Assembly (NCBI RefSeq): GCF_026625745.1
Contig: NZ_CP113061.1
Location: 1,451,501 to 1,515,500, forward strand
Direction of reading: 5' to 3'
Source of the DNA: Asticcacaulis sp. SL142
GTDB lineage: Bacteria > Pseudomonadota > Alphaproteobacteria > Caulobacterales > Caulobacteraceae
Length of the DNA stretch: 64,000 bases
Part shown: positions 1 through 64,000 of the stretch, one piece after another
Position numbering within the stretch: the stretch's first letter is position 1
Layout: each line of letters starts with the position of its first letter
Translations under genes and position numbers: made by a program
The notes under the pieces: model-generated
Seen by the model: the letters and a program-made list of their open reading frames with translations, nothing else
What the model was told of the DNA's origin: nothing
The model's database searches: none

Positions 1-42
1 GGCAATATAGCTATCTCTCTGCGCTTTATAATTCTCACTCAT
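1..42 (-). CDS. start of a gene running off the left edge (partial)
   Basis: Only the first 14 codons (MSENYKAQRDSYIA) lie in the window, reading leftward from an ATG at 42. An AAGG stretch 8 nt upstream could be its ribosome binding site. It lies 90 bp downstream of the broken transporter gene and on the same strand, so the two may be co-transcribed. Nothing can be said about function. The call rests only on the start codon, the plausible Shine-Dalgarno sequence and orientation. Confidence 0.3.
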   Translation of the reverse strand, partial: MSENYKAQRDSYIA

Positions 43-132
43 ACTGCAGGCCTTTTGCCATGCATGCCGCGCCCGCGACCTGCCCCGATACTCAGAGCTA
101 AAATCGTATACGCGTTAATCTTTATAAATTTA

Positions 133-1366
133 CTAATGGCGATACAGCGGGCTAAGGCGAAGACTTAAGGCCGCCATGACTTTGATGACGCACGGAATAA
201 GCGCGTAAAATAGCGGCAGATACCCCCCGGTGTCTGCCCCCCGGCTGATAGCCAAACCCTGCCAGCGCAGGCAGGCTAAGGCCCGTGGCCAACGACAAAG
301 CCAGCTTTGATAAAAAGGCCAGCAGGGCATAATACCGGCTGGCGGCCGTTTCATGGCCGCTGGCCTCCAGCCGGTCGGCAATGATCGCTGACGGCAAGGC
401 CAAATCAGCCCCGAACGCTGTGCCCGACAATATACACACGACAGCAAAGGCGATGATGGCATCCGCAGGCAGGACAAACGCCCACACAAAGGTCAGGCTG
501 GCCAACACCATGCTCAGACCCCAGGCTCGGCCTTTGCCAAAGCGGTTTGATATACGCTGCCACAGAGGCATGGCGGCGGCCCCGCTGACGAAATAGAGGA
601 TAAGAAACAAGCCAGTAAAGGCTTCGGCCCGTAGGTGATCGCGGACATAAAATATGATCAACACCGCCGGTATGGCTGAGGCCAAACTGCTCAGGCCATA
701 GGTCAGGGTGAACCGCCGCAACCACGGTTCGCGCACAAGGCTTAGGTAGTTCAGCGACACCACCTTGGCTGGACGCGCCATCGCCGCCTTACCCGACCAG
801 CGCCAGAACGCCGCCACGCCGACAACGAGGCTGATCAGGCACAGCACCGACAGCCAATGAAAAGCCGCCCCCGACGCCATCGACCGTACAAGGACTGTGG
901 GCGTCACCGACCCCAGCAATAACCCGATCAGGCCCAAGCCTTCGCGCACCCCGGCGACCTTGACGCGCTCAGAGCTTTCCACCTGCCACAGGCCGCCCAT
1001 CGCCTGCAGATTAATGCCGACCATCGAAAAGCCGGTGGTGCAAATAAGGATGCTAATGGCCATCCATAAAAGCGGCTCACCAACGGGATGGAACAGCATC
1101 CAGAACCCGGCCCCCAGCAGCACCGCCCCGATCAAAACGATCAGCCGGCGCAGATGATGAAACCGGTCGCTCAAACTCCCAATCAGCGGATCCTGCACGG
1201 CATCGATGAGCCGCAAGCCCACCAGCACCGCCCCCATAGCCGCCAGCGGCACGCCAAGATCGGTCGCATAGTAATCCGGGGCATGGATAAACAGCGGCAA
1301 ACCGGCAAACGCCACCGGCAGAGCCAGCAGGCCATAGGTCAAAAGGTTCAAGGCGTTTGGTCGCAT
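133..1366 (-). pseudogene. GPH/MFS-type sugar symporter, frameshifted near its C-terminus
   Basis: A 12-helix transporter resembling the glycoside-pentoside-hexuronide:cation symporter branch of the MFS. The N-terminal motif RLIDAVQDPLIGSLSDR near residues 50-70 is the family's conserved loop. The reading frame is intact to about residue 375. It then passes a run of six C (237-242 on the + strand) and continues as an arginine-rich, non-membrane tail ending at 152. Removing one base of that run joins it to a second frame that ends at 133 and encodes a credible last helix (YALIPCVIKVMAALSLRLSP), giving a protein of about 410 residues. The break could be a real mutation or a homopolymer error. 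If real, loss of the last helix probably inactivates the transporter. The substrate cannot be read from the sequence. Confidence 0.8.
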
Positions 1367-1462
1367 ATACTCCCTACGCTTTCACGCCCGCTGGGGATCA
1401 CCGATCATTGACAGCCGCTGCTGGATATTGGCAAACATCGCTATATCTCAAAAGGGATTCCC

Positions 1463-1813
1463 ATGCCGCAATTGCCCGTCAGCGTCACCACCATCGGCCT
1501 ACTGATCGCCTCCAACATCTTCATGACCTTTGCATGGTACGGCCACCTTAAGTTCAAGACCGAAAAGTTATGGGTGGTTATTCTGGTCAGTTGGGGGATC
1601 GCGTTTTTCGAATACACTCTGATGGTGCCGGCCAACCGCATCGGCTACGGCACGTTCAATGCCGTACAGCTCAAGACGATCCAGGAAGTGATTACCCTGA
1701 CGATATTTGCGGCGTTTTCGGTCTGGTATCTGGGTGAGCCACTCAAATGGACGACGGTGATTGGCTTTACCCTGATCGCGGCAGGGGCCGCGTTTATATT
1801 CTATAAGCCTTAA
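1463..1813 (+). CDS. DMT-family membrane protein (DUF486)
   Basis: A 116-residue protein with four predicted membrane helices, the size and pattern of the DUF486/COG3169 branch of the drug/metabolite transporter superfamily. The central stretch FEYTLMVPANRIGYG followed by QLKTIQEVITL is characteristic of the family. The physiological substrate is unknown. An AAAGGGA site lies just upstream of the ATG. It is transcribed away from the broken symporter across a 96-bp gap, which should hold both promoters. Confidence 0.85.
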   Translation: MPQLPVSVTTIGLLIASNIFMTFAWYGHLKFKTEKLWVVILVSWGIAFFEYTLMVPANRIGYGTFNAVQLKTIQEVITLTIFAAFSVWYLGEPLKWTTVIGFTLIAAGAAFIFYKP

Positions 1814-1912
1814 AGCCGCCCCAATCCGATCATACCGTCCACAGGTAGTTAGTCCCCTGTACATTTGCGTTCGCCGGTCTGTTTAAGCCTTGCTTGAAAA
1901 GAAAGCCCGCCC

Positions 1913-2980
1913 ATGCGCTCATATTCCCACCACGCCTTTTCACGCCGGGCAGCTCTGGCTATGGTTATGTCGACCGCAGCCTTTCCCACGCGTGCCGCCC
2001 CATCAGGCCGGGTGGTGGATGAGATCCTGTCATCCGCGCACTTTGCCCATAACCTGATCGGTATAAGCCCGGACCGCCGCGTAAGCATCTATTTGCCGCC
2101 GTCCTATGGCACTGGCCGTAAGCGCTATCCGGTCATCTATTATCTGCATACCTTTTTTGAAGACCACCGCACCGTCTTTGATCAGCATGGCGTTCAGACG
2201 CTTTTAGAGACCGCTTTTGAGCGCGGTGACATGGGCGAGGCCATTCTGGTCAGCGCTGATTTTTCCACGCCCGTCGTCCATTCGATCTATACCAACTCAT
2301 CGATTACCGGAAATTGGGAAGACTTTCTGGTTCAGGAACTGGTGTCCTATATCGACGCTAATTATCGAACTTTGGCGGAACCGGCGGCACGCGGACTGAC
2401 CGGCGCCCATATGGGTGGTTACGGTGCCATTCGTATCGCGGGCCGTTATGGCGGCGTATTCGGGTCCGTCTACGCCATGCATCCGGTCGGCACAGGCCAC
2501 GGCGTTTATATCATGCAGGGCCGTCCGAACTGGGATCTGCTGGCTCAGGCCAAAGCCTTAAATGACGTCAAGACCGATCCGTTTTCGCAGATATTCACCG
2601 CCATTTATCAGGCCCACCTGCCCAGCCCGGACAAAGGCCCGCTATATATCGATATGCCCGCGCGTCGGGTAAATGGCGAACTGATCATCGACCCGGCTCT
2701 GACCGAACGGCTTACGAACAGCTTTTTCCTGGAACGGCAGGTCGCGTCAGGGGCACAAAACCTTAAAGGCCTGCGCGGCTTTAAGCTCGACTGGGGCCGC
2801 TCCGACAGCAATATCGACCATGTCTATTCCAATCAATCCTACGCCTTAAAACTCAACGAATACGGCATCCCCAACGAGGCCGAGGAATATAACGGCGGCT
2901 GGGGCGATAAGCACTGGGGCCCGCGCGGCCGGTTTGTCAGCGATGTTCTCCCGTTTTTTAAGTCTCACCTTTCGGTGTGA
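1913..2980 (+). CDS. exported esterase-like alpha/beta hydrolase with an altered nucleophile
   Basis: A 355-residue protein of the esterase-D/Fes-like alpha/beta hydrolase group. The first ~28 residues form an export signal (FSRRAALAMVMSTAAFPTRA) with a paired arginine, possibly Tat-type. The fold is recognisable from the VSIYLPPSYG strand, the YPVIYYLHTF segment and a C-terminal H-W region (GDKHWGPRG). The nucleophile elbow, normally G-H-S-M-G-G, reads G-A-H-M-G-G with His166 where serine is expected (codon CAT at 2408-2410). Conventional serine-esterase chemistry therefore looks impossible. It may be a binding protein or use another mechanism. It stands alone, 99 bp after the DMT gene. Confidence 0.75.
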   Translation: MRSYSHHAFSRRAALAMVMSTAAFPTRAAPSGRVVDEILSSAHFAHNLIGISPDRRVSIYLPPSYGTGRKRYPVIYYLHTFFEDHRTVFDQHGVQTLLETAFERGDMGEAILVSADFSTPVVHSIYTNSSITGNWEDFLVQELVSYIDANYRTLAEPAARGLTGAHMGGYGAIRIAGRYGGVFGSVYAMHPVGTGHGVYIMQGRPNWDLLAQAKALNDVKTDPFSQIFTAIYQAHLPSPDKGPLYIDMPARRVNGELIIDPALTERLTNSFFLERQVASGAQNLKGLRGFKLDWGRSDSNIDHVYSNQSYALKLNEYGIPNEAEEYNGGWGDKHWGPRGRFVSDVLPFFKSHLSV

Positions 2981-3023
2981 TGACGTTGATTGACAGCCTC
3001 ACGTCCCCGCGCCATGACAGGCT

Positions 3024-3708
3024 ATGGCAATTTCTCACCCTCTCGACCGGCCGGTATGGACCGCCCTCACCTCTGGCTGGGCGCATCTGGCGCACGGCTA
3101 TGAGCGCGCGTTAAAGCTTGATCCGGCGTATGGGCCGTTTGCGGCCAGCTTTGACGGATCGCCGGAGCCTTTGGCCGGTTTAGTTCCGGGGCCGGACGGG
3201 TTCTGGGTGGTGGAAAGCGGCGCGGTTTCAGCTCCAGAGGGATTCGAGGTCGTTAAGCGCGCCCCGCTACCCGCTACATCAGATGACGGCCATACACATC
3301 ACACCGGGCGGCGAAGATTTTGAGGCGCTTAAGCTAACTCACGCCGATGGCCCGGAGATGCTGGCTCTGGCCCGCCTGACTCAGCCCGGCCCGTTTGCTG
3401 AGCGGACGCACGAACTGTCAGCCTTCATCGGTACCAAGCAGGATGGCCGACTGGTCGCCATGGCCGGTGAGCGTATGAAAATGGACGGCTTTTCCGAGGT
3501 CAGCGGCGTGTGCACCCACCCCGATTTTCGCGGGCGTGGCTATGCGGCGGGGCTGATGCGACTGGTTGCACGGCGTATCCATGCGCGTGGAGACGCAGCG
3601 TTTCTGCACACCTATGCCGATAATCAGGTGGCGATTGATCTCTATAAATCGCTGGGGTTTGAATACCGGGCAGCATTGACGGCGACGGTGTTGAAGCTAA
3701 CAATTTAG
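3024..3708 (+). pseudogene. GNAT acetyltransferase split by a 7-bp tandem duplication
   Basis: Two overlapping frames together make one GNAT-family N-acetyltransferase. The first (from the ATG at 3024) encodes the N-terminal half, ending with FEVVKRAPLP. The second (open through 3708) encodes the acetyl-CoA-binding half with the R-G-R-G-Y-A loop (HPDFRGRGYAAGLM) and a C-terminal SLGFEYRA motif. The junction contains CCGCTAC twice in tandem (3264-3270 and 3271-3277). Deleting one copy restores a continuous reading through VVKRAPLHQMTAIHI, giving a protein of about 225 residues. The second half also has its own ATG at 3283 and could be made separately (141 residues). The natural substrate is unknown. 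Confidence 0.8.
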
Positions 3709-3832
3709 CGATATGATTAAATTGAAATCATCAACGATATAATGCCCATCTGCTACTCGTTTATGCTAACCAGTTTGGAATCAACCAATAAATTAGAAAT
3801 TGGTAATTCTTTCTGACGCGAGGAGTAAGGAC

Positions 3833-4639
3833 GTGGACATTCACGATTTTGAAAACATTGTGCGGACTTCTGGGCTAGTTACGTTCCCTGTAGCAGGTTC
3901 AGGGCTTACCCTTGACTTGTCTCTACATCATGAGAGGCTTTACGCCTGCAAGTTACTCTTGAACGTGCGCTACCCCCAAGCCGACATTGACACAATGCTT
4001 ATAAAAAGATTTGTCCTTCCAAACGACAGCGTTCTGGATGCAGGTGCTAACATAGGCTTTACTTGCCTAGAATTTGTTGCCGCTGGAGCTAGAAAAATTA
4101 CAGCAGTCGAACCAGCTAGCGCGCTTTTCCACCGTCTCTCTACCCTATCTCACGAAAGAATAGTTCCGATAAGTTGCGCAATATCCAGCCAGCGTGGGAT
4201 GCAATCATTAACCTTATCAACAATTCACAACCAAGGGAGCAGCCTAAAGGAAGAAATCAGAGCACTTTTCCCGCAGGTATTCGGAGCCGACCCTGAGGTT
4301 GAGACGGTTCGAGTCACAACTATAGACGACCTGTGTGATGAGCATGGCCCCTTCGATATTTGGAAATTAGATATAGAAGGGGCTGAAGTGGATGCCTTGC
4401 TAGGGGCTAAAAAAACCCTTCAGGAAAACGCACCTAGGGTTATTGTTGCAGAACTGTATGGCCCGTTTTACCAGGCGTTTGCCAATGAAGTCAAAGATAC
4501 TCACCCATTCGCCTATAGAGCTTTAATTAGACATGCAGATTATGCTCTCGCTCTGATAAATCCTGACGACGCCTTAGACGATACCTACTATCAGCATAGT
4601 CCGATGTACGTGTTCTGTCGTAAGGCCACTTCCACCTAA
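3833..4639 (+). CDS. FkbM-family SAM-dependent methyltransferase
   Basis: About 268 residues. The SAM-binding motif VLDAGANIGFTCLEF is followed by a VEPA motif II and by the FkbM signature FDIWKLDIEGAEVDALLGA, then VIVAELYGPF. FkbM enzymes usually O-methylate sugars or secondary metabolites; the acceptor here is unknown. I chose the GTG at 3833 because AGGAG lies 7 nt upstream. A TTG 33 nt earlier is in frame but has no comparable site. Codon use and base composition are visibly AT-richer than in the neighbours, and it sits alone between a broken gene and ettA. Recent acquisition is likely, but no mobility genes are present. Confidence 0.85.
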   Translation: MDIHDFENIVRTSGLVTFPVAGSGLTLDLSLHHERLYACKLLLNVRYPQADIDTMLIKRFVLPNDSVLDAGANIGFTCLEFVAAGARKITAVEPASALFHRLSTLSHERIVPISCAISSQRGMQSLTLSTIHNQGSSLKEEIRALFPQVFGADPEVETVRVTTIDDLCDEHGPFDIWKLDIEGAEVDALLGAKKTLQENAPRVIVAELYGPFYQAFANEVKDTHPFAYRALIRHADYALALINPDDALDDTYYQHSPMYVFCRKATST

Positions 4640-4676
4640 TAGAAGCCTCCCATCTTCAGTCGGGAAGAGAAAAGAA

Positions 4677-4708
4677 AACAGGCGGAGATGTCGCCATCTC
4701 CGCCTGTT
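4677..4708. terminator. hairpin between convergent fkbM-like gene and ettA
   Basis: A perfect 14-bp stem (AACAGGCGGAGATG and its complement) with a TCGC loop, placed between two convergent genes. A-rich sequence on the left side supplies a T-run for leftward (ettA) transcripts, so it may serve both directions. Confidence 0.75.
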
Positions 4709-4795
4709 AAGTAAATCCAGTCCTCGTCACCCGCTCCAAGTTACGGGTGTAGGGGCATTTTAGCGCGCTACCGCTTCGCTGCTTGAGCGCAGGCC

Positions 4796-6463
4796 TTACC
4801 GGGCAAACTTCTGGAACTTGATCCGGTGCGGGATAAGACTATCCGTGCCGAGGCGACGCTTTTTGTCTTCTTCGTACATCTCGAAGTTACCTTCGAACCA
4901 TTCGACGTGTGAATCGCCCTCGAATGCCAGGATGTGAGTCGCCAGACGGTCAAGGAACCAGCGGTCGTGGGAGATGACCACGGCGCAGCCGGCGAACTCT
5001 TCCAGCGCTTCTTCGAGGGCCTGCAAGGTTTCGATATCCAGATCGTTGGTCGGCTCATCGAGCAGGATGACATTGCCGCCGGACGCCAGAGTCTTGGCCA
5101 GGTGGACGCGGTTACGCTCACCACCGGACAGCAGACCGACCTTCTTTTGCTGATCGCCGCCCTTAAAGTTAAAGCCACCGACATAGGCGCGGCTGTTGAT
5201 TTCGCGCTTACCGACGATCATCACATCGGTGCCGCCGGAAATAGCCTGCCAGACGGTGTGGTCGGGGTTGAGGTCATCGCGGCTCTGATCGACATAGGCC
5301 AGCTTGACCGTTTCGCCGAGTTTCAGCGTACCCGCGTCGGGTTGCTCGACACCAGTGATCAGCTTGAACAGGGTCGATTTACCGGCACCGTTCGGGCCGA
5401 TGACGCCCACGATACCGTTGGGCGGCAAGCGGAAGGTCAGGTCCTTGAACAGCAGCTTATCGCCGTATTCTTTCTGAAGGCCGGTGACTTCGAGCACGAG
5501 GTTACCAAGGCGCGGGCCGGGCGGGATCTGGATGGTCGCAAACGACTGCGCCTGACGCGAATTTTCCTGTTCGCGCACCATCTCATCATAGGCCGCCAGA
5601 CGGGCCTTCGACTTGGCCTGACGGGCCTTGGCACCGGAGCGCACCCAGTCCAGTTCCTTGGTGAGGGCGCGTTGACGGGCTTCGGATTCGGACTGTTCCT
5701 GAACCACGCGCTTTTGCTTGGCCTCAAGCCAGCTTGAATAGTTGCCTTCGTGGGGCACACCCTTACCGCGGTCGAGTTCCAGCGTCCACTTGGTGACCTG
5801 ATTGAGGAAGTAACGGTCGTGGGTGACAAGGATCACGCAGCCCGGAAACTGCTCCAGGTGGTGCTGAAGCCAGGCGACCGATTCCGCATCAAGGTGGTTC
5901 GTCGGCTCATCGAGCAGCAGCATGTCAGGCTTGGACAGCAGCAGGCGGGCAAGTGCTACCCGGCGCTTTTCACCGCCGGACAGCTTGGTCACGCCGGAAT
6001 CGTTGGGCGGGCAGCGCAATGCGTCCATCGCCATTTCAATGCGGCTGTCGATATCCCACAGATCGCCAGCGTCGATCTTTTCCTGAAGGGCGTTCATTTC
6101 CTCCATAAGTTCATCGGTGTATTCTTCGCCCATCTGTTCGGCGACTTTGTTGAAGCGATCAAAGATCTTCTTTTCTTCGCACCAGTCGATGACGTTTTCC
6201 CAGACGGTCTTGGACTCATCCAAATGGGGTTCCTGTTGCAGGTAGCCCATCTTGGTGCCGTCGGCGGCCTTGGCCTCACCGGAAAATTCTTTATCGAGAC
6301 CCGCCATGATCTTGAGCAGGGTCGATTTACCCGACCCGTTGACCCCGACCACGCCGATTTTGGCGTCGGAATAGAACGAAAGCCAGATGTTCTCGAAGAT
6401 TTTCTTGCCGCCGGGGAAGTGCTTGGTCAGCCCCTGCATCTGGAAAATATACTGTTGCGCCAT
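4796..6463 (-). CDS. ettA: energy-dependent translational throttle protein EttA
   Basis: An ABC-F ATPase of 555 residues that binds the ribosomal E site and gates the first elongation step according to the ATP/ADP ratio. Both ATPase cassettes are complete: Walker [10 protein letters not shown] and GPNGAGKST, signatures [10 protein letters not shown] and [10 protein letters not shown], Walker [12 protein letters not shown] and [10 protein letters not shown], with the PtIM linker between. It has no membrane segments and ends with the family-typical [19 protein letters not shown] start it at MAQQYIFQM, four codons inside the longest frame. It is divergent from the oxidase gene at 6611. Confidence 0.95.
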
Positions 6464-6610
6464 GTCTATGGGCACCTTTTAAAACTGTTAGGAATGATTG
6501 CGGCGGGTTTAGCCGAGGGGCCGTTAAATCTCAAGGCTTAATCTGCTTGATGCGGCGGGCGTCATGGGGTCTATTGCGCCGCCAGACGGTAAATAAAGCA
6601 GGGACAGGGC

Positions 6611-7741
6611 ATGGATCGACGCAAGATTTTGACAGGGTTTGGGTCTGCGCTTGTGGCGACAGCCCTGCCCCGTACCGGCTATGCACAAGATGCGCGCCAC
6701 CTGATCCCCATCCGCTTTTCGCAAGATGAGATTTTCCGCACGACCGTGTGTCTGCGCCCGTTCAGAGCCGCCGGACCACGGATTGAAGCCGAAGACATGG
6801 GCCGCAAACGGATCGTGCATAACTATGGTCACGGCGGTGCGGGCTGGTCTTTGTCATGGGGATCGGCGGAGGCGGCGGTCACACTGGCTATGGAAAACCG
6901 ACCCAAATCCATCGCCGTGATCGGGGCCGGCGCGATCGGCCTGACCACAGCGCTCATGGCCCAAAGGGCGGGCGCAAGTGTGACCATCTATGCCAAAGAC
7001 CGCTTCCCCGATGTGCGCTCAGCCCGCGCTACTGGCACCTGGTCGCCGGATTCGCGGGTGGCTAAAACCGATGCCGTCGCCGCGGATTTCCCTGAGCGAT
7101 GGGAGCACATGGCACGCCGGTCATGGACTATGCACCAAAGCTATGTCGGACTGGCAGACAACCCCGTCGAGTGGATGGATCACTATTATCTGCGCAACCC
7201 GCAGCCGCCGGTGCCAGACAACCCCACTGACATTGATCCGGGGTTTCTGTATCTGGAGCGGCGCTTAGGCGATATCGTGCCCTCATCGCATCCCCTCGGC
7301 CCCGATCAGCATAGGTTTAATGCCGAGCAGGTCCGTCGCAGAAGCGTGCTGACCTTTAACATCGCGGCGTTGTCGCATCAGTTGACGGAGGATTTTCTGA
7401 TCGCGGGCGGACGGTTCGTGCCCATGACGTTCGATACGCCATCTGACCTTAACCGGCTGAAAGAAAAGGTGATTATCAACTGCACGGGCTACGGCGCGCG
7501 TGCCCTGTTCAAAGACGAGAGCATTACCCCCGTGCGTGGTCAGATTGTGTGGTTGCCGCCGCAAGAGGGCGTCCACTACGGCTTCATGTACAGAGGGGTG
7601 TTCGTGGTCGCCCGTAGGGACGGCATTGTCGTTCAGGCTTTAGGGCCGAATGAGAACTTTGGCTGGAACGATGACAATGAACAGCCCGACATGGCCGCCG
7701 CCCATGCCACCTTAGCCGCCCTTAGCGACGTCTTTAAATAA
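6611..7741 (+). CDS. Tat-type FAD oxidoreductase related to D-amino-acid oxidase, permuted order
   Basis: 376 residues. It starts with a twin-arginine-like signal (MDRRKILTGFGSALVATALP), so it probably acts in the periplasm. The FAD dinucleotide motif AVIGAGAIGLTTALMA sits near residues 99-115. The segment that is C-terminal in ordinary D-amino-acid oxidases (CLRPFRAAGPRIE, then HNYGHGGAGWSLSWG) lies before it, near residues 45-90. The order of conserved blocks is thus rotated relative to canonical DAAO. The middle (TGTWSPDSRV) and the C-terminal region (IINCTGYGARALF, TPVRGQIV) match the DAO fold. The substrate is probably a D-amino acid or related amine, but this is inference. Its stop overlaps the convergent msrC-like gene by 8 bp. 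Confidence 0.8.
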   Translation: MDRRKILTGFGSALVATALPRTGYAQDARHLIPIRFSQDEIFRTTVCLRPFRAAGPRIEAEDMGRKRIVHNYGHGGAGWSLSWGSAEAAVTLAMENRPKSIAVIGAGAIGLTTALMAQRAGASVTIYAKDRFPDVRSARATGTWSPDSRVAKTDAVAADFPERWEHMARRSWTMHQSYVGLADNPVEWMDHYYLRNPQPPVPDNPTDIDPGFLYLERRLGDIVPSSHPLGPDQHRFNAEQVRRRSVLTFNIAALSHQLTEDFLIAGGRFVPMTFDTPSDLNRLKEKVIINCTGYGARALFKDESITPVRGQIVWLPPQEGVHYGFMYRGVFVVARRDGIVVQALGPNENFGWNDDNEQPDMAAAHATLAALSDVFK

Positions 7742-8249
7742 TATTTTTGGCGAACACCGATGCCATAATGGCTTCAAGCCCCGCCTTATCGGTGTCATCA
7801 AACGACGCATGCGCTTGCGAATCGACATCGAAGACCGCGATCAGTTCGCCTGACGCATCAAACACCGGCACCACGATTTCAGAATTGGAGCGCGAATCGC
7901 AGGCAATGTGCCCCGGAAAGGCGTGAACATCGTCGACAATGATCGTTTTACGCTGGGTGGCCGCCGCGCCGCACACGCCGCGCGTGTAAGCTATGCGCAG
8001 GCAGCCCAGCGTGCCCTGATAGGGCCCAATAACCAGTTCGTTGAGCCCTTGCGCCTTTTTCACCTCATCGACCACGTAAAATCCGATCCAGAAATAATAG
8101 TCAAACGCCTGAGCCAACAGACAACTGACGGTCGCCATCTGCGCCGTGACGTTCGTCTCACCGTCAAGCACGGCCTCAATATCACGCTGAACCTCGGCAT
8201 AGATGGCCGCCTTTTCCGCCGCATTTAATCCTGACTCAACCGTCGTCAT
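7734..8249 (-). CDS. msrC: free methionine-(R)-sulfoxide reductase (GAF domain)
   Basis: 171 residues forming a single GAF domain. It reduces free L-methionine-(R)-sulfoxide in the cytoplasm, with thioredoxin as the usual reductant. The three family cysteines are present in LGCLRIAYTRGVCG and HIACDSRSNSEIV, followed by VFDVDS. I start it at MTTVESG; a GGGAG lies 10 nt upstream, and the longer in-frame start would only add a non-conserved decapeptide. It converges on the permuted oxidase gene with an 8-bp overlap. trxB at 51.6 kb encodes the thioredoxin reductase of the recycling chain. Confidence 0.9.
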   Translation of the reverse strand: MTTVESGLNAAEKAAIYAEVQRDIEAVLDGETNVTAQMATVSCLLAQAFDYYFWIGFYVVDEVKKAQGLNELVIGPYQGTLGCLRIAYTRGVCGAAATQRKTIIVDDVHAFPGHIACDSRSNSEIVVPVFDASGELIAVFDVDSQAHASFDDTDKAGLEAIMASVFAKNII

Positions 8250-8620
8250 GGTCACTAAACTCCCGCTCGACTCACACATATCCCCCCATATAAGAATTCG
8301 GATGTCACGCGCCAGTCACACTCAACGGTGAGGGGAATTTCAGGGCCGATTAACCACAAACCCTACGGATTGTTTAAAGCTTTTCTACTTTACCCCTAGC
8401 CTTTTCTCGTGCATTAGAGCATGATTGTTACCGGGTTGATACGTGCGCCGGGGTGGCGTTTTTAAGTGCGCGCAACGATCTTTTGGCTTAGCCGCGACAA
8501 TCCGGCAACGCCTGTTGTAAATGCTTACGTTCGGGGGGAACTTAGCTTGACAGTTTTAGCAATCCTCACGACAAGTTTCGTTAACCATGTTTTAAGCCGA
8601 CGCTGTCGGGGCGATTTTTA
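8250..8620. other. 371-bp divergent intergenic region upstream of the Sel1 operon
   Basis: No coding frame is convincing here. It separates the leftward msrC gene from the rightward envelope operon and must contain both promoters. It is AT-richer than its surroundings. The part nearest the operon holds a TTGACA hexamer (around 8548) and a CtrA-type box, annotated separately. Confidence 0.6.
8581..8595 (+). promoter_or_regulatory. CtrA-type box TTAA-N7-TTAA
   Basis: TTAACCATGTTTTAA matches exactly the spaced half-sites TTAA-N7-TTAA recognised by the cell-cycle regulator CtrA in Caulobacterales. It ends 25 nt before the ATG of the Sel1 lipoprotein gene. A single 8-base match occurs by chance in AT-rich spacers, so regulation is a prediction. 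Confidence 0.5.
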
Positions 8621-10111
8621 ATGTCAAAATTTGACGGGACACAACCGGAGACGGGCGAAAAACACGCCGCGAACTTCGGGCACAGGGAGACGAAGACCCC
8701 GACGTGGCGTAAAATGTCACGCGTCGGAGCGCTGTCTCTTATGGCCGTGTGCGTCAGCCTGACCTTAAGTGGCTGTGACCGTCCGTGGTGGAAGTGGGGC
8801 CGCGGCGGGCCCGGTGATGAAGGCGGCTATAGCTGCCCGCGTCCGGCCCTAATGCAAAACGCCGGTTTCAACGATCAGGAATTTGAAATTCGTTACTTCC
8901 GCCGGGCGGCGTTCAAGAACGATTTCTTCGCCCAGCTTGAGCTGGCGGATCGCTACGCGGCTGAAAAATCGACCGATAAAAACCTCGAAGACCCGATCGA
9001 AGGCTCGGTCTGGCTGGTGATGGCTCTGGCCAACCAGGAAGGCTACGCGCCGATGAACCGCATCCTGACCAATGACGGGAAGCTGGCCTCGCGCTACGAC
9101 AAGTGTCGGGCGTTCGAGCGGGCGCGCGCCTATCGCCGTCTGGATCGCAATCTGGCCATGATGGACATGAGCGAGCGCGATAAGGTACGCGATCGGGTTG
9201 TCTATATATTATCGACCCTGGGGGCCGATGGCTTCCGCACGCTCGGACGGCTCTATGATGTGCAGTACGGCCCGATGGGTGAGCCTGCCGACAACCGCGA
9301 AGCCGTGCGCGCCATGATGCGCAATTCTGACGATGGCCGCCGCAATGTCCGTAGCCTGTTTCAGCGCTCGGATGTCGATGCCTATCTCTATAATTACAAA
9401 GCCACCGAAACCGGCGATGTCGGCGCCTATGTCCTGCTGAAGGATTTTGAGCGCTCGGCTGGTGATCGTAAGGACTACGCCTCCTTCGTGGTTGGTAAGG
9501 CCAAGCGCTGGGTGGCGCCCTATGAATTCTATCCGCCCGAAGCGCCCGGCGGCGGCGTGCCGCATTCGGACGAAAGCATCCGTTCCGACGCGCAGGATTA
9601 TGCCCTGATCCGTATGGAAGAACTGCCGTTCGTGCATGTCGGTCGCGCACTCGTCTATCTGGATCTGACCCAGACGCTCTATTCCAGCCCGTCCGAAGTA
9701 CCCGCCGACACCCTGACTGGCCTGCGCGCTATTCTGGGCAAGGCCACGACCGGGCGCGCCGAAATGGTGCGCATGACCAATGCTGAAAAACTGCGCGCCA
9801 TTCAGTTGGCGGCGATTAATGGCTCATCGCAGGCGCAACTGGCGCTGGCGGTTATGTACTCCGAAGGCGTGGGCGTGCCTGCCGACTATGCGCGCGCCTT
9901 CTACTGGTATCAGCAGGCCGAAAAGCAAGGCTCACCTGAGGCGCGCTTTGCCATGTCGACCTATTTCGCGCTCGGTCTGGCGGGTGTGGCCGATCAGTCG
10001 AAAGCGTCAGCCGTGGTGCTACGACTCGACTCGGCCATGGGCGGCTACCGCCCGTCGGCCCAACGTCTGCGGGCCATACTTGAGCAGGTATCGCGTAATC
10101 CTAACGGATAA
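8621..10111 (+). CDS. Sel1-repeat lipoprotein of unknown role
   Basis: 496 residues. A stretch of about 35 residues precedes a hydrophobic signal ending in the lipobox-like LTLSGC, so the start may lie further in, at the Met of MSRVGALSLMAV; mature protein would be membrane-anchored. The C-terminal third carries Sel1/TPR-like repeats (SQAQLALAVMYSEGVGVPADYARAFYWYQQAEKQGSPEARFA in two adjoining blocks), a scaffold for protein contacts. The middle is charged, helical and unlike families I recognise. It is followed after 39 bp by a beta-helix protein gene on the same strand, and preceded by a CtrA-like box. Lipoproteins with Sel1 repeats paired with beta-helix proteins occur in exopolysaccharide export (AlgK with AlgG/AlgX), which is analogy only. 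Confidence 0.75.
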   Translation: MSKFDGTQPETGEKHAANFGHRETKTPTWRKMSRVGALSLMAVCVSLTLSGCDRPWWKWGRGGPGDEGGYSCPRPALMQNAGFNDQEFEIRYFRRAAFKNDFFAQLELADRYAAEKSTDKNLEDPIEGSVWLVMALANQEGYAPMNRILTNDGKLASRYDKCRAFERARAYRRLDRNLAMMDMSERDKVRDRVVYILSTLGADGFRTLGRLYDVQYGPMGEPADNREAVRAMMRNSDDGRRNVRSLFQRSDVDAYLYNYKATETGDVGAYVLLKDFERSAGDRKDYASFVVGKAKRWVAPYEFYPPEAPGGGVPHSDESIRSDAQDYALIRMEELPFVHVGRALVYLDLTQTLYSSPSEVPADTLTGLRAILGKATTGRAEMVRMTNAEKLRAIQLAAINGSSQAQLALAVMYSEGVGVPADYARAFYWYQQAEKQGSPEARFAMSTYFALGLAGVADQSKASAVVLRLDSAMGGYRPSAQRLRAILEQVSRNPNG

Positions 10112-10150
10112 GACTTTGAGGGAGCGCCGCGGCATTTAAGGATGATGACC

Positions 10151-11623
10151 ATGTGGATGCGTAAAGCGATGAACAAACTGGCGAAACCTGCGCTCGGTGC
10201 TGTCTCCGGGGCGTTAGCGCTGGGTTGCGTCTGGCTGGCGTCCGGCGCGGTCACCCGCGATGTCGCTTCGGCGCAAATGCCGATGGGTTACAATGCCGCC
10301 AAGGTCGAAGCCCTGACCCGCCCGTGCTTTGGTGTGCTGCTTGATCCCAGACTTCGCTCCTGCGGGGGCTACGGGCATGGCTATTATCCGTATCGCTCCA
10401 AGTACGGCTACTACGGCAGCCCACGCACGATTACGGTCAATTGCGATACCTACCGTGCCGATCCGAACCGCCCGGATGCGTGGATTGAGCGTCAGATCGA
10501 AAAACTGCCGTCCTATTCCAAGGTGCGCTTTATCTCGAAGACCCGTTCGTGCGTGATGTCGCTGCGTCTGGAAAAATCCATTATTCTCGAAGGGGTTTCG
10601 ACCAACGACCGTATTCCGGCGATTGTCGCCCGCCACGGCTCACCCTGTATCCGGATTGAACCGAGCGCCGATCTGGTGGTCCTGCGCAACATCAGCCTGT
10701 CGTCACAACGCGGTGATAACACCTCCTGCATCTCTTCGTCGGGTAAGGAACTGACGCTTGAGCAATCGCAGGTGCGCTATGACGGCGACGCCCCGGCGGT
10801 TGATATTGATGCGGGCCGGTTCAATCTGGTCGATTCGACATTGGTGGCCCGCACGCTGACGGCAGCTCTGAGCATTCGCAATGCCGAACTGTTCAGCCAG
10901 AACAGCTACATCGCCACCACCTATCATGGCCTGAAAGCCAATCTGGTCGGCGACAGCCGTCTGGAGGGCATCACCTTCATTCAACTGGCCGACTGGCATG
11001 GCTTTGAGCGCGGCCAGAATGCTCGCGCCATCGATATCACCTTGTCGACCTATAAGAGCATTATCAGCCTCAATCGGCTGCAGGTGCTGAATTTCGCGCA
11101 AGGTCTGCACATCGAAGGGGTGGGCGAAGGTTTGATCTCAAACTCGCTGTTTGAAAATACCGAGCACGCCATAGTCTCAGATCTGGATCGCGTCCGTATT
11201 TTGAACAACTTCGTCATGGCCCGCGAAATCGGCATCGATGTCACCCGCGGCGAAGCCTTTATCGGCGGCAACAAGATCGCTCTGGTGCGTACCGCCGGTA
11301 TGTTGGCCAAGGACGGGGCGAAAATCCGCGCCGTTGACAATATGATCGATGCCGACCCGGAAGGTTGCCGCCATCTGAAATGGGGCGATCTTGATCCGTC
11401 GGTGCGCACCTGCACGCCGTGGTATAAGGGGTCTGAATTTGAAGTACCGGGCGGCCCGGTCTATGTTTCCGGCCCAGAAGGCCCGGAAGACGTCGCCGAA
11501 AGCCGCCGCTCTGCCATACTGCAACTGTTTGATGATTTCTGGCCCAAGGTCCCGGCATCTCTGGCCGAAAACGGCTACACGCCATCCAACTATGTGGCTG
11601 ACCCAATCCGCGCCACGAACTAG
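10151..11623 (+). CDS. exported right-handed beta-helix repeat protein
   Basis: 490 residues. The N-terminal hydrophobic segment (LGAVSGALALGCVWLASGA) is a signal peptide or anchor. A short Gly/Tyr-rich stretch (GGYGHGYYPYRSKYGYYG) follows, then about 300 residues of short regular strands with alternating hydrophobics (for example VVLRNISLSSQ, FNLVDSTLVAR, VRILNNFVMAR, AFIGGNKIAL), the pattern of a parallel beta-helix as in polysaccharide lyases and epimerases. No catalytic motif is recognisable. I use the ATG at 10151 because AAGGA ends 8 nt before it; the ATG at 10142 overlaps that site. It is operonic with the Sel1 lipoprotein gene and is closed by a strong terminator. Confidence 0.75.
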   Translation: MWMRKAMNKLAKPALGAVSGALALGCVWLASGAVTRDVASAQMPMGYNAAKVEALTRPCFGVLLDPRLRSCGGYGHGYYPYRSKYGYYGSPRTITVNCDTYRADPNRPDAWIERQIEKLPSYSKVRFISKTRSCVMSLRLEKSIILEGVSTNDRIPAIVARHGSPCIRIEPSADLVVLRNISLSSQRGDNTSCISSSGKELTLEQSQVRYDGDAPAVDIDAGRFNLVDSTLVARTLTAALSIRNAELFSQNSYIATTYHGLKANLVGDSRLEGITFIQLADWHGFERGQNARAIDITLSTYKSIISLNRLQVLNFAQGLHIEGVGEGLISNSLFENTEHAIVSDLDRVRILNNFVMAREIGIDVTRGEAFIGGNKIALVRTAGMLAKDGAKIRAVDNMIDADPEGCRHLKWGDLDPSVRTCTPWYKGSEFEVPGGPVYVSGPEGPEDVAESRRSAILQLFDDFWPKVPASLAENGYTPSNYVADPIRATN

Positions 11624-11630
11624 GTCGCAA

Positions 11631-11681
11631 ATTCATAACAAAAAGGCCCGAACCAATGGTTCGGGCCTTTTTGTTATGAAT
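11631..11681. terminator. bidirectional terminator after the Sel1/beta-helix operon
   Basis: A perfect 24-bp stem (arms 11631-11654 and 11658-11681) with a 3-nt AAT loop. GC-rich centre (GGCCCGAACC) flanked by A5 and T5 runs, so it can stop transcripts from both the beta-helix gene and the convergent lipoprotein gene. Confidence 0.9.
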
Positions 11682-11696
11682 CAAAGCCGGTAATGC

Positions 11697-12011
11697 TTAA
11701 TAGCCGTCTTCGCGGCAAACGTCGAAATCAGCGCCTTTGTCGGTGCCGCCTTTGACGCCCACAGCGGTGCGATGCGGCTTATTTTGCACCGAGTACTTGT
11801 ACTCATCGCCCTCATTGGAGGCATGGGTTTCGGTGCGGCTGTCGGAGTCATAGGTCATGATCTGCGGCGCCTTCTTGCCGTCCGTTTTACGTACGCAGCG
11901 ACCAGCTTGCTCGCCCGTCGACAACACAGCGACCGGCGACGTGTAGGTGCTTACGCAGCCCGACAGCATAGCGCCCGCTCCCAACACCGCGATAATCAAC
12001 TTCACACGCAT
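11697..12011 (-). CDS. small lipoprotein
   Basis: 104 residues starting at MRVKLIIAVLG, with signal peptide and lipobox (GAMLSGC-VSTY). The mature part is hydrophilic and contains two further cysteines (RCVRK, FDVCRED), possibly a disulfide pair. I recognise no domain. The mature N-terminus CVSTY is shared with the next lipoprotein downstream of it on the map, suggesting a paralogous pair. I chose the ATG at 12011 because it starts directly at the signal peptide. Confidence 0.65.
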   Translation of the reverse strand: MRVKLIIAVLGAGAMLSGCVSTYTSPVAVLSTGEQAGRCVRKTDGKKAPQIMTYDSDSRTETHASNEGDEYKYSVQNKPHRTAVGVKGGTDKGADFDVCREDGY

Positions 12012-12106
12012 CACATCCCCCGAAATATGGTTAACGCCGCATAATTGCACATTTCACAAGCCATTCAAAGCCTTGAATCCTGACAATACTATAATGGCGT
12101 CGGGCG

Positions 12107-12310
12107 TTACCTGCCCGCCACGGCCGGGCTGTGGTGAACGGCCAGCATGGGTGCGGTCTCATCGGGATGATCGAACATCGTGACGCTAAACGCCTGCGGT
12201 TCACCGACAGCGGCGGCACCCGCGCCCATGACCGGATCGCTGGCATAGGTCGACACGCACCCGGTCAGGCCCGCCGCTGCTATTACCACTATCCCTACAT
12301 ATATGCGCAT
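12107..12310 (-). CDS. very small lipoprotein
   Basis: 67 residues starting at MRIYVGIVVIAAAG with lipobox LTGC followed by VSTYAS. The mature peptide of about 49 residues is Ala/Pro-rich with no recognised domain. It shares the CVSTY mature start and strand with the neighbouring lipoprotein 95 bp away, which supports that it is a real gene despite its size. A longer in-frame start 42 nt upstream would put the signal peptide inside the protein. Confidence 0.5.
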   Translation of the reverse strand: MRIYVGIVVIAAAGLTGCVSTYASDPVMGAGAAAVGEPQAFSVTMFDHPDETAPMLAVHHSPAVAGR

Positions 12311-12376
12311 TGCGTCCACTCCTGATACAAGCGACATTGTGGACGAATGCACATAAATTTCTGATAGGATTCAATA

Positions 12377-12463
12377 TTAGCCCTCGCCCGGCGGCGGCTG
12401 CGCCACCTTGGCCGCCGCCGGGGTGGCGGCTTGAGCGAAATGATTGCTTCAAACATTCCGCTT
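12377..12463 (+). repeat. family A intergenic palindromic repeat, copy 1
   Basis: About 87 bp, GC-rich, with nested inverted repeats (GGCGGCGGCTGCGCCACC, GGCCGCCGCC, GTGGCGGC) and an ATTCCGC end. It closely matches the reverse complement of 35003-35096: both share GCCACCTTGGCCGCCGCC, then TGGCGGC, TGAGCG, AATGATT and ATTCCGCT in the same order. Confidence 0.75.
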
Positions 12464-12464
12464 A

Positions 12465-12496
12465 AAAGGGCGCGAAAGTCACCCTTCGCGCCCTTT
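12465..12496 (-). terminator. terminator of yebC
   Basis: A 12-bp perfect stem (AAAGGGCGCGAA and its complement) with an 8-nt loop, 22 bp beyond the yebC stop. In the leftward direction the stem is followed by TTTTAA. Confidence 0.85.
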
Positions 12497-12518
12497 GCCA
12501 TTTCATACGCTTAAGGCC

Positions 12519-13277
12519 TTACAGACCCAGCGCCTCCATCTCTTCGTCAGAAATATCGAAGTTAGCATAGACGTTTTGCACGTCATCATCGTCATTAAGG
12601 GCATCGAGCAGCTTCATCAGAGTACGCGCCTGATCGCCCGAAATCGGCGACAGGGTTTGCGGCTTCCAGATGAACTTGGTCGATTTCGGGTCGCCCAAGA
12701 CCTTGGACATGGCCTCAGTCACCGCGTTCAGGTCTTCGTAAGCCGTGTAGATCAGGTGGCCACCCTCTTCCGGGTCTTCGTCGGTTTCGACATCAGCGGC
12801 CCCGGCTTCGATCGCGGCTTCCATAATGGCGTCAGCCGTTCCGGCCTTAAGCGGATATTCGATCTGCCCCAGACGATCCCACATGAAGCTGACCGAATTA
12901 GATTCACCCAGATTTCCGCCGTATTTGCTAAAGAACGAGCGGACATTGCCGCCGGTGCGGTTGCGGTTATCGGTCAGGGCTTCGACAATGATGCCGATAC
13001 CGGCGGGGCCAAAGCCTTCGTAGCGCACGTCTTCTAAGGTATCCGCATCGCCCGCAGCCCCTTTTTTGATGGCGCGGTCGATATTGTCCTTGGGCATGGA
13101 CTCGGCCTTGGCGTTGTTGACGGCCAATCTCAGGCGCGGGTTCATCGCCGGGTCAGGCATACCCGATTTGGCGGCCACGGTAATGTCGCGCGACAGCTTG
13201 GAAAACAGCTTTGAGCGCACAGCGTCGGCGCGCCCTTTTTTGTGCATGATGTTTTTGAATTTACTATGGCCGGCCAT
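12519..13277 (-). CDS. yebC: YebC/PmpR-family protein
   Basis: 252 residues from [23 protein letters not shown], the invariant N-terminus of the family, which fixes the start five codons inside the longest frame. YebC proteins act as DNA-binding regulators or, as shown for several members, translation factors that help ribosomes through proline stretches. The acidic C-terminal [16 protein letters not shown] region and the central ARVR-like segments are complete. It belongs to a leftward group with the ymdB-like gene and 5-FTHF cyclo-ligase, and ends in a clear terminator. Confidence 0.95.
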
Positions 13278-13290
13278 AAATGTCTTTCTC

Positions 13291-13332
13291 ACAAAAAAGT
13301 TTCGGCGTAGCCGCCAAATACATTTTTTGTGT
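13291..13332. repeat. family C hairpin repeat, copy 1
   Basis: ACAAAAAAG then TTTCGGCGTAGCCGCCAAA then TACATTTTTTGT: an AT-rich stem capped by GGCGTAGCC. It lies in the 98-bp spacer upstream of yebC. It resembles the elements at 14857-14893 and 50286-50322. Confidence 0.55.
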
Positions 13333-13375
13333 TCTCAATATCGAAGGTTGGTTTGTGTCGCTTCTAAACCAAAAC

Positions 13376-14197
13376 CTAAACCTCTGGCAAGGTCGGCTTG
13401 AGGCGTCCACCGAAACGGATAGGCTCGACGCGCACCGCAAGGCCGGTTTTATCGTCGGTTTCAACAAACACACCGCACACGGTCGCCGGGCCTGAGGCCG
13501 GCCGATAGCGGTCGCGCGAAATCCGAGTCGTGAACCGGCGCAGCGGTTCTTCCTTGTCGTTGCCTATGACGCTGTCGTAGTCAGCGCAGGCCCCGGCATC
13601 GGTCTGGTAGGCTGTACCGCCGGGCAGGATTTGCGCGTCCGCTGTCGGGACATGGGTATGGGTGCCGACCACCAGCGACGCCCGCCCATCGCAGAAATGG
13701 CCCATCGCCATTTTCTCAGAGGTGGCTTCGCAGTGCATATCGATAACGATGGCATCGGCGGCCACACCCAGCGGGCAGGCCTCAAGCTCTTTGTCAGCGC
13801 TGGCGAACGGATCGTCCATGGACGCCATGTGGACGAGGCCGAGCAGATTGACGACCAGAATGGATTTGCCGCTTTCGGTCTGAAACAGGTTGGCCCCTCG
13901 CCCCGGCGCATCGGCCAGACGCGGATAGTTGTTGGGTCGGATCAGGCGCGGCTCACGCACAATATAGGTCAGAGCCTCTTTCTGATCCCAGGAATGGTTG
14001 CCGAGCGTCAGGCAATCGGCCCCGGCTTCAAACAATTCACGCGCCGTATTTTCGGTAATGCCAAAGCCTGAGGCAGCGTTTTCGGCATTGACGATGACGA
14101 ATTCCAGCCCCAGTTTTTTGCGGATCATCGGCAGGTGTTGCGTCAGACCATCCCGGCCAGATTTACCAACAACGTCTCCGAAAAACGCAAAGCGCAT
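13376..14197 (-). CDS. YmdB-type metallophosphoesterase (TIGR00282)
   Basis: 273 residues. The metal ligands are in MRFAFFGDVVGKSGRDGL, VNAENAASGFGIT, LGNHSWDQKE and DMHCEATSEKMAMG...GTHTHVPTAD, the order seen in YmdB. Family members hydrolyse 2',3'-cyclic nucleotides and influence biofilm and RNA turnover in Bacillus; the role in alphaproteobacteria is not established. It lies 9 bp after the cyclo-ligase stop on the same strand and upstream of yebC, a neighbourhood often conserved in this class. Confidence 0.9.
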   Translation of the reverse strand: MRFAFFGDVVGKSGRDGLTQHLPMIRKKLGLEFVIVNAENAASGFGITENTARELFEAGADCLTLGNHSWDQKEALTYIVREPRLIRPNNYPRLADAPGRGANLFQTESGKSILVVNLLGLVHMASMDDPFASADKELEACPLGVAADAIVIDMHCEATSEKMAMGHFCDGRASLVVGTHTHVPTADAQILPGGTAYQTDAGACADYDSVIGNDKEEPLRRFTTRISRDRYRPASGPATVCGVFVETDDKTGLAVRVEPIRFGGRLKPTLPEV

Positions 14198-14206
14198 GCG
14201 ATTACC

Positions 14207-14764
14207 TTATCTATGGATCGCACCGGCTTCCGTCAGGATGAGGTCAAGGCGCTGATCATGGGGTTCAAGGGGAACTTCGTCGAGTTCCTGCCCCGCAAAG
14301 CCAATGCCCCACGCTTTAATCTCTTTTTGCGATTTAAGAAAGTCCAAAGCGCGGTCGTAAAATCCGCCACCATAGCCCAGCCGCCCGCCCCTGCGATCAA
14401 AGGCCAAAAGCGGCACCAGCACGACATCGGGCAGGATCATGGGCTTATCGGCGTCGGGCTGGCTGATACCGTAAGGGCCGAGTTCCAGATGATCACCCAA
14501 CTCAAAGCGGCGAAAGGCCATGACATAGCCACCGCCCTCCGCCGGAATCAGGCACGGCAGGGCCAGCATGCAGCCTTGCTCTGACAGTTTTTGCATGAGG
14601 GGTAAGGGTGACAATTCGGACTGAATGGGCCAATAACCGGCAACGACCCCCGCCGCATCGATATCGGCCATCTGGGTCAGCCGGTCACCGGCGGTCGGAT
14701 CGGCCTGAGCCAGCACCGCCCGGTGGGATTTCATCTCCGTACGTAATAGGGATTTATCTGTCAT
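14207..14764 (-). CDS. fau: 5-formyltetrahydrofolate cyclo-ligase
   Basis: 185 residues. It converts 5-formyl-THF to 5,10-methenyl-THF with ATP. The substrate/ATP motif DVVLVPLLAFDRRGGRLGYGGGFYD near the C-terminus is complete, and KSLLRTEMKSHRAVL matches the N-terminal helix. Start is one of two adjacent ATGs at 14767 and 14764. In many proteobacteria this gene follows zapA and 6S RNA. Here zapA is 2.9 kb away, with a GH3 gene between. Confidence 0.93.
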   Translation of the reverse strand: MTDKSLLRTEMKSHRAVLAQADPTAGDRLTQMADIDAAGVVAGYWPIQSELSPLPLMQKLSEQGCMLALPCLIPAEGGGYVMAFRRFELGDHLELGPYGISQPDADKPMILPDVVLVPLLAFDRRGGRLGYGGGFYDRALDFLKSQKEIKAWGIGFAGQELDEVPLEPHDQRLDLILTEAGAIHR

Positions 14765-14803
14765 CATGCGTGCGTGCTCCACGCAAGCATGGTTCTAAAA
14801 ACT

Positions 14804-14896
14804 GAAAAATTTTCGCAGAGCCGCCTCAAGAAAATTTTTCTCCTTGCTGAATACATTGAAAAGTATTTGAGGCGTAAGCCTCATAACTTTTCAATG
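14804..14896. repeat. family C hairpin repeat, copy 2
   Basis: The core TGAAAAGTATTTGAGGC-GTAA-GCCTCATAACTTTTCA (14857-14893) is a long imperfect hairpin. It is preceded by a related AT-rich stretch with GCCGCCTCAAGAAAATTTTTC. GAGGC...GCCTC flanked by A- and T-rich arms is shared with the copy after greA. Confidence 0.55.
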
Positions 14897-15045
14897 ATGT
14901 CTCGGTGTGGCGGCGCCGCGAGATCCGTTGCGAAGCGTTTAAATCCACTCAGGACCTGACTAGTCAGGTGGGAGCCATGTGATAGAGACCACGGTCTCAG
15001 TCAGGGACAGCCCCCGTTCTAAGAGATTAAGGTCAGAAGGATTAG
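14895..15045 (-). ncRNA. ssrS: candidate 6S RNA by position
   Basis: In many alphaproteobacteria ssrS lies between zapA and 5-FTHF cyclo-ligase on their strand. This stretch is the only unassigned structured sequence in that interval. It contains two perfect palindromes (GAGACCGTGGTCTC and ACCTGACTAGTCAGGT as read on the minus strand) and a GC-rich end. I could not demonstrate the 6S closing stem and open bubble by eye, and the ends are guesses. Confidence 0.3.
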
Positions 15046-15323
15046 GTGATCACTGACGTGAACCGCAGCAAGACCCGCCACTGATCAATGTAAGGCCTTG
15101 GGCCCGCATCGGCAAGAGTGCGGATTTTTATATTTTGTGTCCCGAAATGGTAGCGATAACGTCCATTCCGGGACAATGTTTGGGGCCGCAAGTCAGTAAA
15201 AAAGACATCGATGTCATAAATTATGACTTCACAGACACGCAATCCCGTTTTATGACTTTCACCAACCAAAATAATAATGCCGACACTGATCACATCTGAC
15301 GATCTACAAGGGACGCGAAACAC

Positions 15324-17612
15324 ATGCGAATTTCCATTAAACTGGCCCTGCTGGCCTCAGCGGCGACCTTAAGCTTCACCCTGCCCGCGCACGCCCAGAC
15401 GCCCGCCCCTGCGGCACTGGCCGAACCGGCGCAAAAACCGTGGCTCAATGCCAACCAAAGCGCTGACGCCCGCGTCGAGCAAATCCTGAAAGAAATGACG
15501 CAGGCCGAAAAGCTGACCCTGGTGTTTGGCCATTTCGCGTCGGACGGTGCCTGGCTCAATACGCGCGGCGACATCAATGGCCTGAACTGGAGCCCGCCGA
15601 AGGAAAGCCTGCATCAATCCGCCGGGTTTGTGTACGGCGTGCCGCGTCTGGGCATCCCGCATCAGTGGCTGACCGATGCCGGTGTCGGCGTCGCCTCCCA
15701 ACGCGGGCCAAAGCCGCGTCTGCGTACCGTCCTGCCGTCGGGGATGCTGACCGCCGCGACCTGGGACCGCGATCTGGCCTTCAAAGGCGGGGCGATGATC
15801 GGCAAGGAAGCGCGCCTGTCGGGCTTTAATGTGCAACTGGCGGGCGGCGTCAATCTGGTGCGGGAGCCGCGCAATGGCCGTAATTTCGAATATGGCGGCG
15901 AAGATCCGCTGCTGGCCGGGATCATGGTCGGTGAGCAGATCCGTGGCATTCAGTCGAACAACATCATCTCGACCGTCAAACATTATTCCGCCAATGCTCA
16001 GGAAACCAACCGCTTCACCCTGTCGGCCAATATGTCCGATAAGGCCGCGCGCGAGTCCGACCTGCTGGCGTTCCAGTTTGCCATCGAAGTCGGCAATCCA
16101 GCCTCGGTCATGTGCGCCTATAACCGCTATAACGGCGTCTATGCCTGCGAACACCCGTACCTTTTGACCGAAGTCCTGAAAACCGACTGGAACTATAAGG
16201 GCTATGTCATGTCGGACTGGGGTGCGACCCATTCGACTATTCCGGCCGCCAATGCCGGCCTTGATCAGCAATCCGGTTACCCATTCGATAAATCCAACTA
16301 TTTCGCCGGACCGCTCAAAGAAGCCGTCGATAATGGCTTTGTGAAGCCTGAGCGCCTCGATGACATGGCGCGCCGCATCCTTTGGGCCATGGTCTCGACC
16401 GGCCTGTTCGATAAACCGATAGACCAGACCAAAGTCGCCGACGCCAATATTGACTTCGCCGCCCATGCCAAGGTCACTCAGGCCGATGCCGAAGGCGGGA
16501 TCGTGCTACTGAAGAACGAGCGCAATCTGCTGCCGATCGCCGCCACCGCCAAGAAGGTCGTCGTCATCGGTGGCCATGCTGATAAGGGCGTGCTGTCGGG
16601 CGGCGGCTCGTCTCAGGTCTATGGCCTCGGCGGAAACGCTGTGCCGGATACCTCGAAATACGCCAATGAGTTTCCCGGCCCGATCACCTATTATCCCGAT
16701 GCCCCTCTGGCCGGGATCAAGGCGCACACAAAAGCCGAGGTCGTCTACCATGACGGCAAGGACATCAAGGCCGCCGCCCGTGCAGCTCGCGGGGCCGACG
16801 TGGTCATCGTGTTCGGCTCCCAGTGGACGGGGGAATCGTTCGATGCCGAGCTAAAGCTCGATCACGGCGGTGACGCCCTGATCGATGCGGTGGCCCGCGC
16901 CAATAAGAAAACCGTGGTCGTGCTGCAAACCGGCGGGCCGGTATTCATGCCGTGGCTGTCCAAGGTCGGCGCGGTGGTTGAGGCCTGGTATCCCGGCTCC
17001 AGCGGCGGCACGGCCCTTGCGCGCGTCCTGACTGGCGAAATCTCACCGTCGGGACGCCTGCCGGTGACTTTCCCGGCGTCGCTCAGCCAGTTGCCGCGCC
17101 CCAAGCTTGACGGTGACAACTCAAAGCCTGACCTGCGTGTCGATGTGAACTACGACATCGAAGGGGCCGCCATCGGTTATAAGTGGTTCGACCTTAAGGG
17201 TCATGAGCCGCTGTTCGCCTTTGGCCACGGCTTGAGCTATTCGACCTTTGCCTATTCTGATTTGAAGGCTTCGGATGCGAACGGTAAATTGAGCGTATCG
17301 TTCACCGTTACCAATACCGGTAAGACTGAGGCTGCCGATGTACCGCAGGTCTATGTCTCGCCCACGACCGCTAAGTGGGAAGCCCCGAAACGCCTTGGCG
17401 GCTGGGATAAGGTCAGCCTGACACCGGGTTCGTCAAAGACGCTGACCGTCACGGTCGATCCACGTCTGCTGGGGTCTTATGATACGCCGTCCAAGACCTG
17501 GAAGATCGCCGCCGGTGATTACAAGGTCTCGCTGGCGAAATCCGCCACCGATGCCGGGCAATCGGTCACCGTCACCTTGCCGGAACGGACGCTTAACGTG
17601 CAGGGAAAGTAA
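15324..17612 (+). CDS. secreted GH3 beta-glucosidase
   Basis: 762 residues with a Sec signal (ISIKLALLASAATLSFTLPAHA). Glycoside hydrolase family 3 N-terminal barrel (about 45-370), with the nucleophile Asp298 in GYVMSDWGATHS and the substrate-binding stretch STVKHYSANAQETNR. The C-terminal sandwich (about 400-610) carries AKKVVVIGGHADKGVLSGGGSSQV, and a fibronectin III-like domain (about 650-750) ends the protein. It would hydrolyse beta-linked glucosides or related oligosaccharides in the periplasm or outside. It sits between zapA and the cyclo-ligase gene in opposite orientation, so it looks inserted into a conserved block. A shared terminator closes it. Confidence 0.92.
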   Translation: MRISIKLALLASAATLSFTLPAHAQTPAPAALAEPAQKPWLNANQSADARVEQILKEMTQAEKLTLVFGHFASDGAWLNTRGDINGLNWSPPKESLHQSAGFVYGVPRLGIPHQWLTDAGVGVASQRGPKPRLRTVLPSGMLTAATWDRDLAFKGGAMIGKEARLSGFNVQLAGGVNLVREPRNGRNFEYGGEDPLLAGIMVGEQIRGIQSNNIISTVKHYSANAQETNRFTLSANMSDKAARESDLLAFQFAIEVGNPASVMCAYNRYNGVYACEHPYLLTEVLKTDWNYKGYVMSDWGATHSTIPAANAGLDQQSGYPFDKSNYFAGPLKEAVDNGFVKPERLDDMARRILWAMVSTGLFDKPIDQTKVADANIDFAAHAKVTQADAEGGIVLLKNERNLLPIAATAKKVVVIGGHADKGVLSGGGSSQVYGLGGNAVPDTSKYANEFPGPITYYPDAPLAGIKAHTKAEVVYHDGKDIKAAARAARGADVVIVFGSQWTGESFDAELKLDHGGDALIDAVARANKKTVVVLQTGGPVFMPWLSKVGAVVEAWYPGSSGGTALARVLTGEISPSGRLPVTFPASLSQLPRPKLDGDNSKPDLRVDVNYDIEGAAIGYKWFDLKGHEPLFAFGHGLSYSTFAYSDLKASDANGKLSVSFTVTNTGKTEAADVPQVYVSPTTAKWEAPKRLGGWDKVSLTPGSSKTLTVTVDPRLLGSYDTPSKTWKIAAGDYKVSLAKSATDAGQSVTVTLPERTLNVQGK

Positions 17613-17617
17613 GACAA

Positions 17618-17651
17618 AAAGACCGCCCCCTGTCCGCAGGGGGCGGTCTTT
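17618..17651. terminator. terminator shared by GH3 gene and zapA
   Basis: A perfect 15-bp stem (AAAGACCGCCCCCTG and its complement) with TCCG loop. It lies 5 bp after the GH3 stop and 3 bp beyond the zapA stop, with T-rich ends in both directions. Confidence 0.9.
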
Positions 17652-17654
17652 ATT

Positions 17655-17987
17655 TTATGCCTTATCCGCAACCAGCTTTTCCAACCGTTCGGCCGCATCG
17701 GTGATCGCAAAAGCGGCGCGGCGTTCCATTTCGTGGGCCCCCGCCGACATACGCGCCGTGGCTGATTGTTGTTCTTCTAATTGCACCTTAAGGTCCTGCA
17801 TTTCATCGATCATCAGCAATGCCGCCATCAGAAACAGGCGCACCTCCCCGATCGAGCCGACATCGCCCACAACCATTTCGACATGTTCATCAAACAACCG
17901 CGCCAGTTCCTGAACGCGGCCTTCCTGACCGTCAGCGCAGCCAACCGTATAGGGCTTATTGTTGACGCGAACCGTGACCTCAGCCAT
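17655..17987 (-). CDS. zapA: cell division protein ZapA
   Basis: 110 residues. ZapA bundles FtsZ filaments at the division ring. The N-terminal VTVRVNNKPYTVGCADGQEGRVQELARLFDEHV and the following VGSIGEVRLFLMAALLMIDEMQDL match the alphaproteobacterial family, and a coiled-coil C-terminal region follows (EEQQSATARMSAGAHEMERRAAFAI). Its ATG overlaps the stop of the upstream DUF4164 gene by one base (TGATG), so the two are translationally coupled. Confidence 0.93.
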   Translation of the reverse strand: MAEVTVRVNNKPYTVGCADGQEGRVQELARLFDEHVEMVVGDVGSIGEVRLFLMAALLMIDEMQDLKVQLEEQQSATARMSAGAHEMERRAAFAITDAAERLEKLVADKA

Positions 17988-18298
17988 CAGGCAGCCTCCC
18001 CGTCTTTATCTTCGGCATCCTTAAGAATTTTACGAATGGACGCCGTCGCTTCGCCGAGCGCCTCAAACGCGCCATTGGCGGCATCGGTCACGGCTTTTTC
18101 GCGCGCCTTGGTCTCTTCCAGCTCTTTTGAAAGCATAGCATCGGGTAGAACCCCGTCCGCTGGATACGACACATCACCGTGTTGCAGCATACTCAAACGG
18201 TGCTCCACCGCCAGCAAGGCCTTATCCAGCCGCTCAACAGCGCCCGTCAGCATCGAACCGGGCTGTCCTGCCTGTGGGGGGGTAAGAGGATTATCCAT
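17987..18298 (-). CDS. DUF4164 coiled-coil protein
   Basis: 103 residues from MDNPLTPPQAG, a start chosen because the conserved-looking part begins there; 20 more in-frame codons exist upstream. Mostly helical with heptad-like spacing (LDKALLAVEHRLSMLQ, ELEETKAREKAVTDAANGAFEAL). It is the usual partner upstream of zapA in Caulobacterales and Rhizobiales. Function unknown; a division-related or ZapB-like role is inferred from context. Confidence 0.8.
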   Translation of the reverse strand: MDNPLTPPQAGQPGSMLTGAVERLDKALLAVEHRLSMLQHGDVSYPADGVLPDAMLSKELEETKAREKAVTDAANGAFEALGEATASIRKILKDAEDKDGEAA

Positions 18299-18567
18299 CA
18301 CCTGAACTCTCGTCTGAAGTCTTGTCTGAACTTTGGGGCCATATGCCTCTGAAAACACTTTACATAACCGATAATGGCCTAAAGAGTCTAAACGAAAAGA
18401 CGTATTTTTTCAAAAGAAGCTATACCCATCCCTGTCCGCATGGGTTAAAGGCAGCGACAAACCATTAATCCGCCTGCGGATTCACGTCATTTATAGTCAC
18501 GCGCATCTTATCCCAAAACCGCTCAACACTTTTGAGGATGCGCTTTTAACCCTGCCGAGACCCGCCC

Positions 18568-20562
18568 ATGTCTTCAGATATCCTAAGCACCCTGACCGCC
18601 AAGCCCTCACCGACCGTCATGGCCGATGCCGTGCGCGTCCTGTCGATGGAAGCGGTACACCGCGCCAAGTCGGGCCATCAGGGCATGCCGATGGGCATGG
18701 CCGATGTGGCGACCGTCCTATGGACCAAGTTTCTGAAATATGACCCGAAGGCCCCGGACTGGGCCGACCGTGACCGCTTTGTTCTGTCGGCAGGTCACGG
18801 CTCGATGCTGATCTATTCGCTGCTGCACCTGACCGGCTTTAAGTCGGTGTCGATGGACGATATCAAAAACTTCCGCCAGTGGGGCTCAGCTACCCCCGGC
18901 CACCCGGAATATGGCCACACGGCGGGCATTGAAACCACCACCGGCCCGCTGGGTCAGGGTCTGGCCACTGCCGTCGGGATGGCGATGGCGGAGCGTCATC
19001 TGAACGCCCGTTTTGGCGACGATCTGGTTGACCATAAGACCTGGGTCATTGCTGGCGACGGCTGCCTGATGGAAGGCGTGTCGCACGAAGCCATCTCGCT
19101 GGCCGGGCGGCTGAAACTCAATAAGCTGATCGTGCTGTGGGACGACAACAATGTCACCATCGACGGTGTGGCGACCATTGCCGAAACCGGCGACCAACTG
19201 GCGCGCTTTAAAGCTGCCGGCTGGGCCGTTAAGGCCGTTGACGGCCATGATCACGGTAAGATCGCCGCCGCCCTGCGTTGGGCGACGCAACAATCTAAGC
19301 CGGTCATGATCGCTTGCAAGACCAAGATTTCCAAAGGTGCCGGCCCCAAGGAAGGCGATCCGCATTCCCACGGCTATACTCTGTTTGATTCCGACATCGA
19401 ACTGGCGCGCAAGGCGATGGGCTGGGAGGCTGAGGCCTTCACCGTGCCATCGCCAATCAAAAAGGCCTGGGAAGCTGCTGCGCGCAAGGCCGCTCGTCCA
19501 CGCAAGGACTGGGACGCCAAGCTGAAAAGCCACGCCCACGCCGCCGACTTCAAACGCGCCATGAACGGTGAACTGCCCGCCAACGCCTTTGACGCGCTCG
19601 ATACCCACATCAAGCAAGCCCTTGAGATCAAACCCGCCGACGCCACCCGCTCAGCGTCCGGTGCCGCTTTGGCGCAACTGGTGCCACACATTGATGACAT
19701 GGTCGGCGGCTCGGCCGACCTGACCGGCTCCAACAACACCTTCGTCAAGGGCATGACGGCGTTTGATACCGAAAACTACGGCGGCCGCTATGTCCACTAT
19801 GGCGTACGCGAATTCGGCATGTCGGCGGCCATGAACGGCATGGCGCTGCACGGCGGGGTCATCCCCTATTCCGGCACCTTCTTTGTGTTTTCTGACTATA
19901 GCCGTCCGGCCATCCGTCTCGGCGCGCTGATGGGCATCCGCACCATCAACGTCCTGACCCACGATTCCATCGGTGTTGGTGAAGACGGTCCGACCCACCA
20001 GCCGGTCGAGCATCTGGCGTCGTTCCGCGCCATGCCGAACCTGCTGGTATTCCGCCCGGCCGATGTGGTCGAAGCCGCCGAATGCTGGAAAGCCGCGCTG
20101 AAATCGACCAGCACGCCGTCGCTGATGGTTCTGTCGCGTCAAAAGGTGCCCGCCGCCCGCGAGAGCGGCGACAACCTGTCGGCCAAGGGCGCTTATGAGA
20201 TCCGTTCCGCGTCTTCGGAAGCTAAAGTCTCGATCTTCGCGTCCGGCACCGAAGTCTCGGTCGCCATCGCCGCCCAGAAAGAGCTTGAGGCCCAAGGTGT
20301 TGCGACCCGCGTCGTCTCGACCCCGTGCTGGGAACTGTTCGACGCCCAAGACGACGCCTACAAAGCCTCGGTCATCGGCACCACTTCGGTCAATGTCGCG
20401 GTCGAAGCGGCTGTGTCATTGGGTTGGGAAAAGTTTATCGGTAAGGACGGTATTTTTGTCGGCATGACCTCGTTTGGGGCCTCCGCACCGCAGGATGTGC
20501 TCTATAAACAATTTGGCATCACCAAAGAGGCCGTGGTCGAAAAAGCGCTGGCCGCTTTGTAA
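18568..20562 (+). CDS. tkt: transketolase
   Basis: 664 residues, full length. It is a thiamine-diphosphate enzyme moving two-carbon units between ketose and aldose phosphates in the non-oxidative pentose phosphate pathway. TPP/Mg motif: VIAGDGCLMEGVSHEAISLAGRL...WDDNNVTIDG. The N-terminal HRAKSGHQGMPMG, the pyrimidine domain (GGRYVHYGVREFGMSAAMNGMALHG) and the C-terminal domain are all present. It is divergent from the zapA group and closed by a terminator; the next glycolytic gene, gap, lies 5.8 kb downstream. Confidence 0.97.
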   Translation: MSSDILSTLTAKPSPTVMADAVRVLSMEAVHRAKSGHQGMPMGMADVATVLWTKFLKYDPKAPDWADRDRFVLSAGHGSMLIYSLLHLTGFKSVSMDDIKNFRQWGSATPGHPEYGHTAGIETTTGPLGQGLATAVGMAMAERHLNARFGDDLVDHKTWVIAGDGCLMEGVSHEAISLAGRLKLNKLIVLWDDNNVTIDGVATIAETGDQLARFKAAGWAVKAVDGHDHGKIAAALRWATQQSKPVMIACKTKISKGAGPKEGDPHSHGYTLFDSDIELARKAMGWEAEAFTVPSPIKKAWEAAARKAARPRKDWDAKLKSHAHAADFKRAMNGELPANAFDALDTHIKQALEIKPADATRSASGAALAQLVPHIDDMVGGSADLTGSNNTFVKGMTAFDTENYGGRYVHYGVREFGMSAAMNGMALHGGVIPYSGTFFVFSDYSRPAIRLGALMGIRTINVLTHDSIGVGEDGPTHQPVEHLASFRAMPNLLVFRPADVVEAAECWKAALKSTSTPSLMVLSRQKVPAARESGDNLSAKGAYEIRSASSEAKVSIFASGTEVSVAIAAQKELEAQGVATRVVSTPCWELFDAQDDAYKASVIGTTSVNVAVEAAVSLGWEKFIGKDGIFVGMTSFGASAPQDVLYKQFGITKEAVVEKALAAL

Positions 20563-20582
20563 GCCTACTGAATCTGTTGAAC

Positions 20583-20620
20583 AAAAAAGCGCGGACGGCC
20601 TTTGCCGTTCGTGCTTTTTT
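20583..20620 (+). terminator. tkt terminator
   Basis: A 17-bp stem including two G-T pairs (AAAAAAGCGCGGACGGC with GCCGTTCGTGCTTTTTT), 20 bp after the tkt stop, followed by TTTTTTG. Confidence 0.85.
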
Positions 20621-20841
20621 GTGACCAATGACAAATAGATAAAAAACCACATCGCTTATTAATTTGACCTTATGGATTTAAAGCTATACAAGGGACATTC
20701 GATCTATACTTGTCTGCTAATTTGTTTTTGCGGTTTTTTTAAAAACCGTATCGGCGAACTTCCATTCAATTATCGAAACGAGCGAGGCACGACGCGATTT
20801 TGCGGATGTGCGTATACACACTGTCATTGAAAGGGTTCGTC

Positions 20842-21051
20842 ATGAGCACAGGCACAGTAAAATGGTTCAACGCCACCAAGGGTTACGGTTTTATCGCCCC
20901 TGAAGACGGTTCGAACGACATCTTCGTTCACATCTCGGCCGTTGAGCGCGCGGGTTTCCGCAGCCTTAACGAAGGTCAAAAGCTGTCTTACGAGCTGGCT
21001 CGCGATCCTAAGTCCGGCAAGATGTCGGCTGAGAAGCTGGAAAACGCATAA
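20842..21051 (+). CDS. CspA-family cold-shock protein
   Basis: 69 residues from MSTGTVKWFNATKGYGFI, which fixes the start 14 codons inside the longest frame. It is a single cold-shock domain with RNP1 (KGYGFI) and RNP2 (DIFVHI) and binds single-stranded nucleic acid as an RNA chaperone. The gene stands alone, with about 220 bp of AT-rich leader after the tkt terminator, compatible with a long regulated 5' UTR as in other csp genes, and its own terminator. Confidence 0.93.
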   Translation: MSTGTVKWFNATKGYGFIAPEDGSNDIFVHISAVERAGFRSLNEGQKLSYELARDPKSGKMSAEKLENA

Positions 21052-21140
21052 GCTTTTAGCTTTTTTAGCTCAAGCGCCGCATGGCTCCTCGTTAACTCGG
21101 GCAGCCAGTCGGCCTTGCCAGCAAAGCTGGAAATGTTTTG

Positions 21141-21172
21141 AAAAGGCCGCACCTTCGGGAGCGGCCTTTTTT
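21141..21172 (+). terminator. cold-shock gene terminator
   Basis: AAAAGGCCGC and GCGGCCTTTT arms around a stable TTCG-type loop (ACCTTCGGGA), followed by a T-run. It lies 89 bp after the csp stop. Confidence 0.85.
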
Positions 21173-21264
21173 ATTGCCATGCTAACGGTTATGGCGCTTG
21201 AAAAAATATCGTTTGAAACTATCATTCTGCGCAACAACTCACCTAAATATAAGCGCGTCACGAT

Positions 21265-21939
21265 ATGACCCTCAGCCTTCGCTCCCTTTTGCCGAAAAAT
21301 TTATCCCGGTCATCGGCCATCCTGGATGATCAGGAACTGAAAGCGCAGGCCAAACATACCCTGTTTGAAGATATCTATGCCTTCGCCATTGGCTGCTCGT
21401 TCATAGCGCTGGGGCTGGTGCTGCTTAAGACGGCGGGGCTGGTGACCGGCGGCGTGGCCGGGATTGCGCTTTTGGTGTCCTATCTGGTGCCTTTGCCCGT
21501 CGGCCTTTTGTTCAATCTTATCAATGTGCCATTTTTTGTATTTGCGTTTGTGACCATGGGCTGGCGCTTTACGGTCAAAACGATCGTGGTCAATATCGCC
21601 ATTATGGCGATGGCCGCCCTGTTTCCACACCTGTTTACGCCAGCACACCTTAATCCGATTTTTGCCTCGATCTTTGGCGGGACAATTATCGGCATGGGGA
21701 TTTTAGCGCTGGCCCGGCATGGTGCCGGGGCGGGCGGCACCGGCGTATTGTCGCTTTATCTGCAAAAGACACGCGGCATCAATGCGGGTAAAACTCAAGC
21801 GGTGTGCGATGCCCTGATCATGACGGCGTCCGTCTTTGTGGTCAGCCCGATGAACCTGCTCTATTCGGTCATCAGCGCCGCGGCCATGAGCACGGTCATG
21901 ATGACCTACCATAAGCCTCAGAGATATCTTGGCCACTAA
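21265..21939 (+). CDS. YitT-family membrane protein
   Basis: 224 residues with about five membrane helices after a short cytoplasmic start (DDQELKAQAKHTLFEDIYAFAIGC). The helix pattern and the GLVTGGVAGIALLVSYL and GGTIIGMGILALARHGAGAGGTGVLSLYLQ segments match the DUF161/YitT group. Transport function has been suggested for the family but no substrate is established. A 42-bp gap leads into the rRNA methyltransferase gene on the same strand. Confidence 0.85.
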   Translation: MTLSLRSLLPKNLSRSSAILDDQELKAQAKHTLFEDIYAFAIGCSFIALGLVLLKTAGLVTGGVAGIALLVSYLVPLPVGLLFNLINVPFFVFAFVTMGWRFTVKTIVVNIAIMAMAALFPHLFTPAHLNPIFASIFGGTIIGMGILALARHGAGAGGTGVLSLYLQKTRGINAGKTQAVCDALIMTASVFVVSPMNLLYSVISAAAMSTVMMTYHKPQRYLGH

Positions 21940-21981
21940 TCCGGGCTATTAATTTGTGGCATCCTGTGCGATAGCGCGCCC

Positions 21982-23088
21982 ATGATGCACGATCCTGTTT
22001 TAGATACTCTCGCCCTGCCGCTTAATGACGGCCTGATTGATCTGCCTGCGGACGGCAAAGCTTTGTTCCTGCGGGCGCGGTCAGGTTTGGCCTTGCGCGA
22101 TTACCGCGCGCAGCTTGTGTGCGAACAAACCTTCAAACCGGCGCTGGAGGCCCTGACGCAGCAGGGCTTCAGCGCCCGCCCCGAAGATGATGACGCACTA
22201 TACCCCCTCACCCTCGTCCTGCCACCGCGTCAGCGTGACGAATACCGTGCCCTGCTGGCCCGCGCGGTTACGTCCACGGCTGACGGCGGCATTGTCATGG
22301 CGTCAGTATCCAATCTGGAAGGCGCTAAGACGGTTGAGGGCGACCTTAAGGCCTTGACCGGTGATATCTCCAACCTGTCGAAACACAAATGCCGCGTATT
22401 CTGGGCGCAGATAAACGCCGGTAAACTCAATCGCGACCTGATTGAAGCCTGGTCAAAACTGGACGCCGTGCGCCCGATCGAAGGCGGTCGGTTCCTGAGC
22501 CGACCCGGCCTGTTTGCCTGGGATCGGATCGATGCGGGCTCAAAGCTTCTGGTGCAAAACCTGCCGCCATTGAGCGGTCACGGCGCGGATCTGGGGGCAG
22601 GCTTTGGCTACCTGACCGCAGAGATCATGGCCCGTAATGCGGCAACCACCAAAATGGAGGTGTTTGAGGCCGAACAGCGCGCGCTAGACTTGGCGCGTCA
22701 GAACCTCACAGGCTTGGCCGTGGATTACCACTGGCAGGATGTCACCTCTGGGATAGGCGGCGAGTTTGATTTTATCGTCTCCAACCCGCCGTTCCATATC
22801 GACCGCGCCGATAAGCACGATCTGGGCAAGGCGTTTATCCGCTCAGCCGCGGCAGCGCTTAAGCCCAAGGGCGCGTTCTACATGGTCGCCAACCGGCATT
22901 TGCCCTATGAAGACACCCTGAAAACCGCGTTCAAGGTCGTCAAGATTCTGGCCGATGACGGGGCGTATAAGGTGTTTGAAGCCTCTACACAGAGCGAGAC
23001 TTCAGCTAAGAAAAAACCGCGGAGACATGAAACTGCCGAGCCGAAAAGCACGCTCTTCAAAGGCGAAACCTTAAGGCGCAGGTCCTAA
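21982..23088 (+). CDS. RsmC-like rRNA guanine methyltransferase
   Basis: 368 residues. The N-terminal half is a degenerate methyltransferase-like domain; the C-terminal half carries SAM motif I (GADLGAGFGYLTAEIM) and the catalytic FDFIVSNPPFHIDRADKHDLG, where NPPF marks N2-guanine methyltransferases such as RsmC (16S m2G1207). A basic tail (KKKPRRHETAEPKS) may bind RNA. Its stop overlaps the ATG of the pseudouridine synthase gene by one base, so the two RNA-modification genes are coupled. Two adjacent ATGs (21982, 21985) are possible starts. Confidence 0.88.
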   Translation: MMHDPVLDTLALPLNDGLIDLPADGKALFLRARSGLALRDYRAQLVCEQTFKPALEALTQQGFSARPEDDDALYPLTLVLPPRQRDEYRALLARAVTSTADGGIVMASVSNLEGAKTVEGDLKALTGDISNLSKHKCRVFWAQINAGKLNRDLIEAWSKLDAVRPIEGGRFLSRPGLFAWDRIDAGSKLLVQNLPPLSGHGADLGAGFGYLTAEIMARNAATTKMEVFEAEQRALDLARQNLTGLAVDYHWQDVTSGIGGEFDFIVSNPPFHIDRADKHDLGKAFIRSAAAALKPKGAFYMVANRHLPYEDTLKTAFKVVKILADDGAYKVFEASTQSETSAKKKPRRHETAEPKSTLFKGETLRRRS

Positions 23089-23798
23089 TGCGTCTCGTCA
23101 AACATCTGGCCAATCTGGGCTATGGCTCGCGCAAGGATGTGCAAAAGCTGATCCGCATGGGCGTGTTCACCGATGCCGAGGGTGGCCACCTGAGCGACGA
23201 CGCCAAAATCGCCCATAGCTATGTCCGCTACAAAGGCCGCCCGCTTGATCCGGATCATGGCGTGGTGCTTTTGATGCATAAACCGACCGGCTATGTCTGC
23301 TCGACCAAGGACACCGGCCAGTTGGTCTATGAGTTGCTACCTGCCCGCTTTGGTGAGCGTAAGCCGGTGCTATCGACCATCGGACGGCTGGATGCCAATA
23401 CGTCGGGGTTGTTGCTGTTTACCGATGACGGCGATTTCCTGCACCGGATCATCTCGCCCAAAAACCATGTCCCCAAGGTCTATGAGGTCACACTGGCCCG
23501 TCCGCTCAATGGCCATGAAGGGGCTATATTCGAATCCGGCACCCTGTTGCTGGAAGCCGAAAAAGAGCCGCTTAAACCCGCTTTCCTTGAGGTTACCGGC
23601 GAAAAAACCGCCCGCCTGACCCTCTATGAGGGCCGCTATCATCAGGTGCGGCGCATGTTCGCTGCCGTCGGCAACCATGTTGAGACCCTGCACCGCGCCC
23701 GCATGGGTGAGCTGACCTTGGGTGACCTTAAGCCCGGTCAGTGGCGGATACTGACGCCGGAGGATATCCAGAAACTGCTGGCGCGAAGTGTATCCTGA
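23088..23798 (+). CDS. rsuA: RsuA-family pseudouridine synthase
   Basis: 236 residues. The N-terminal S4-like domain (MRLVKHLANLGYGSRKDVQKLIRMG) binds RNA. The catalytic motif GRLDANTSGLLLFTDDG contains the nucleophilic aspartate, followed by KVYEVTLA and EGRYHQVRRMFAAVGNHVETLHR. Similarity is to RsuA, which modifies 16S rRNA U516; RluE/F-like specificity cannot be excluded. It is translationally coupled to the RsmC-like gene before it. Confidence 0.88.
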   Translation: MRLVKHLANLGYGSRKDVQKLIRMGVFTDAEGGHLSDDAKIAHSYVRYKGRPLDPDHGVVLLMHKPTGYVCSTKDTGQLVYELLPARFGERKPVLSTIGRLDANTSGLLLFTDDGDFLHRIISPKNHVPKVYEVTLARPLNGHEGAIFESGTLLLEAEKEPLKPAFLEVTGEKTARLTLYEGRYHQVRRMFAAVGNHVETLHRARMGELTLGDLKPGQWRILTPEDIQKLLARSVS

Positions 23799-23898
23799 CC
23801 CGTGGCATTGGTTATGTTACAATCGTGAAATCTTATTGCCCCACATGACGGTCATAAGCGGATATACTCCCCAACGACCGCGAACCCAAGGCAAACAC

Positions 23899-24642
23899 AT
23901 GACCCAGACCGCTTCGGCATCCGCCTCTACCGCCACCCCGTCGATCAAGACGCCGCGCCTGCTGGTCGTCGATGATGACCGTGATCTGCGCGACCTGATT
24001 TCGGAATTTCTGGGCCAGCATGGTTTTGAAATTCATACGGCGTCCGGAGCGCGCGAGATGGATCGTGTGCTGATGCGCGGCGATATCGATCTGGTCGTGC
24101 TCGACTTCATGATGCCGGGCGAAGACGGCCTGTCGATCTGCAAGCGCCTCAATGCGAGCAAGGGCCCGCCGGTGATCATGCTCAGCGCCCGCGCCGAAGA
24201 GATAGACCGGATCGTGGGCCTTGAACTGGGCGCCGATGATTATCTGGCCAAGCCTTTTCACCCGCGCGAATTGCTGGCGCGGGTGCGCGCCATACTGCGC
24301 CGCGGCGAACAAGGACCGCGCAATGACGGCGCCTCGCCCATCACCCATTTCTTTGGCTGGCAGCTTGATAATATCAAACGCATCCTGCTTCGCCCCGACG
24401 GCGTTCAGGTCGCCCTTAGCAATGCCGAATTCGAGTTGTTGCGCGTGTTCCTTGACCGGCCGGGCCGCGCCTTGAGCCGCGATCAGATCCTCGATTACCT
24501 GCACGGCCCTAATTCCGAAAGCTTTGACCGTGCCATCGATGTGCAGATCAGCCGCCTGCGTCGTAAGCTGAGTGACGACACTCAGGATGAGATTATCCGC
24601 ACCATTCGCGGCATCGGCTATATGTTCAGGCCTTTGAAATAA
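23899..24642 (+). CDS. OmpR-family response regulator
   Basis: 247 residues. The receiver domain (about 20-135) has acidic pocket residues in LLVVDDDRDLRD, phosphoacceptor Asp69 (VVLDFMMPGEDG) and the switch Lys in DDYLAKPFHPREL. The winged-helix DNA-binding domain (about 150-245) ends with FDRAIDVQISRLRRKL and TIRGIGYMF. I start it at MTQTASASAS; the longest frame would add 37 residues overlapping the upstream gene. It is followed after 12 bp by its histidine kinase. The pair resembles OmpR/EnvZ; the regulon is unknown. Confidence 0.92.
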   Translation: MTQTASASASTATPSIKTPRLLVVDDDRDLRDLISEFLGQHGFEIHTASGAREMDRVLMRGDIDLVVLDFMMPGEDGLSICKRLNASKGPPVIMLSARAEEIDRIVGLELGADDYLAKPFHPRELLARVRAILRRGEQGPRNDGASPITHFFGWQLDNIKRILLRPDGVQVALSNAEFELLRVFLDRPGRALSRDQILDYLHGPNSESFDRAIDVQISRLRRKLSDDTQDEIIRTIRGIGYMFRPLK

Positions 24643-24654
24643 TTCTGGAATTAC

Positions 24655-26175
24655 ATGCCTGATCCCACGGAAACGCCCTGCAAAACCTCACGCTTTTTTC
24701 CGGACCTGCCGATATTCTGGCAGGTGCTGGGTATGGCGCTGGCGGTGCTAATCCTGTCTCTGGCCATCAACGCCCTGATTGTGCTCAAGGCCCCGGCGCC
24801 ACCGCCGCAGGGCTATACCCTGACCGAAGCGGCATCCGCCCTTAAAACCGGGCAGGTAAAGCTTAAAACCGGACGCACCCTGCGCACCGAAAGGGTGTCC
24901 GAACCGCCCGCATTTGCCCGCCGGCAAGACCCTGAACTTGCCCATCCGTTTGAAGCCTTCGTCAGAATGCGCTTGGCCAAAATCCTGGGTGTGCCCGAAG
25001 CGGATGTGTTTATCGATGGCCGCCCGTCTCGCGGTTCGTTCAGCGGACGTCCGGGACAGCAACGCTGGATCGCGTCCGGCCCGGAAAGGCCGCAAAGTCC
25101 TGATGGGCCGCAAAAGAACAGACCGGAAGGGCCGCCAGAGAGAGGCGCAGACGGCCCGCGTGATAATCTCAGAATGATCGTTCGCGATTTCCGTTTTCAG
25201 GATCTGCCCGAAAGCCTGAACACTCAGGTGACGTTTCCGGCCTTTCGCGCCGCGTGGAAGCAGGCTGATGGCACCTGGCGCGTGCTGATCCCGCCCCGGC
25301 CGTTCATTGAACCGTGGCAGGTTAATCTGCTGATCGGATTTCTGCTGACCGCGCTGGCGGTCACGCCGCTGGCCTTCTTCATGTCACGCCACCTGACGCG
25401 ACCGATCCGCGCTCTGGCCGAAGGCGCGCGCACACTGGGCTTTGACGCAGATGCCGCCCCCCTGAAAGCCCGCGGCCCCAAGGAAGTGCGCGCCGCCACC
25501 GAAGTGCTCAATGACATGCAGGTCAGGCTCAAGAAACAAGTAGAATCCCGCACGGCCCTGATTGCCGCTATTGCCCATGATCTGAAAACCCCGCTGGCGC
25601 GTCTGCGTCTGCGGATCGAGACCTTGCCGGAACCCGCGCGCGATAAGATCAATCAGGACATCGCCCATATGGACAGCCTGATCAATTCCGCACTTGGGTT
25701 CGCCAGCGCGGAGAAAATGGCGCAAACCCTGACCCGGCTTGACCTGTCGTCCCTGATCGAGATTGTGTGCGAAGACAATGCCGATATTCACGAGGTCAGT
25801 TGCGGCGACATTGATGAGAACATCACCGTGCTGGGTAATGATATGGCCATCCGGCGCATTGTGACCAATCTGATCGAAAACGCCTGCCGGTACGGCGACG
25901 GTTGTGAGGTGATCCTGCGGGCGCGTGAAAACATGGCTGAGGTCGTGATCCGCGATCATGGCCCCGGCATGCCGACTGAGGCGCTTGAGGCGGTGTTTGA
26001 GCCGTTCTACCGGCTGGAAACCTCGCGCAACCGCGATACCGGCGGCGCAGGTCTGGGGCTATCGGTCGCGCAATCTTTAAGCCTGTCCATGCACGGTAGC
26101 CTGCGCCTTGAAAACCGCTACGAAGGCGGCATCTTAAGCGGTCTGGATGCCATCTTCACCCTGCCGCGGCTTTAG
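24655..26175 (+). CDS. EnvZ-like sensor histidine kinase
   Basis: 506 residues. Membrane helix 1 (about 22-45, FWQVLGMALAVLILSLAINAL), a periplasmic domain of about 180 residues, helix 2 (VNLLIGFLLTALAVTPLAFF), HAMP, then HisKA with phosphoacceptor His308 (AAIAHDLKTPLARLRL). The ATPase has N box NLIENACRYG, G1 DHGPGMP and G2 GGAGLGLSVAQ. The periplasmic domain contains an unusual Pro/Gly/Arg-rich stretch (around 115-170). It should phosphorylate the response regulator encoded 12 bp upstream. Envelope stress or osmotic signals are a guess from similarity. Confidence 0.92.
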   Translation: MPDPTETPCKTSRFFPDLPIFWQVLGMALAVLILSLAINALIVLKAPAPPPQGYTLTEAASALKTGQVKLKTGRTLRTERVSEPPAFARRQDPELAHPFEAFVRMRLAKILGVPEADVFIDGRPSRGSFSGRPGQQRWIASGPERPQSPDGPQKNRPEGPPERGADGPRDNLRMIVRDFRFQDLPESLNTQVTFPAFRAAWKQADGTWRVLIPPRPFIEPWQVNLLIGFLLTALAVTPLAFFMSRHLTRPIRALAEGARTLGFDADAAPLKARGPKEVRAATEVLNDMQVRLKKQVESRTALIAAIAHDLKTPLARLRLRIETLPEPARDKINQDIAHMDSLINSALGFASAEKMAQTLTRLDLSSLIEIVCEDNADIHEVSCGDIDENITVLGNDMAIRRIVTNLIENACRYGDGCEVILRARENMAEVVIRDHGPGMPTEALEAVFEPFYRLETSRNRDTGGAGLGLSVAQSLSLSMHGSLRLENRYEGGILSGLDAIFTLPRL

Positions 26176-26202
26176 GCCGCAAGCGCGCCGGTTGAAACCC
26201 AT

Positions 26203-26216
26203 TGATAGCGTTATCA
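26203..26216. promoter_or_regulatory. LacI-type operator upstream of gap
   Basis: TGATAGCGTTATCA is a perfect 14-bp palindrome with the central CG typical of LacI-family operators. It lies 124 bp before the gap ATG and 28 bp after the kinase stop. The cognate repressor is not in the window. Confidence 0.45.
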
Positions 26217-26339
26217 TATAGCCATCAGGGCCGATTAGGTCTTGACTTGTCAGGGCTTTGGGCCAAAACGAAACCCGCATTTGATCTACGCTTCCGCCCG
26301 TCAGGACGGTTTCAAAATCTACTATAAGGGAAGCTAAAT

Positions 26340-27362
26340 ATGGCGTTACGTGTTGCGATTAACGGGTTTGGCCGCATCGGTCGTCTGGTTCTGCGCTCGA
26401 TCATCGAGAATGACCGCACCGACATCGAAGTGGTGGCGATCAACGATCTGGGGCCGGTGGAAACCAATGCCCACCTGCTGCGCTACGATTCGGTGCACGG
26501 TAAGTTCCCGGCCGAGGTCAAGGTCGAAGGTGATAGCATCGTGATCAACGCCAATGGCCGCACCTATGCCCCCATTAAGGTCACGGCGATCAAGAACCCG
26601 GCTGAACTGCCTCACAAAGCGCTGAACGTCGATATCGCCTTTGAATGTACCGGTATCTTCACGTCCAAGGACAAGGCTCTGGCCCATATCGAAGCCGGTG
26701 CCAAGAAGGTCATTATCTCCGCGCCTGGCGACAATGCCGACAAAACCATCGTTTACGGCGTCAACCACGACACCTTAAGCGCTGATGATGTGGTCATCTC
26801 CAACGCCTCGTGCACCACCAACTGCCTGTCGCCGGTCGCCAAGGTCTTATCCGACCTGTGCGGCATTGAGCGCGGCTACATGACCACCATCCACTCCTAC
26901 ACCGGTGACCAGCCGACGCTCGACACCATGCACAAGGACCTGTACCGCGCCCGCGCAGCCGCCCTGAGCATGATCCCGACCTCGACCGGCGCTGCCAAGG
27001 CCGTCGGCCTCGTCCTGCCGCACCTTAAGGGCAAGCTTGACGGGTCTTCAATCCGCGTGCCGACCCCTAACGTGTCGGTCGTTGACCTTAAAATCGTGCC
27101 GTCGCGTCCGGTCACCAAGGAAGAAGTCAATGCCGCCATCATCGCTGCCGCTGACGGCCCGATGAAGGGCGTTCTGGCCTATACCGATGAGCCACTGGTG
27201 TCTTCGGACTTTAACCACAATCCGGCGTCATCGACCTTTGCGCTCAACCAGACGCAAGTGATCGACGGTCAGTTCGTGCGCATCCTGACCTGGTACGACA
27301 ACGAATGGGGCTTCTCGACCCGCATGGCCGATACCGCCGTGGCTTTTGGGAAATTCCTTTAG
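26340..27362 (+). CDS. gap: glyceraldehyde-3-phosphate dehydrogenase, type I
   Basis: 340 residues, full length. It interconverts glyceraldehyde 3-phosphate and 1,3-bisphosphoglycerate. NAD motif [14 protein letters not shown] at the N-terminus, catalytic Cys158 in [17 protein letters not shown], and the substrate region TIHSYTGDQ, with [12 protein letters not shown] at the end. AAGGGAAGC precedes the ATG. A LacI-type operator upstream suggests sugar-dependent control. pgk and fba follow on the same strand, but an unrelated gene and two hairpins separate gap from pgk. Confidence 0.97.
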
Positions 27363-27365
27363 TAT

Positions 27366-27393
27366 CATGGGGGAAAACCGGTTTTCCCCCATG
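27366..27393 (+). terminator. hairpin directly after gap
   Basis: A perfect 28-bp palindrome (arms CATGGGGGAAAACC and complement), 3 bp after the gap stop. There is no T-run, so it may stabilise the 3' end or act with the following hairpin. Confidence 0.55.
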
Positions 27394-27413
27394 TGCCCCC
27401 TTGCCGATACGGA

Positions 27414-27450
27414 GAAAAAGTTCCTTGGGGCGGCCCTTCGGAACTTTTTC
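27414..27450 (+). terminator. second hairpin after gap
   Basis: An 11-bp stem (GAAAAAGTTCC with GGAACTTTTTC) around a GC-rich 15-nt loop, followed by ACTTTTAC. It is the likely actual terminator of gap and lies 21 bp before the next ATG. Confidence 0.5.
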
Positions 27451-27471
27451 ACTTTTACAGCAGACCTGAAA

Positions 27472-28014
27472 ATGAATAACTCCGCTCACCCAAGCGACGT
27501 TTTAAGCTCCATAAGTGGAGAAACCGTCCTCAGTGCCTGGGCGCAAGAAATGGCGTTCTACGGCCCCGATGATAACGGCCTATTCATTCATCCCGACTTT
27601 GATTTTATCCAAGCCAATGTCTTGGAAATGCGAATGCTTAGTGGCAAGACTGTTCATTTTACCACGGCCCAGAACGACGTTGATTGGGAATTGTGGCCCC
27701 ACCTCGTACCTGAAACCAAAAATCTGATTTCCGATCTCGGAAGCGGCTTTTTCAGAACGAGACATATGCCCGAATTCCCTTTGGGAATCATTGATGAAAT
27801 TGAGCGGCCCACCACCACTGAAACAGGTTTGCAAATCATCAGATTAAAAATAGGCACTGCGCAAGTGATACTCCGAGCCGGTGAAGTTGATGAAGGCTTT
27901 AATGGCAAACTTACCATTCATGACCGGGACGAATGCGTGCTCATTTTTTTAAGTGAGCAGGCCCACAGTAAGACTATTTTTAATGCACCTGTTTATGAAG
28001 TACCAAATTACTAA
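27472..28014 (+). CDS. unrecognised cytoplasmic protein between gap and pgk
   Basis: 180 residues from MNNSAHPSDVL. I recognise no domain. It has no signal peptide or membrane segment. It is acidic and rich in aromatic residues (FDFIQANVLEMRML, DVDWELWPHLVPE) and ends VYEVPNY. Codon use is AT-richer than in gap and pgk. An earlier in-frame start would run through the two hairpins after gap and is unlikely. It interrupts an otherwise plausible gap-pgk-fba arrangement, so it may be a later insertion. Confidence 0.65.
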   Translation: MNNSAHPSDVLSSISGETVLSAWAQEMAFYGPDDNGLFIHPDFDFIQANVLEMRMLSGKTVHFTTAQNDVDWELWPHLVPETKNLISDLGSGFFRTRHMPEFPLGIIDEIERPTTTETGLQIIRLKIGTAQVILRAGEVDEGFNGKLTIHDRDECVLIFLSEQAHSKTIFNAPVYEVPNY

Positions 28015-28083
28015 GCTCCGCTCTTGATGCACTACAACGAGAGCTTTAAGCGATCATCATTTCTGCTCATCATAGGAGCCCTC

Positions 28084-29280
28084 ATGCCTTTTAAAACCCT
28101 AGACAGCCTCAAAGACGTAGCCGGTAAGACCGCGCTTGTACGGGTTGATTTCAACGTCCCCGTCGATGGCGGCACAATTACCGACGACACCCGCCTGCGC
28201 GTCGCGTTACCGACCATTCAGAAACTGACCAACAAAGGCATGAAGGTCGCCCTGCTGGCCCACTTTGATCGCCCCAAGGGCAAGGTCGTGCCGGAAATGA
28301 GCCTGGCTTTCGTGGCCCCCGCCCTGTCGAACCTTTTGGAAGCACCCGTATCGTTCAGCGATGACTGCGTAGGTGACGCCACCAAAGCCCTGATCACCAA
28401 TATGGCTAATGGCGGCGTGATCCTGCTCGAAAACGTCCGCTTTCATGCTGGCGAAGAGACAAACGATCCTGAGTTTGCCGCACAATTGGCCGCTATGGGC
28501 GACATCTATGTCAATGACGCCTTTTCCGCCGCCCACCGCGCCCACGCCTCGACCGAAGGCGTCGCCCACCTGATCCCGGCCTATGCGGGCGAATCCATGC
28601 GCCGTGAGCTTGAAGCACTTGATGCCGCCCTCGGCACACCGGTGCGTCCGGTCATCGGCATTGTCGGCGGCTCAAAAGTCTCAACCAAGCTTGATTTGCT
28701 GAAAAACCTCGTCACCCGCCTTGATACCCTGTCGATCGGCGGCGGCATGGCCAACACCTTCCTTTACGCCCTCGGCTACGATATTGGCGGATCGCTCTGT
28801 GAAAAGGACATGGCCGACACCGCGCGCGAAATCATGAAGCTGGCCGATGAAAACCACTGCGAGATCCTGCTGCCAGTCGATGTGGTCGTGGCGACTGAGT
28901 TCAAGGCCCACGCCCCGTCGCGCGAAATCTCGATTGATGAGGCGCTCACCCCTGACGATAAAATATTTGACGCAGGTGCGAAGACCGTGGATATTCTGAA
29001 AGACGCTATTTCTAAATCTAAAACCCTTATTTGGAACGGCCCTTTGGGCGTATTTGAACTGCCACCATTTGATAAAGCCACCGTAGAGGCCGCCCATTTT
29101 GCGGCAGCGCAAACCAAGGCCAAGCTTCTGACCGCTGTCGCCGGTGGCGGCGATACGGTTGCCGCCCTCAATCACGCCGGTGTTGTGGATGACATGACGT
29201 TTGTCTCAACGGCCGGTGGCGCGTTTCTTGAATGGATGGAAGGCAAGGAACTACCCGGTGTTGCGGCTTTAAACGGCTGA
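28084..29280 (+). CDS. pgk: phosphoglycerate kinase
   Basis: 398 residues from [33 protein letters not shown] 6 nt before the ATG fixes this start over one 60 nt upstream. It makes ATP and 3-phosphoglycerate from 1,3-bisphosphoglycerate. Substrate region [12 protein letters not shown] and [11 protein letters not shown]; nucleotide motifs [25 protein letters not shown] and [12 protein letters not shown]. It is followed by fba 199 bp downstream on the same strand. Confidence 0.97.
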
Positions 29281-29479
29281 GGCGCGGATCACACAGTTAA
29301 CCACCTCAAAGGATTGAGTTTTTGATCCTTTGAGGTCTATAATGATCAATACCATAACAAAAAAAGGGCTGTTAACAGGCAGCCATGACCAAAACTTAAA
29401 GACCATAACCTTCGCCGCGCTGGCATATTTTGACGCGGCGTTCATGAGTAAACACGAAGCATGAAAGAGGGAAAATTCC

Positions 29480-30517
29480 ATGGCTCGTATCAGTTTACGC
29501 CAGCTTCTCGACCACGCGGCCGAGAATAATTACGGCGTACCAGCCTTTAATATCAATAATATGGAACAAGGGCTGGCCGTCCTTGATGCCGCCCGCGCCA
29601 CGGAATCACCCGTGATCATTCAGGCCTCCCGCGGGGCCCGCAACTACGCCCACGACATCATGCTGTCCAAGATGATCGAGGCGCTGATTGAAATCTATCC
29701 GGAAATTCCACTGGTGATGCATCAGGACCACGGTAACTCACCGGCAACCTGCGCCACCGCCATTCAGAACGGGTTTACGTCCGTTATGATGGACGGCTCG
29801 CTCAAGGCCGATGCCAAGACCCCGGCTGATTTTGAATATAACGTCAATGTCACCAAGACCGTTGTCGACTTCGCCCATGCCTGCGGCGTGTCGGTCGAGG
29901 GCGAACTGGGTGTCTTGGGTTCACTTGAAACCGGCATGGGTGAGGCCGAAGATGGTCACGGCGCCGAAGGCGTGCTCGACCACTCGCAGCTTTTGACCGA
30001 CCCGGATCAGGCCGTCGATTTCGTCGCTCAGACCGGCGTTGACGCTTTGGCTATCGCGATGGGCACCTCCCACGGCGCCTATAAGTTTTCGCGCAAGCCG
30101 GACGGCGAAGTGCTGGCCATGAACGTGATTGAGGAAATCCATAAGCGCCTGCCCAATACCCACCTTGTCATGCACGGCTCATCATCGGTGCCGCAGGACC
30201 TTCAGGACGTGATCAACGCCTATGGTGGCAAGATGCCGCAAACCTACGGCGTGCCGGTCGAAGAACTGCAAAAGGCCATCAAGATCGGCGTTCGTAAAAT
30301 CAATATCGACACCGACTGCCGCATGGCGATCACCGGCGTGGTTCGCAAATATCTGATGGAAAACCCCGAAGGCTTCGATCCGCGCGGTTATTTGAAACCT
30401 GCCAAGGAAGCGATGCAAAAGGTCTGTCATGACCGCTTCGTGGAATTTGGCACCGCCGGCAATGCCTCAAAAATCAAGGCCCGCTCGCTGGCCTCAATGG
30501 CCAAATATTACCTCTAA
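29480..30517 (+). CDS. fba: class II fructose-bisphosphate aldolase
   Basis: 345 residues, the length of the Calvin-cycle-subtype class II aldolases. It cleaves or forms fructose 1,6-bisphosphate using zinc. Zinc ligands and base are in [29 protein letters not shown] and [10 protein letters not shown], with the phosphate site in [23 protein letters not shown] precedes the ATG. It closes the lower glycolytic cluster and is followed by a terminator. Confidence 0.96.
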
Positions 30518-30536
30518 AATTTGAAAAATTTAACTG

Positions 30537-30566
30537 AAAAGCCCTGCCCTAACCGGCGGGGCTTTT
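30537..30566 (+). terminator. fba terminator
   Basis: A 12-bp stem with one G-T pair (AAAAGCCCTGCC with GGCGGGGCTTTT) and a CTAACC loop, then a T-run; 19 bp after the fba stop. Confidence 0.85.
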
Positions 30567-30602
30567 TATTCCTCAGACAATTTGACGATTTTTCTTCAAT
30601 AC

Positions 30603-30620
30603 TGTGACAGTGCGGTCACA
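30603..30620. promoter_or_regulatory. inverted repeat upstream of the TonB receptor
   Basis: TGTGAC-N6-GTCACA, about 98 bp before the receptor ATG. It resembles a CRP/FNR-type site, but the TGTGA/TCACA half-sites are 8 rather than 6 nt apart, so the regulator is uncertain. Confidence 0.35.
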
Positions 30621-30717
30621 TAACACCTAAAATGTGACGATTTAATATAGTATACGGCAGTCAATATACCATAATGCAATTTAACCTCCCCTTGCCATAA
30701 TCAGTAGGGGATCAGGT

Positions 30718-33705
30718 ATGAAATCGAGTAAACTATTCTTAAAATTAATGCAGGGCACGGCTGTGACCTTGGCTTTGGCCGTTGCGCTGCCCGTCGTGGC
30801 TCAGGAAACAAAAGGGGCCAGCGACGCCACTTCTGACACCACCGAGACCTCTGAAGACGAGGATATCAGCACGGTAGTTGTCACCGGCTCACGCATCCGT
30901 CACCGCGGTGCCTAAAGCGCCACTCCAACCTCAGTCATCAGCGCCGACACAATTCAGAAAACCTCGCCGCGTCAGATCGCCGATCTGGTCAATCAGTTGC
31001 CCGCCCTTGTCATTTCTCAGAGTGATCAGACCAGCAACCATAACCGCGACAAGGACTCGATGGATCAGGGCCATCCCGGCCTTAACGCGCTCGACCTGCG
31101 GGGTTTAGGCACCAAGCGCACCCTCGTTCTGGTCAATGGCCGCCGCCATGTTCCGGGTGCGCCGGGCACATCTGCGGTGGATATCTCGACGATTCCGTCA
31201 AGCCTTGTGGAGCGGGTCGAAGTCATCACGGGCGGGGCCTCGGCCCTTTATGGTGCCGATGCCGTAGCCGGGGTCGCCAACTTCATTATGAGAAAGAATT
31301 TTGAGGGCATCGACAGTAACGTGCGTTACGGCAACTCTGCCCGCAACGATATGCCGAGCTACGATTTCGATCTGCTGTACGGTAAGAACTTCGCCGAGGG
31401 CAAGGGCAACTTCACCCTGTTTGGCTATTACGGCAAATCTGATGGCACCGTCAGCGGTCAGGACCGCCCGTGGACGGCGACCGGCAATCCGTGGTGGGGT
31501 CGCATCGGGTCGGGCGCTACAGCCTATAACTATATTATCGACGGTCGCCGCAATCTGGGATATTCGCCGCGCGCCCAGGTGCTGCTGGGGGGCAAGCCCT
31601 ACACCTTTAATGATGACGGCACATTACGCGATCCTATTCTGGGGCCATCGGGCATACTGAAAAACACCTATGATATGAGCTTGCCGGAAACCATCGCCAA
31701 TCTGGAAACTGATGGCGGCGAATATGGTGGGCGCTATGATAACTGGATGCTGTCCGTCCCCAATGACCGCTTTATCACCCATGCCACGGTAAACTATGAG
31801 CTGACGCCGAACCTGCGCTATTTCCTTGAGCTTGATTACGCCACCAACAAGTCCCGTGGCGAATACGGCATGTGGTGGGAAGGTGCCTCCAACTGGCTGT
31901 GGGAAGGCAACCCATTCATCACCAGTGAAATGATCGCGGCCAATGGCGGCAGCTTACCCTATGTCGCGTTCGCCCGCCAGTTCCCGGAAATGGGCAAATC
32001 CAGCACCGAATATCAGCGTGACCTCTCTCAAGTCGTCACCGGCTTTGAGGGCGACCTGCCCGGCCTGTTCCGTGACCATGACTGGACCTGGTCGGGCTAC
32101 TATTCCTACGGCAAAACCGAGGAAACCATTCAGGATCGCAATAGCGTCTCCAACGAGCGCTATATGCGGGCGCTCGACGCCGTATCCGGCCCGGGCGGCA
32201 CCCCGATCTGCTCGGTCAATTCGGACGCAGATACGTCAAACGATGACCCCAACTGCGTGGCGCTTAATCCCTTTAAACCGCTCACTCAGGATGTCATAGA
32301 CTATATGACCTTTAACCCCAGTGCATCCAAATCCTCCCTTGAGCAGCAAGTCTTTTCCGCTTACGCGACGGGTGGTTTGTTCACTTTGCCGGCAGGTGAG
32401 GTGCAGGCGGTGATCGGCGCTGAGTATCGTAAGGAAAAGAACCACATCGGTGCGGTGGCAGAATATGACCCCAACAATCCGGCCTATGTGCCTGATTATG
32501 GTGTCGTCCAAAATCCGCTGATCGGGGAGTTTGATGTCAAAGAAGCGTTCGGGGAACTGAGTGTCCCGATTCTGGCGGATCTGCCGTTTGCTTATAAATT
32601 GTCAGTAGATGCGGCCATGCGGGCGTCGGATTACTCAACGGCGGGCAAGACGACCTCCTATAAGTACGGCCTGCAATACGCGCCGGTACGGGATTTGCGT
32701 CTGCGCGCCACCTATGGCAAGGCCGTGCGTGCGCCCAATATCAGTGAGGTTTTCACCGCCTCATCGGTAAGCGGCCAGTGGTTGTACGACCCCTGCAACT
32801 ATTATATGAACTACCGCGTCGAAACCACGGCGGACACAAAAGCCAACTGCGCGGCGCTTAGCCCGACCAACAGCAACTTCTACTGGCTGTGGACGGATGT
32901 CGAAAAAAAGGGCAACCCTGATCTGAAGGTCGAAACGGCCAAGACCTTGACGGTCGGCCTTGTGGCGCAACCGCGCTTCATGAAAAACCTTACCATGTCG
33001 GTGGACTATTATGACATTGACCTGAGCGATGTTATCGCTTCGATCGAGCCTCAAACCATCATCAACAAGTGCATCGACAACCCGATGGACGGCAACCCCT
33101 ATTGCGATCTGGTTGTACGTGAAGCGGGCACCAACAACCTCATTGGCGTTGTTAAGCAGAACATCAACCTGGCGAAGCGCACCAACCGCGGCATCGATAT
33201 GGAATTCGACTACTTTGTCGACCTGTCGGCCTGGGGCTGGGGCAGTAAGAGCGGCCGCCTGGCGGTCAATTCGGTTTACACGCGCCTGCTTGAGAACAAG
33301 ATCACGCCCGATCCGGATAACCCTCAGAACGTCACCGATACGCTGGGTGTCTTTGGTTTCCCGGAATGGAAGGGCGTGACCCGCGTCTCCTATGCCAACG
33401 GCCCTCTGTGGCTGAGCTGGAACCTGCGTCACTATTCACCCATGCGCATGAACACGACTATCACGCCTGAGAACTACCACCCGTATAAGACTAAGCCGGT
33501 GTTCTATAGCGACGTCTACGCCTACTATCAGCTTAAGCCGAATGTGAACATCGGTGTCGGTATCAGCAATGTCTTTGATACCCCGCCGCCGCGCTACCCC
33601 GGCGCCGAAGCCGGTGGCGCCTATTTCGGTGACGAAGGCTGGCAATCAGGCGTCTTTGACGTCATCGGCCAGAGTGCTTTTGTCACTCTAAAGTTCAAGC
33701 GCTGA
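30718..33705 (+). pseudogene. TonB-dependent receptor interrupted by an in-frame TAA
   Basis: Signal peptide (LMQGTAVTLALAVALPVVAQ), a TonB-box-like DISTVVVTGSRIR, then a TAA at 30913-30915 in the plug. The same frame continues unbroken for 930 codons to 33705 with the rest of the plug (SATPTSVISADTIQKTSPRQIADLV, LDLRGLGTKRTLVLVNGRRH, VERVEVITGGASALYGADAVAGVANFI) and a complete beta-barrel ending FVTLKFKR. A full protein of 995 codons would import a siderophore or oligosaccharide across the outer membrane. GAA to TAA is the simplest explanation. The first internal Met (30997) would lack signal peptide and TonB box. The gene is either inactive, read through or mis-sequenced. Confidence 0.88.
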
Positions 33706-33726
33706 TAATCAACATGATCTAACAAG

Positions 33727-33756
33727 AGCCCTGCCCTCACCGGCAGGGCTTTTTTG
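33727..33756 (+). terminator. terminator after the TonB receptor
   Basis: AGCCCTGCC and GGCAGGGCT arms with a CTCACC loop followed by T6; 21 bp after the receptor stop. Confidence 0.88.
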
Positions 33757-33799
33757 TGCAAGAGTGCACAGCCCCGTTGACACACCGGAGGCCTTTCTG

Positions 33800-33945
33800 A
33801 TTAATAACCGCATCCCTCGGGGAGTAGCCGGAGCCGCGTATCAGGTTCCCGCCGTGTCGTCAGCACGTAGTCCTGCACAGGACTTCCGGCACGGTAACCG
33901 CGCTTAAGTTTCAACGCGCGGACGGCAAGACCGGGACTGGTTCAC
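33800..33945 (+). ncRNA. yybP-ykoY manganese riboswitch
   Basis: The leader of the TerC-family gene holds the conserved 5' box (CTCGGGGAGTAGCCGG, about 33816-33831) and the 3' GACGGCAAGACC element (about 33921-33932) known from alphaproteobacterial yybP-ykoY RNAs, with hairpin-forming sequence between. This riboswitch class senses Mn2+ and typically precedes alx/terC and mntP genes, which matches the downstream gene. The exact limits are approximate. Confidence 0.8.
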
Positions 33946-33977
33946 ACCACCCGTCTGTCCTTTTGAGAGCACCCATT

Positions 33978-35000
33978 ATGATGTCTGTCGGTACGCCGTT
34001 ATTATGGTCTGCGTTTGCGGCCTTCGTTGTTGTCGCTCTGTTGATCGACTTTTTCGCCATGAACAAACAGGGGGCCCATAAGGTCTCCATGAAAGAAGCC
34101 ACCATATGGTCGGTGATCTGGGTGGCGGTCAGCTTTATATTTGTGGGTCTTTTGTGGTGGTATATGGGCGGCACCGGCACCGATGCCGCCGCCAAACAGT
34201 TAGCCGACACCAAAGCTTTAGAGTTCGTGACCGGCTATGTGGTCGAAAAGGCGCTGGCGGTCGATAATATCTTCGTCTTCCTGATGCTGTTCACCTATTT
34301 CGCTGTGCCGGCGGAATATCAAAAACGTGCGCTGATGATCGGGATTCTGGTGGCGCTGGTGTTACGCGGGGCGCTGATTCTGGTCGGGGCCTGGCTGATC
34401 GCGCAGTTCCACTGGATTCTGTATCTGTTCGGTGCGTTTCTGGTGTTCACCGGCATCAAGATGTGGCTGGCGGCGGGCGATGAGCCAGACCTTGAGGCCA
34501 ATCCGGCCCTGAAATGGGTGCGTAAACATTTCACCATCGCCCCCCATTTTGACGGCGAAAAGTTCTTCACTAAGGTGAACGGGTTGAGGATGGCGACCCC
34601 TATGCTGGTGGTGGTCATACTGATCGGCATTATTGATGTGGTGTTCGCGGTTGATTCTATTCCGGCGATTTTTGCCATCACCACCGACCCGTTTATCGTC
34701 CTAACCTCGAACGTATTTGCGATCTTGGGCCTGCGCGCCATGTACTTCCTGCTGGCGGGCCTGCATGAGAAATTCCACCTCCTGCCCTACGGTCTGGCGC
34801 TGGTTCTGGTGTTTATCGGCACCAAGATGCTGCTGATCGATATCTACAAGATCCCGATCGAGTGGTCGCTGGGCGGCACGGCTGCCATCCTGACCGTGAC
34901 CATGTTGTTGTCGGTGATGATCAAGCCCAAAAGCGATACACCGCACGGCGCCTTCCCGTTCGATTCCAAAAAGGAAGATACGCCTGACGAACGGCGCTAA
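33978..35000 (+). CDS. TerC/Alx-family membrane protein
   Basis: 340 residues with about nine membrane helices. Typical acidic membrane motifs: FVTGYVVEKALAVDNIFVFLMLF and VVILIGIIDVVFAVDSIPAIFAIT, thought to bind metal ions. The length and the TDPFIVLTSNVFAILGLRAMYFLL segment match Alx, a Mn2+ exporter in E. coli. The manganese riboswitch upstream supports a role in Mn2+ homeostasis. Adjacent ATGs at 33978 and 33981 are both possible starts. The C-terminal tail (FDSKKEDTPDERR) is cytoplasmic. Confidence 0.93.
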   Translation: MMSVGTPLLWSAFAAFVVVALLIDFFAMNKQGAHKVSMKEATIWSVIWVAVSFIFVGLLWWYMGGTGTDAAAKQLADTKALEFVTGYVVEKALAVDNIFVFLMLFTYFAVPAEYQKRALMIGILVALVLRGALILVGAWLIAQFHWILYLFGAFLVFTGIKMWLAAGDEPDLEANPALKWVRKHFTIAPHFDGEKFFTKVNGLRMATPMLVVVILIGIIDVVFAVDSIPAIFAITTDPFIVLTSNVFAILGLRAMYFLLAGLHEKFHLLPYGLALVLVFIGTKMLLIDIYKIPIEWSLGGTAAILTVTMLLSVMIKPKSDTPHGAFPFDSKKEDTPDERR

Positions 35001-35002
35001 AC

Positions 35003-35096
35003 ATGAGCGGAATAATTTCTCGTGGAATCATTCCGCTCAGGCCGCCACTGAGGCGGCGGCCAAGGTGGCGTAGCCACCGCCCGGCTAGGGACTAAA
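35003..35096 (-). repeat. family A intergenic palindromic repeat, copy 2
   Basis: About 94 bp between the terC-like gene and the CAP-domain pseudogene. Read on the minus strand it aligns with 12377-12463 over its whole length, including GCCACCTTGGCCGCCGCC and the AATGATT and ATTCCGCT end. Confidence 0.75.
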
Positions 35097-35101
35097 AACA
35101 A

Positions 35102-35135
35102 GCTAGATCATTATGTGACTACATAATGATCTAGC
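35102..35135. terminator. hairpin between convergent genes
   Basis: A perfect 15-bp AT-rich stem (GCTAGATCATTATGT and complement) with GACT loop; its right arm overlaps the 3' end of the CAP-domain gene. There is no T-run, so terminator function is tentative. Confidence 0.4.
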
Positions 35136-35611
35136 GAACCGGTTTGGCAAAGACCTGCACCCAGTACAAGCGGTAGGCCTGTCTTTGCCCCGGCAAGGGC
35201 CGGTCATCGGGCTGATAGCTGAGGGCAATGCCGGTGTCGGTCATAGTGCAGTTCAAAATATTAGCGCGGTGGCCGGAGCTGTTCATCCAGCCCTCGACCA
35301 CATCGTCAGGGCGCATGTGACCGGCAGCGATATTTTCCGCCACCATGATCCAGCGATAGCCGGAGGATATCGCCCGCTGGCCCGCTGAGGTGCCATCCGG
35401 GCCTTTGTGGGCAAAGAAGTTCTGCATCGGCATGGCGCTGGGCAGCCTTGGCTAAACGCGGATCGAAGTTCAGCGGATCACAGCCGCGATCCTCGCGTTC
35501 GGCATTAATCAGATCAAAGACATGCGCGACATTGCCATTGTCGTCCTGACCTTGCGCCACTACAGGCCCGGTTGTTAATGCCGCCATCATCAGCAAACTT
35601 AAAACACGCAA
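35131..35611 (-). pseudogene. CAP-domain (SCP/YkwD-like) exported protein, frameshifted
   Basis: The upstream frame encodes a signal peptide (LSLLMMAALTTGPVVAQ) and the start of a CAP domain (VFDLINAEREDRGCDPLNFDPRLAKAAQRHAD), then drifts into nonsense. The downstream frame resumes with MQNFFAHKGPDGTSAGQRAISSGYRW, ENIAAG and the signature GWMNSSGHRANILN. The join, near 35430, is best explained by loss of about 5 bp: restoring an Asp-Met after RHAD gives the family pattern HA-D-D-M-x-N-F-F-x-H. Intact proteins of this kind are small secreted CAP proteins of unclear function. The second half could start at its own ATG but would lack export. Confidence 0.8.
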
Positions 35612-35675
35612 AGCTCACCTCCATACATACCTCTATTTCATAGAGGAGTATGGCTTTGATGGGGCTTACAGAGGA

Positions 35676-36650
35676 TTAATTGTGATACTGGGTGACCCGC
35701 GCGACTTCTTCCTTTGAACCCAGCACAACACCTGTACGCTGATGCAAGGCGGTCGGTGCGATGTCCAAAATACGCTGATGACCATCGGTCGCCGTCCCGC
35801 CCGCCTGCTCGATCAGCATCGCAATCGGGTTACATTCATACAGCAGCCGCAGCTTGCCATTTTTACCACTGACGCGCTTATCGACCGGGTAGATGAACAC
35901 CCCGCCGCGCGTCAGGATGCGGTGAATATCACCGACCATGGACGCCAGCCAGCGCATGTTGAAATCAACCCCGCGCGGGCCATCCTTACCGGCCACACAT
36001 TCATCAATATAGCGGCGCACCGGCGCTTCCCAATGGCGGTGATTGGACATGTTGATGGCAAATTCGCGGGTGGCTTCCGGGATAGCGACCTGATCGCGGA
36101 TCAGTACCCATTCGCCGCGGTCATGGTCGATTGAAAAGGCAAAAGTCCCCGCCCCCAGCGTCAGCATCATGGTCGTTTGCGGGCCGTAAGCCGTGTAACC
36201 GGCGGCGACCTGCTCATGACCGGGTTTCAGGAAATCGGCCTCGGTCACCGCCCGGCCTTTGGGCGCCGCGAGGATCGAAAAGATCGTGCCGACCACGCCG
36301 TTGACATCCAGATTGGACGACCCGTCGATCGGGTCAAACACCAGCAAATAATCGCCGCCATCAGCAATCGGATGCAGGGTATCCATTTCCTCAGACGCCA
36401 CCGCCGCCACCCGTCCGTGCCAGCGCGCAGGCTCCAGCATCATGTCATTGGCGATGACATCCAGTTCCTTTTGCACCTCGCCCTGCACATTTTCCTGAGC
36501 CAGTGCGCCCTGCTTGCCGGTAATGGCGCTATTGTTGACCGTCTGGCCAATATCGCGGCAGGCGGCGGCCATATCGAGCACCAGCGCTTTCAGGTTGGCG
36601 GGCACAGTTGCCGGCAAGGCATCGAGAAATTGGCTTAAGGTCGGGCGCAT
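35676..36650 (-). CDS. fbp: class I fructose-1,6-bisphosphatase
   Basis: 324 residues from MRPTLSQFLDALP. It hydrolyses fructose 1,6-bisphosphate, the committed gluconeogenic step opposite fba. Metal-binding motifs ASEEMD and LVFDPIDGSSNLDVNG are intact, and the C-terminal RLLYECNPIAMLIEQAGGTATDG matches the family. It is transcribed toward the CAP-domain pseudogene; its promoter lies in the 329-bp gap shared with the serine hydrolase gene. Confidence 0.95.
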   Translation of the reverse strand: MRPTLSQFLDALPATVPANLKALVLDMAAACRDIGQTVNNSAITGKQGALAQENVQGEVQKELDVIANDMMLEPARWHGRVAAVASEEMDTLHPIADGGDYLLVFDPIDGSSNLDVNGVVGTIFSILAAPKGRAVTEADFLKPGHEQVAAGYTAYGPQTTMMLTLGAGTFAFSIDHDRGEWVLIRDQVAIPEATREFAINMSNHRHWEAPVRRYIDECVAGKDGPRGVDFNMRWLASMVGDIHRILTRGGVFIYPVDKRVSGKNGKLRLLYECNPIAMLIEQAGGTATDGHQRILDIAPTALHQRTGVVLGSKEEVARVTQYHN

Positions 36651-36979
36651 GAAAATCACTTATGAAATCTGAGGTTGGAAATAGATCGTTCAAAATTTAT
36701 TGATACGATTTTCAAGGATCGCGCAAGCCGGTAAACGCTGTCACCATAACGGTTTTCCGGTTGATAAGCCTTAAGATCAGTACCTCATCCGCTTTTGGGA
36801 TCATGGTTTGGTCTTAATTGCCCCGTAAAAGCCTCACAACTTAATGACTCGCCTTTTTGGTGTGAAACCATTTGGAAACCATTTCCTCATTAGGATAAGC
36901 TTAACCAATTCCCAGATTCTCATGATGCCCATGCCTTCCCTTAAGGACGTTTCATTGTTTGGTTCAGAGTACCGCGCCG
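36651..36979. other. 329-bp divergent spacer between fbp and a serine hydrolase gene
   Basis: AT-rich and without a convincing coding frame. It must contain two divergent promoters. A near-CtrA site (TTAG-N7-TTAACC, 36890-36906) lies 74 bp before the hydrolase start, with one half-site mismatched. Confidence 0.45.
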
Positions 36980-38218
36980 ATGTTTGACCCCCGCACCCCG
37001 CCCAAAAGCTTTACCCGTCGCGGCACTGTGCTGATGGCGTTGGCGGCCCTGGGCGGCAGCGCGGCCGTGCCATATCTTACCGCTAAGCCTGCGCCGAAAC
37101 CGGCCCCCAAAGCGCCGACACTGAAACGGGCGGCGCTCAAAGACTGGCCGAGCCTGACCAAAATCGCGCAGACCATGATCGACGATAAGCTGACGCCCGG
37201 CCTGTCGCTGACGGTCGCCCATCAGGGGGTTGTGCTGTTTTCCAAAGGTTTCGGCCTGGCTGATGTCGAGGCGGGCCGTGAGGTCACGCCGCAAACCACC
37301 TTCCGTATTGCGTCAATCACCAAGCAATTCACTGCCGCCGCCATCATGGCGCTGGCCGAAGACGGCAAGCTGAGCGTCCATGATCCGCTGGCGCGTTTCC
37401 TGCCCGATTTCCCCAAGGCCGATAAGATCACTCTGGCCCAGTTGATGAGCCACACCTCCGGCATGGGGGATTATGTCAACGGCCAAAGCCATGTGGTGCT
37501 GGATAATGCCCGCGACCGTGATTTCAACGGCATGGAACTGCTGTCGATCATCCGCGCCCGTCAGCCGCTGTACCGCGCCCAACCCGGAGCGGCCTGGCTC
37601 TATTCCAACTCAGCCTTTACCCTGCTGAGCATCATTGTTGAGCAGCTATCGGGCATGTCGTTCGCGCAGTTCTGCGCCGAGCGGTTGTTTCATCCGGCGG
37701 GCATGACGCAGTCGTCGATTGATACGGTGGATACGGTCATCACCAGCGGGTCTAACGGCTATCGCCCTGAGTTCCGCGCCCCGCACGGTTTTGTGGAAAA
37801 TAAGCCCCTGTCGGCGACGTTTATCGCTGGGGCGGGCGCGATCAGATCTACCACCGAAGACCTGATCCTGTGGCACCACGCCCTGATGAACGGCAAGGTC
37901 TTAAAGCCCGACAGCGTGACCGCCATGATGACCCCGGCCCTGTTGAAAAATGGCCAGCCGGCGTTTGAACGGCGCGGCGCTGAGCCGCTGGAGTACGGTT
38001 TTGGTCTGGGGCTGGGACTTGAGGATGATCGCCGCTTTGCCACCCACGGCGGGCGGATAAATGGCTTTACCGGCCATTTGCGCAGCTATCATGACGACCA
38101 ACTGACGCTGGCCATCCTCTATAACTGCGATGGATCGGGTGCGGCTCAGTTCATGCCGATGCAGAAGAAACTGCGCAAAGAAGCGTCAAGGCTTGGCTTA
38201 GAGAGCCTTACCGCTTAA
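36980..38218 (+). CDS. exported class C beta-lactamase-fold serine hydrolase
   Basis: 412 residues from MFDPRTPPK. The N-terminus SFTRRGTVLMALAALGGSAAV has a paired arginine and a hydrophobic core, suggesting export. Active-site Ser112-X-X-Lys115 (FRIASITKQFTAA), a Y-S-N motif (WLYSNSAFTLL) and HGGRINGF replacing the KTG box place it in the serine hydrolase/beta-lactamase-like family (esterases, D-aminopeptidases, penicillin-binding proteins). Real beta-lactam resistance is not implied. A TTG start 21 nt earlier is possible. Its stop overlaps the end of a small convergent ORF. Confidence 0.88.
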   Translation: MFDPRTPPKSFTRRGTVLMALAALGGSAAVPYLTAKPAPKPAPKAPTLKRAALKDWPSLTKIAQTMIDDKLTPGLSLTVAHQGVVLFSKGFGLADVEAGREVTPQTTFRIASITKQFTAAAIMALAEDGKLSVHDPLARFLPDFPKADKITLAQLMSHTSGMGDYVNGQSHVVLDNARDRDFNGMELLSIIRARQPLYRAQPGAAWLYSNSAFTLLSIIVEQLSGMSFAQFCAERLFHPAGMTQSSIDTVDTVITSGSNGYRPEFRAPHGFVENKPLSATFIAGAGAIRSTTEDLILWHHALMNGKVLKPDSVTAMMTPALLKNGQPAFERRGAEPLEYGFGLGLGLEDDRRFATHGGRINGFTGHLRSYHDDQLTLAILYNCDGSGAAQFMPMQKKLRKEASRLGLESLTA

Positions 38219-38361
38219 CCGACCATATCAGCAACCATAGCCCGCAGTTCCTGACGGCTGAAACCGCAGGCCTTAAGCATCCGTGTCGAGGTCGATTTGT
38301 GGACGGGGCGCGTCATATAGTGACTGCGCGGGGCGTGTGCGAAGGTATAGGTCGTGTGCAT
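38215..38361 (-). CDS. possible 48-residue basic protein
   Basis: An ATG at 38361 preceded by AAGGA with 5-nt spacing opens a 48-residue frame (starting MHTTYTFAHAPRSHYM and ending GFSRQELRAMVADMVG). It is basic, with a helical C-terminal part. The good ribosome binding site and helix-like C-terminus support a real gene. It converges on the serine hydrolase gene with a 4-bp overlap. No function can be assigned. Confidence 0.4.
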   Translation of the reverse strand: MHTTYTFAHAPRSHYMTRPVHKSTSTRMLKACGFSRQELRAMVADMVG

Positions 38362-38555
38362 AATAGTCCTTAAAAGCCTCGCACAGCTAAACCGGCGCGG
38401 CCAAATAATAAATAACGCAAAGCCAAAGCGCTTTTGCGTCTAAACGGTAAGAGAAGGGAAAACGGGCTCGGCACTCGATCACGAGCTTAGAGAGTTGCCG
38501 AACATCATCGTTAACTCCGTAACTACCCTTCAATTGCGGCCAAGTCAAGGCGCGG

Positions 38556-40034
38556 CTAAAAGTCGTTTGGTGCAACCTCGCGAAGTTGCGTCTCATACTG
38601 CCCGACACTGACCATCGCACCTGATGTCCAATCCGGGTCGATGGCACGCCCCAAATCCCAGACTTGCCATGCCTTATCCATTTCATATTGGCCGTAGTAG
38701 TGATCACCAAGATCCTTGAAGGCGTTAGAGGCGAAGGGATAGGCCGCAATATGAGTCCAGTAACAATCCGTAAGCGGCGGCATGGAGGCGCGGATCGCCT
38801 TATCCCATTTATCCGTATCCTTTGATGTAAGGACAAGGTTGGCAAAGGTGACATACCGGAAGGTGCCAAACGTCAGGCCATCAAAATGCTTGGCTCCGGC
38901 CAGATATTTAGCCGCCGCCTCGCGCCCCTCGGTTTCTTCCGTGGATCCCGCCAGATTAGATGCCTGCCAGAACGGCGCGGTTTTTGGCCCGTCAATCGTT
39001 TTCGTAAGCACCGGCCCCAATGCTCTGATCTTAGCCAGTCCATCTGAACCGGGCTGCAACTCGGCTGTGTATTGCTGGGTGATCAGAAAGAACCACATCA
39101 GCGCCTGTTCCATCTGATCCGCCGCCGCCGCCGATTGCATCTGAGCCAGAGCCTCATCGAAACCCGGCTTCGGCGGTTCAGCATTTCCAGCGATAGCTTT
39201 CAGAGATGACTTCAAACCGGATGCATACACGCTATTCCCTTCGGATATTCTGACAATGGCGGATTTAAGATTGGCGGGTAGCGGGTATTGCGCAGTCAAA
39301 CGCCGCACATTTGAAAACCGGATCGTTTCAGTGGCCCTTCGGTTCGCACGATTGCTTTCTAAAACCATTTCACGCGGAATTTGGCCTGCCTCTAAAACCG
39401 TCTTCAGTATTTGCGGATGCAGACCCATATGCCGGGCGAAATAGCGCGCTAACGCTTTGCGTTCAGCATCTGAAAAAGGCTCACCGGCAAGGCTTAGGCG
39501 GGCAACGGCTTCGTGCCCAACAGACCACACAACCTGATCCCCCGTCTGACTACGCATCAGGGGGATCGATGTGGTGTCTACCACAGCCAGTTCCTGTTCT
39601 GGCCAGTAACTGGCAAGCTTGGTTTCCTGAGCCGACTTTTTATCACCGGTGGCCGCATCAAGCAGCAACTGCAAATAGCGCCGATTTTTCAGTTCCAGAA
39701 TACGAAATGCCGGACTGACAAAGCAGCTATCGTTGCTAAACTCCGTGCCCGAAGCCTGCCAGCTCATTGTCCGGCACAGGGCAAAGTCATCGAGGTGGCG
39801 CGCACCTGCGGCTTCAATATATGCGAAGTCCGAAGCCAGCGTGACCTTGCCGTTTTCAGTCTCCACCGTGCCGTCTTTAAATCGGACCTCTTTTTGATAG
39901 GAAAACTCTATGGCCGATGCCGACGCCGGGCGCGCGCTACGAATACGCTGGGCATCCCAATCCGGTGAGACCGTCGCGGCCTGACATATGACGGCGGAAA
40001 TCCCCCATAATACGACCAATAAGCGTTTTAACAT
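38556..40034 (-). CDS. unrecognised exported protein
   Basis: 492 residues with a Sec signal peptide (LKRLLVVLWGISAVICQA). I recognise no domain. The N-terminal third is beta-rich (IEFSYQKEVRFKDGTVETENGKVTL); the rest is helical with TPR-like spacing near the C-terminus (FKDLGDHYYGQYEMDKAWQVWDLGRAIDPDW). Four cysteines are visible in the mature part. It stands alone between a small ORF and carA. A periplasmic scaffold or carrier is one reading; nothing decides this. Confidence 0.75.
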   Translation of the reverse strand: MLKRLLVVLWGISAVICQAATVSPDWDAQRIRSARPASASAIEFSYQKEVRFKDGTVETENGKVTLASDFAYIEAAGARHLDDFALCRTMSWQASGTEFSNDSCFVSPAFRILELKNRRYLQLLLDAATGDKKSAQETKLASYWPEQELAVVDTTSIPLMRSQTGDQVVWSVGHEAVARLSLAGEPFSDAERKALARYFARHMGLHPQILKTVLEAGQIPREMVLESNRANRRATETIRFSNVRRLTAQYPLPANLKSAIVRISEGNSVYASGLKSSLKAIAGNAEPPKPGFDEALAQMQSAAAADQMEQALMWFFLITQQYTAELQPGSDGLAKIRALGPVLTKTIDGPKTAPFWQASNLAGSTEETEGREAAAKYLAGAKHFDGLTFGTFRYVTFANLVLTSKDTDKWDKAIRASMPPLTDCYWTHIAAYPFASNAFKDLGDHYYGQYEMDKAWQVWDLGRAIDPDWTSGAMVSVGQYETQLREVAPNDF

Positions 40035-40237
40035 TAAGCCCCCCGATAAACACCAACGTCAGACTTATCGTCAGCCCTTCTGGCCTGTCAATGTTAAGAC
40101 GCGACACGCCCGCTCACATTCCGCAAGCGTTCGTGAACCGTTAATTAACAAAATTCATTGACCCCGCGCGCCATGGCCCCTATGTGTGCCGCCGTTTACC
40201 CGCAGCCCTGCTATATTAAGACGGAGTCCCAAAACCC

Positions 40238-41428
40238 ATGACCCCAAGAAACCAAGATGAGCTACTTAATGGTGTTACGGGGGTTCTGGTTCTGGCGGAC
40301 GGCACCGTCTATCAGGGCTATGGCCACGGTGCGAAGGGCTCAGCCCTCGGCGAAGTCTGCTTCAACACCGCCATGACTGGTTATCAGGAAATCCTGACCG
40401 ATCCGTCCTACATGGATCAGATCGTCGCTTTCACCTTCCCGCACGTTGGCAATGTCGGCGTCAACCCGGACGATGTTGAGCAATTGGGCAATGACCCGAC
40501 CCGCGCCGCCAAGGGGGCGATCTTCCGTGACGCGCCGACCCCGCCGGCCAACTGGCGCTCGACCATGAGCTTTAACGACTGGCTGACCTCGCGCGGCGTG
40601 GTCGCTTTGTCGGGCATTGATACCCGCGCGCTCACCAAGCGCATCCGCGAACACGGCATGCCGCACGGCGTCATCGCCCACGATCCCGAAGGCAAGTTCG
40701 ATATCGCGGCCTTGCAGAAACAGGCCGCCGAGTGGGCCGGTCTGGTCGGCCTTGATCTGGCCATCAAGGCAACTTCGGCGCAGTCGTCGGATTACACGAC
40801 GAACCTTTGGGTCTGGCCGGAAGGCTATAGCGACGGTACAAAGCATGAGCATAATGTCGTGGTCATTGACTATGGCGTAAAGCAAAACATACTGCGCGCC
40901 TTGGTCGATATCGGCGCGAAGGTGAAGATCGTCCCGGCCCAAACCAAGGCCGAAGACATCCTGGCGCTCAAGCCCGACGGCGTATTGCTATCGAACGGCC
41001 CCGGTGATCCGGCGGCCACGGGTGCCTATGCAGTGCCTGAAATTCAAAAGCTGGTGGCGTCTGGCACGCCGGTGTTCGGTATCTGTCTGGGCCATCAGAT
41101 GCTGGCGCTGGCGCTGGGGGCTAAGACCGTCAAGATGGATCAGGGCCACCACGGCGCCAACCATCCGGTCAAGGATATCACCACCAATAAGGTTGAGATC
41201 GTGTCGATGAACCACGGCTTTGCGGTTGATCGGGATAGCTTGCCCGCCGGTGTGGTTGAAACGCACGTTTCGTTGTTTGACAACACCAACTGCGGCATTG
41301 CGCTGGAAAACAAGCCGGTGTTTTCGGTACAGCACCACCCCGAAGCCTCCCCCGGCCCGGTCGATTCGCTGTATCTGTTTGAACGCTTTGCTGGATATAT
41401 GAAAGCCGCGAAGGCGGTTGTGGCGTGA
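40238..41428 (+). CDS. carA: carbamoyl-phosphate synthase, glutamine-hydrolysing small subunit
   Basis: 396 residues. The N-terminal domain (GVTGVLVLADGTVYQGYGHGAKGSALGEVCFNTAMTGYQE) packs on CarB. The class I glutamine amidotransferase domain carries the nucleophile in VFGICLGHQMLALALG and the HHPEASPGP histidine and glutamate. It supplies ammonia for carbamoyl phosphate used in arginine and pyrimidine synthesis. carB lies 294 bp downstream on the same strand, separated by a palindromic repeat rather than immediately adjacent. Confidence 0.97.
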   Translation: MTPRNQDELLNGVTGVLVLADGTVYQGYGHGAKGSALGEVCFNTAMTGYQEILTDPSYMDQIVAFTFPHVGNVGVNPDDVEQLGNDPTRAAKGAIFRDAPTPPANWRSTMSFNDWLTSRGVVALSGIDTRALTKRIREHGMPHGVIAHDPEGKFDIAALQKQAAEWAGLVGLDLAIKATSAQSSDYTTNLWVWPEGYSDGTKHEHNVVVIDYGVKQNILRALVDIGAKVKIVPAQTKAEDILALKPDGVLLSNGPGDPAATGAYAVPEIQKLVASGTPVFGICLGHQMLALALGAKTVKMDQGHHGANHPVKDITTNKVEIVSMNHGFAVDRDSLPAGVVETHVSLFDNTNCGIALENKPVFSVQHHPEASPGPVDSLYLFERFAGYMKAAKAVVA

Positions 41429-41434
41429 TTTTCA

Positions 41435-41561
41435 GAACCTCCCCTCTTGGAGGGGAGGAGGGAGGCCGTCAGGTCGGAAGGTGGGGGTAACCACCGGCTT
41501 ACCCACTGCGTCTGCGCCACTTTATGGCGCAGCCACCTCCCCCTCCAAGAAGGGGAGTTCT
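41435..41561. repeat. family B CTCCCC/GGGGAG palindromic repeat, copy 1
   Basis: About 127 bp between carA and carB. The outer arms CTCCCCTCTTGGAGGGGAGG and CCACCTCCCCCTCCAAGAAGGGGAG pair with each other and internally; a central hairpin CTGCGCCA...TGGCGCAG lies between. It resembles the dispersed CTCCCC/GGGGAG elements common in Caulobacterales and sphingomonads. Confidence 0.75.
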
Positions 41562-41722
41562 TAAGTAAGATTAACCAAACATAAAGGGTTGCTTTACGGC
41601 CCCCAAGGCTCTAAAGCACCCGCTTAGCCTACATCAAAAATGACCTGAAATGGTCGCCCGCCCGTAACCGGATTTGCGTTTTCGCTCATCCGCTATTTGC
41701 GCACGAAAGTATCAGAAGACCT

Positions 41723-44700
41723 ATGCCCAAACGTACCGATATTAAAGCCATCCTCATTATCGGCGCCGGTCCGATCGTCATTGGTCAGGCCTGCGAGTTT
41801 GACTATTCCGGCGTTCAGGCCTGTAAGGCATTGCGCGAAGAAGGCTACCGGATCATTCTGGTGAACTCCAATCCGGCGACGATCATGACCGATCCGAATA
41901 TCGCCGATGCGACCTATATCGAACCGATCACCCCTGATTTTGTTGAAAAAATCATCGCCAAAGAGCGCCCGGACGCGCTCCTGCCCACCATGGGCGGTCA
42001 AACGGCGCTGAACTGCGCGCTGGCACTGGACGCTTCGGGCGTTCTTACCAAATACAATGTCGAAATGATCGGCGCCAAGGCCGAAGTGATCGATAAGGCC
42101 GAAGACCGCCAGAAATTCCGCGACGCCATGGATAAGCTCGGCCTCGAATCGGCCAAATCTGCCGTCGCCCACACCTGGGAAGAGGCCGTGGCCGGTTTGG
42201 AGGCCATTGGCGGTCTGCCCGCCGTGATCCGCCCATCGTTTACGCTGGCGGGTACCGGCGGCGGCATTGCCTATAATCAGGAAGAGTTCAAAGAGATTGT
42301 CCTGAACGGCCTTGACCTTTCGCCCACCACCGAAGTCCTTATTGAGGAATCCATCGTCGGCTGGAAAGAGTATGAGATGGAAGTCGTGCGCGACAAAGCC
42401 GACAACTGCATCATCGTCTGCTCGATCGAAAACGTCGATCCGATGGGTGTGCATACGGGCGACTCGATTACCGTCGCCCCGGCGCTGACCCTGACCGACA
42501 AAGAGTATCAGATCATGCGTTCGGCCTCGATCGCCGTCCTGCGCGAAATTGGGGTGGAGACCGGCGGATCGAACGTGCAGTTCGCGCTTAATCCTGCCGA
42601 TGGCCGCATGATCGTGATCGAGATGAACCCGCGCGTATCGCGCTCCTCCGCACTGGCCTCAAAGGCGACAGGTTTCCCGATTGCCAAGATCGCGGCCAAG
42701 TTGGCGGTCGGCTATACGCTGGATGAGCTGTCGAACGACATCACCAAGGTCACACCCGCCTCATTTGAGCCGTCGATTGACTATGTGGTCACCAAGATCC
42801 CGCGCTTTGCGTTTGAGAAATATCCGGGCTCAGAACCCCTGCTCGGCACCTCGATGAAGTCGGTCGGTGAAGTCATGGCCATTGGCCGCACCTTTGCCGA
42901 GTCGGTGCAAAAGGCCCTGCGGGGTTTAGAGACCGGCCTGTCGGGCTTTGATGAGGTCGATATTCCGGGTGTCAAAACAGCGGAAAGCCCCCATGCCATC
43001 CGTGAAGCCGTGGTGCGTGAACTGGGCCGCCCGACACCGGATCGCCTGCGCGTGATCGCTCAGGCCTTCCGTCATGGGTTGAGCGTCGAAGACATCAACG
43101 CCGCCTGTTCTTATGAGCCGTGGTTCCTGCGTCAGATTGAAACCATCGTGGCCGAAGAAGCCAAAATCACAGCGCTTGGTTTGCCCGCCGATGCTCACGC
43201 CATGCGCCTGTTGAAAGGTTTGGGCTTCTCCGATGCCCGTCTGGCGACCCTGACGCAGCAAACCGAAGCCGAAGTGCGCAATGCCCGCCGCGGCTTAGGC
43301 GTGCGCCCGGTCTATAAGCGCATCGACACCTGCGCGGCCGAATTTGCGTCCTCGACCGCCTATATGTACTCGACCTATGAAACCGGCGCTTTAGGTCAGG
43401 TACCCGAATGCGAAGCTGCCCCAACCGATCGCAAGAAGGCGATCATCCTTGGCGGCGGGCCGAACCGGATTGGTCAGGGCATCGAGTTCGATTACTGCTG
43501 CTGCCACGCCGCCTTTGCCTTTAAGGACATCGACCTTGAGGCCATCATGGTCAACTGCAACCCCGAAACCGTATCGACCGACTACGATACCTCGGATCGC
43601 CTCTATTTCGAGCCGCTGACCGCCGAAGACGTGCTGGAACTGATCAGCGTTGAAATGTCCAAAGGCGAATTGGCCGGTGTGGTTGTGCAGTTCGGTGGCC
43701 AGACGCCGCTCAAGCTGGCGCAAGCCCTCGAAGACGAAGGCATCCCCATCCTCGGTACCACGCCGGATGCGATTGATCTGGCCGAAGACCGCGAACGCTT
43801 CCAGCAATTGCTGACCGAGATCGGCCTGCGTCAGCCGATCAACGCCATCGCCCGCAGCCCCGAAGAAGCCTTCAAAGCCTGTCATCAGGTCGGCTACCCC
43901 ATCGTCATCCGCCCATCCTATGTACTGGGGGGACGTGCCATGGAAATTATCCGCGACGACGAGCAACTGACGCGCTATGTCACTGAGGCCGTGAAGGTGT
44001 CCGGCTCATCGCCTGTCCTGATCGACCAGTATCTGTCGGCGGCCATCGAAGTCGATGCCGATGCGCTCGCCGATGGTGAGACCGTGTTCGTCGCCGGGAT
44101 CATGGAACATATCGAAGAAGCTGGCGTCCATTCCGGCGACTCGGCCTGTTCGCTGCCGCCGTTCTCATTGAAACCCGAAACCGTCAAAGAGTTAGAGCGT
44201 CAAACCGTTGAACTGGCCAAGGCGCTTAAGGTGCGTGGCCTGATGAACGTGCAGTTTGCGATCGAAAACCCTTATACCGACCCGAAGATCTACGTCCTCG
44301 AAGTCAACCCGCGCGCGTCGCGGACAGTGCCGTTTGTCGCCAAAACTCTGGGTCAGCCTCTGGCTGGGATCGCCGCCAAGGTCATGGCCGGTAAGCCGCT
44401 GTCGGGTTTTGGCCTGAAGCCCCGCGATTATCGCCATGTCGCGGTCAAAGAAGCTGTGTTCCCGTTCGCGCGCTTTGCCAATGTCGATACGGTGCTTGGG
44501 CCAGAGATGCGCTCGACCGGCGAAGTCATGGGCCTTGATTGGGTGCGTGACGGCGAAGAGATGATCGACGCGTTTTCGCGCGCCTTTGCCAAGTCGCAAC
44601 TGGGTGGCGGTACAGTTCTGCCGACCGGCGGCACGGTGTTTGTCTCCGTCAAGGATCAGGATAAGCCGACCATCATCGAGCCCGTAAAAACCCTGCTGGC

Positions 44701-45019
44701 TCAGGGCTTTAAGGTCGTCTCGACTGGCGGCACCTGCGACTATCTGGCCGAACAGGGTGTGGCGGTTGAGCGCATCAAAAAGGTGCTCGAAGGCCGCCCG
44801 AACATTCTGGATGCCATGAAAAACGGTGAAATCCAGCTTCTGTTTAACACCACCGAGGGTAAGCAATCTCTGGCCGACTCGTTCTCAATCCGCCGCACGG
44901 CCCTAATGATGAAGATCCCCTACTACACCACCGCTTCAGGGGCCGTCGCCGCTGCCCGCGCCATCGCATCCGGCCGCAAAGAAGACCTCGATGTGCGCTC
45001 CATTCAGGAATACGCATAG
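41723..45019 (+). CDS. carB: carbamoyl-phosphate synthase large subunit
   Basis: 1098 residues, full length. It contains two homologous ATP-grasp halves: N-terminal carboxyphosphate domain (start [26 protein letters not shown] site [15 protein letters not shown]) and C-terminal carbamate kinase domain ([38 protein letters not shown]), then the C-terminal MGS-like allosteric domain (about residues 970-1098, [15 protein letters not shown]). It forms the heterodimer with CarA, with an internal ammonia tunnel. A terminator follows. Confidence 0.97.
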
Positions 45020-45042
45020 CCCTTATTGCCGTTCAAAAATTA

Positions 45043-45081
45043 AAACCTCCTGTGATCCGGATCGCAGGAGGTTTTTTTACA
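45043..45081 (+). terminator. carB terminator
   Basis: AAACCTCCTG and CAGGAGGTTT arms with further pairing inside, followed by T7; 24 bp after the carB stop. Confidence 0.88.
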
Positions 45082-45224
45082 CCGCCTTCCCCGGCTTCAC
45101 GATTTCGTGTATGGTCGCGTGATCGGCAGATGCGTCATTTCGCACTTGCAAAATGTGATTTCACGCGGACGGTCAGGTTTGGTATGGGCGTCCACCTAAT
45201 TATTTAAAAGGCATATTCGGTTTC

Positions 45225-47354
45225 ATGAACCTGTCTGAGCGTGTGGACACTCTGTTGGGCGACAAAAAAGAGCTGGCGAAACAGATAGCACTGGTCGCCG
45301 CCCCTATCCTGATTTTCCTGTGGTTTTTCCATCCGGCGGTGCTTGATCCGACCAATGTAAGCTGGCTGTTCCAGAAAGACTGGGGCCAGCATGTGCTGGG
45401 CTGGCATGCCTTTCGGTATGGCGCGGACGGGTTTAACCATCAAAATTTGTTGGCCCACCCGACGGGTTTAAGCGTCATCTACACCGACTCGAACCCGCTG
45501 TTTGCCCTGCCGCTCAAGCTGATATCCCCGCTTTTGCCGGCCAATTTTCAGTATATCGGGCCGTGGTTCCTGTTCTGCATCTGCGCCCATTTTTGTCTGG
45601 CCTATAGGCTGCTTGAGCGTCACGCCCCGTCGTTTTGGGCCGCCCTTGTCGGCGCCATTCTGCTGACGCTGGTGCCGACCCTGTTCAACCGCATCATGCA
45701 CGATACGCTGGTGGCGCAGTTCCTGATTTTGTGGGCGTTTTACATCTATTTCGAGATCACGGAGCCCCGCCGTAAGGCCATTCACTGGGCGATCATGCTG
45801 GGCGTGACCGGCTTCATTCACCCCTATATTCTGATCATGGTGCTGGCCCTGTGGGGGGGTGAGCAACTTCGGCGCGTCTGGCCGCAGCTTATGGCGCGTG
45901 AGTTTGTTCAGGTCGCCCGCACAGTGGGCGTAGCCATCCTGACTCTGCTGGCGCCGATCATTACCCTTGGCTTGTCAGGCGCCTATGCGCCCGGTCAGAG
46001 CGCGGGCAGCTTTGGCTACGGATTTTACTCGATGGGCCTTGACGCCCTGTTCAATCCAGCGCGTAAGGATTTCACCTTCGGCGGTCTGGTCTCGGTCCCA
46101 CAGGATGCCGGTCAGGCGATGGAAGGCTTTATGTATATGGGCGCAGGGCTTTTGTTCCTGATCGTCGCGGCCATCGTGCTTTACTACCGCTCCGAAGGGG
46201 CGCGCACTATCCGCGACACCTTGTCGAAATCGGTGTGGCTGATCGGGCCGTTTGTGGTTTTGTTCATCATCGCCTTGTCGAGCAAGGTACAGTTCTACGA
46301 TATCGAACTGTTCAAATACCCGACGCCCAAAGCCCTCGACGGCGTGCTCGGTATCATGCGCGCGTCCGGCCGGATGTTCTGGCCGATGGCCTATTTCATG
46401 GTGCTGCTGGCGATCCTGACCGTCTATCGCACGAAGCTTAAAACCGTGGCGATTATCTTGCCGCTGGCCCTGGTCATACAGGTCATCGACATCGCCCCTT
46501 TCGCCAAATCGGTTCATTCGGAAACCGCCATGGCCGCCAACCGCACCGTCTATCAAAAGGTGCCGTCAAAGCTGTGGGACGACCTGATCACCAATTCTGA
46601 TCTGGTGTCGTTTCAGCCCGCCAATGCCCATATCAATAAGCGCCTGTTTTATGAGCTAACCTGGCGCTCGGTGTCGCACGCCGTGCCGGTCAACACCATG
46701 TATGCCGCCCGCCCGCACCCACGCCAGACCCAGCTTGAGCGCATCGCCCACGCCAATTTCGTTGAGGGCAAGCTCGACCCCGATACGCTCTACGTCTTCT
46801 TCAATAAGTGTCAGGCCCCGGCCGGGGCTCAAAACCGCCTGCGCGAACTGGACGGCGTATTCATCCTGCCGCCGGTCAAAATGCTGGATAAGCTGCCACA
46901 GACCCCACAAGTGCCGGGCATAGAATACGGCGAAGACTATAACTTCACCTGGAATGCGCTCGGCTCCTGCTTCCTTGAGGACAACTGGCTGTCGCCCGAC
47001 TCAAAAGGCGTGTGGAGCCGCGCCGGTCAACCGGCGGAACTGAACCTGCCGCTGATGGATCAGCCCCGCCACGACATCAGCCTGTCGCTAAGTCTGCTCA
47101 GCTTCCTGAGCGGCAATAAGACCAAGGTCTATGTCAATGACCGCCTGCTGACCCACCTCGATTTGACGACCCAGATCACCGACCATGAAATCGTCATTCC
47201 ACGTCGCTGGATCAAAGGTAAATCCCTGAACATCCGCCTGGAGCCCGATCTCGAAGCCTCGCTCAAGCCGTCACCCAAGGCCTCTGCCAGCGCCCGCAAG
47301 CTCGGCATCCGGCTTTATGACCTTCGTCTGAGTGAGACCAAGGGCTTAAAATAG
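45225..47354 (+). CDS. DUF6311-type polytopic membrane protein, copy 1
   Basis: 709 residues. About eleven membrane helices fill the first ~440 residues, then a soluble C-terminal part (about 450-709) with beta-rich character. Loop motifs GWHAFRYGADGFNHQNLLAHPTG and VIYTDSNPLFALPLKLISPLLP match DUF6311 proteins, whose architecture resembles GT-C glycosyltransferases (polytopic membrane part, first loop with acidic residues, large periplasmic domain). Lipid-linked sugar transfer is an inference. A paralogue follows 147 bp downstream. Confidence 0.75.
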   Translation: MNLSERVDTLLGDKKELAKQIALVAAPILIFLWFFHPAVLDPTNVSWLFQKDWGQHVLGWHAFRYGADGFNHQNLLAHPTGLSVIYTDSNPLFALPLKLISPLLPANFQYIGPWFLFCICAHFCLAYRLLERHAPSFWAALVGAILLTLVPTLFNRIMHDTLVAQFLILWAFYIYFEITEPRRKAIHWAIMLGVTGFIHPYILIMVLALWGGEQLRRVWPQLMAREFVQVARTVGVAILTLLAPIITLGLSGAYAPGQSAGSFGYGFYSMGLDALFNPARKDFTFGGLVSVPQDAGQAMEGFMYMGAGLLFLIVAAIVLYYRSEGARTIRDTLSKSVWLIGPFVVLFIIALSSKVQFYDIELFKYPTPKALDGVLGIMRASGRMFWPMAYFMVLLAILTVYRTKLKTVAIILPLALVIQVIDIAPFAKSVHSETAMAANRTVYQKVPSKLWDDLITNSDLVSFQPANAHINKRLFYELTWRSVSHAVPVNTMYAARPHPRQTQLERIAHANFVEGKLDPDTLYVFFNKCQAPAGAQNRLRELDGVFILPPVKMLDKLPQTPQVPGIEYGEDYNFTWNALGSCFLEDNWLSPDSKGVWSRAGQPAELNLPLMDQPRHDISLSLSLLSFLSGNKTKVYVNDRLLTHLDLTTQITDHEIVIPRRWIKGKSLNIRLEPDLEASLKPSPKASASARKLGIRLYDLRLSETKGLK

Positions 47355-47501
47355 TTCGCAATCGCTTGAATTTTCAGGCGACCCGGCTATATTCGCCGCG
47401 CATTGGGGGCGGGTTTAAATTACCGTAGCATTGTTGGGCTAAATCCAGCGAACTTCGTTTGCGCCCCCGCATTCGTTCGCTGTTTTTTTAAGTCTGATGT
47501 C

Positions 47502-49571
47502 ATGCCCGATAATAGCTCTGCGCCGTACCATACGGTTCTGAAATTCACTGCGCCGATCCTGCTGTTTCTACTGTTCTTCACGCCAGACATACTTGATCCG
47601 ACCAATGTTGGCTGGCTGATGCGCGGGGACTGGGCGCAGCACTTTCTGGGCTGGCACGCCTATCGTAACGGTGCCGACGGCTTTAACCATCAGAACCTTC
47701 TGGGCTACCCGACGGGTCAGAGTGTCATCTACACCGACTCCAATCCGTTTCTGGCTTTCCCGTTCAAGCTGATCTCACCGCTATTGCCGGATTATTTCCA
47801 GTATATCGGCCCGTGGTTTTTGCTGTGTATCTGCCTGCATTATGTCATTGCCTACAGGTTGGTCTCGCGCCATGCACCGGGGCCGTGGTCAGCACTGGCC
47901 GGGGCCGTGCTGTTGACCCTGCTGCCGACGCTTTACGGGCGCATCGGCCACGACACGCTGGTGGCACACTGGCTGATTCTGGGCGCGATCTATATTTTCT
48001 TTGAGGTCGAGGGCGAAAAGCGCAAATGGATCGCTTACAGCGGGCTGCTGGCTCTATGCGGGTTCATCCATCCCTATATTCTGGTCATGGTCCTGGCCAT
48101 CTGGGGTGCGGACTGGCTGCGGGTTCTTGGCCCGCAGTGGCAGGCCAAAGACGTTAAGGGCCTTGGCGTTTCTGGCCTTAAGATGGCCGTGAACCTGCTA
48201 GCACCCATAGCAGCCCTTGCGATTTCAGGCGCCTTTTCGGGCTCCAGCGCCAAAAGTGGCGGCTTTGGGCTCTATTCCATGGGGCTGGATGCGCCGTTCA
48301 ATCCGTCCAACAAATCCTTCCTCTTGCCCTTCCTGTCGGTTCAGCAGGACGAAGGGCAATCCTTTGAAGGCTTTCAATATCTGGGCCTTGGCTTGCTGTT
48401 CCTGATCGGGGCGGCCATCTGGCTCTACCGCAAATCGGAAGAGTCGCGCGCCGTCAAAGAGATGCTGATCAAGGCCCGCCCGCTGAAATGGCCAATGATC
48501 GCGCTGCTGGTGCTGGCCATATCGAACAAGATTCAGATCTATGACATTCTGATCCTGAAACTGCCTTTGCCGGATTTTCTCGAAGACCTGTTCAACATCG
48601 TGCGGGCATCAGGCCGTCTGTTCTGGCCGATCGCCTATCTTATGGTATTTCTGGCGCTGCTGACGCTGTACCGGTCACGGCCCAAGACCATGGCCATCGT
48701 CTTATCGGCAGCTATCGTTCTGCAATTTATGGACATCGCCGGTTTCACCACTCAGATCAAAGGCCTGACCGCGCGCGCATCGGACCGGACGGTCTATACA
48801 ATCGCCACCAGCCCGGAGTGGGACAAACTGATCAAAGACAGCGATCTGGTGTCGTTTCAGGCCCCGTCCGTTCACAGTAATCAGCCCTTGTTTTACGAAG
48901 TGACCATGCACGCCGTCTCGAACAAAGTGCCGGTCAATACCATGTATGCCGCCCGTGAAAACCTCAGTCAGGCCGCGCTGGAGTATGAGGAGTATAAGCG
49001 CTACCAGAGCGGTCAGCTCAATCCGCGCCATCTTTATGTCATGCTGAATAAATGCCCGGCACCCAAAGGGGCCGAGCATCGCCTGCGCGAACTGGACGGC
49101 ATCTGGATCATCCCACCGCTCGGACTTGAAACCGGGCTCAAGACCATTCCGCAGGCGCCGACATTTGAGATCAATAAACCCCACACCATAACCTGGGACA
49201 GCCCGGCGGCGTGCCTGTTTGGTCCGGGCTGGCGGTTGCCAGAGCGGGTCGGCGTGTGGACCGAAGGGCCAAGGGCTGAGGTGAATCTGGCACTGCCGAC
49301 CCCCGCCCTTACCGCCATGACCCTCGATATCAACGCCCGTACCATGAAAGCCGCTCAGGTCGACGTCTTTGCCAATGGCGTAAAAGTCGGTCATTTCGAC
49401 ATGCCGAAAAAGGATATCGATTATTCTGTAAATATACCGCAAGCCGTGGCGGCTCAGTCCCAAACCTTGAACATCCGCTTTGTGCTCAGCACGCCAAAGG
49501 CCCCTCAAAAAGACATGAAGCCCGAACACCTCCGGCTTAAGATTTCGGGTTTCAGCCTCAAGGCGGCTTAA
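47502..49571 (+). CDS. DUF6311-type polytopic membrane protein, copy 2
   Basis: 689 residues from MPDNSSAPYHTVLKF, which aligns with the start of the preceding paralogue. The two share order and most loops: GDWAQHFLGWHAYRNGADGFNHQNLLGYPTGQS, TDSNPFLAFPFKLISPLLPDYFQYIGPWF, VRASGRLFWPIAYLMV, and in the C-terminal domain NKCPAP.GAEHRLRELDGIWI. They look like an old tandem duplication, perhaps with different acceptor or donor specificity. Function is inferred as for copy 1. Confidence 0.75.
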   Translation: MPDNSSAPYHTVLKFTAPILLFLLFFTPDILDPTNVGWLMRGDWAQHFLGWHAYRNGADGFNHQNLLGYPTGQSVIYTDSNPFLAFPFKLISPLLPDYFQYIGPWFLLCICLHYVIAYRLVSRHAPGPWSALAGAVLLTLLPTLYGRIGHDTLVAHWLILGAIYIFFEVEGEKRKWIAYSGLLALCGFIHPYILVMVLAIWGADWLRVLGPQWQAKDVKGLGVSGLKMAVNLLAPIAALAISGAFSGSSAKSGGFGLYSMGLDAPFNPSNKSFLLPFLSVQQDEGQSFEGFQYLGLGLLFLIGAAIWLYRKSEESRAVKEMLIKARPLKWPMIALLVLAISNKIQIYDILILKLPLPDFLEDLFNIVRASGRLFWPIAYLMVFLALLTLYRSRPKTMAIVLSAAIVLQFMDIAGFTTQIKGLTARASDRTVYTIATSPEWDKLIKDSDLVSFQAPSVHSNQPLFYEVTMHAVSNKVPVNTMYAARENLSQAALEYEEYKRYQSGQLNPRHLYVMLNKCPAPKGAEHRLRELDGIWIIPPLGLETGLKTIPQAPTFEINKPHTITWDSPAACLFGPGWRLPERVGVWTEGPRAEVNLALPTPALTAMTLDINARTMKAAQVDVFANGVKVGHFDMPKKDIDYSVNIPQAVAAQSQTLNIRFVLSTPKAPQKDMKPEHLRLKISGFSLKAA

Positions 49572-49804
49572 GAAAACAGCCTTGAACTTCGTGCGAAATT
49601 TAAGGGGTTTAACCGTAACGTAAAACGCGATATAAGGCCGCCCCCGGATGAATGCCGCTGGATGCGCCTTGTGCATTTTAGTCGCTAAGATGGCTTGCAA
49701 CCGGCATAAACCGTATCTATCTTTCACTTCGGTCGTAGGCACCCTCGACCGGACGTGAATTCTTTTTGTTATTCCTCTGGGTGCATTTAAGAAATCAATC
49801 GCAC

Positions 49805-50278
49805 ATGGAAAAAGTGCCGATGACGGGCGAAGGCTATCGCGCCCTCGACGAAGAATTGAAGCGTTTGAAGTCTATTGAGCGTCCAACCGTTATTGCGGCG
49901 ATCTCTGAGGCGCGCTCGCACGGCGACCTGTCTGAAAACGCCGAATACCACGCCGCTAAAGAGCGTCAGGGCTGGATCGAAGGCCGAATCGCTGAGATCG
50001 AAGATAAGATCAGCCGCGCTCAGGTCATCGACGTGACCAAGCTGTCGGGTGAGAACATCAAATTCGGCGCGACCGTGACCGTCGTTGACGAAGACACCGA
50101 AGAAGAAGGCCGCTATCAGGTGGTGGGTGAGCATGAGGCCGATGTCAAATCGGGCAAGATTTCGCTGACCTCGCCTTTGTCGCGCGCCATGATGGGCAAG
50201 GAAGTCGGCGATGTCGTCGAAGTCCCGACCCCCAGTGGCGTTAAGGCCTATGAGATCCTCAAGGTCGAATGGATCTAG
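49805..50278 (+). CDS. greA: transcript cleavage factor GreA
   Basis: 157 residues from [22 protein letters not shown], the conserved N-terminal coiled coil; the longest frame adds 13 unlikely residues. It rescues backtracked RNA polymerase; the tip acidic residues are in [21 protein letters not shown]. The C-terminal FKBP-like domain (about 80-157) ends [15 protein letters not shown]. It stands alone with a terminator 63 bp beyond. Confidence 0.95.
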
Positions 50279-50283
50279 CCTGA

Positions 50284-50340
50284 TCGCAAAAAAGTTTGAG
50301 GCTGCGCCTCAATACGTTTTTCGCGGAATGTATTAAGGTC
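50284..50340. repeat. family C hairpin repeat, copy 3
   Basis: CGCAAAAAAGTTTGAGGC-TGC-GCCTCAATACGTTTTTCGCG: the same A-rich arm, GAGGC...GCCTC cap and T-rich arm as the copy at 14857-14893. It starts 6 bp after the greA stop. Confidence 0.55.
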
Positions 50341-50375
50341 AAAGACTTGCTCGGGGCGGCCCGACGCAAGTCTTT
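50341..50375 (+). terminator. greA terminator
   Basis: A 10-bp stem (AAAGACTTGC and GCAAGTCTTT) around a GC-rich loop, followed by GGCTTTTTA. Confidence 0.75.
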
Positions 50376-50387
50376 GGCTTTTTATAC

Positions 50388-50455
50388 CTCCCCGGCGTGC
50401 CGGGGAGGGGGACCGCACGAGATCGCAAAGCGATTGAGATGTGGTGGTGGGGGCC
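50388..50455. repeat. family B palindromic repeat, copy 2 (half element)
   Basis: ACCTCCCCGGCGTGCCGGGGAGG followed by ACCGC...GCAAAGCGAT and GGTGGTGGGGG. It is the left half of the element type seen between carA and carB, upstream of the ELM1-family gene. Confidence 0.6.
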
Positions 50456-50471
50456 TGTACTAGAGGACGAA

Positions 50472-51506
50472 ATGCCAATATTTGGTGACGATACCCTGCA
50501 TATTCCCGAAGGGCGGCCGCTGACCATCTGGGCGGTGTCGGACGGGCGTGCGGGCATCGAAAATCAGGTACTGGGGCTGGCACAGGCCATTGCGCGCAAA
50601 ACCCACGCTCAGATCGTCACCCGTCATATCCGTTATCGCCGCCTGTTTGATCGCTGGCCGACGTTTATGAAACTATGGCCGGATCAGATGCTGAAACGCG
50701 ATTCCGATCCGATCGGCCCGCCCTACCCTGACATCTGGATAGCCGCTGGCCGCGCCACCCTGCCCCATTCTCTGCGCCAGAAAGCCGCCTCGAAAGGCAA
50801 GACCTTGGTGGTGCAGCTTCAGGATCCGCGCGAAAACCTGAACGCCTTTGATCTGGTCATCGCCCCTCAACACGATCAGGTCGCAGGCGATAATGTCCTG
50901 TCAATCCTGGGCGCGCCCCACCGCATCACCAAACAACGGCTGGCCACCGAATTTAAACCGTGGGCAGAGCGATTCAAAGGCATCAAAGGCCCGTTTGTTA
51001 CCGTCCTGATCGGTGGCAAATCCAAGTCCCATGACCTGAGCCCCGACCGCGCCGAAGCCATGGCCGCCGATATCCGTCGTGCCGTCATAGCCACCAAAGG
51101 CACGCTGCTGCTGACCATTTCCCGTCGCACCCCTGAGACCGCCCGCGACATATTGGTGAATGCCCTCAAAGACCTGCCGGGGCTGATCTATACCGGCGAC
51201 GGCGACAATCCCTATTTCGCGTTCCTGCACAAAGCCGACCACACCTTAGTCACCGAAGATTCGATCAATATGGCCGTCGAAGCCGCCGCTACGGGGAAGC
51301 CGATTCATATCCTCAGCATGGATCGTCGCTCCGCCCTTAAATCGACGCGCAAGTTCGATGCGTTCCACCGCGCCCTTCAGGACTATGGCGCCGCGCGTCC
51401 GTTTAATGGTGAGTTGCGCTCATGGTCGTACACACCGCTCAATGAAACTGACCGCGCCGCTGATACCGTGCTCGCGTTACTAAAATCACGAGCTACATCA
51501 TCTTAA
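50472..51506 (+). CDS. ELM1-family protein (DUF1022)
   Basis: 344 residues from MPIFGDDTLHIPEGRP; upstream in-frame codons fall in a repeat and are unlikely coding. Resembles the bacterial relatives of plant ELM1: IWAVSDGRAGIENQVLGLAQAI at the N-terminus, GAPHRITKQRL, VTVLIGGKSKSHDLSPDRAEAMA and ITEDSINMAVEAAATGKPIHIL-type C-terminal motif (here VTEDSINMAVEAAATGKP). The fold resembles GT-B glycosyltransferases (LpxB/MurG-like), so sugar transfer is possible, but no bacterial function is established. Stands alone before trxB. Confidence 0.82.
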   Translation: MPIFGDDTLHIPEGRPLTIWAVSDGRAGIENQVLGLAQAIARKTHAQIVTRHIRYRRLFDRWPTFMKLWPDQMLKRDSDPIGPPYPDIWIAAGRATLPHSLRQKAASKGKTLVVQLQDPRENLNAFDLVIAPQHDQVAGDNVLSILGAPHRITKQRLATEFKPWAERFKGIKGPFVTVLIGGKSKSHDLSPDRAEAMAADIRRAVIATKGTLLLTISRRTPETARDILVNALKDLPGLIYTGDGDNPYFAFLHKADHTLVTEDSINMAVEAAATGKPIHILSMDRRSALKSTRKFDAFHRALQDYGAARPFNGELRSWSYTPLNETDRAADTVLALLKSRATSS

Positions 51507-51596
51507 CGGATGACAATCACGCCCCCGATACCTATCTAAAGACCCATTGCGTAAGTTTACACGAATCCATTTCACGTCTGATCAGAAGATAACTCC

Positions 51597-52598
51597 ATGT
51601 CCCTGCCCCGTCCTTTGCGTTGCGCCATCATTGGTTCCGGCCCCGCCGGCTGGACCGCCGCCATCTATGCCGCGCGCGGCCTTCTGCATCCGGTGGTGTT
51701 CACAGGCCCGCAGGCCGGTGGCCAGCTTACTATCACCACCGATGTCGAAAACTATCCGGGTTTTTCGGAGGTGGTTCAGGGGCCATGGCTGATGGATCAA
51801 ATGCAGGCCCAGGCCGTGCACATGGGCACCGAAGTCATCAATGATATCGTGGTCAAGGCTGACCTGTCTAAGCGTCCATTCCTGCTGGAAACCGAAACCG
51901 GCGCGACCTATCTGGCCGAAACCGTCATCATCTCAACCGGCGCGCAGGCCAAGTGGCTGGGGCTGGAGTCAGAAAAAACCTATCAGGGTTTTGGCGTCTC
52001 GGCGTGCGCTACCTGCGACGGGTTTTTCTATCGCAATAAGGTCGTGGCCGTCGTCGGCGGCGGCAATACCGCCGTCGAAGAAGCGCTGTTCCTGACCAAG
52101 TTTGCCTCCAAGGTTTATCTGATCCACCGCCGCGAAGAACTGCGTTCAGAGAAAATCCTGACGGAACGTCTGCTGGCTGACCCTAAGATTGAACCGATCT
52201 GGAATGTCGGTATTGACGAGATTCTGGGCGACACCAATGAATTTGGCGCGATGGGTGTCACCGGTGTGCGCCTGAAACACGTTGAGACCGGCGAAAAGTA
52301 CGAAATCCCGCTGGACGGCGTCTTTATCGCGATCGGGCACGCGCCGTCATCGCAACTGTTTGCCGGTCAGCTTGAAACCAATTCCAGCGGCTACTTACGC
52401 GTCACACCGGGCACGCCAAAGACAGCGATTGAGGGCGTATTCGCCGCAGGTGACGTGACCGACGATGTCTACCGTCAGGCCGTGACTGCCGCCGGTATGG
52501 GCTGCATGGCCGCTCTGGAGGCCGTGCGCCTGCTGGCCGAAGAAGACCACCATAAGGGCCACAACACCGAAAACACCGCCAAGATCGGGGCGTACTAA
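51597..52598 (+). CDS. trxB: thioredoxin-disulfide reductase
   Basis: 333 residues. NADPH-dependent FAD enzyme reducing thioredoxin. FAD motif AIIGSGPAGWTAAIYAARG, redox-active C137-A-T-C140 in SACATCDGFFYRNK, NADPH motif VVGGGNTAVEEALFL, and C-terminal FAAGDVTDDVYRQAVTAAGMGCMAALEA. It regenerates thioredoxin for enzymes such as the methionine sulfoxide reductase encoded at 7.7 kb. Followed by a terminator. Confidence 0.97.
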   Translation: MSLPRPLRCAIIGSGPAGWTAAIYAARGLLHPVVFTGPQAGGQLTITTDVENYPGFSEVVQGPWLMDQMQAQAVHMGTEVINDIVVKADLSKRPFLLETETGATYLAETVIISTGAQAKWLGLESEKTYQGFGVSACATCDGFFYRNKVVAVVGGGNTAVEEALFLTKFASKVYLIHRREELRSEKILTERLLADPKIEPIWNVGIDEILGDTNEFGAMGVTGVRLKHVETGEKYEIPLDGVFIAIGHAPSSQLFAGQLETNSSGYLRVTPGTPKTAIEGVFAAGDVTDDVYRQAVTAAGMGCMAALEAVRLLAEEDHHKGHNTENTAKIGAY

Positions 52599-52602
52599 AT
52601 AT

Positions 52603-52632
52603 AAAAAGGGCCTGTTTCCACAGGCCCTTTTT
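52603..52632. terminator. trxB terminator
   Basis: A perfect 12-bp stem (AAAAAGGGCCTG and CAGGCCCTTTTT) with TTTCCA loop, 4 bp after the trxB stop and shared with the convergent GNAT gene. Confidence 0.9.
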
Positions 52633-52657
52633 CGTTACCAGATTCAGGCGACATCGC

Positions 52658-53158
52658 CTAAAGGCTGAGCCCTAAGATCAGGTCGTACTCAAAGGTACCA
52701 TCGGACTTGCGTACCCGGTTTTTGAGGCGGCCTTCTGTGACGAATCCCAGACGATCATAGAGTTTCAGCGCGCGGATATTGCTTTCGCGGCACATCAGCT
52801 CAATGCGGTTAATGTGCGAAAGTTGGCCACGCACCCGCGCAATATAGGCTTCAAACAATCGCTGCCCCAGCCCCATGCCTTGCGCATCGGGGCTTAAGGC
52901 TATCGTCAGGTCTGACAGGCAGTGACCAAACTGGGCGGGCTGCGGCGCATAGGCATGCAACGATCCTGTAAGGCCAGCCTCCCCCTCAACCACTAGGATC
53001 AGGCCACGCTCAAGCGCCTGCGTAACAAAGCCTTCGATATAGGCGCGTGAAATCTCAGCCTCGGTCCGCGCAAGGCCCTCGCCCTGGCGGGCCACCTGCC
53101 GGTAAAGCTGATAAAGGCCGTCGATGTCGGCGGCGGTTGCGGGTCGGATATCAGTCAT
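52658..53158 (-). CDS. GNAT-family N-acetyltransferase
   Basis: 166 residues from MTDIRPATAADIDGLYQLYRQ. Acetyl-CoA loop QGMGLGQRLFEAYIA (Q-x-x-G-x-G pattern) and the C-terminal NIRALKLYDRLGFVTEGRLKN are complete. The substrate is unknown. Its 5' end overlaps the 3' end of arfB by 8 bp on the same strand, so the two are co-expressed. A longer in-frame start lies inside arfB and is not credible. Confidence 0.88.
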   Translation of the reverse strand: MTDIRPATAADIDGLYQLYRQVARQGEGLARTEAEISRAYIEGFVTQALERGLILVVEGEAGLTGSLHAYAPQPAQFGHCLSDLTIALSPDAQGMGLGQRLFEAYIARVRGQLSHINRIELMCRESNIRALKLYDRLGFVTEGRLKNRVRKSDGTFEYDLILGLSL

Positions 53159-53579
53159 CTTCATCTTGCGGTCGCTGGCGGTTGGATTTAACGGTGGCGC
53201 GAATGGATTTCCCCACCAATCGACGCTGTTTGGCGCCGTAAGTCGGCTTGGTGGAGATGCGCGGCGGCGGCGGGGGTGCGGCGGCCTTTTGCAGCAGCTC
53301 GACAAAGCGTTCGCGGGCAGCCTTGCGGTTCATGTCCTGCGTGCGATGAGTCTGCACAAACAGCACCAGCACGCCTTCCTGTGTGACACGCCGACCGGCC
53401 AGCTTAATCAGCCGCATCTTAACGTCATAGGGGATGGTCAGGTTCTCAAAAATCGAAAACCGCAGTTCAACGGCGGTCGAGACCTTATTGACATTTTGCC
53501 CGCCCGCCCCCGATGAACGGACGAAATTTTCCGTCAGTTCAGCTTCGTCAACAGAGATGCGAGAGGTGATAAAGATCAT
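53151..53579 (-). CDS. arfB: alternative ribosome-rescue factor ArfB
   Basis: 142 residues. A peptidyl-tRNA hydrolase related to release factors: catalytic GGQ in RSSGAGGQNVNKVSTAVELRF, and a basic C-terminal tail (KPTYGAKQRRLVGKSIRATVKSNRQR) that enters the empty mRNA channel of stalled ribosomes. It ends with an acidic QDEDD that is encoded in the overlap with the GNAT gene. Confidence 0.94.
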   Translation of the reverse strand: MIFITSRISVDEAELTENFVRSSGAGGQNVNKVSTAVELRFSIFENLTIPYDVKMRLIKLAGRRVTQEGVLVLFVQTHRTQDMNRKAARERFVELLQKAAAPPPPPRISTKPTYGAKQRRLVGKSIRATVKSNRQRPQDEDD

Positions 53580-53659
53580 CCCTCGGTTCTAAGCGCATTC
53601 CGAAAAGTGTGAAACGGTTTTCGGGCCCAAATGCGCGTTAAAAATTTCAAACCGAGGGA

Positions 53660-53750
53660 TGATTCAAGTGAAGAATACCCCCTCTTCGCATCGCACAGGC
53701 AATGCGAAGCTCCGCTTCCTAAGTTCTTGGCAACAGGGGGACTTCTAAAG
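53660..53750. repeat. family B-like palindromic repeat, copy 3
   Basis: About 90 bp between arfB and dps: CCCCCTCTTCGCATCGCACAGG...AATGCGAAGC and CAACAGGGGGAC. Outer CCCCCT/AGGGGG arms and an inner TTCGCATCG/AATGCGAAG stem give a cruciform layout as in the carA-carB element. Confidence 0.5.
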
Positions 53751-53752
53751 CT

Positions 53753-54220
53753 TTAAGACAGCGTCGCCTTGATCATCCACAGGTGCTTTTCGTGGGCGGT
53801 CAGGCGCTGAGTGGCCAGATCGGCCGACGACACGTCGCCGACCTCTTCCGACAGCTCGACCACGCTTTTGAGGGTGGCGATGACCGTCTCATGGCCTGAT
53901 TTCAGATCTTTCAGCATCTCTTCGGATGAGAATGTCGGATCGCCGTCCTTGATCGAGGTCAGGTTGCCGAGTGCCGAACCCGACTGCGGGGCCAGTTCGC
54001 CCAGAGCACGGATGCGTTCGGCAATATCGTCGATCGCGTTCCACATTTCGGTGTACTGCTCCATGAACAGGGCGTGCAGCGACGAGAAGGTCGGGCCGGT
54101 GACGTTCCAGTGGTAGCCGTGGGTTTTCTGATACAGGGTATAGCTGTCGGCCAGCAGTTTCGACAGTTCGTGGGCGACTTTTTTGTCGTGATCGACAGCG
54201 GAGGCTTTGGAAGCGGCCAT
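53753..54220 (-). CDS. dps: Dps-family DNA-protection ferritin
   Basis: 155 residues. A dodecameric mini-ferritin that oxidises and stores iron and shields DNA. The ferroxidase ligands are in KTHGYHWNVTGPTFSSLHALFMEQYTEMWNAIDDIAERI, with the lysine-containing N-terminus (MAASKASAVDHDKK). AAGGAGATAA precedes the ATG. Its promoter lies in the 257-bp gap shared with the divergent nad operon. Confidence 0.94.
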   Translation of the reverse strand: MAASKASAVDHDKKVAHELSKLLADSYTLYQKTHGYHWNVTGPTFSSLHALFMEQYTEMWNAIDDIAERIRALGELAPQSGSALGNLTSIKDGDPTFSSEEMLKDLKSGHETVIATLKSVVELSEEVGDVSSADLATQRLTAHEKHLWMIKATLS

Positions 54221-54418
54221 GGGTTTATCTCCTTATGAATCCGGTATGGGATATATGATAATGCCCACATAAATATGCAATTAAATCCTTCGGCATCCCC
54301 CGAAATGAACCATAAAAAACCGATGCTTAAAGGGTGCGACATGTCACCGCATCGTCATATTTGTACGCACCTCTGCTAAATTGCACTTGAATAGTTCGAA
54401 GATAGGACTATTTTAATG

Positions 54419-54449
54419 ACACCTTATGCTAAAATTGAGCATAAGGTGT
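54419..54449. promoter_or_regulatory. palindromic operator upstream of nadABC
   Basis: A perfect 12-bp inverted repeat (ACACCTTATGCT and AGCATAAGGTGT) with 7-nt spacer, 28 bp before the nadA ATG. It resembles TTATGCT-N7-AGCATAA sites reported for NadQ, the repressor of de novo NAD genes in alphaproteobacteria; the identification is from memory. A hairpin in the mRNA leader is an alternative. Confidence 0.55.
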
Positions 54450-54477
54450 TGCCCTTGCGGTTGTACAGGAGAAGCCC

Positions 54478-55599
54478 ATGCCTTCGACTACCCTTGAGTT
54501 CACGCCCGCCGCTAAGGCCCCGCCTGTGGCGCTGGACTTCACGCCGCAGGTCGAGGCCGACACCGCTGATATATATGCGCGCCTCAAAGGGAAAGTCTCC
54601 CCCATCGAGTGGCAGCTTCAGGCCCCGCTGATCTCTGAGATCAATCGCCTCAAGCGCGACATGAACGCCGTCATTTTGGCCCACAACTATATGACGCCTG
54701 AGATTTTCCACGGCGTGGGCGACTATGTAGGCGACAGCCTCGGTCTGGCGCGCGAAGCGGCCAAGTCCAAGGCCGAGATCATCGTGCAGGGCGGCGTGCA
54801 TTTCATGGCCGAAACCTCTAAGATTCTGGCGCCTGAAAAGACCGTGCTGATCCCTGACTTACGCGCCGGCTGTTCGCTGGCGTCATCGCTTAACGGTGAC
54901 CAACTGCGCCTGATCAAGCAGCGCTATCCCGGCCTGCCGGTTGTCACCTACGTCAACACCACCGCCGATGTGAAGGCCGAAACCGACATCTGCTGCACCT
55001 CGGCCAACGCCGTGCAGGTCGTCGAGCACATTGCCCGCGAATGGGGCGTCGACCGCGTCATCATGGTGCCGGATGAGTTCCTGGCCCGCAATGTGGCGCG
55101 CCAGACGAACATCGGCATCATTGCCTACAAAGGCGCTTGCGAAGTTCATGAACGCTTTAATACCTCCGACATCGCCGATGTGCGCGCCGCCCATCCGGAT
55201 GCGATTGTGCTGGGCCATCCTGAATGCCCGCCGGACGTGATTGCCGCCTGCGATTTTACCGGCTCGACCACCGCCATGATCGACTATGTCACCGACCATA
55301 AGCCCAAGCAGGTTGTACTGGTGACCGAGTGCTCTATGGCCGACAATGTTGCCGCCGACGTCGAAGGCGTTGAGTTCCTGCGGCCATGCAATCTGTGCCC
55401 GCACATGAAGCGCATTACGCTTGACGGTATCTATCAGTCGCTGCTGCATCGTCAGTATGAAGTCACCGTCGATCCCGCGATCATCGACAAGGCCCGTATG
55501 GCCGTTCAGCGCATGATCGACATGCCGCCTCTGAAAGTCCCCGCGCGCTACGACATGATCAAGGCCCGCCACCACGTTGATGTTGAACTGATTAGTTAA
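54478..55599 (+). CDS. nadA: quinolinate synthase NadA
   Basis: 373 residues. A 4Fe-4S enzyme condensing iminoaspartate with dihydroxyacetone phosphate to quinolinate. Motifs: [65 protein letters not shown] and the C-terminal [12 protein letters not shown] that carries a cluster cysteine. ACAGGAGAAG lies just before the ATG. First gene of nadABC, with a strong palindrome in its leader. Confidence 0.96.
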
Positions 55600-55662
55600 G
55601 TGGGGTCACGGACCCCACACCCCTTAAATATATCAGGGCCGCTAGGGCCGCTGGAGGCACTA

Positions 55663-57213
55663 ATGCCTGAGACCTATATTCATAACGGCCCGTTGGTGAT
55701 CGGCGCAGGATTAGCCGGGCTGTCCGTCGCCCTATACACCGCGCCGCTGAAGACGCTGGTGCTGGCGCCGGTCGCCCTGGGCGTGGCCTGTTCGTCGGCC
55801 TGGGCGCAAGGCGGGATCGCCGCCGCCCTGTCTGATCAGGACACCCCCGAAGCCCACGCTAAAGACACCCTCGATGCCGGAGCCGGTATCGTCGATCCGC
55901 TCGCCGCCAGGACCCTGACTGAAATGGGCCGCCATGTGGTTGAGCACCTGTCTGACCTTGGCGCACCGTTTGACCGCAAGCCCGATGGCTCTTTCGTGTT
56001 GAACCGCGAAGCCGCCCACGGTCTGGCGCGCGTCGCCCGCGTCGGTGGTGATCTGGCCGGTAAGGCCATCCTGACCGCCGTCGCCGAAGCCGCGCGTAAC
56101 GCCGCCCATATCGAGATCTGGGAGCAGGCTTTTGCCACCGGCCTGATCACGTCCATCGACGGCGTGGTCATCGGCGCGGTCGTAAGCTACGAGGGCAAAA
56201 CCCTGCACGTCTATGCGCCGGTCACGGTCATGGCGTCCGGAGGGCTGGGTGGGCTTTATGCCGTCACCACCAACCCGCCCAACCTGCGCGGCGACGGTAT
56301 GGCGATGGCCGCCCTTGCGGGTGCGGTGATCGCTGACCCTGAGTTTGTGCAGTTTCACCCGACCGCGCTTAATGTCGGCCTCGAGCCCGCACCGCTGGCG
56401 ACCGAAGCCCTGCGCGGCGAAGGTGCAACTTTGATTGACAAAGACGGCATCCGGTTTGTGCTCGAAGACCATGAGGACGGCGAACTGGCCCCACGCGATA
56501 TCGTGGCCCGCGCGGTCCATAAGGCCAATGTCACTGGCCGCGGCGCGTACCTTGACGCCACCACCGCGATTGGCGACCACTTCCCGGCCGAGTTCCCGAC
56601 CGTTTTCGCCTCCTGCCAGAGCGTCGGCATCGATCCCCGTACCCAGGTCATGCCCGTCGCCCCCGCCGCCCACTATCACATGGGCGGGATATCGACCGAT
56701 ATCCATGGCCGCAGTTCATTAAGAGGTCTTTATGCGGTCGGCGAATGTGCCTCGACCGGCGTGCACGGCGCCAATCGTCTGGCGTCCAACAGCCTTTTGG
56801 AAGCCGCCGCGTTTGGGGAGCGGGTCGGCCTAGAGTGCGCCCAGACCCTAAGCGATGCGCCATTCACACCGGACACCGCCGCCGCGGTCATCCCGGCCCT
56901 GCCGCCCACGCTCCCGCCGGAAAATCTGCAAGCCTTACGTGACGCCATCAGCCACTACGCCGGGGTTGTGCGCGATGAAACCGGCTTAAAAACCCTGCTA
57001 AATCAGATCGAAGACCTCGAAAACCAATATGCCGGGTCGCTGGCACTGATAAATGCGCGCCTGATTGCACTTTCGGCCTTGCGCCGAAAGGAAAGTCGGG
57101 GTTCTCATTACCGGAGCGACTTCCCCCAGCTTAGTGATCCGCCGCTTAGGACGTTCACCACCTGGGCACAGTGTCGCCCGAAATTGCCGGAGCCCCAACT
57201 GGAGATCTTCTGA
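55663..57213 (+). CDS. nadB: L-aspartate oxidase NadB
   Basis: 516 residues from MPETYIHNGPLVIGAGLAGLSVALY, a start that places the FAD-binding motif near the N-terminus as usual; 21 further in-frame codons upstream look non-coding. It makes iminoaspartate for NadA. Other motifs: SAWAQGGIAAAL, VQFHPTALN, AAHYHMGGISTDIHGRSSLRGLYAVGECASTGVHGANRLASNSLLEA. It is 63 bp after nadA and its stop overlaps the nadC ATG by one base. Confidence 0.95.
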   Translation: MPETYIHNGPLVIGAGLAGLSVALYTAPLKTLVLAPVALGVACSSAWAQGGIAAALSDQDTPEAHAKDTLDAGAGIVDPLAARTLTEMGRHVVEHLSDLGAPFDRKPDGSFVLNREAAHGLARVARVGGDLAGKAILTAVAEAARNAAHIEIWEQAFATGLITSIDGVVIGAVVSYEGKTLHVYAPVTVMASGGLGGLYAVTTNPPNLRGDGMAMAALAGAVIADPEFVQFHPTALNVGLEPAPLATEALRGEGATLIDKDGIRFVLEDHEDGELAPRDIVARAVHKANVTGRGAYLDATTAIGDHFPAEFPTVFASCQSVGIDPRTQVMPVAPAAHYHMGGISTDIHGRSSLRGLYAVGECASTGVHGANRLASNSLLEAAAFGERVGLECAQTLSDAPFTPDTAAAVIPALPPTLPPENLQALRDAISHYAGVVRDETGLKTLLNQIEDLENQYAGSLALINARLIALSALRRKESRGSHYRSDFPQLSDPPLRTFTTWAQCRPKLPEPQLEIF

Positions 57214-58094
57214 TGGACAAAGCCGTAGCCCCCGCCAAGGCCCTAAGCATGATGACGGGTCTGCCCGACATATTGGTCGAGCCTGTTATCCGCGATGCTT
57301 TGCGCGAAGATCTGGGGCTGGCGGGTGATGTCACCGGCATGGCCTGTATCCCGCCCAAGGCGCGCTTTAAGGCGGAGTTCCGCGCCCGCGGCAATGGCGT
57401 CACTGCCGGTATCGATTGCGCCCGTCTGGCTATGGCCTTGATGGATCATCAGGTGCGCTTTGAGATCGTGGCACCGGATGCAACCCACGTTAAGGCCGGT
57501 GATGTCATCGCCCGCGTCGAAGGCAATGCCCGCGCCATTCTGGCCGCTGAGCGCGTGGCGCTGAATATGCTCTGCCACCTGTCCGGGGTGGCGACCCTGA
57601 CCCACAAATTTGTCGCCTCCATTTCCGATCTGCCCGCCCGCATCGCCTGTACCCGTAAGACCACGCCTCTGTTGCGTGGCTTAGAAAAGCACGCCGTCAA
57701 ATGCGGCGGCGGCCATAATCACCGTTACGGCCTCGATGACGCCATCCTGATCAAAGACAACCATATCGCCGTCTGTGGCGGTGTGGCTCAGGCCATGGAA
57801 CGCGCCAAGGCCGCCGCCGGTCACCTTATGAAGATCGAACTGGAAGTCGATTCTATCGCTCAGTTAAAACAGGCCCTGCCATTTTCACCCGACGTTCTGC
57901 TGCTCGATAATTTCACCCTCGATATGTTCAAGGAAGCCGTCAAACTGGCTAAGGGCAAGACGATCCTTGAAGCGTCGGGCGGGGTCAACCTCGATACCGT
58001 GCGCGCTATTGCTGAGGCCGGTGTCGACATCATCTCGATCGGTGCCCTGACCCACTCAGCGCCTGTGTTCGATATCGGACTGGACGCGGTTTAA
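57213..58094 (+). CDS. nadC: nicotinate-nucleotide pyrophosphorylase NadC
   Basis: 293 residues from MDKAVAPAKAL; the ATG overlaps the nadB TGA (TGATG), which decides the start. It converts quinolinate and PRPP to nicotinate mononucleotide with loss of CO2. Signature ARIACTRKTTPLLRGLEKHAVKCGGGHNHRYGLDDAILIKDNH is complete, and LLDNFTLD and EASGGVNLDTV follow. The toxin-antitoxin operon begins only 16 bp after its stop, where the operator region starts. Confidence 0.96.
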   Translation: MDKAVAPAKALSMMTGLPDILVEPVIRDALREDLGLAGDVTGMACIPPKARFKAEFRARGNGVTAGIDCARLAMALMDHQVRFEIVAPDATHVKAGDVIARVEGNARAILAAERVALNMLCHLSGVATLTHKFVASISDLPARIACTRKTTPLLRGLEKHAVKCGGGHNHRYGLDDAILIKDNHIAVCGGVAQAMERAKAAAGHLMKIELEVDSIAQLKQALPFSPDVLLLDNFTLDMFKEAVKLAKGKTILEASGGVNLDTVRAIAEAGVDIISIGALTHSAPVFDIGLDAV

Positions 58095-58109
58095 TTCAAC
58101 GACCTTGTG

Positions 58110-58160
58110 TTTCATGGCAAATTATTGTACAAAAATAAGTACAAGGATTTTGCCATGAAA
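58110..58160. promoter_or_regulatory. nested palindromes at the yefM promoter and start codon
   Basis: Outer 12-bp inverted repeat TTTCATGGCAAA (58110-58121) and TTTGCCATGAAA (58149-58160), which includes the yefM ATG at 58155. Inside, nearly concentric, TTGTAC-N8-GTACAA (58125-58144), matching the TGTACA-core operators bound by YefM-YoeB in E. coli. It can act as DNA operator and, if transcribed, as an mRNA hairpin covering the start codon. Confidence 0.65.
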
Positions 58161-58412
58161 CACGTCACCTATTCCACATTTCGCGCTGATCTGGCCAATA
58201 TGCTGGATAAGGTCAATGACGATCATGTGCCGCTGCTGATTACGCGTCAGAACGGTCGTCCAGCGGTCGTCATGTCACTGGAGGATTTCGCGTCCTGGCA
58301 GGAAACAGCCTATCTGATGGCCAGCCCGAAAAACGCGGAAAGACTAAGGGAATCCATAGCCCAAATTGAAGCGGGCAACTTCGTTGTACGCGATCTGATC
58401 GAAGACGAATGA
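58155..58412 (+). CDS. yefM: YefM/Phd-type antitoxin
   Basis: 85 residues from MKHVTYSTFRADLANMLDKV. N-terminal Phd/YefM fold for DNA binding and dimerisation (VPLLITRQNGRPAVVMSLEDFASWQETAYLM), C-terminal acidic flexible tail (SIAQIEAGNFVVRDLIEDE) that would wrap the toxin. AAGGATTTTGCC precedes the ATG. Its stop overlaps the yoeB ATG by 4 bp (ATGA). The upstream palindromes suggest autoregulation by the toxin-antitoxin complex. Confidence 0.92.
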   Translation: MKHVTYSTFRADLANMLDKVNDDHVPLLITRQNGRPAVVMSLEDFASWQETAYLMASPKNAERLRESIAQIEAGNFVVRDLIEDE

Positions 58413-58660
58413 TCGGTTTTTCAAACCGCGGCTGGGAAGATTACATCTATTGGCAGTCTACCGATAAGGCTCAGGTCAAGCGGATCAACGCCCTGATCAA
58501 GGACGTGTTACGCCATCCGTTTGAAGGCATAGGTCAGCCGGAAGCCCTCAAGCACGAGTGGTCAGGTTACTGGTCACGCCGGATCGATCAGGAACATCGT
58601 CTGGTTTACAAGGTAACAGACGCAATAATCATCATCGCCCAGTGCCGCTACCACTACTGA
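58409..58660 (+). CDS. yoeB: YoeB-type mRNA interferase toxin
   Basis: 83 residues, one shorter than E. coli YoeB. It cleaves mRNA in the ribosomal A site. The expected catalytic residues are visible: Glu45 (GQPEALKHEWSG), Arg64 (QEHRLVYKV) and the C-terminal His82-Tyr83 (CRYHY). It appears intact and active. Its 3' end overlaps the convergent acyltransferase gene by 29 bp. Confidence 0.93.
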   Translation: MIGFSNRGWEDYIYWQSTDKAQVKRINALIKDVLRHPFEGIGQPEALKHEWSGYWSRRIDQEHRLVYKVTDAIIIIAQCRYHY

Positions 58661-59750
58661 GCCACCTTTGCACCCGCTGGCTTAAGGGCCGGTCAACCAC
58701 GGCCTCAAATACAAACGCAACCACAATGGCGGTGACAATCCCGCTGCCCCAGACGGCCCATTGTGCGGTCACGGACAGCTCGAAACGATCTGTGACTTTC
58801 GGGATCAGCGCAAACCACACCGCCCCCACCAGCGAATGGGTCAGGAACAACGAAAACGACGCCCGCCCCATCTGATGGGTCAGGGAATTGCCGCGCAAAC
58901 TCACCGCGCCGCCAAGAGCTATGAGGGCCGCCAGCAGCGACAGACCTATCGCATCACTGATCAGACCCCGGCCGTGAAGTTCAAGGTTCAAAATCGCCAG
59001 AACCGCCGCCGCTACCCCCGCAAAAAAGGCCGGCTTGCCTATACTGACGGGGGCCAACAACCGCTCAATCAGGCTGCCGGCTACAAACAACGGCACCGCC
59101 CGCATCAGGGCAAACCGGAATGGCAGGTCGGCAAAAGCATGGTCGACAGCGTGTGCCCCCGCAAACGCTGCCACCATAACCGCCGTCAAAAGCGCGGCCA
59201 ATCCCGCGCGTGACATGGCCTGCACATGGCGGGCATAGAGCGCAAACAGGGCGTAACAGACAATCAGGGCCGACAAGGTCCAGGTAGGTACGTTCCAGCC
59301 CGGCTCCTCAAATCCGCCCCAGCCGTGGACCATGAACACCTGAGACACAAAGTCGATCAGGCTGTATTTTTCAGGATGGTTCGGCGGATAACCGAGCGCC
59401 GTTCCCCCGACGATCAGCACCGCCAGCAACAGCAAGACCACCATATGAGACGGCCACAACCGCCCGATTCGGCGCATCATGAACGGCCCCGTCGTGATGC
59501 GCCCGGCGGCCAGTCGCGCCCCATACGCCCGCGACAGCACAAAGCCCGACAGGATCAAAAAGAAATCGGTCGCCAGCCAACCCTGATCAAACAGCGGCGA
59601 TAGCTCCGGCAGTATCACCGGCGCATTCTGGCCGAAGTGGTAGATCAGAATAAAGCCCGCCGCCAGAAACCGCAGCACATCAAGACTGGTCGCGCCTTTG
59701 CGTAGGGCAGGCTCATCTTTGCTGTCGCGGGGGCGGGAATCGCTGCTCAT
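58632..59750 (-). CDS. acyltransferase-3 family membrane protein (OafA-like)
   Basis: 372 residues from MSSDSRPRDSKDE; 34 in-frame upstream codons look non-coding. About ten membrane helices. The family motif is at the start (SLDVLRFLAAGFILIYHFGQ, with the conserved His), followed by TDFFLILSGFVLSRAYG and MMRRIGRLWPSHM. These enzymes O-acetylate surface polysaccharides or lipids; the acceptor is unknown. It overlaps yoeB tail-to-tail by 29 bp. Confidence 0.88.
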   Translation of the reverse strand: MSSDSRPRDSKDEPALRKGATSLDVLRFLAAGFILIYHFGQNAPVILPELSPLFDQGWLATDFFLILSGFVLSRAYGARLAAGRITTGPFMMRRIGRLWPSHMVVLLLLAVLIVGGTALGYPPNHPEKYSLIDFVSQVFMVHGWGGFEEPGWNVPTWTLSALIVCYALFALYARHVQAMSRAGLAALLTAVMVAAFAGAHAVDHAFADLPFRFALMRAVPLFVAGSLIERLLAPVSIGKPAFFAGVAAAVLAILNLELHGRGLISDAIGLSLLAALIALGGAVSLRGNSLTHQMGRASFSLFLTHSLVGAVWFALIPKVTDRFELSVTAQWAVWGSGIVTAIVVAFVFEAVVDRPLSQRVQRWLSSGSGTGR

Positions 59751-59796
59751 ACAACCTCTTAAATATCCAACGGTGAGGCTGTGCAATAAGCGGGCC

Positions 59797-59832
59797 GAAA
59801 AAAAGCCCCCGGCCTTTGTTGGGCACGGGGGC
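59797..59832 (-). terminator. terminator of the ABC efflux operon
   Basis: On the minus strand GCCCCC and GGGGGC arms with inner GGCC pairing are followed by T7. It lies 36 bp after the adaptor gene stop and before the acyltransferase start. Confidence 0.7.
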
Positions 59833-59867
59833 AGTTGGCTCGAAAGAAACACTACGCTTACTGAAAC

Positions 59868-60854
59868 TTATTTCTTGGCTTTTGGATCAACCGGCTTAGG
59901 GGCCTCACGCTTAATGCCTGCCTTTTCACCGGGCTTCATGAACTTGACCAGCACGCGCTGACCGATCAGGAACGGGGCGTCGTTGGCGGTGACCACCACC
60001 TCAACCACGCGTTCATCGGAGGCTTCGGTATTGCTGTCGGATTTCAACTTGCGCGCCCCAAAGGTGGCGGCAATGCGCTTGACCGAGCCAACATAGGTTT
60101 TGGTTTGCTCGACTTCGGGGATGATTTCGACTTCCTGACCGACCGTCACGTCGGGGATGGCGCTTTCGACGATTTCAGCGCGGATGATGCGCTCGGTCTT
60201 GGGCTCCAGATCAAACATGGTCGAGACGTTCAGGGTCGATGCCCCCGCGCCCGGATTGGCATAGCGGCGCACAATGCGGCCATCAGCCGGGGCGATAATG
60301 CGGGTCTGCTCCAGATCGTACTGCGCCTGAGCCAATGACGCGCGGGCGGTTGCCACCCCGGCCTGCTGGGACGCCAAAGTCGCTTCGGCCTCACGGATAG
60401 CGTCGCGGGTCGAGTCGATCTTGGTGCCGGACACAAAATTGTCCTTAGCCAGAGCGTTATACCGCTCATATTCACGTTTAGCCGTATCGATCCGCACCTG
60501 GGTCAGGCGCATGGCAGCGGTCGATTCCTGCACGGCAGCAGCAGCACGGGCAACGGTCAGGCGGGCGGCGTCATCTTCTTGTTTGGCCAGAATCTGGCCC
60601 TTGGTGACCGCATCCCCTTCCTGCACATAGACTTCATCGACGACACCGGCACGGCGGGCAGCGACTTCGATCACCCCGCCTTCGACGTCGACCTTACCGT
60701 TGGCGATGGCGGCATAAGGGGTCGGCGGGGCCTTGACCTCGGTCTTGCCCTTATCGGCTTGTGGCCCGCACCCCGACAGACCCGCGACGGACAGCACCGC
60801 GATGGGCAGGGCCAGCACCACCGATTTCATAAGTTTTGAGCGTCTGACTGACAT
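59868..60854 (-). CDS. HlyD/MacA-type periplasmic adaptor lipoprotein
   Basis: 328 residues from MSVRRSKLMKSVVLALPIA. A lipobox (VAGLSGC) suggests an inner-membrane lipoprotein. Barrel-sandwich halves (about 50-85 and 195-225) flank a long coiled coil (about 90-190, RAAAAVQESTAAMRLTQVRIDTAKREYERYNAL), then a beta-barrel domain; the tail is Lys/Pro-rich. It connects an ABC exporter to an outer-membrane channel. Third gene of a permease-ATPase-adaptor operon, 29 bp after the ATPase gene. The cargo is unknown; the set resembles DevBCA/MacAB exporters. Confidence 0.88.
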   Translation of the reverse strand: MSVRRSKLMKSVVLALPIAVLSVAGLSGCGPQADKGKTEVKAPPTPYAAIANGKVDVEGGVIEVAARRAGVVDEVYVQEGDAVTKGQILAKQEDDAARLTVARAAAAVQESTAAMRLTQVRIDTAKREYERYNALAKDNFVSGTKIDSTRDAIREAEATLASQQAGVATARASLAQAQYDLEQTRIIAPADGRIVRRYANPGAGASTLNVSTMFDLEPKTERIIRAEIVESAIPDVTVGQEVEIIPEVEQTKTYVGSVKRIAATFGARKLKSDSNTEASDERVVEVVVTANDAPFLIGQRVLVKFMKPGEKAGIKREAPKPVDPKAKK

Positions 60855-60883
60855 GATATTTCTCGTGTACATCTTAATTGTTT

Positions 60884-61585
60884 TCAGGTGAGCGGCGTAA
60901 TCTGGCGGTCATCCAGAATCTTACCGTCTTCCATGTGAATAATGCGGTCGGCATAGGCTTCAAGGCGCGGATCGTGGGTCACGCAGATCACCGCCGCCCC
61001 ATGCTCCTTGGCCGCGCGGTGCAGCAGCTTGATGACCACCTGACCGCTGACTGAATCGAGCGCCGAAGTCGGTTCATCGGCAAACAGCAGTTGCGGGTTC
61101 TTCGACAGGGCACGCGCAATGGCGACCCGTTGCTTTTCCCCGCCCGACAACGCCGCCGGTGTCTGACGCAGGCGGTGCTCCAGTCCCACTTCGGTCAGGG
61201 CCGCAATCGCACGCTGACGGGCCTCAGGGCCCTTGACCTTGCAGAATTTCAGCACCTGCTCGACCTGCTGGGTAGCGTTAAGCGCCGGAAACAGATTGAA
61301 GCCCTGAAAGATAAACCCGCAATGATCGAGGCGGAATTTATCGATCTTAGCCTTCTTCTTCTTCCACAGGGATTCGCCCAGAGCAATGACCTCACCTTCA
61401 TCAGGCTTCATCAACCCGGACAGCGCGGCAATCAGGGTCGACTTGCCCGACCCGGACGGTCCCATCACCATGGTCACCTGACCATGATAGGCGTTGAAAT
61501 CGACATGGTTAAGCACCTGCTGCTTGGTCTTGCCGATCTTATAACTCTTGGACAACCCCTTGGCGTCAATGGCAATATTACTCAT
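60884..61585 (-). CDS. ABC exporter ATPase (LolD/DevA/MacB type)
   Basis: 233 residues. Walker [17 protein letters not shown]-loop [19 protein letters not shown], signature [15 protein letters not shown], Walker [13 protein letters not shown] and switch His (CVTHDPRLE). Soluble cassette that pairs with an FtsX-like permease. Its ATG overlaps the permease stop by 4 bp (ATGA), so translation is coupled to the upstream, frameshifted gene and may be affected by that break. Confidence 0.93.
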
Positions 61586-62722
61586 CTTAACAAGTCCGCA
61601 GGCTGGCTTTTCTTAAGGATGCCGAGCGAAAACAGACCCGACAGAATGGCAATGATGAGCAGCATGAACACGACCGGAATGACGATGCTCATCGGAAAAT
61701 CCATCGGCACGGCATACGCATTGGCCAGAGCCGCCACACCGGCAACCAGCACCGCCGTCAGGCCAAGGCCCGCAATGCCTACCCACAGGGACAACTCCAT
61801 AATGATCAGCCGCAACCGGCCCATCGATACACCCAAGGCCCGCAGGGAGGCGAATTCCTTGATATTGGCCAGAATAGCGCCCTGAAGGGTCTGCCAGGTG
61901 ATGACGATACCGATAAAGATACCAACGACCACCGCAAAGCCGATCATGATCGAAATCCCGCCTTCTTTCATCATGGTGCCCTGATTGGCAACCGACAAAT
62001 CTTCGCGGGTCCAGGCCTTAAACTGGCCGCCGCCGATGGCATTAAGCTCAGCCACGACCTGCTTGGCGCGGGTCGGGTCCTTGACCTTGACCAGCAGCGG
62101 GCCGACGCGTGGTCCTTCGTAAACAATGCCCAGCAGGCGGGCCGTCTGGCGCGAGGTAAAGACCATCGAATTGAACATGGACGGATAACCATCAACGGTG
62201 GCGCGGACGTTGACCGTCTGGCCGTTCATCTTGGCCTTATCGCCCAGCCCTACGCCCAGCTTGCCTAGAACCGAGCGGTCAAGCACGACCGCATAGGGCT
62301 CCTGCAAAGCCTGCATGACCGGCTCGGAGAAATCGCTAGGCAGGGTCACTGAACCCTCGAACGGATCGATCACAATGACCTGAACCCCGTCGGACTTGGC
62401 GGTCTGGCCGTCCTTGGGGAAGTTGGAAAAGTTGGCCCAGCTTCCGTTCATCGGCATGACTTCGGCCACTTCCGGATGCTGATACAGCATCGGGATAATC
62501 CGGCGCGGCTGGCCACCGGAATTGGCAAACAGGCTTTCCGACTGCGGCGGCAGCACCATGATATGGGCGGGGGACCTGTCGATTAGTATTGGTAAACGAC
62601 TTGGCCATGCCCATGAACATACCGCTCATGGCCAGAACCAGCAGCCCGGCCACGGCCAGGGCGATAACGGCGGCCAGATACCGGCGCCATTCAAAAATCA
62701 GGGTAGATAAAGCTAAAGACAT
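61582..62722 (-). pseudogene. FtsX-type ABC permease, frameshifted early
   Basis: The upstream frame from ATG 62722 gives helix 1 (LAAVIALAVAGLLVLAMSGMFMGMAKSFTNT), then goes out of frame near 62582-62588. The correct frame resumes with DRSPAHIMVLPPQSESLFANSGG and continues through a MacB-like periplasmic domain (about 200 residues) and three C-terminal helices ending QPADLLR. Removing one A from ACTAATCGACAGG (minus strand) restores TNT-I-DRSPAHIMVL and a protein of about 379 residues. Without helix 1 the transporter should be inactive. First gene of the permease-ATPase-adaptor operon. Confidence 0.85.
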
Positions 62723-62884
62723 AGAACCCCTTCCTCACTGGGTTCAACATGTTAGCTTTTGCAACAAAGGTCTAATTAAATCGGTGTAATGCACATTACC
62801 GTTTGTTTATGCGCAATCACCCTCCCTTTTTTGCACCGCCGCTGAAATCGTGAGATTTGAGTCAGATAATAGCCGACAAGCGCC

Positions 62885-62905
62885 GCAGGTAGACTAACTA
62901 CCTGC
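62885..62905. terminator. hairpin downstream of pgsA
   Basis: GCAGGTAG and CTACCTGC arms with ACTAA loop, 40 bp beyond the pgsA stop. No T-run, so terminator function is tentative. Confidence 0.4.
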
Positions 62906-62944
62906 AAGCGCAGACTGCGTATTAGCTGGCCAAAGACCGCGATT

Positions 62945-63568
62945 TCAAATGTCGTGCTTGGCGGCGATGAAATATGCCGCGCCCGTCCAGACGGTGATGG
63001 CGGCGGCGATCCAGATCAAACCGTATGAAATCAGGGACATCATCGGCACATGGATCGGGTCGAAGTCAAAGGCGGCCCAGCTTTCGGTCAGGAGTAACAG
63101 GCCCAGCGCCACAAGCTGAATAGTCGTTTTCCACTTGGCCAGCAGGGTCACGGGCACGGCCACGCCGCGTCCGGCAGCGGCTTCGCGCAGGGCGCTGACG
63201 GCAAATTCACGGAACAGGATGAGCGCCGTCGGCAGGGCGATCACCGGCTGGGCGCCCAGGGCGAACAACCCAAGGATAGTGCCGCAGACCAGAATCTTAT
63301 CGGCGATTGGATCAAGAATGGCGCCCCAGCGCGTTTCCGCGTGCATCTTACGCGCCAGATAACCGTCGGCGAAGTCGGTCACGGAGGCGACCACAAAGGC
63401 CACGCAGGCCCATCTTTGCATGGCGAACTGGTCATCGATGGTAAGGTATGCGCTCAGAAACGGTACGCCCCCCGCCGCCCCGGCCAGCAGCACGAACATG
63501 ACCAGCCCGACCACCAGACGCACGGCCGTGATGGCATTAGGGATGGGGCTGACGTTTTCTTTGGTCAT
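62945..63568 (-). CDS. pgsA: CDP-diacylglycerol-glycerol-3-phosphate 3-phosphatidyltransferase
   Basis: 207 residues from MTKENVSPIPNAITAVRL; the 16 upstream in-frame codons are unlikely coding. It makes phosphatidylglycerol phosphate at the inner membrane. The CDP-alcohol phosphotransferase signature is complete: DFADGYLARKMHAETRWGAILDPIADK (D-G-x2-A-R-x8-G-x3-D-x3-D), with about five membrane helices. The GGGGAATCCCTGCG-like leader has a weak ribosome binding site. No partner gene is visible at the window edge. Confidence 0.94.
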   Translation of the reverse strand: MTKENVSPIPNAITAVRLVVGLVMFVLLAGAAGGVPFLSAYLTIDDQFAMQRWACVAFVVASVTDFADGYLARKMHAETRWGAILDPIADKILVCGTILGLFALGAQPVIALPTALILFREFAVSALREAAAGRGVAVPVTLLAKWKTTIQLVALGLLLLTESWAAFDFDPIHVPMMSLISYGLIWIAAAITVWTGAAYFIAAKHDI

Positions 63569-64000
63569 GGGGAATCCCTGCGATCTAAACTGGTTGTTCT
63601 TTTGGCATTTAATCACTCAGCGCTCAAGCCGCGAATTGGACCGCCACGGCGGCGTTAGCGCACTAAAATCTCCTAACTCAAGGGGCAAATGGCAATGCCT
63701 CACTTAGGCGAGCCTGTTTCACAATCGCACAACCTTTAGAGGGCATATGTCCCGCAATCGATTAATTTGCGACCCATAGCGCCCGCACACACCCATCTGT
63801 GGGCGAATCCTCCGGCCTAATTTTTATAAGTATATCATAAAGATAGCGGGATTGGTCTTTATCAGGACGGTTTATCCCATAAGCGGACGGCGGCGGCCCG
63901 CTTTATGCACTTAAGGCACTAAATGGCCTGTTCGGCGCGCAAACGCCCACAGGCTCAGGTTTCAAGTCAAAAAGGCCGGTAATATCATGTCGATAATGTC
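63569..64000. other. 432-bp region at the right edge without a recognised gene
   Basis: No convincing coding frame. It contains the pgsA promoter region, an AT-rich stretch with a near-palindrome (TTATAAGTATATCATAA, about 63825-63841) and an ATG at 63988 preceded by no clear ribosome binding site. That ATG could open a rightward gene continuing beyond the window. Confidence 0.4.

Follow-up and report, generated by a model that had tools for sequence, protein, structure and literature searches.

The gene at positions 6611 to 7741 of the window, the whole stretch of 64,000 nucleotides from Asticcacaulis sp. SL142 analysed here, raises the question of whether a relative of D-amino-acid oxidase (DAAO) can carry the conserved blocks of that enzyme in rotated order. 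An earlier note on this DNA had read the product as a circularly permuted DAAO relative, in which the RPxR/HNYGHGGAG block, C-terminal in DAAO, precedes the FAD motif. The features of the gene are given below, with DASPO for D-aspartate oxidase.

6611 to 7741 including the stop codon, forward strand: gene of the permuted DAAO-type flavoprotein, ATG start, 376 amino acids (open reading frame list, DNA, Pfam)
6611 to 6688, forward strand: predicted Tat-type signal peptide, residues 1-26 (RRKIL, hydrophobic stretch, GYA-Q; from the sequence, with a putative cleavage site)
6728 to 6898, forward strand: block corresponding to the canonical DAAO C-terminus, residues 40-96 (phmmer and hmmsearch matches to DAAO C-termini; DSSP on the model)
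6755 to 6766, forward strand: RPFR, residues 49-52 (within LRPFR, 48-52), R49 being the equivalent of human DAAO Arg283 (8hy5 alignment)
6818 to 6862, forward strand: HNYGHGGAGWSLSWG, residues 70-84, G76 being the Gly313 equivalent (profile alignment with 8hy5)
6899 to 6904, forward strand: permutation junction, residues 97-98, joining the canonical C-terminus to the canonical N-terminus (optimum of 36 rotations)
6923 to 6940, forward strand: FAD-binding GAGAIG(LTT), GAGAIG being residues 105-110 (sequence)
6902 to 7738, forward strand: residues 98-376, corresponding to canonical DAAO/DASPO from its start up to residue 263-286 (VIA-align)
7601 to 7624, forward strand: FVVARRDG, residues 331-338, with F331 at the Tyr228 position (profile alignment with 1c0i)
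7691 to 7738, forward strand: new C-terminus, residues 361-376, a helix and tail that canonically lead into the moved block (DSSP, aligned chain ranges)

The likely flanking genes, at 4796-6475 and 7734-8279, are both on the strand opposite to 6611-7741, so the gene appears to stand alone. The reverse-strand frame at 7734-8279 has an 8-base tail-to-tail overlap with the 3' end of the permuted gene, and its product resembles a GAF-type free methionine sulfoxide reductase. A search of the window's own genome found one copy of the permuted gene; the only other match was partial (residues 93-183, E 6.9e-6) and fell on another protein.

The swapped order seen in the earlier note is confirmed by direct reading of the protein. 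LRPFR at residues 48-52 and HNYGHGGAGWSLSWG at 70-84 are followed by GAGAIG at 105-110, and the canonical order, with the FAD motif N-terminal and RPxR and HNYGHGG C-terminal, is absent. Searched with phmmer against the PDB, the window protein placed residues 40-95 on 319-374 of the fungal DAAO 7ct4 (Rasamsonia; i-E 3.8e-08), while residues 99-133 fell on 24-58 and 284-318 on 209-245, both pieces being weak alone. A family profile built from 59 rows matched the same structure with the N-terminal block on 319-378 (i-E 4.7e-16) and profile positions 112-339 on 22-251 (i-E 4.8e-11). The 17 top PDB sequences of this profile were all DAAO or DASPO, and the blocks were swapped alike in all four printed alignments (7ct4, 1c0i, 6rkf and 8hy5). 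A profile of the N-terminal block only matched nothing in the PDB but the C-termini of DAAO and D-aspartate oxidase, 17 of 17 distinct sequences at E <= 0.01. By these sequence matches, a chance match of the N-terminal block is excluded.

To locate the junction, the family profile was cut at 36 points, rotated and scored against nine canonical bacterial DAAOs. Averaged over these nine, the best single match scored 47.3 bits in native order and peaked at 91.5-91.6 bits with the cut at 97/98, falling to 87.5 bits for a cut at 88 and 86.9 bits for a cut at 108. For cuts from 128 to 278 the score levelled off below the peak, at 71-79 bits, since such cuts still bring the second half of the protein and the block together. 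When the cut was at 97, a single match spanned the full length of four of the nine canonical proteins; in the other five it began only at residue 122-196. The whole-sequence score was almost flat on rotation (111.0 versus 111.9 bits), and in phmmer the rotated single sequence went from E 2.3e-14 to 2e-14 against 7ct4, with 1c0i and some pig mutants slightly worse. HMMER sums separate pieces and total scores therefore barely shift, so that only the single-match score and its span discriminate. Thus the protein holds the same blocks as DAAO in rotated order with a single best junction, and the reading as a circularly permuted DAAO relative is strongly supported by phmmer, the family profile, the N-block profile and the rotation scan together.

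Pfam gives a matching picture. DAO (PF01266) was the sole family above threshold for the window protein (E 2.8e-27; 96.6 bits against a gathering cutoff of 27.9) and matched in two stretches. Residues 101-375 corresponded to profile positions 2-297 of 353, and a canonical bacterial DAAO covered 3-353 of 353. Among the 25 of 106 NCBIfam matches listed, none passed its own threshold.

The rotated order is a property of a family. Related loci were taken as the best 80 of 256 coding stretches from a scan of species genomes, and the block stood before the FAD motif in a single frame in all 80 as well as in the window, with hosts from Pseudomonadota, Acidobacteriota and Bacteroidota. Across all 112 rows gathered (105 distinct scored sequences), 108 showed the swapped order by pattern, with one motif copy each and 33-38 residues between motif and FAD motif. 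Three rows outside the motif pattern (L088, L089, L113) have the block before the FAD motif on direct reading and L111 was unscored; L090, outside the 112 rows, has the same swapped order. No fusion or intermediate carrying the block at both ends turned up among the 112 rows: 108 have a single motif copy, and in four none was scored. The reading of the permutation as an artefact, whether from adjacent gene fragments, misassembly or a chance N-terminal motif, has the shortness of the moved block (about 55 residues) as its sole point. It is contradicted already by this conservation, as well as by the E-values of the phmmer, profile and N-block searches, and is hardly credible.

At E <= 1e-30 the permuted family is uncommon in genome samples. 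It occurred in 14 of 299 sampled genomes of the window's phylum and in 14 of 385 of its class, several genomes being shared between these two samples. It occurred in one of 274 genomes of the class of genome G210, the one being G210 itself, and in two of 296 from the phylum of the genome of locus L060, one of them that very genome. Plasmid records name the relatives 'FAD-dependent oxidoreductase'. A literature search over the titles and opening abstract lines of open-licence papers gave no description of a permuted DAAO. In PMC4699246, a review on the distribution of amino acid oxidases, the terms 'permut' and 'Tat' have 0 occurrences each.

Two loci differ in their gene structure. L066 carries two tandem similar frames of the permuted family (2507-3649 and 3836-4975); its contig is labelled Thalassovita, and in the tree its protein clusters with one from Bacteroidota (support 89), so that the contig is possibly mis-binned. 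On the Mesorhizobium onobrychidis plasmid pOM4 (L143, 2235-3298), the block and the FAD part lie in two short overlapping frames. A natural two-subunit form was considered for it and rejected; the break falls inside the FAD motif, and the locus is therefore read as probably a disrupted gene.

An AlphaFold2 model was built from the 59-row alignment, which holds the window protein and 58 loci. Thinning at 80% identity had left 59 loci, from which L008 was removed for want of a placeable start. The model had a pLDDT of 90.7 and a pTM of 0.88. By DSSP, the N-terminal block forms strands at 43-52, 57-63 and 66-72 and a helix at 82-96, and beta-1 of the FAD fold (100-104) comes directly after it. 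Of the top chains from Foldseek, the 17 entries with the highest scores were all DAAO or DASPO. VIA-align gave Z scores of 18.2-21.0 and rmsd values of 2.7-3.5 over the DAAO/DASPO entries listed (n=17), among them human DASPO 6rkf (Z 21.0, rmsd 2.7, 253 residues aligned) and pig DAAO 1kif (Z 19.7, rmsd 2.7, 248 aligned); the other DAO proteins listed scored below these, at Z 14.6-15.9. The model thus supports the claimed DAAO topology for residues 97-376, which follow DAAO/DASPO in sequential order from its start up to residue 263-286. The matches of both programs are sequential only, and the place of the N-terminal block in space is one that we infer. Predicted alone (residues 28-97, 40 of the 59 rows), the block gave a weak model (pLDDT 72.7) with no Foldseek match at E <= 0.001; with such a weak model this search is uninformative.

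The origin of the permutation was examined in a quick, unrooted tree of 33 of the 108 permuted rows, rotated back and thinned at 62% identity, together with nine canonical rows, all from plasmids. Support is given as SH-aLRT only, without bootstrap; the rows left out include L029, L142, L143 and L151, a partial Nostoc protein. Permuted and canonical rows fell on opposite sides of one branch with support 99. Block order changed state once on the tree, and none of 500 shuffles gave as low a count. The tree is consistent with a single permutation event. Several independent permutations could be argued from a second clade within the permuted side (support 99; L123, L096, L141 Bradyrhizobium and L144 Nonomuraea in the tree), in which the branch is long and the motif-to-FAD spacing is 37 in the five rows, against 33 in most of clade 1. 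They are quite improbable, with all permuted rows on one side of the well-supported branch.

Clade 2 has a gene context of its own. The clade is found on rhizobial plasmids and in Nonomuraea; the permuted gene lies at 2252-3304 in L141, at 2255-3316 in L142 (Rhizobium, 61.9% identical to L141) and at about 2120-3340 in L144. In Bradyrhizobium, Rhizobium, Mesorhizobium and Nonomuraea, tblastn found a gene for a thiamine-pyrophosphate (TPP) enzyme 15-130 bases 3' of it, which Pfam on L141 and L144 and the record annotation support as well. A gene for an FAD-binding oxidoreductase lies 5' of the permuted gene in Bradyrhizobium and Rhizobium, of the berberine-bridge type by Pfam in Bradyrhizobium. 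These loci look like a pathway from an amino acid to a 2-oxo acid and on to decarboxylation. Near L123 (genome G159), there is a weak TPP-enzyme-like match on the other strand.

The twin-arginine signal that had been proposed for the window protein was borne out at the level of the motif. The protein starts with the Tat-like MDRRKILTGFGSALVATALPRTGYAQ, and the genome encodes TatC (E 8.3e-69); on the motif, Tat export is predicted. By regular expression, RR followed by a hydrophobic stretch was present in 76 of 81 rows (the 80 loci and the window), and some of the five rows without it may reflect the start codon chosen. A lipobox-like cysteine was found as well in 49 of the 81 rows; the window protein has no lipobox. 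Among 28 further rows, which are stop-to-stop frames so that some passes may be spurious, 21 had a Tat-like motif, four were not scorable and three failed (L096, L101 and L139, the last failing the pattern though its start reads MKRRQLL). In clade 2, L123 has a Tat signal, whereas L141, L142, L144 and L096 have none; therefore permutation and export are not strictly tied.

Yeast DAAO Tyr223 is presumably the equivalent of Tyr228, and through 1c0i it maps to column 331 of the family alignment. This column is F in the window protein and, over the 59 rows, S in 22, Y in 14, N in 13 and F in 4. In phmmer with human 6kbp the Tyr228 stretch is set a few residues differently from the 1c0i profile alignment, so Tyr228 is mapped with less certainty than Arg283, although its assignment is likely. 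At column 327, which may correspond to the lid residue Tyr224, 29 of 59 rows have Y, the window included, and 20 have T. PMC6279847 describes Arg283 and Tyr228 of DAAO as holding the substrate carboxylate and Gly313 its amino group. The Arg283 equivalent R49 and the Gly313 equivalent G76, both mapped via 8hy5 with a chain numbering offset of 23, are invariant in 59 of 59 rows, as are H70-G76, G78 and S80-G84; G105, G107 and G110 of the FAD motif are invariant in the same alignment. R335 is nearly invariant in the permuted family, and D337 and G338 are invariant. Invariant residues that differ from the aligned DAAOs are S80 and L81 and, against 1c0i, Y323 and D337. As Tyr228 is mostly replaced, substrate binding would differ from that of DAAO. 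Judged from the alignments, the active site looks DAAO-like and not DAAO-identical.

Since the window gene has no same-strand partner, its function is read from its relatives. A conserved operon was not found across the family, the largest neighbour clusters comprising 12, 11 and 7 of 81 loci. In L023, L029, L037 and L139, a gene for a small cytochrome c (PF13442, signal-like start) lies 3' at up to 17 bases or overlaps the stop codon. These are three of the 80 genome loci and a Kozakia plasmid; L108 and L110 repeat L023 and L029. In the tree, L139, L037 and L023 group together (support 99), and the pairing was seen in this one subclade, where the adjoining gene suggests a dehydrogenase. Some DAO proteins hand electrons to respiratory acceptors. 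On the Kozakia baliensis plasmid pKB14400_3 (L139, 1-3804), genes for an S9 peptidase, the permuted DAAO and the cytochrome c lie on the same strand. On a Niveispirillum plasmid (L138), a frame at 3405-4124 for a DsbD_2 protein, a membrane protein of the cytochrome c biogenesis type, lies about 80 bases downstream of the permuted gene.

RidA proteins hydrolyse imines from amino-acid-oxidising enzymes, and a RidA-family gene with a signal-like N-terminus lies 3' of the permuted gene in three Larkinella loci, all of one genus. A relative of the PF00144 hydrolases (beta-lactamase/DD-peptidase-like) lies 3' within about 220 bases in five of ten Dyella loci, by Pfam on L028 and by tblastn for the others. 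Genes resembling S9 peptidases adjoin in L073, L078, L079 and L139, weakly in L100; Met-zincin genes adjoin in L046, L058 and L074. In all, a peptidase- or serine-hydrolase-like gene adjoins in three Dyadobacter loci, the five Dyella loci, Kozakia, and L046, L058 and L074. Together, the neighbours suggest that amino acids or related amines are oxidised in the envelope and that, in at least one subclade, cytochrome c takes up the electrons.

Therefore, we propose that the window gene belongs to a naturally permuted branch of DAAO/DASPO, and that its product is an exported FAD enzyme that oxidises an amino acid or amine (probability about 0.75). About 55 canonical C-terminal residues, with the Arg283 strand, the HNYGHGG loop and the last helix, would form the new N-terminus, from which a short linker leads on to beta-1 of the FAD fold, and the chain would now end at the helix that precedes the Arg283 strand. 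The three-dimensional fold and the FAD site are predicted to be as usual, with the N-terminal block presumably in its canonical place and FAD presumably bound. The Tat-like signal, combined with a lipobox in many relatives, predicts folding and FAD loading in the cytoplasm and then action in the periplasm. Most likely, FAD would take two electrons at C-alpha of an amino acid or amine, with an imine as product. A dedicated cytochrome c probably receives these electrons in one subclade; for the window protein and the remaining relatives, O2 and a respiratory carrier are the candidate acceptors.

The earlier note's reading, a folded, FAD-loaded periplasmic oxidase of permuted topology, is supported in part, its topology being largely borne out. 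The Arg283 and Gly313 equivalents and the FAD motif are kept, but the Tyr228 equivalent is not conserved and a cytochrome c gene adjoins in one subclade, so that neither an oxidase nor a D-amino acid as substrate is established. A true H2O2-forming periplasmic D-amino-acid oxidase, permuted and exported and acting on D-amino acids from peptidoglycan, would fit the nearest solved relatives, DAAO and DASPO, and the two invariant equivalents. The PF00144-related gene in Dyella would fit it too, although this family is broad and implies no D-substrate, and the other five Dyella loci lack such a gene there. With Tyr228 not conserved and the cytochrome c gene in one subclade, we consider such an oxidase unlikely. 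The substrate might instead be something other than a free amino acid, such as a modified amine, a peptide end, or an N-methyl or cyclic imino acid, with the block order real all the same. The loss of Tyr228 and the invariant S80, L81, Y323 and D337 speak for this, as do the peptidase-like neighbours in several lineages (S9, Met-zincin) and the structural neighbours below DAAO, which include glycine oxidase, sarcosine oxidase and opine dehydrogenase. The neighbours vary between lineages, however, and the invariant Arg283 equivalent argues for a carboxylate ligand, so that this substrate class is possible though doubtful.

Apart from these readings, the proposed permuted, exported amino acid- or amine-oxidising FAD enzyme can be extended to the whole family. 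One ancient permutation might have shifted the chain ends of DAAO away from where the FAD fold begins and given rise to a large bacterial envelope family. In the window's clade, its members would mostly be Tat-exported and often lipid-anchored respiratory amino-acid dehydrogenases; at least one subclade would use cytochrome c as acceptor, and in another RidA would remove the imine. Clade 2 would feed 2-oxo acids to a cytoplasmic TPP-dependent decarboxylase. This extension is speculative, and we hold it to be rather improbable in all its parts.

DAAO is a textbook and industrial flavoenzyme, and its structure is, according to PMC6279847, well conserved during evolution. A widespread natural permuted branch would show that the DAAO fold tolerates its substrate-binding strand at the N-terminus. 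The family would be a natural scaffold with new chain ends, of which Pfam sees an incomplete DAO domain, and it hints that bacteria have an unassigned activity in the envelope that oxidises amino acids or amines.

Compared with known systems, the window protein shares the sequence blocks, the FAD motif and the Arg283 and Gly313 equivalents with DAAO (EC 1.4.3.3; pig 1kif, human 2du8, Rasamsonia 7ct4), and the fold of residues 97-376 at Z 18.4-19.7. D-aspartate oxidase (EC 1.4.3.1) gave the best structural Z (human 6rkf, 21.0; Cryptococcus humicola 9vpf, 18.2), and its C-terminus matches the N-terminal block; the window protein differs from it by the rotated order and the Tat-like signal. Glycine oxidase ThiO, sarcosine oxidase and flavin opine dehydrogenase share the DAO fold at lower Z, about 15, and none of them occurs in the set of 17 PDB sequences that the N-terminal block matched. 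The nearest relatives in sequence and structure are DAAO and DASPO, not other DAO proteins, and the window protein is thus a member of the DAAO/DASPO family. The canonical bacterial DAAOs from plasmids (L140, L145-L150, L152 and L153) are of the same family, in canonical order and on the other side of the tree; their FAD motif is near the N-terminus, and eight of the nine have an HNYGHGG-type motif near the end, the pattern not being found in L153. Unlike DAAO, the permuted family has rotated blocks, a Tat-like signal, often a lipobox, and a Tyr228 position that is not conserved.
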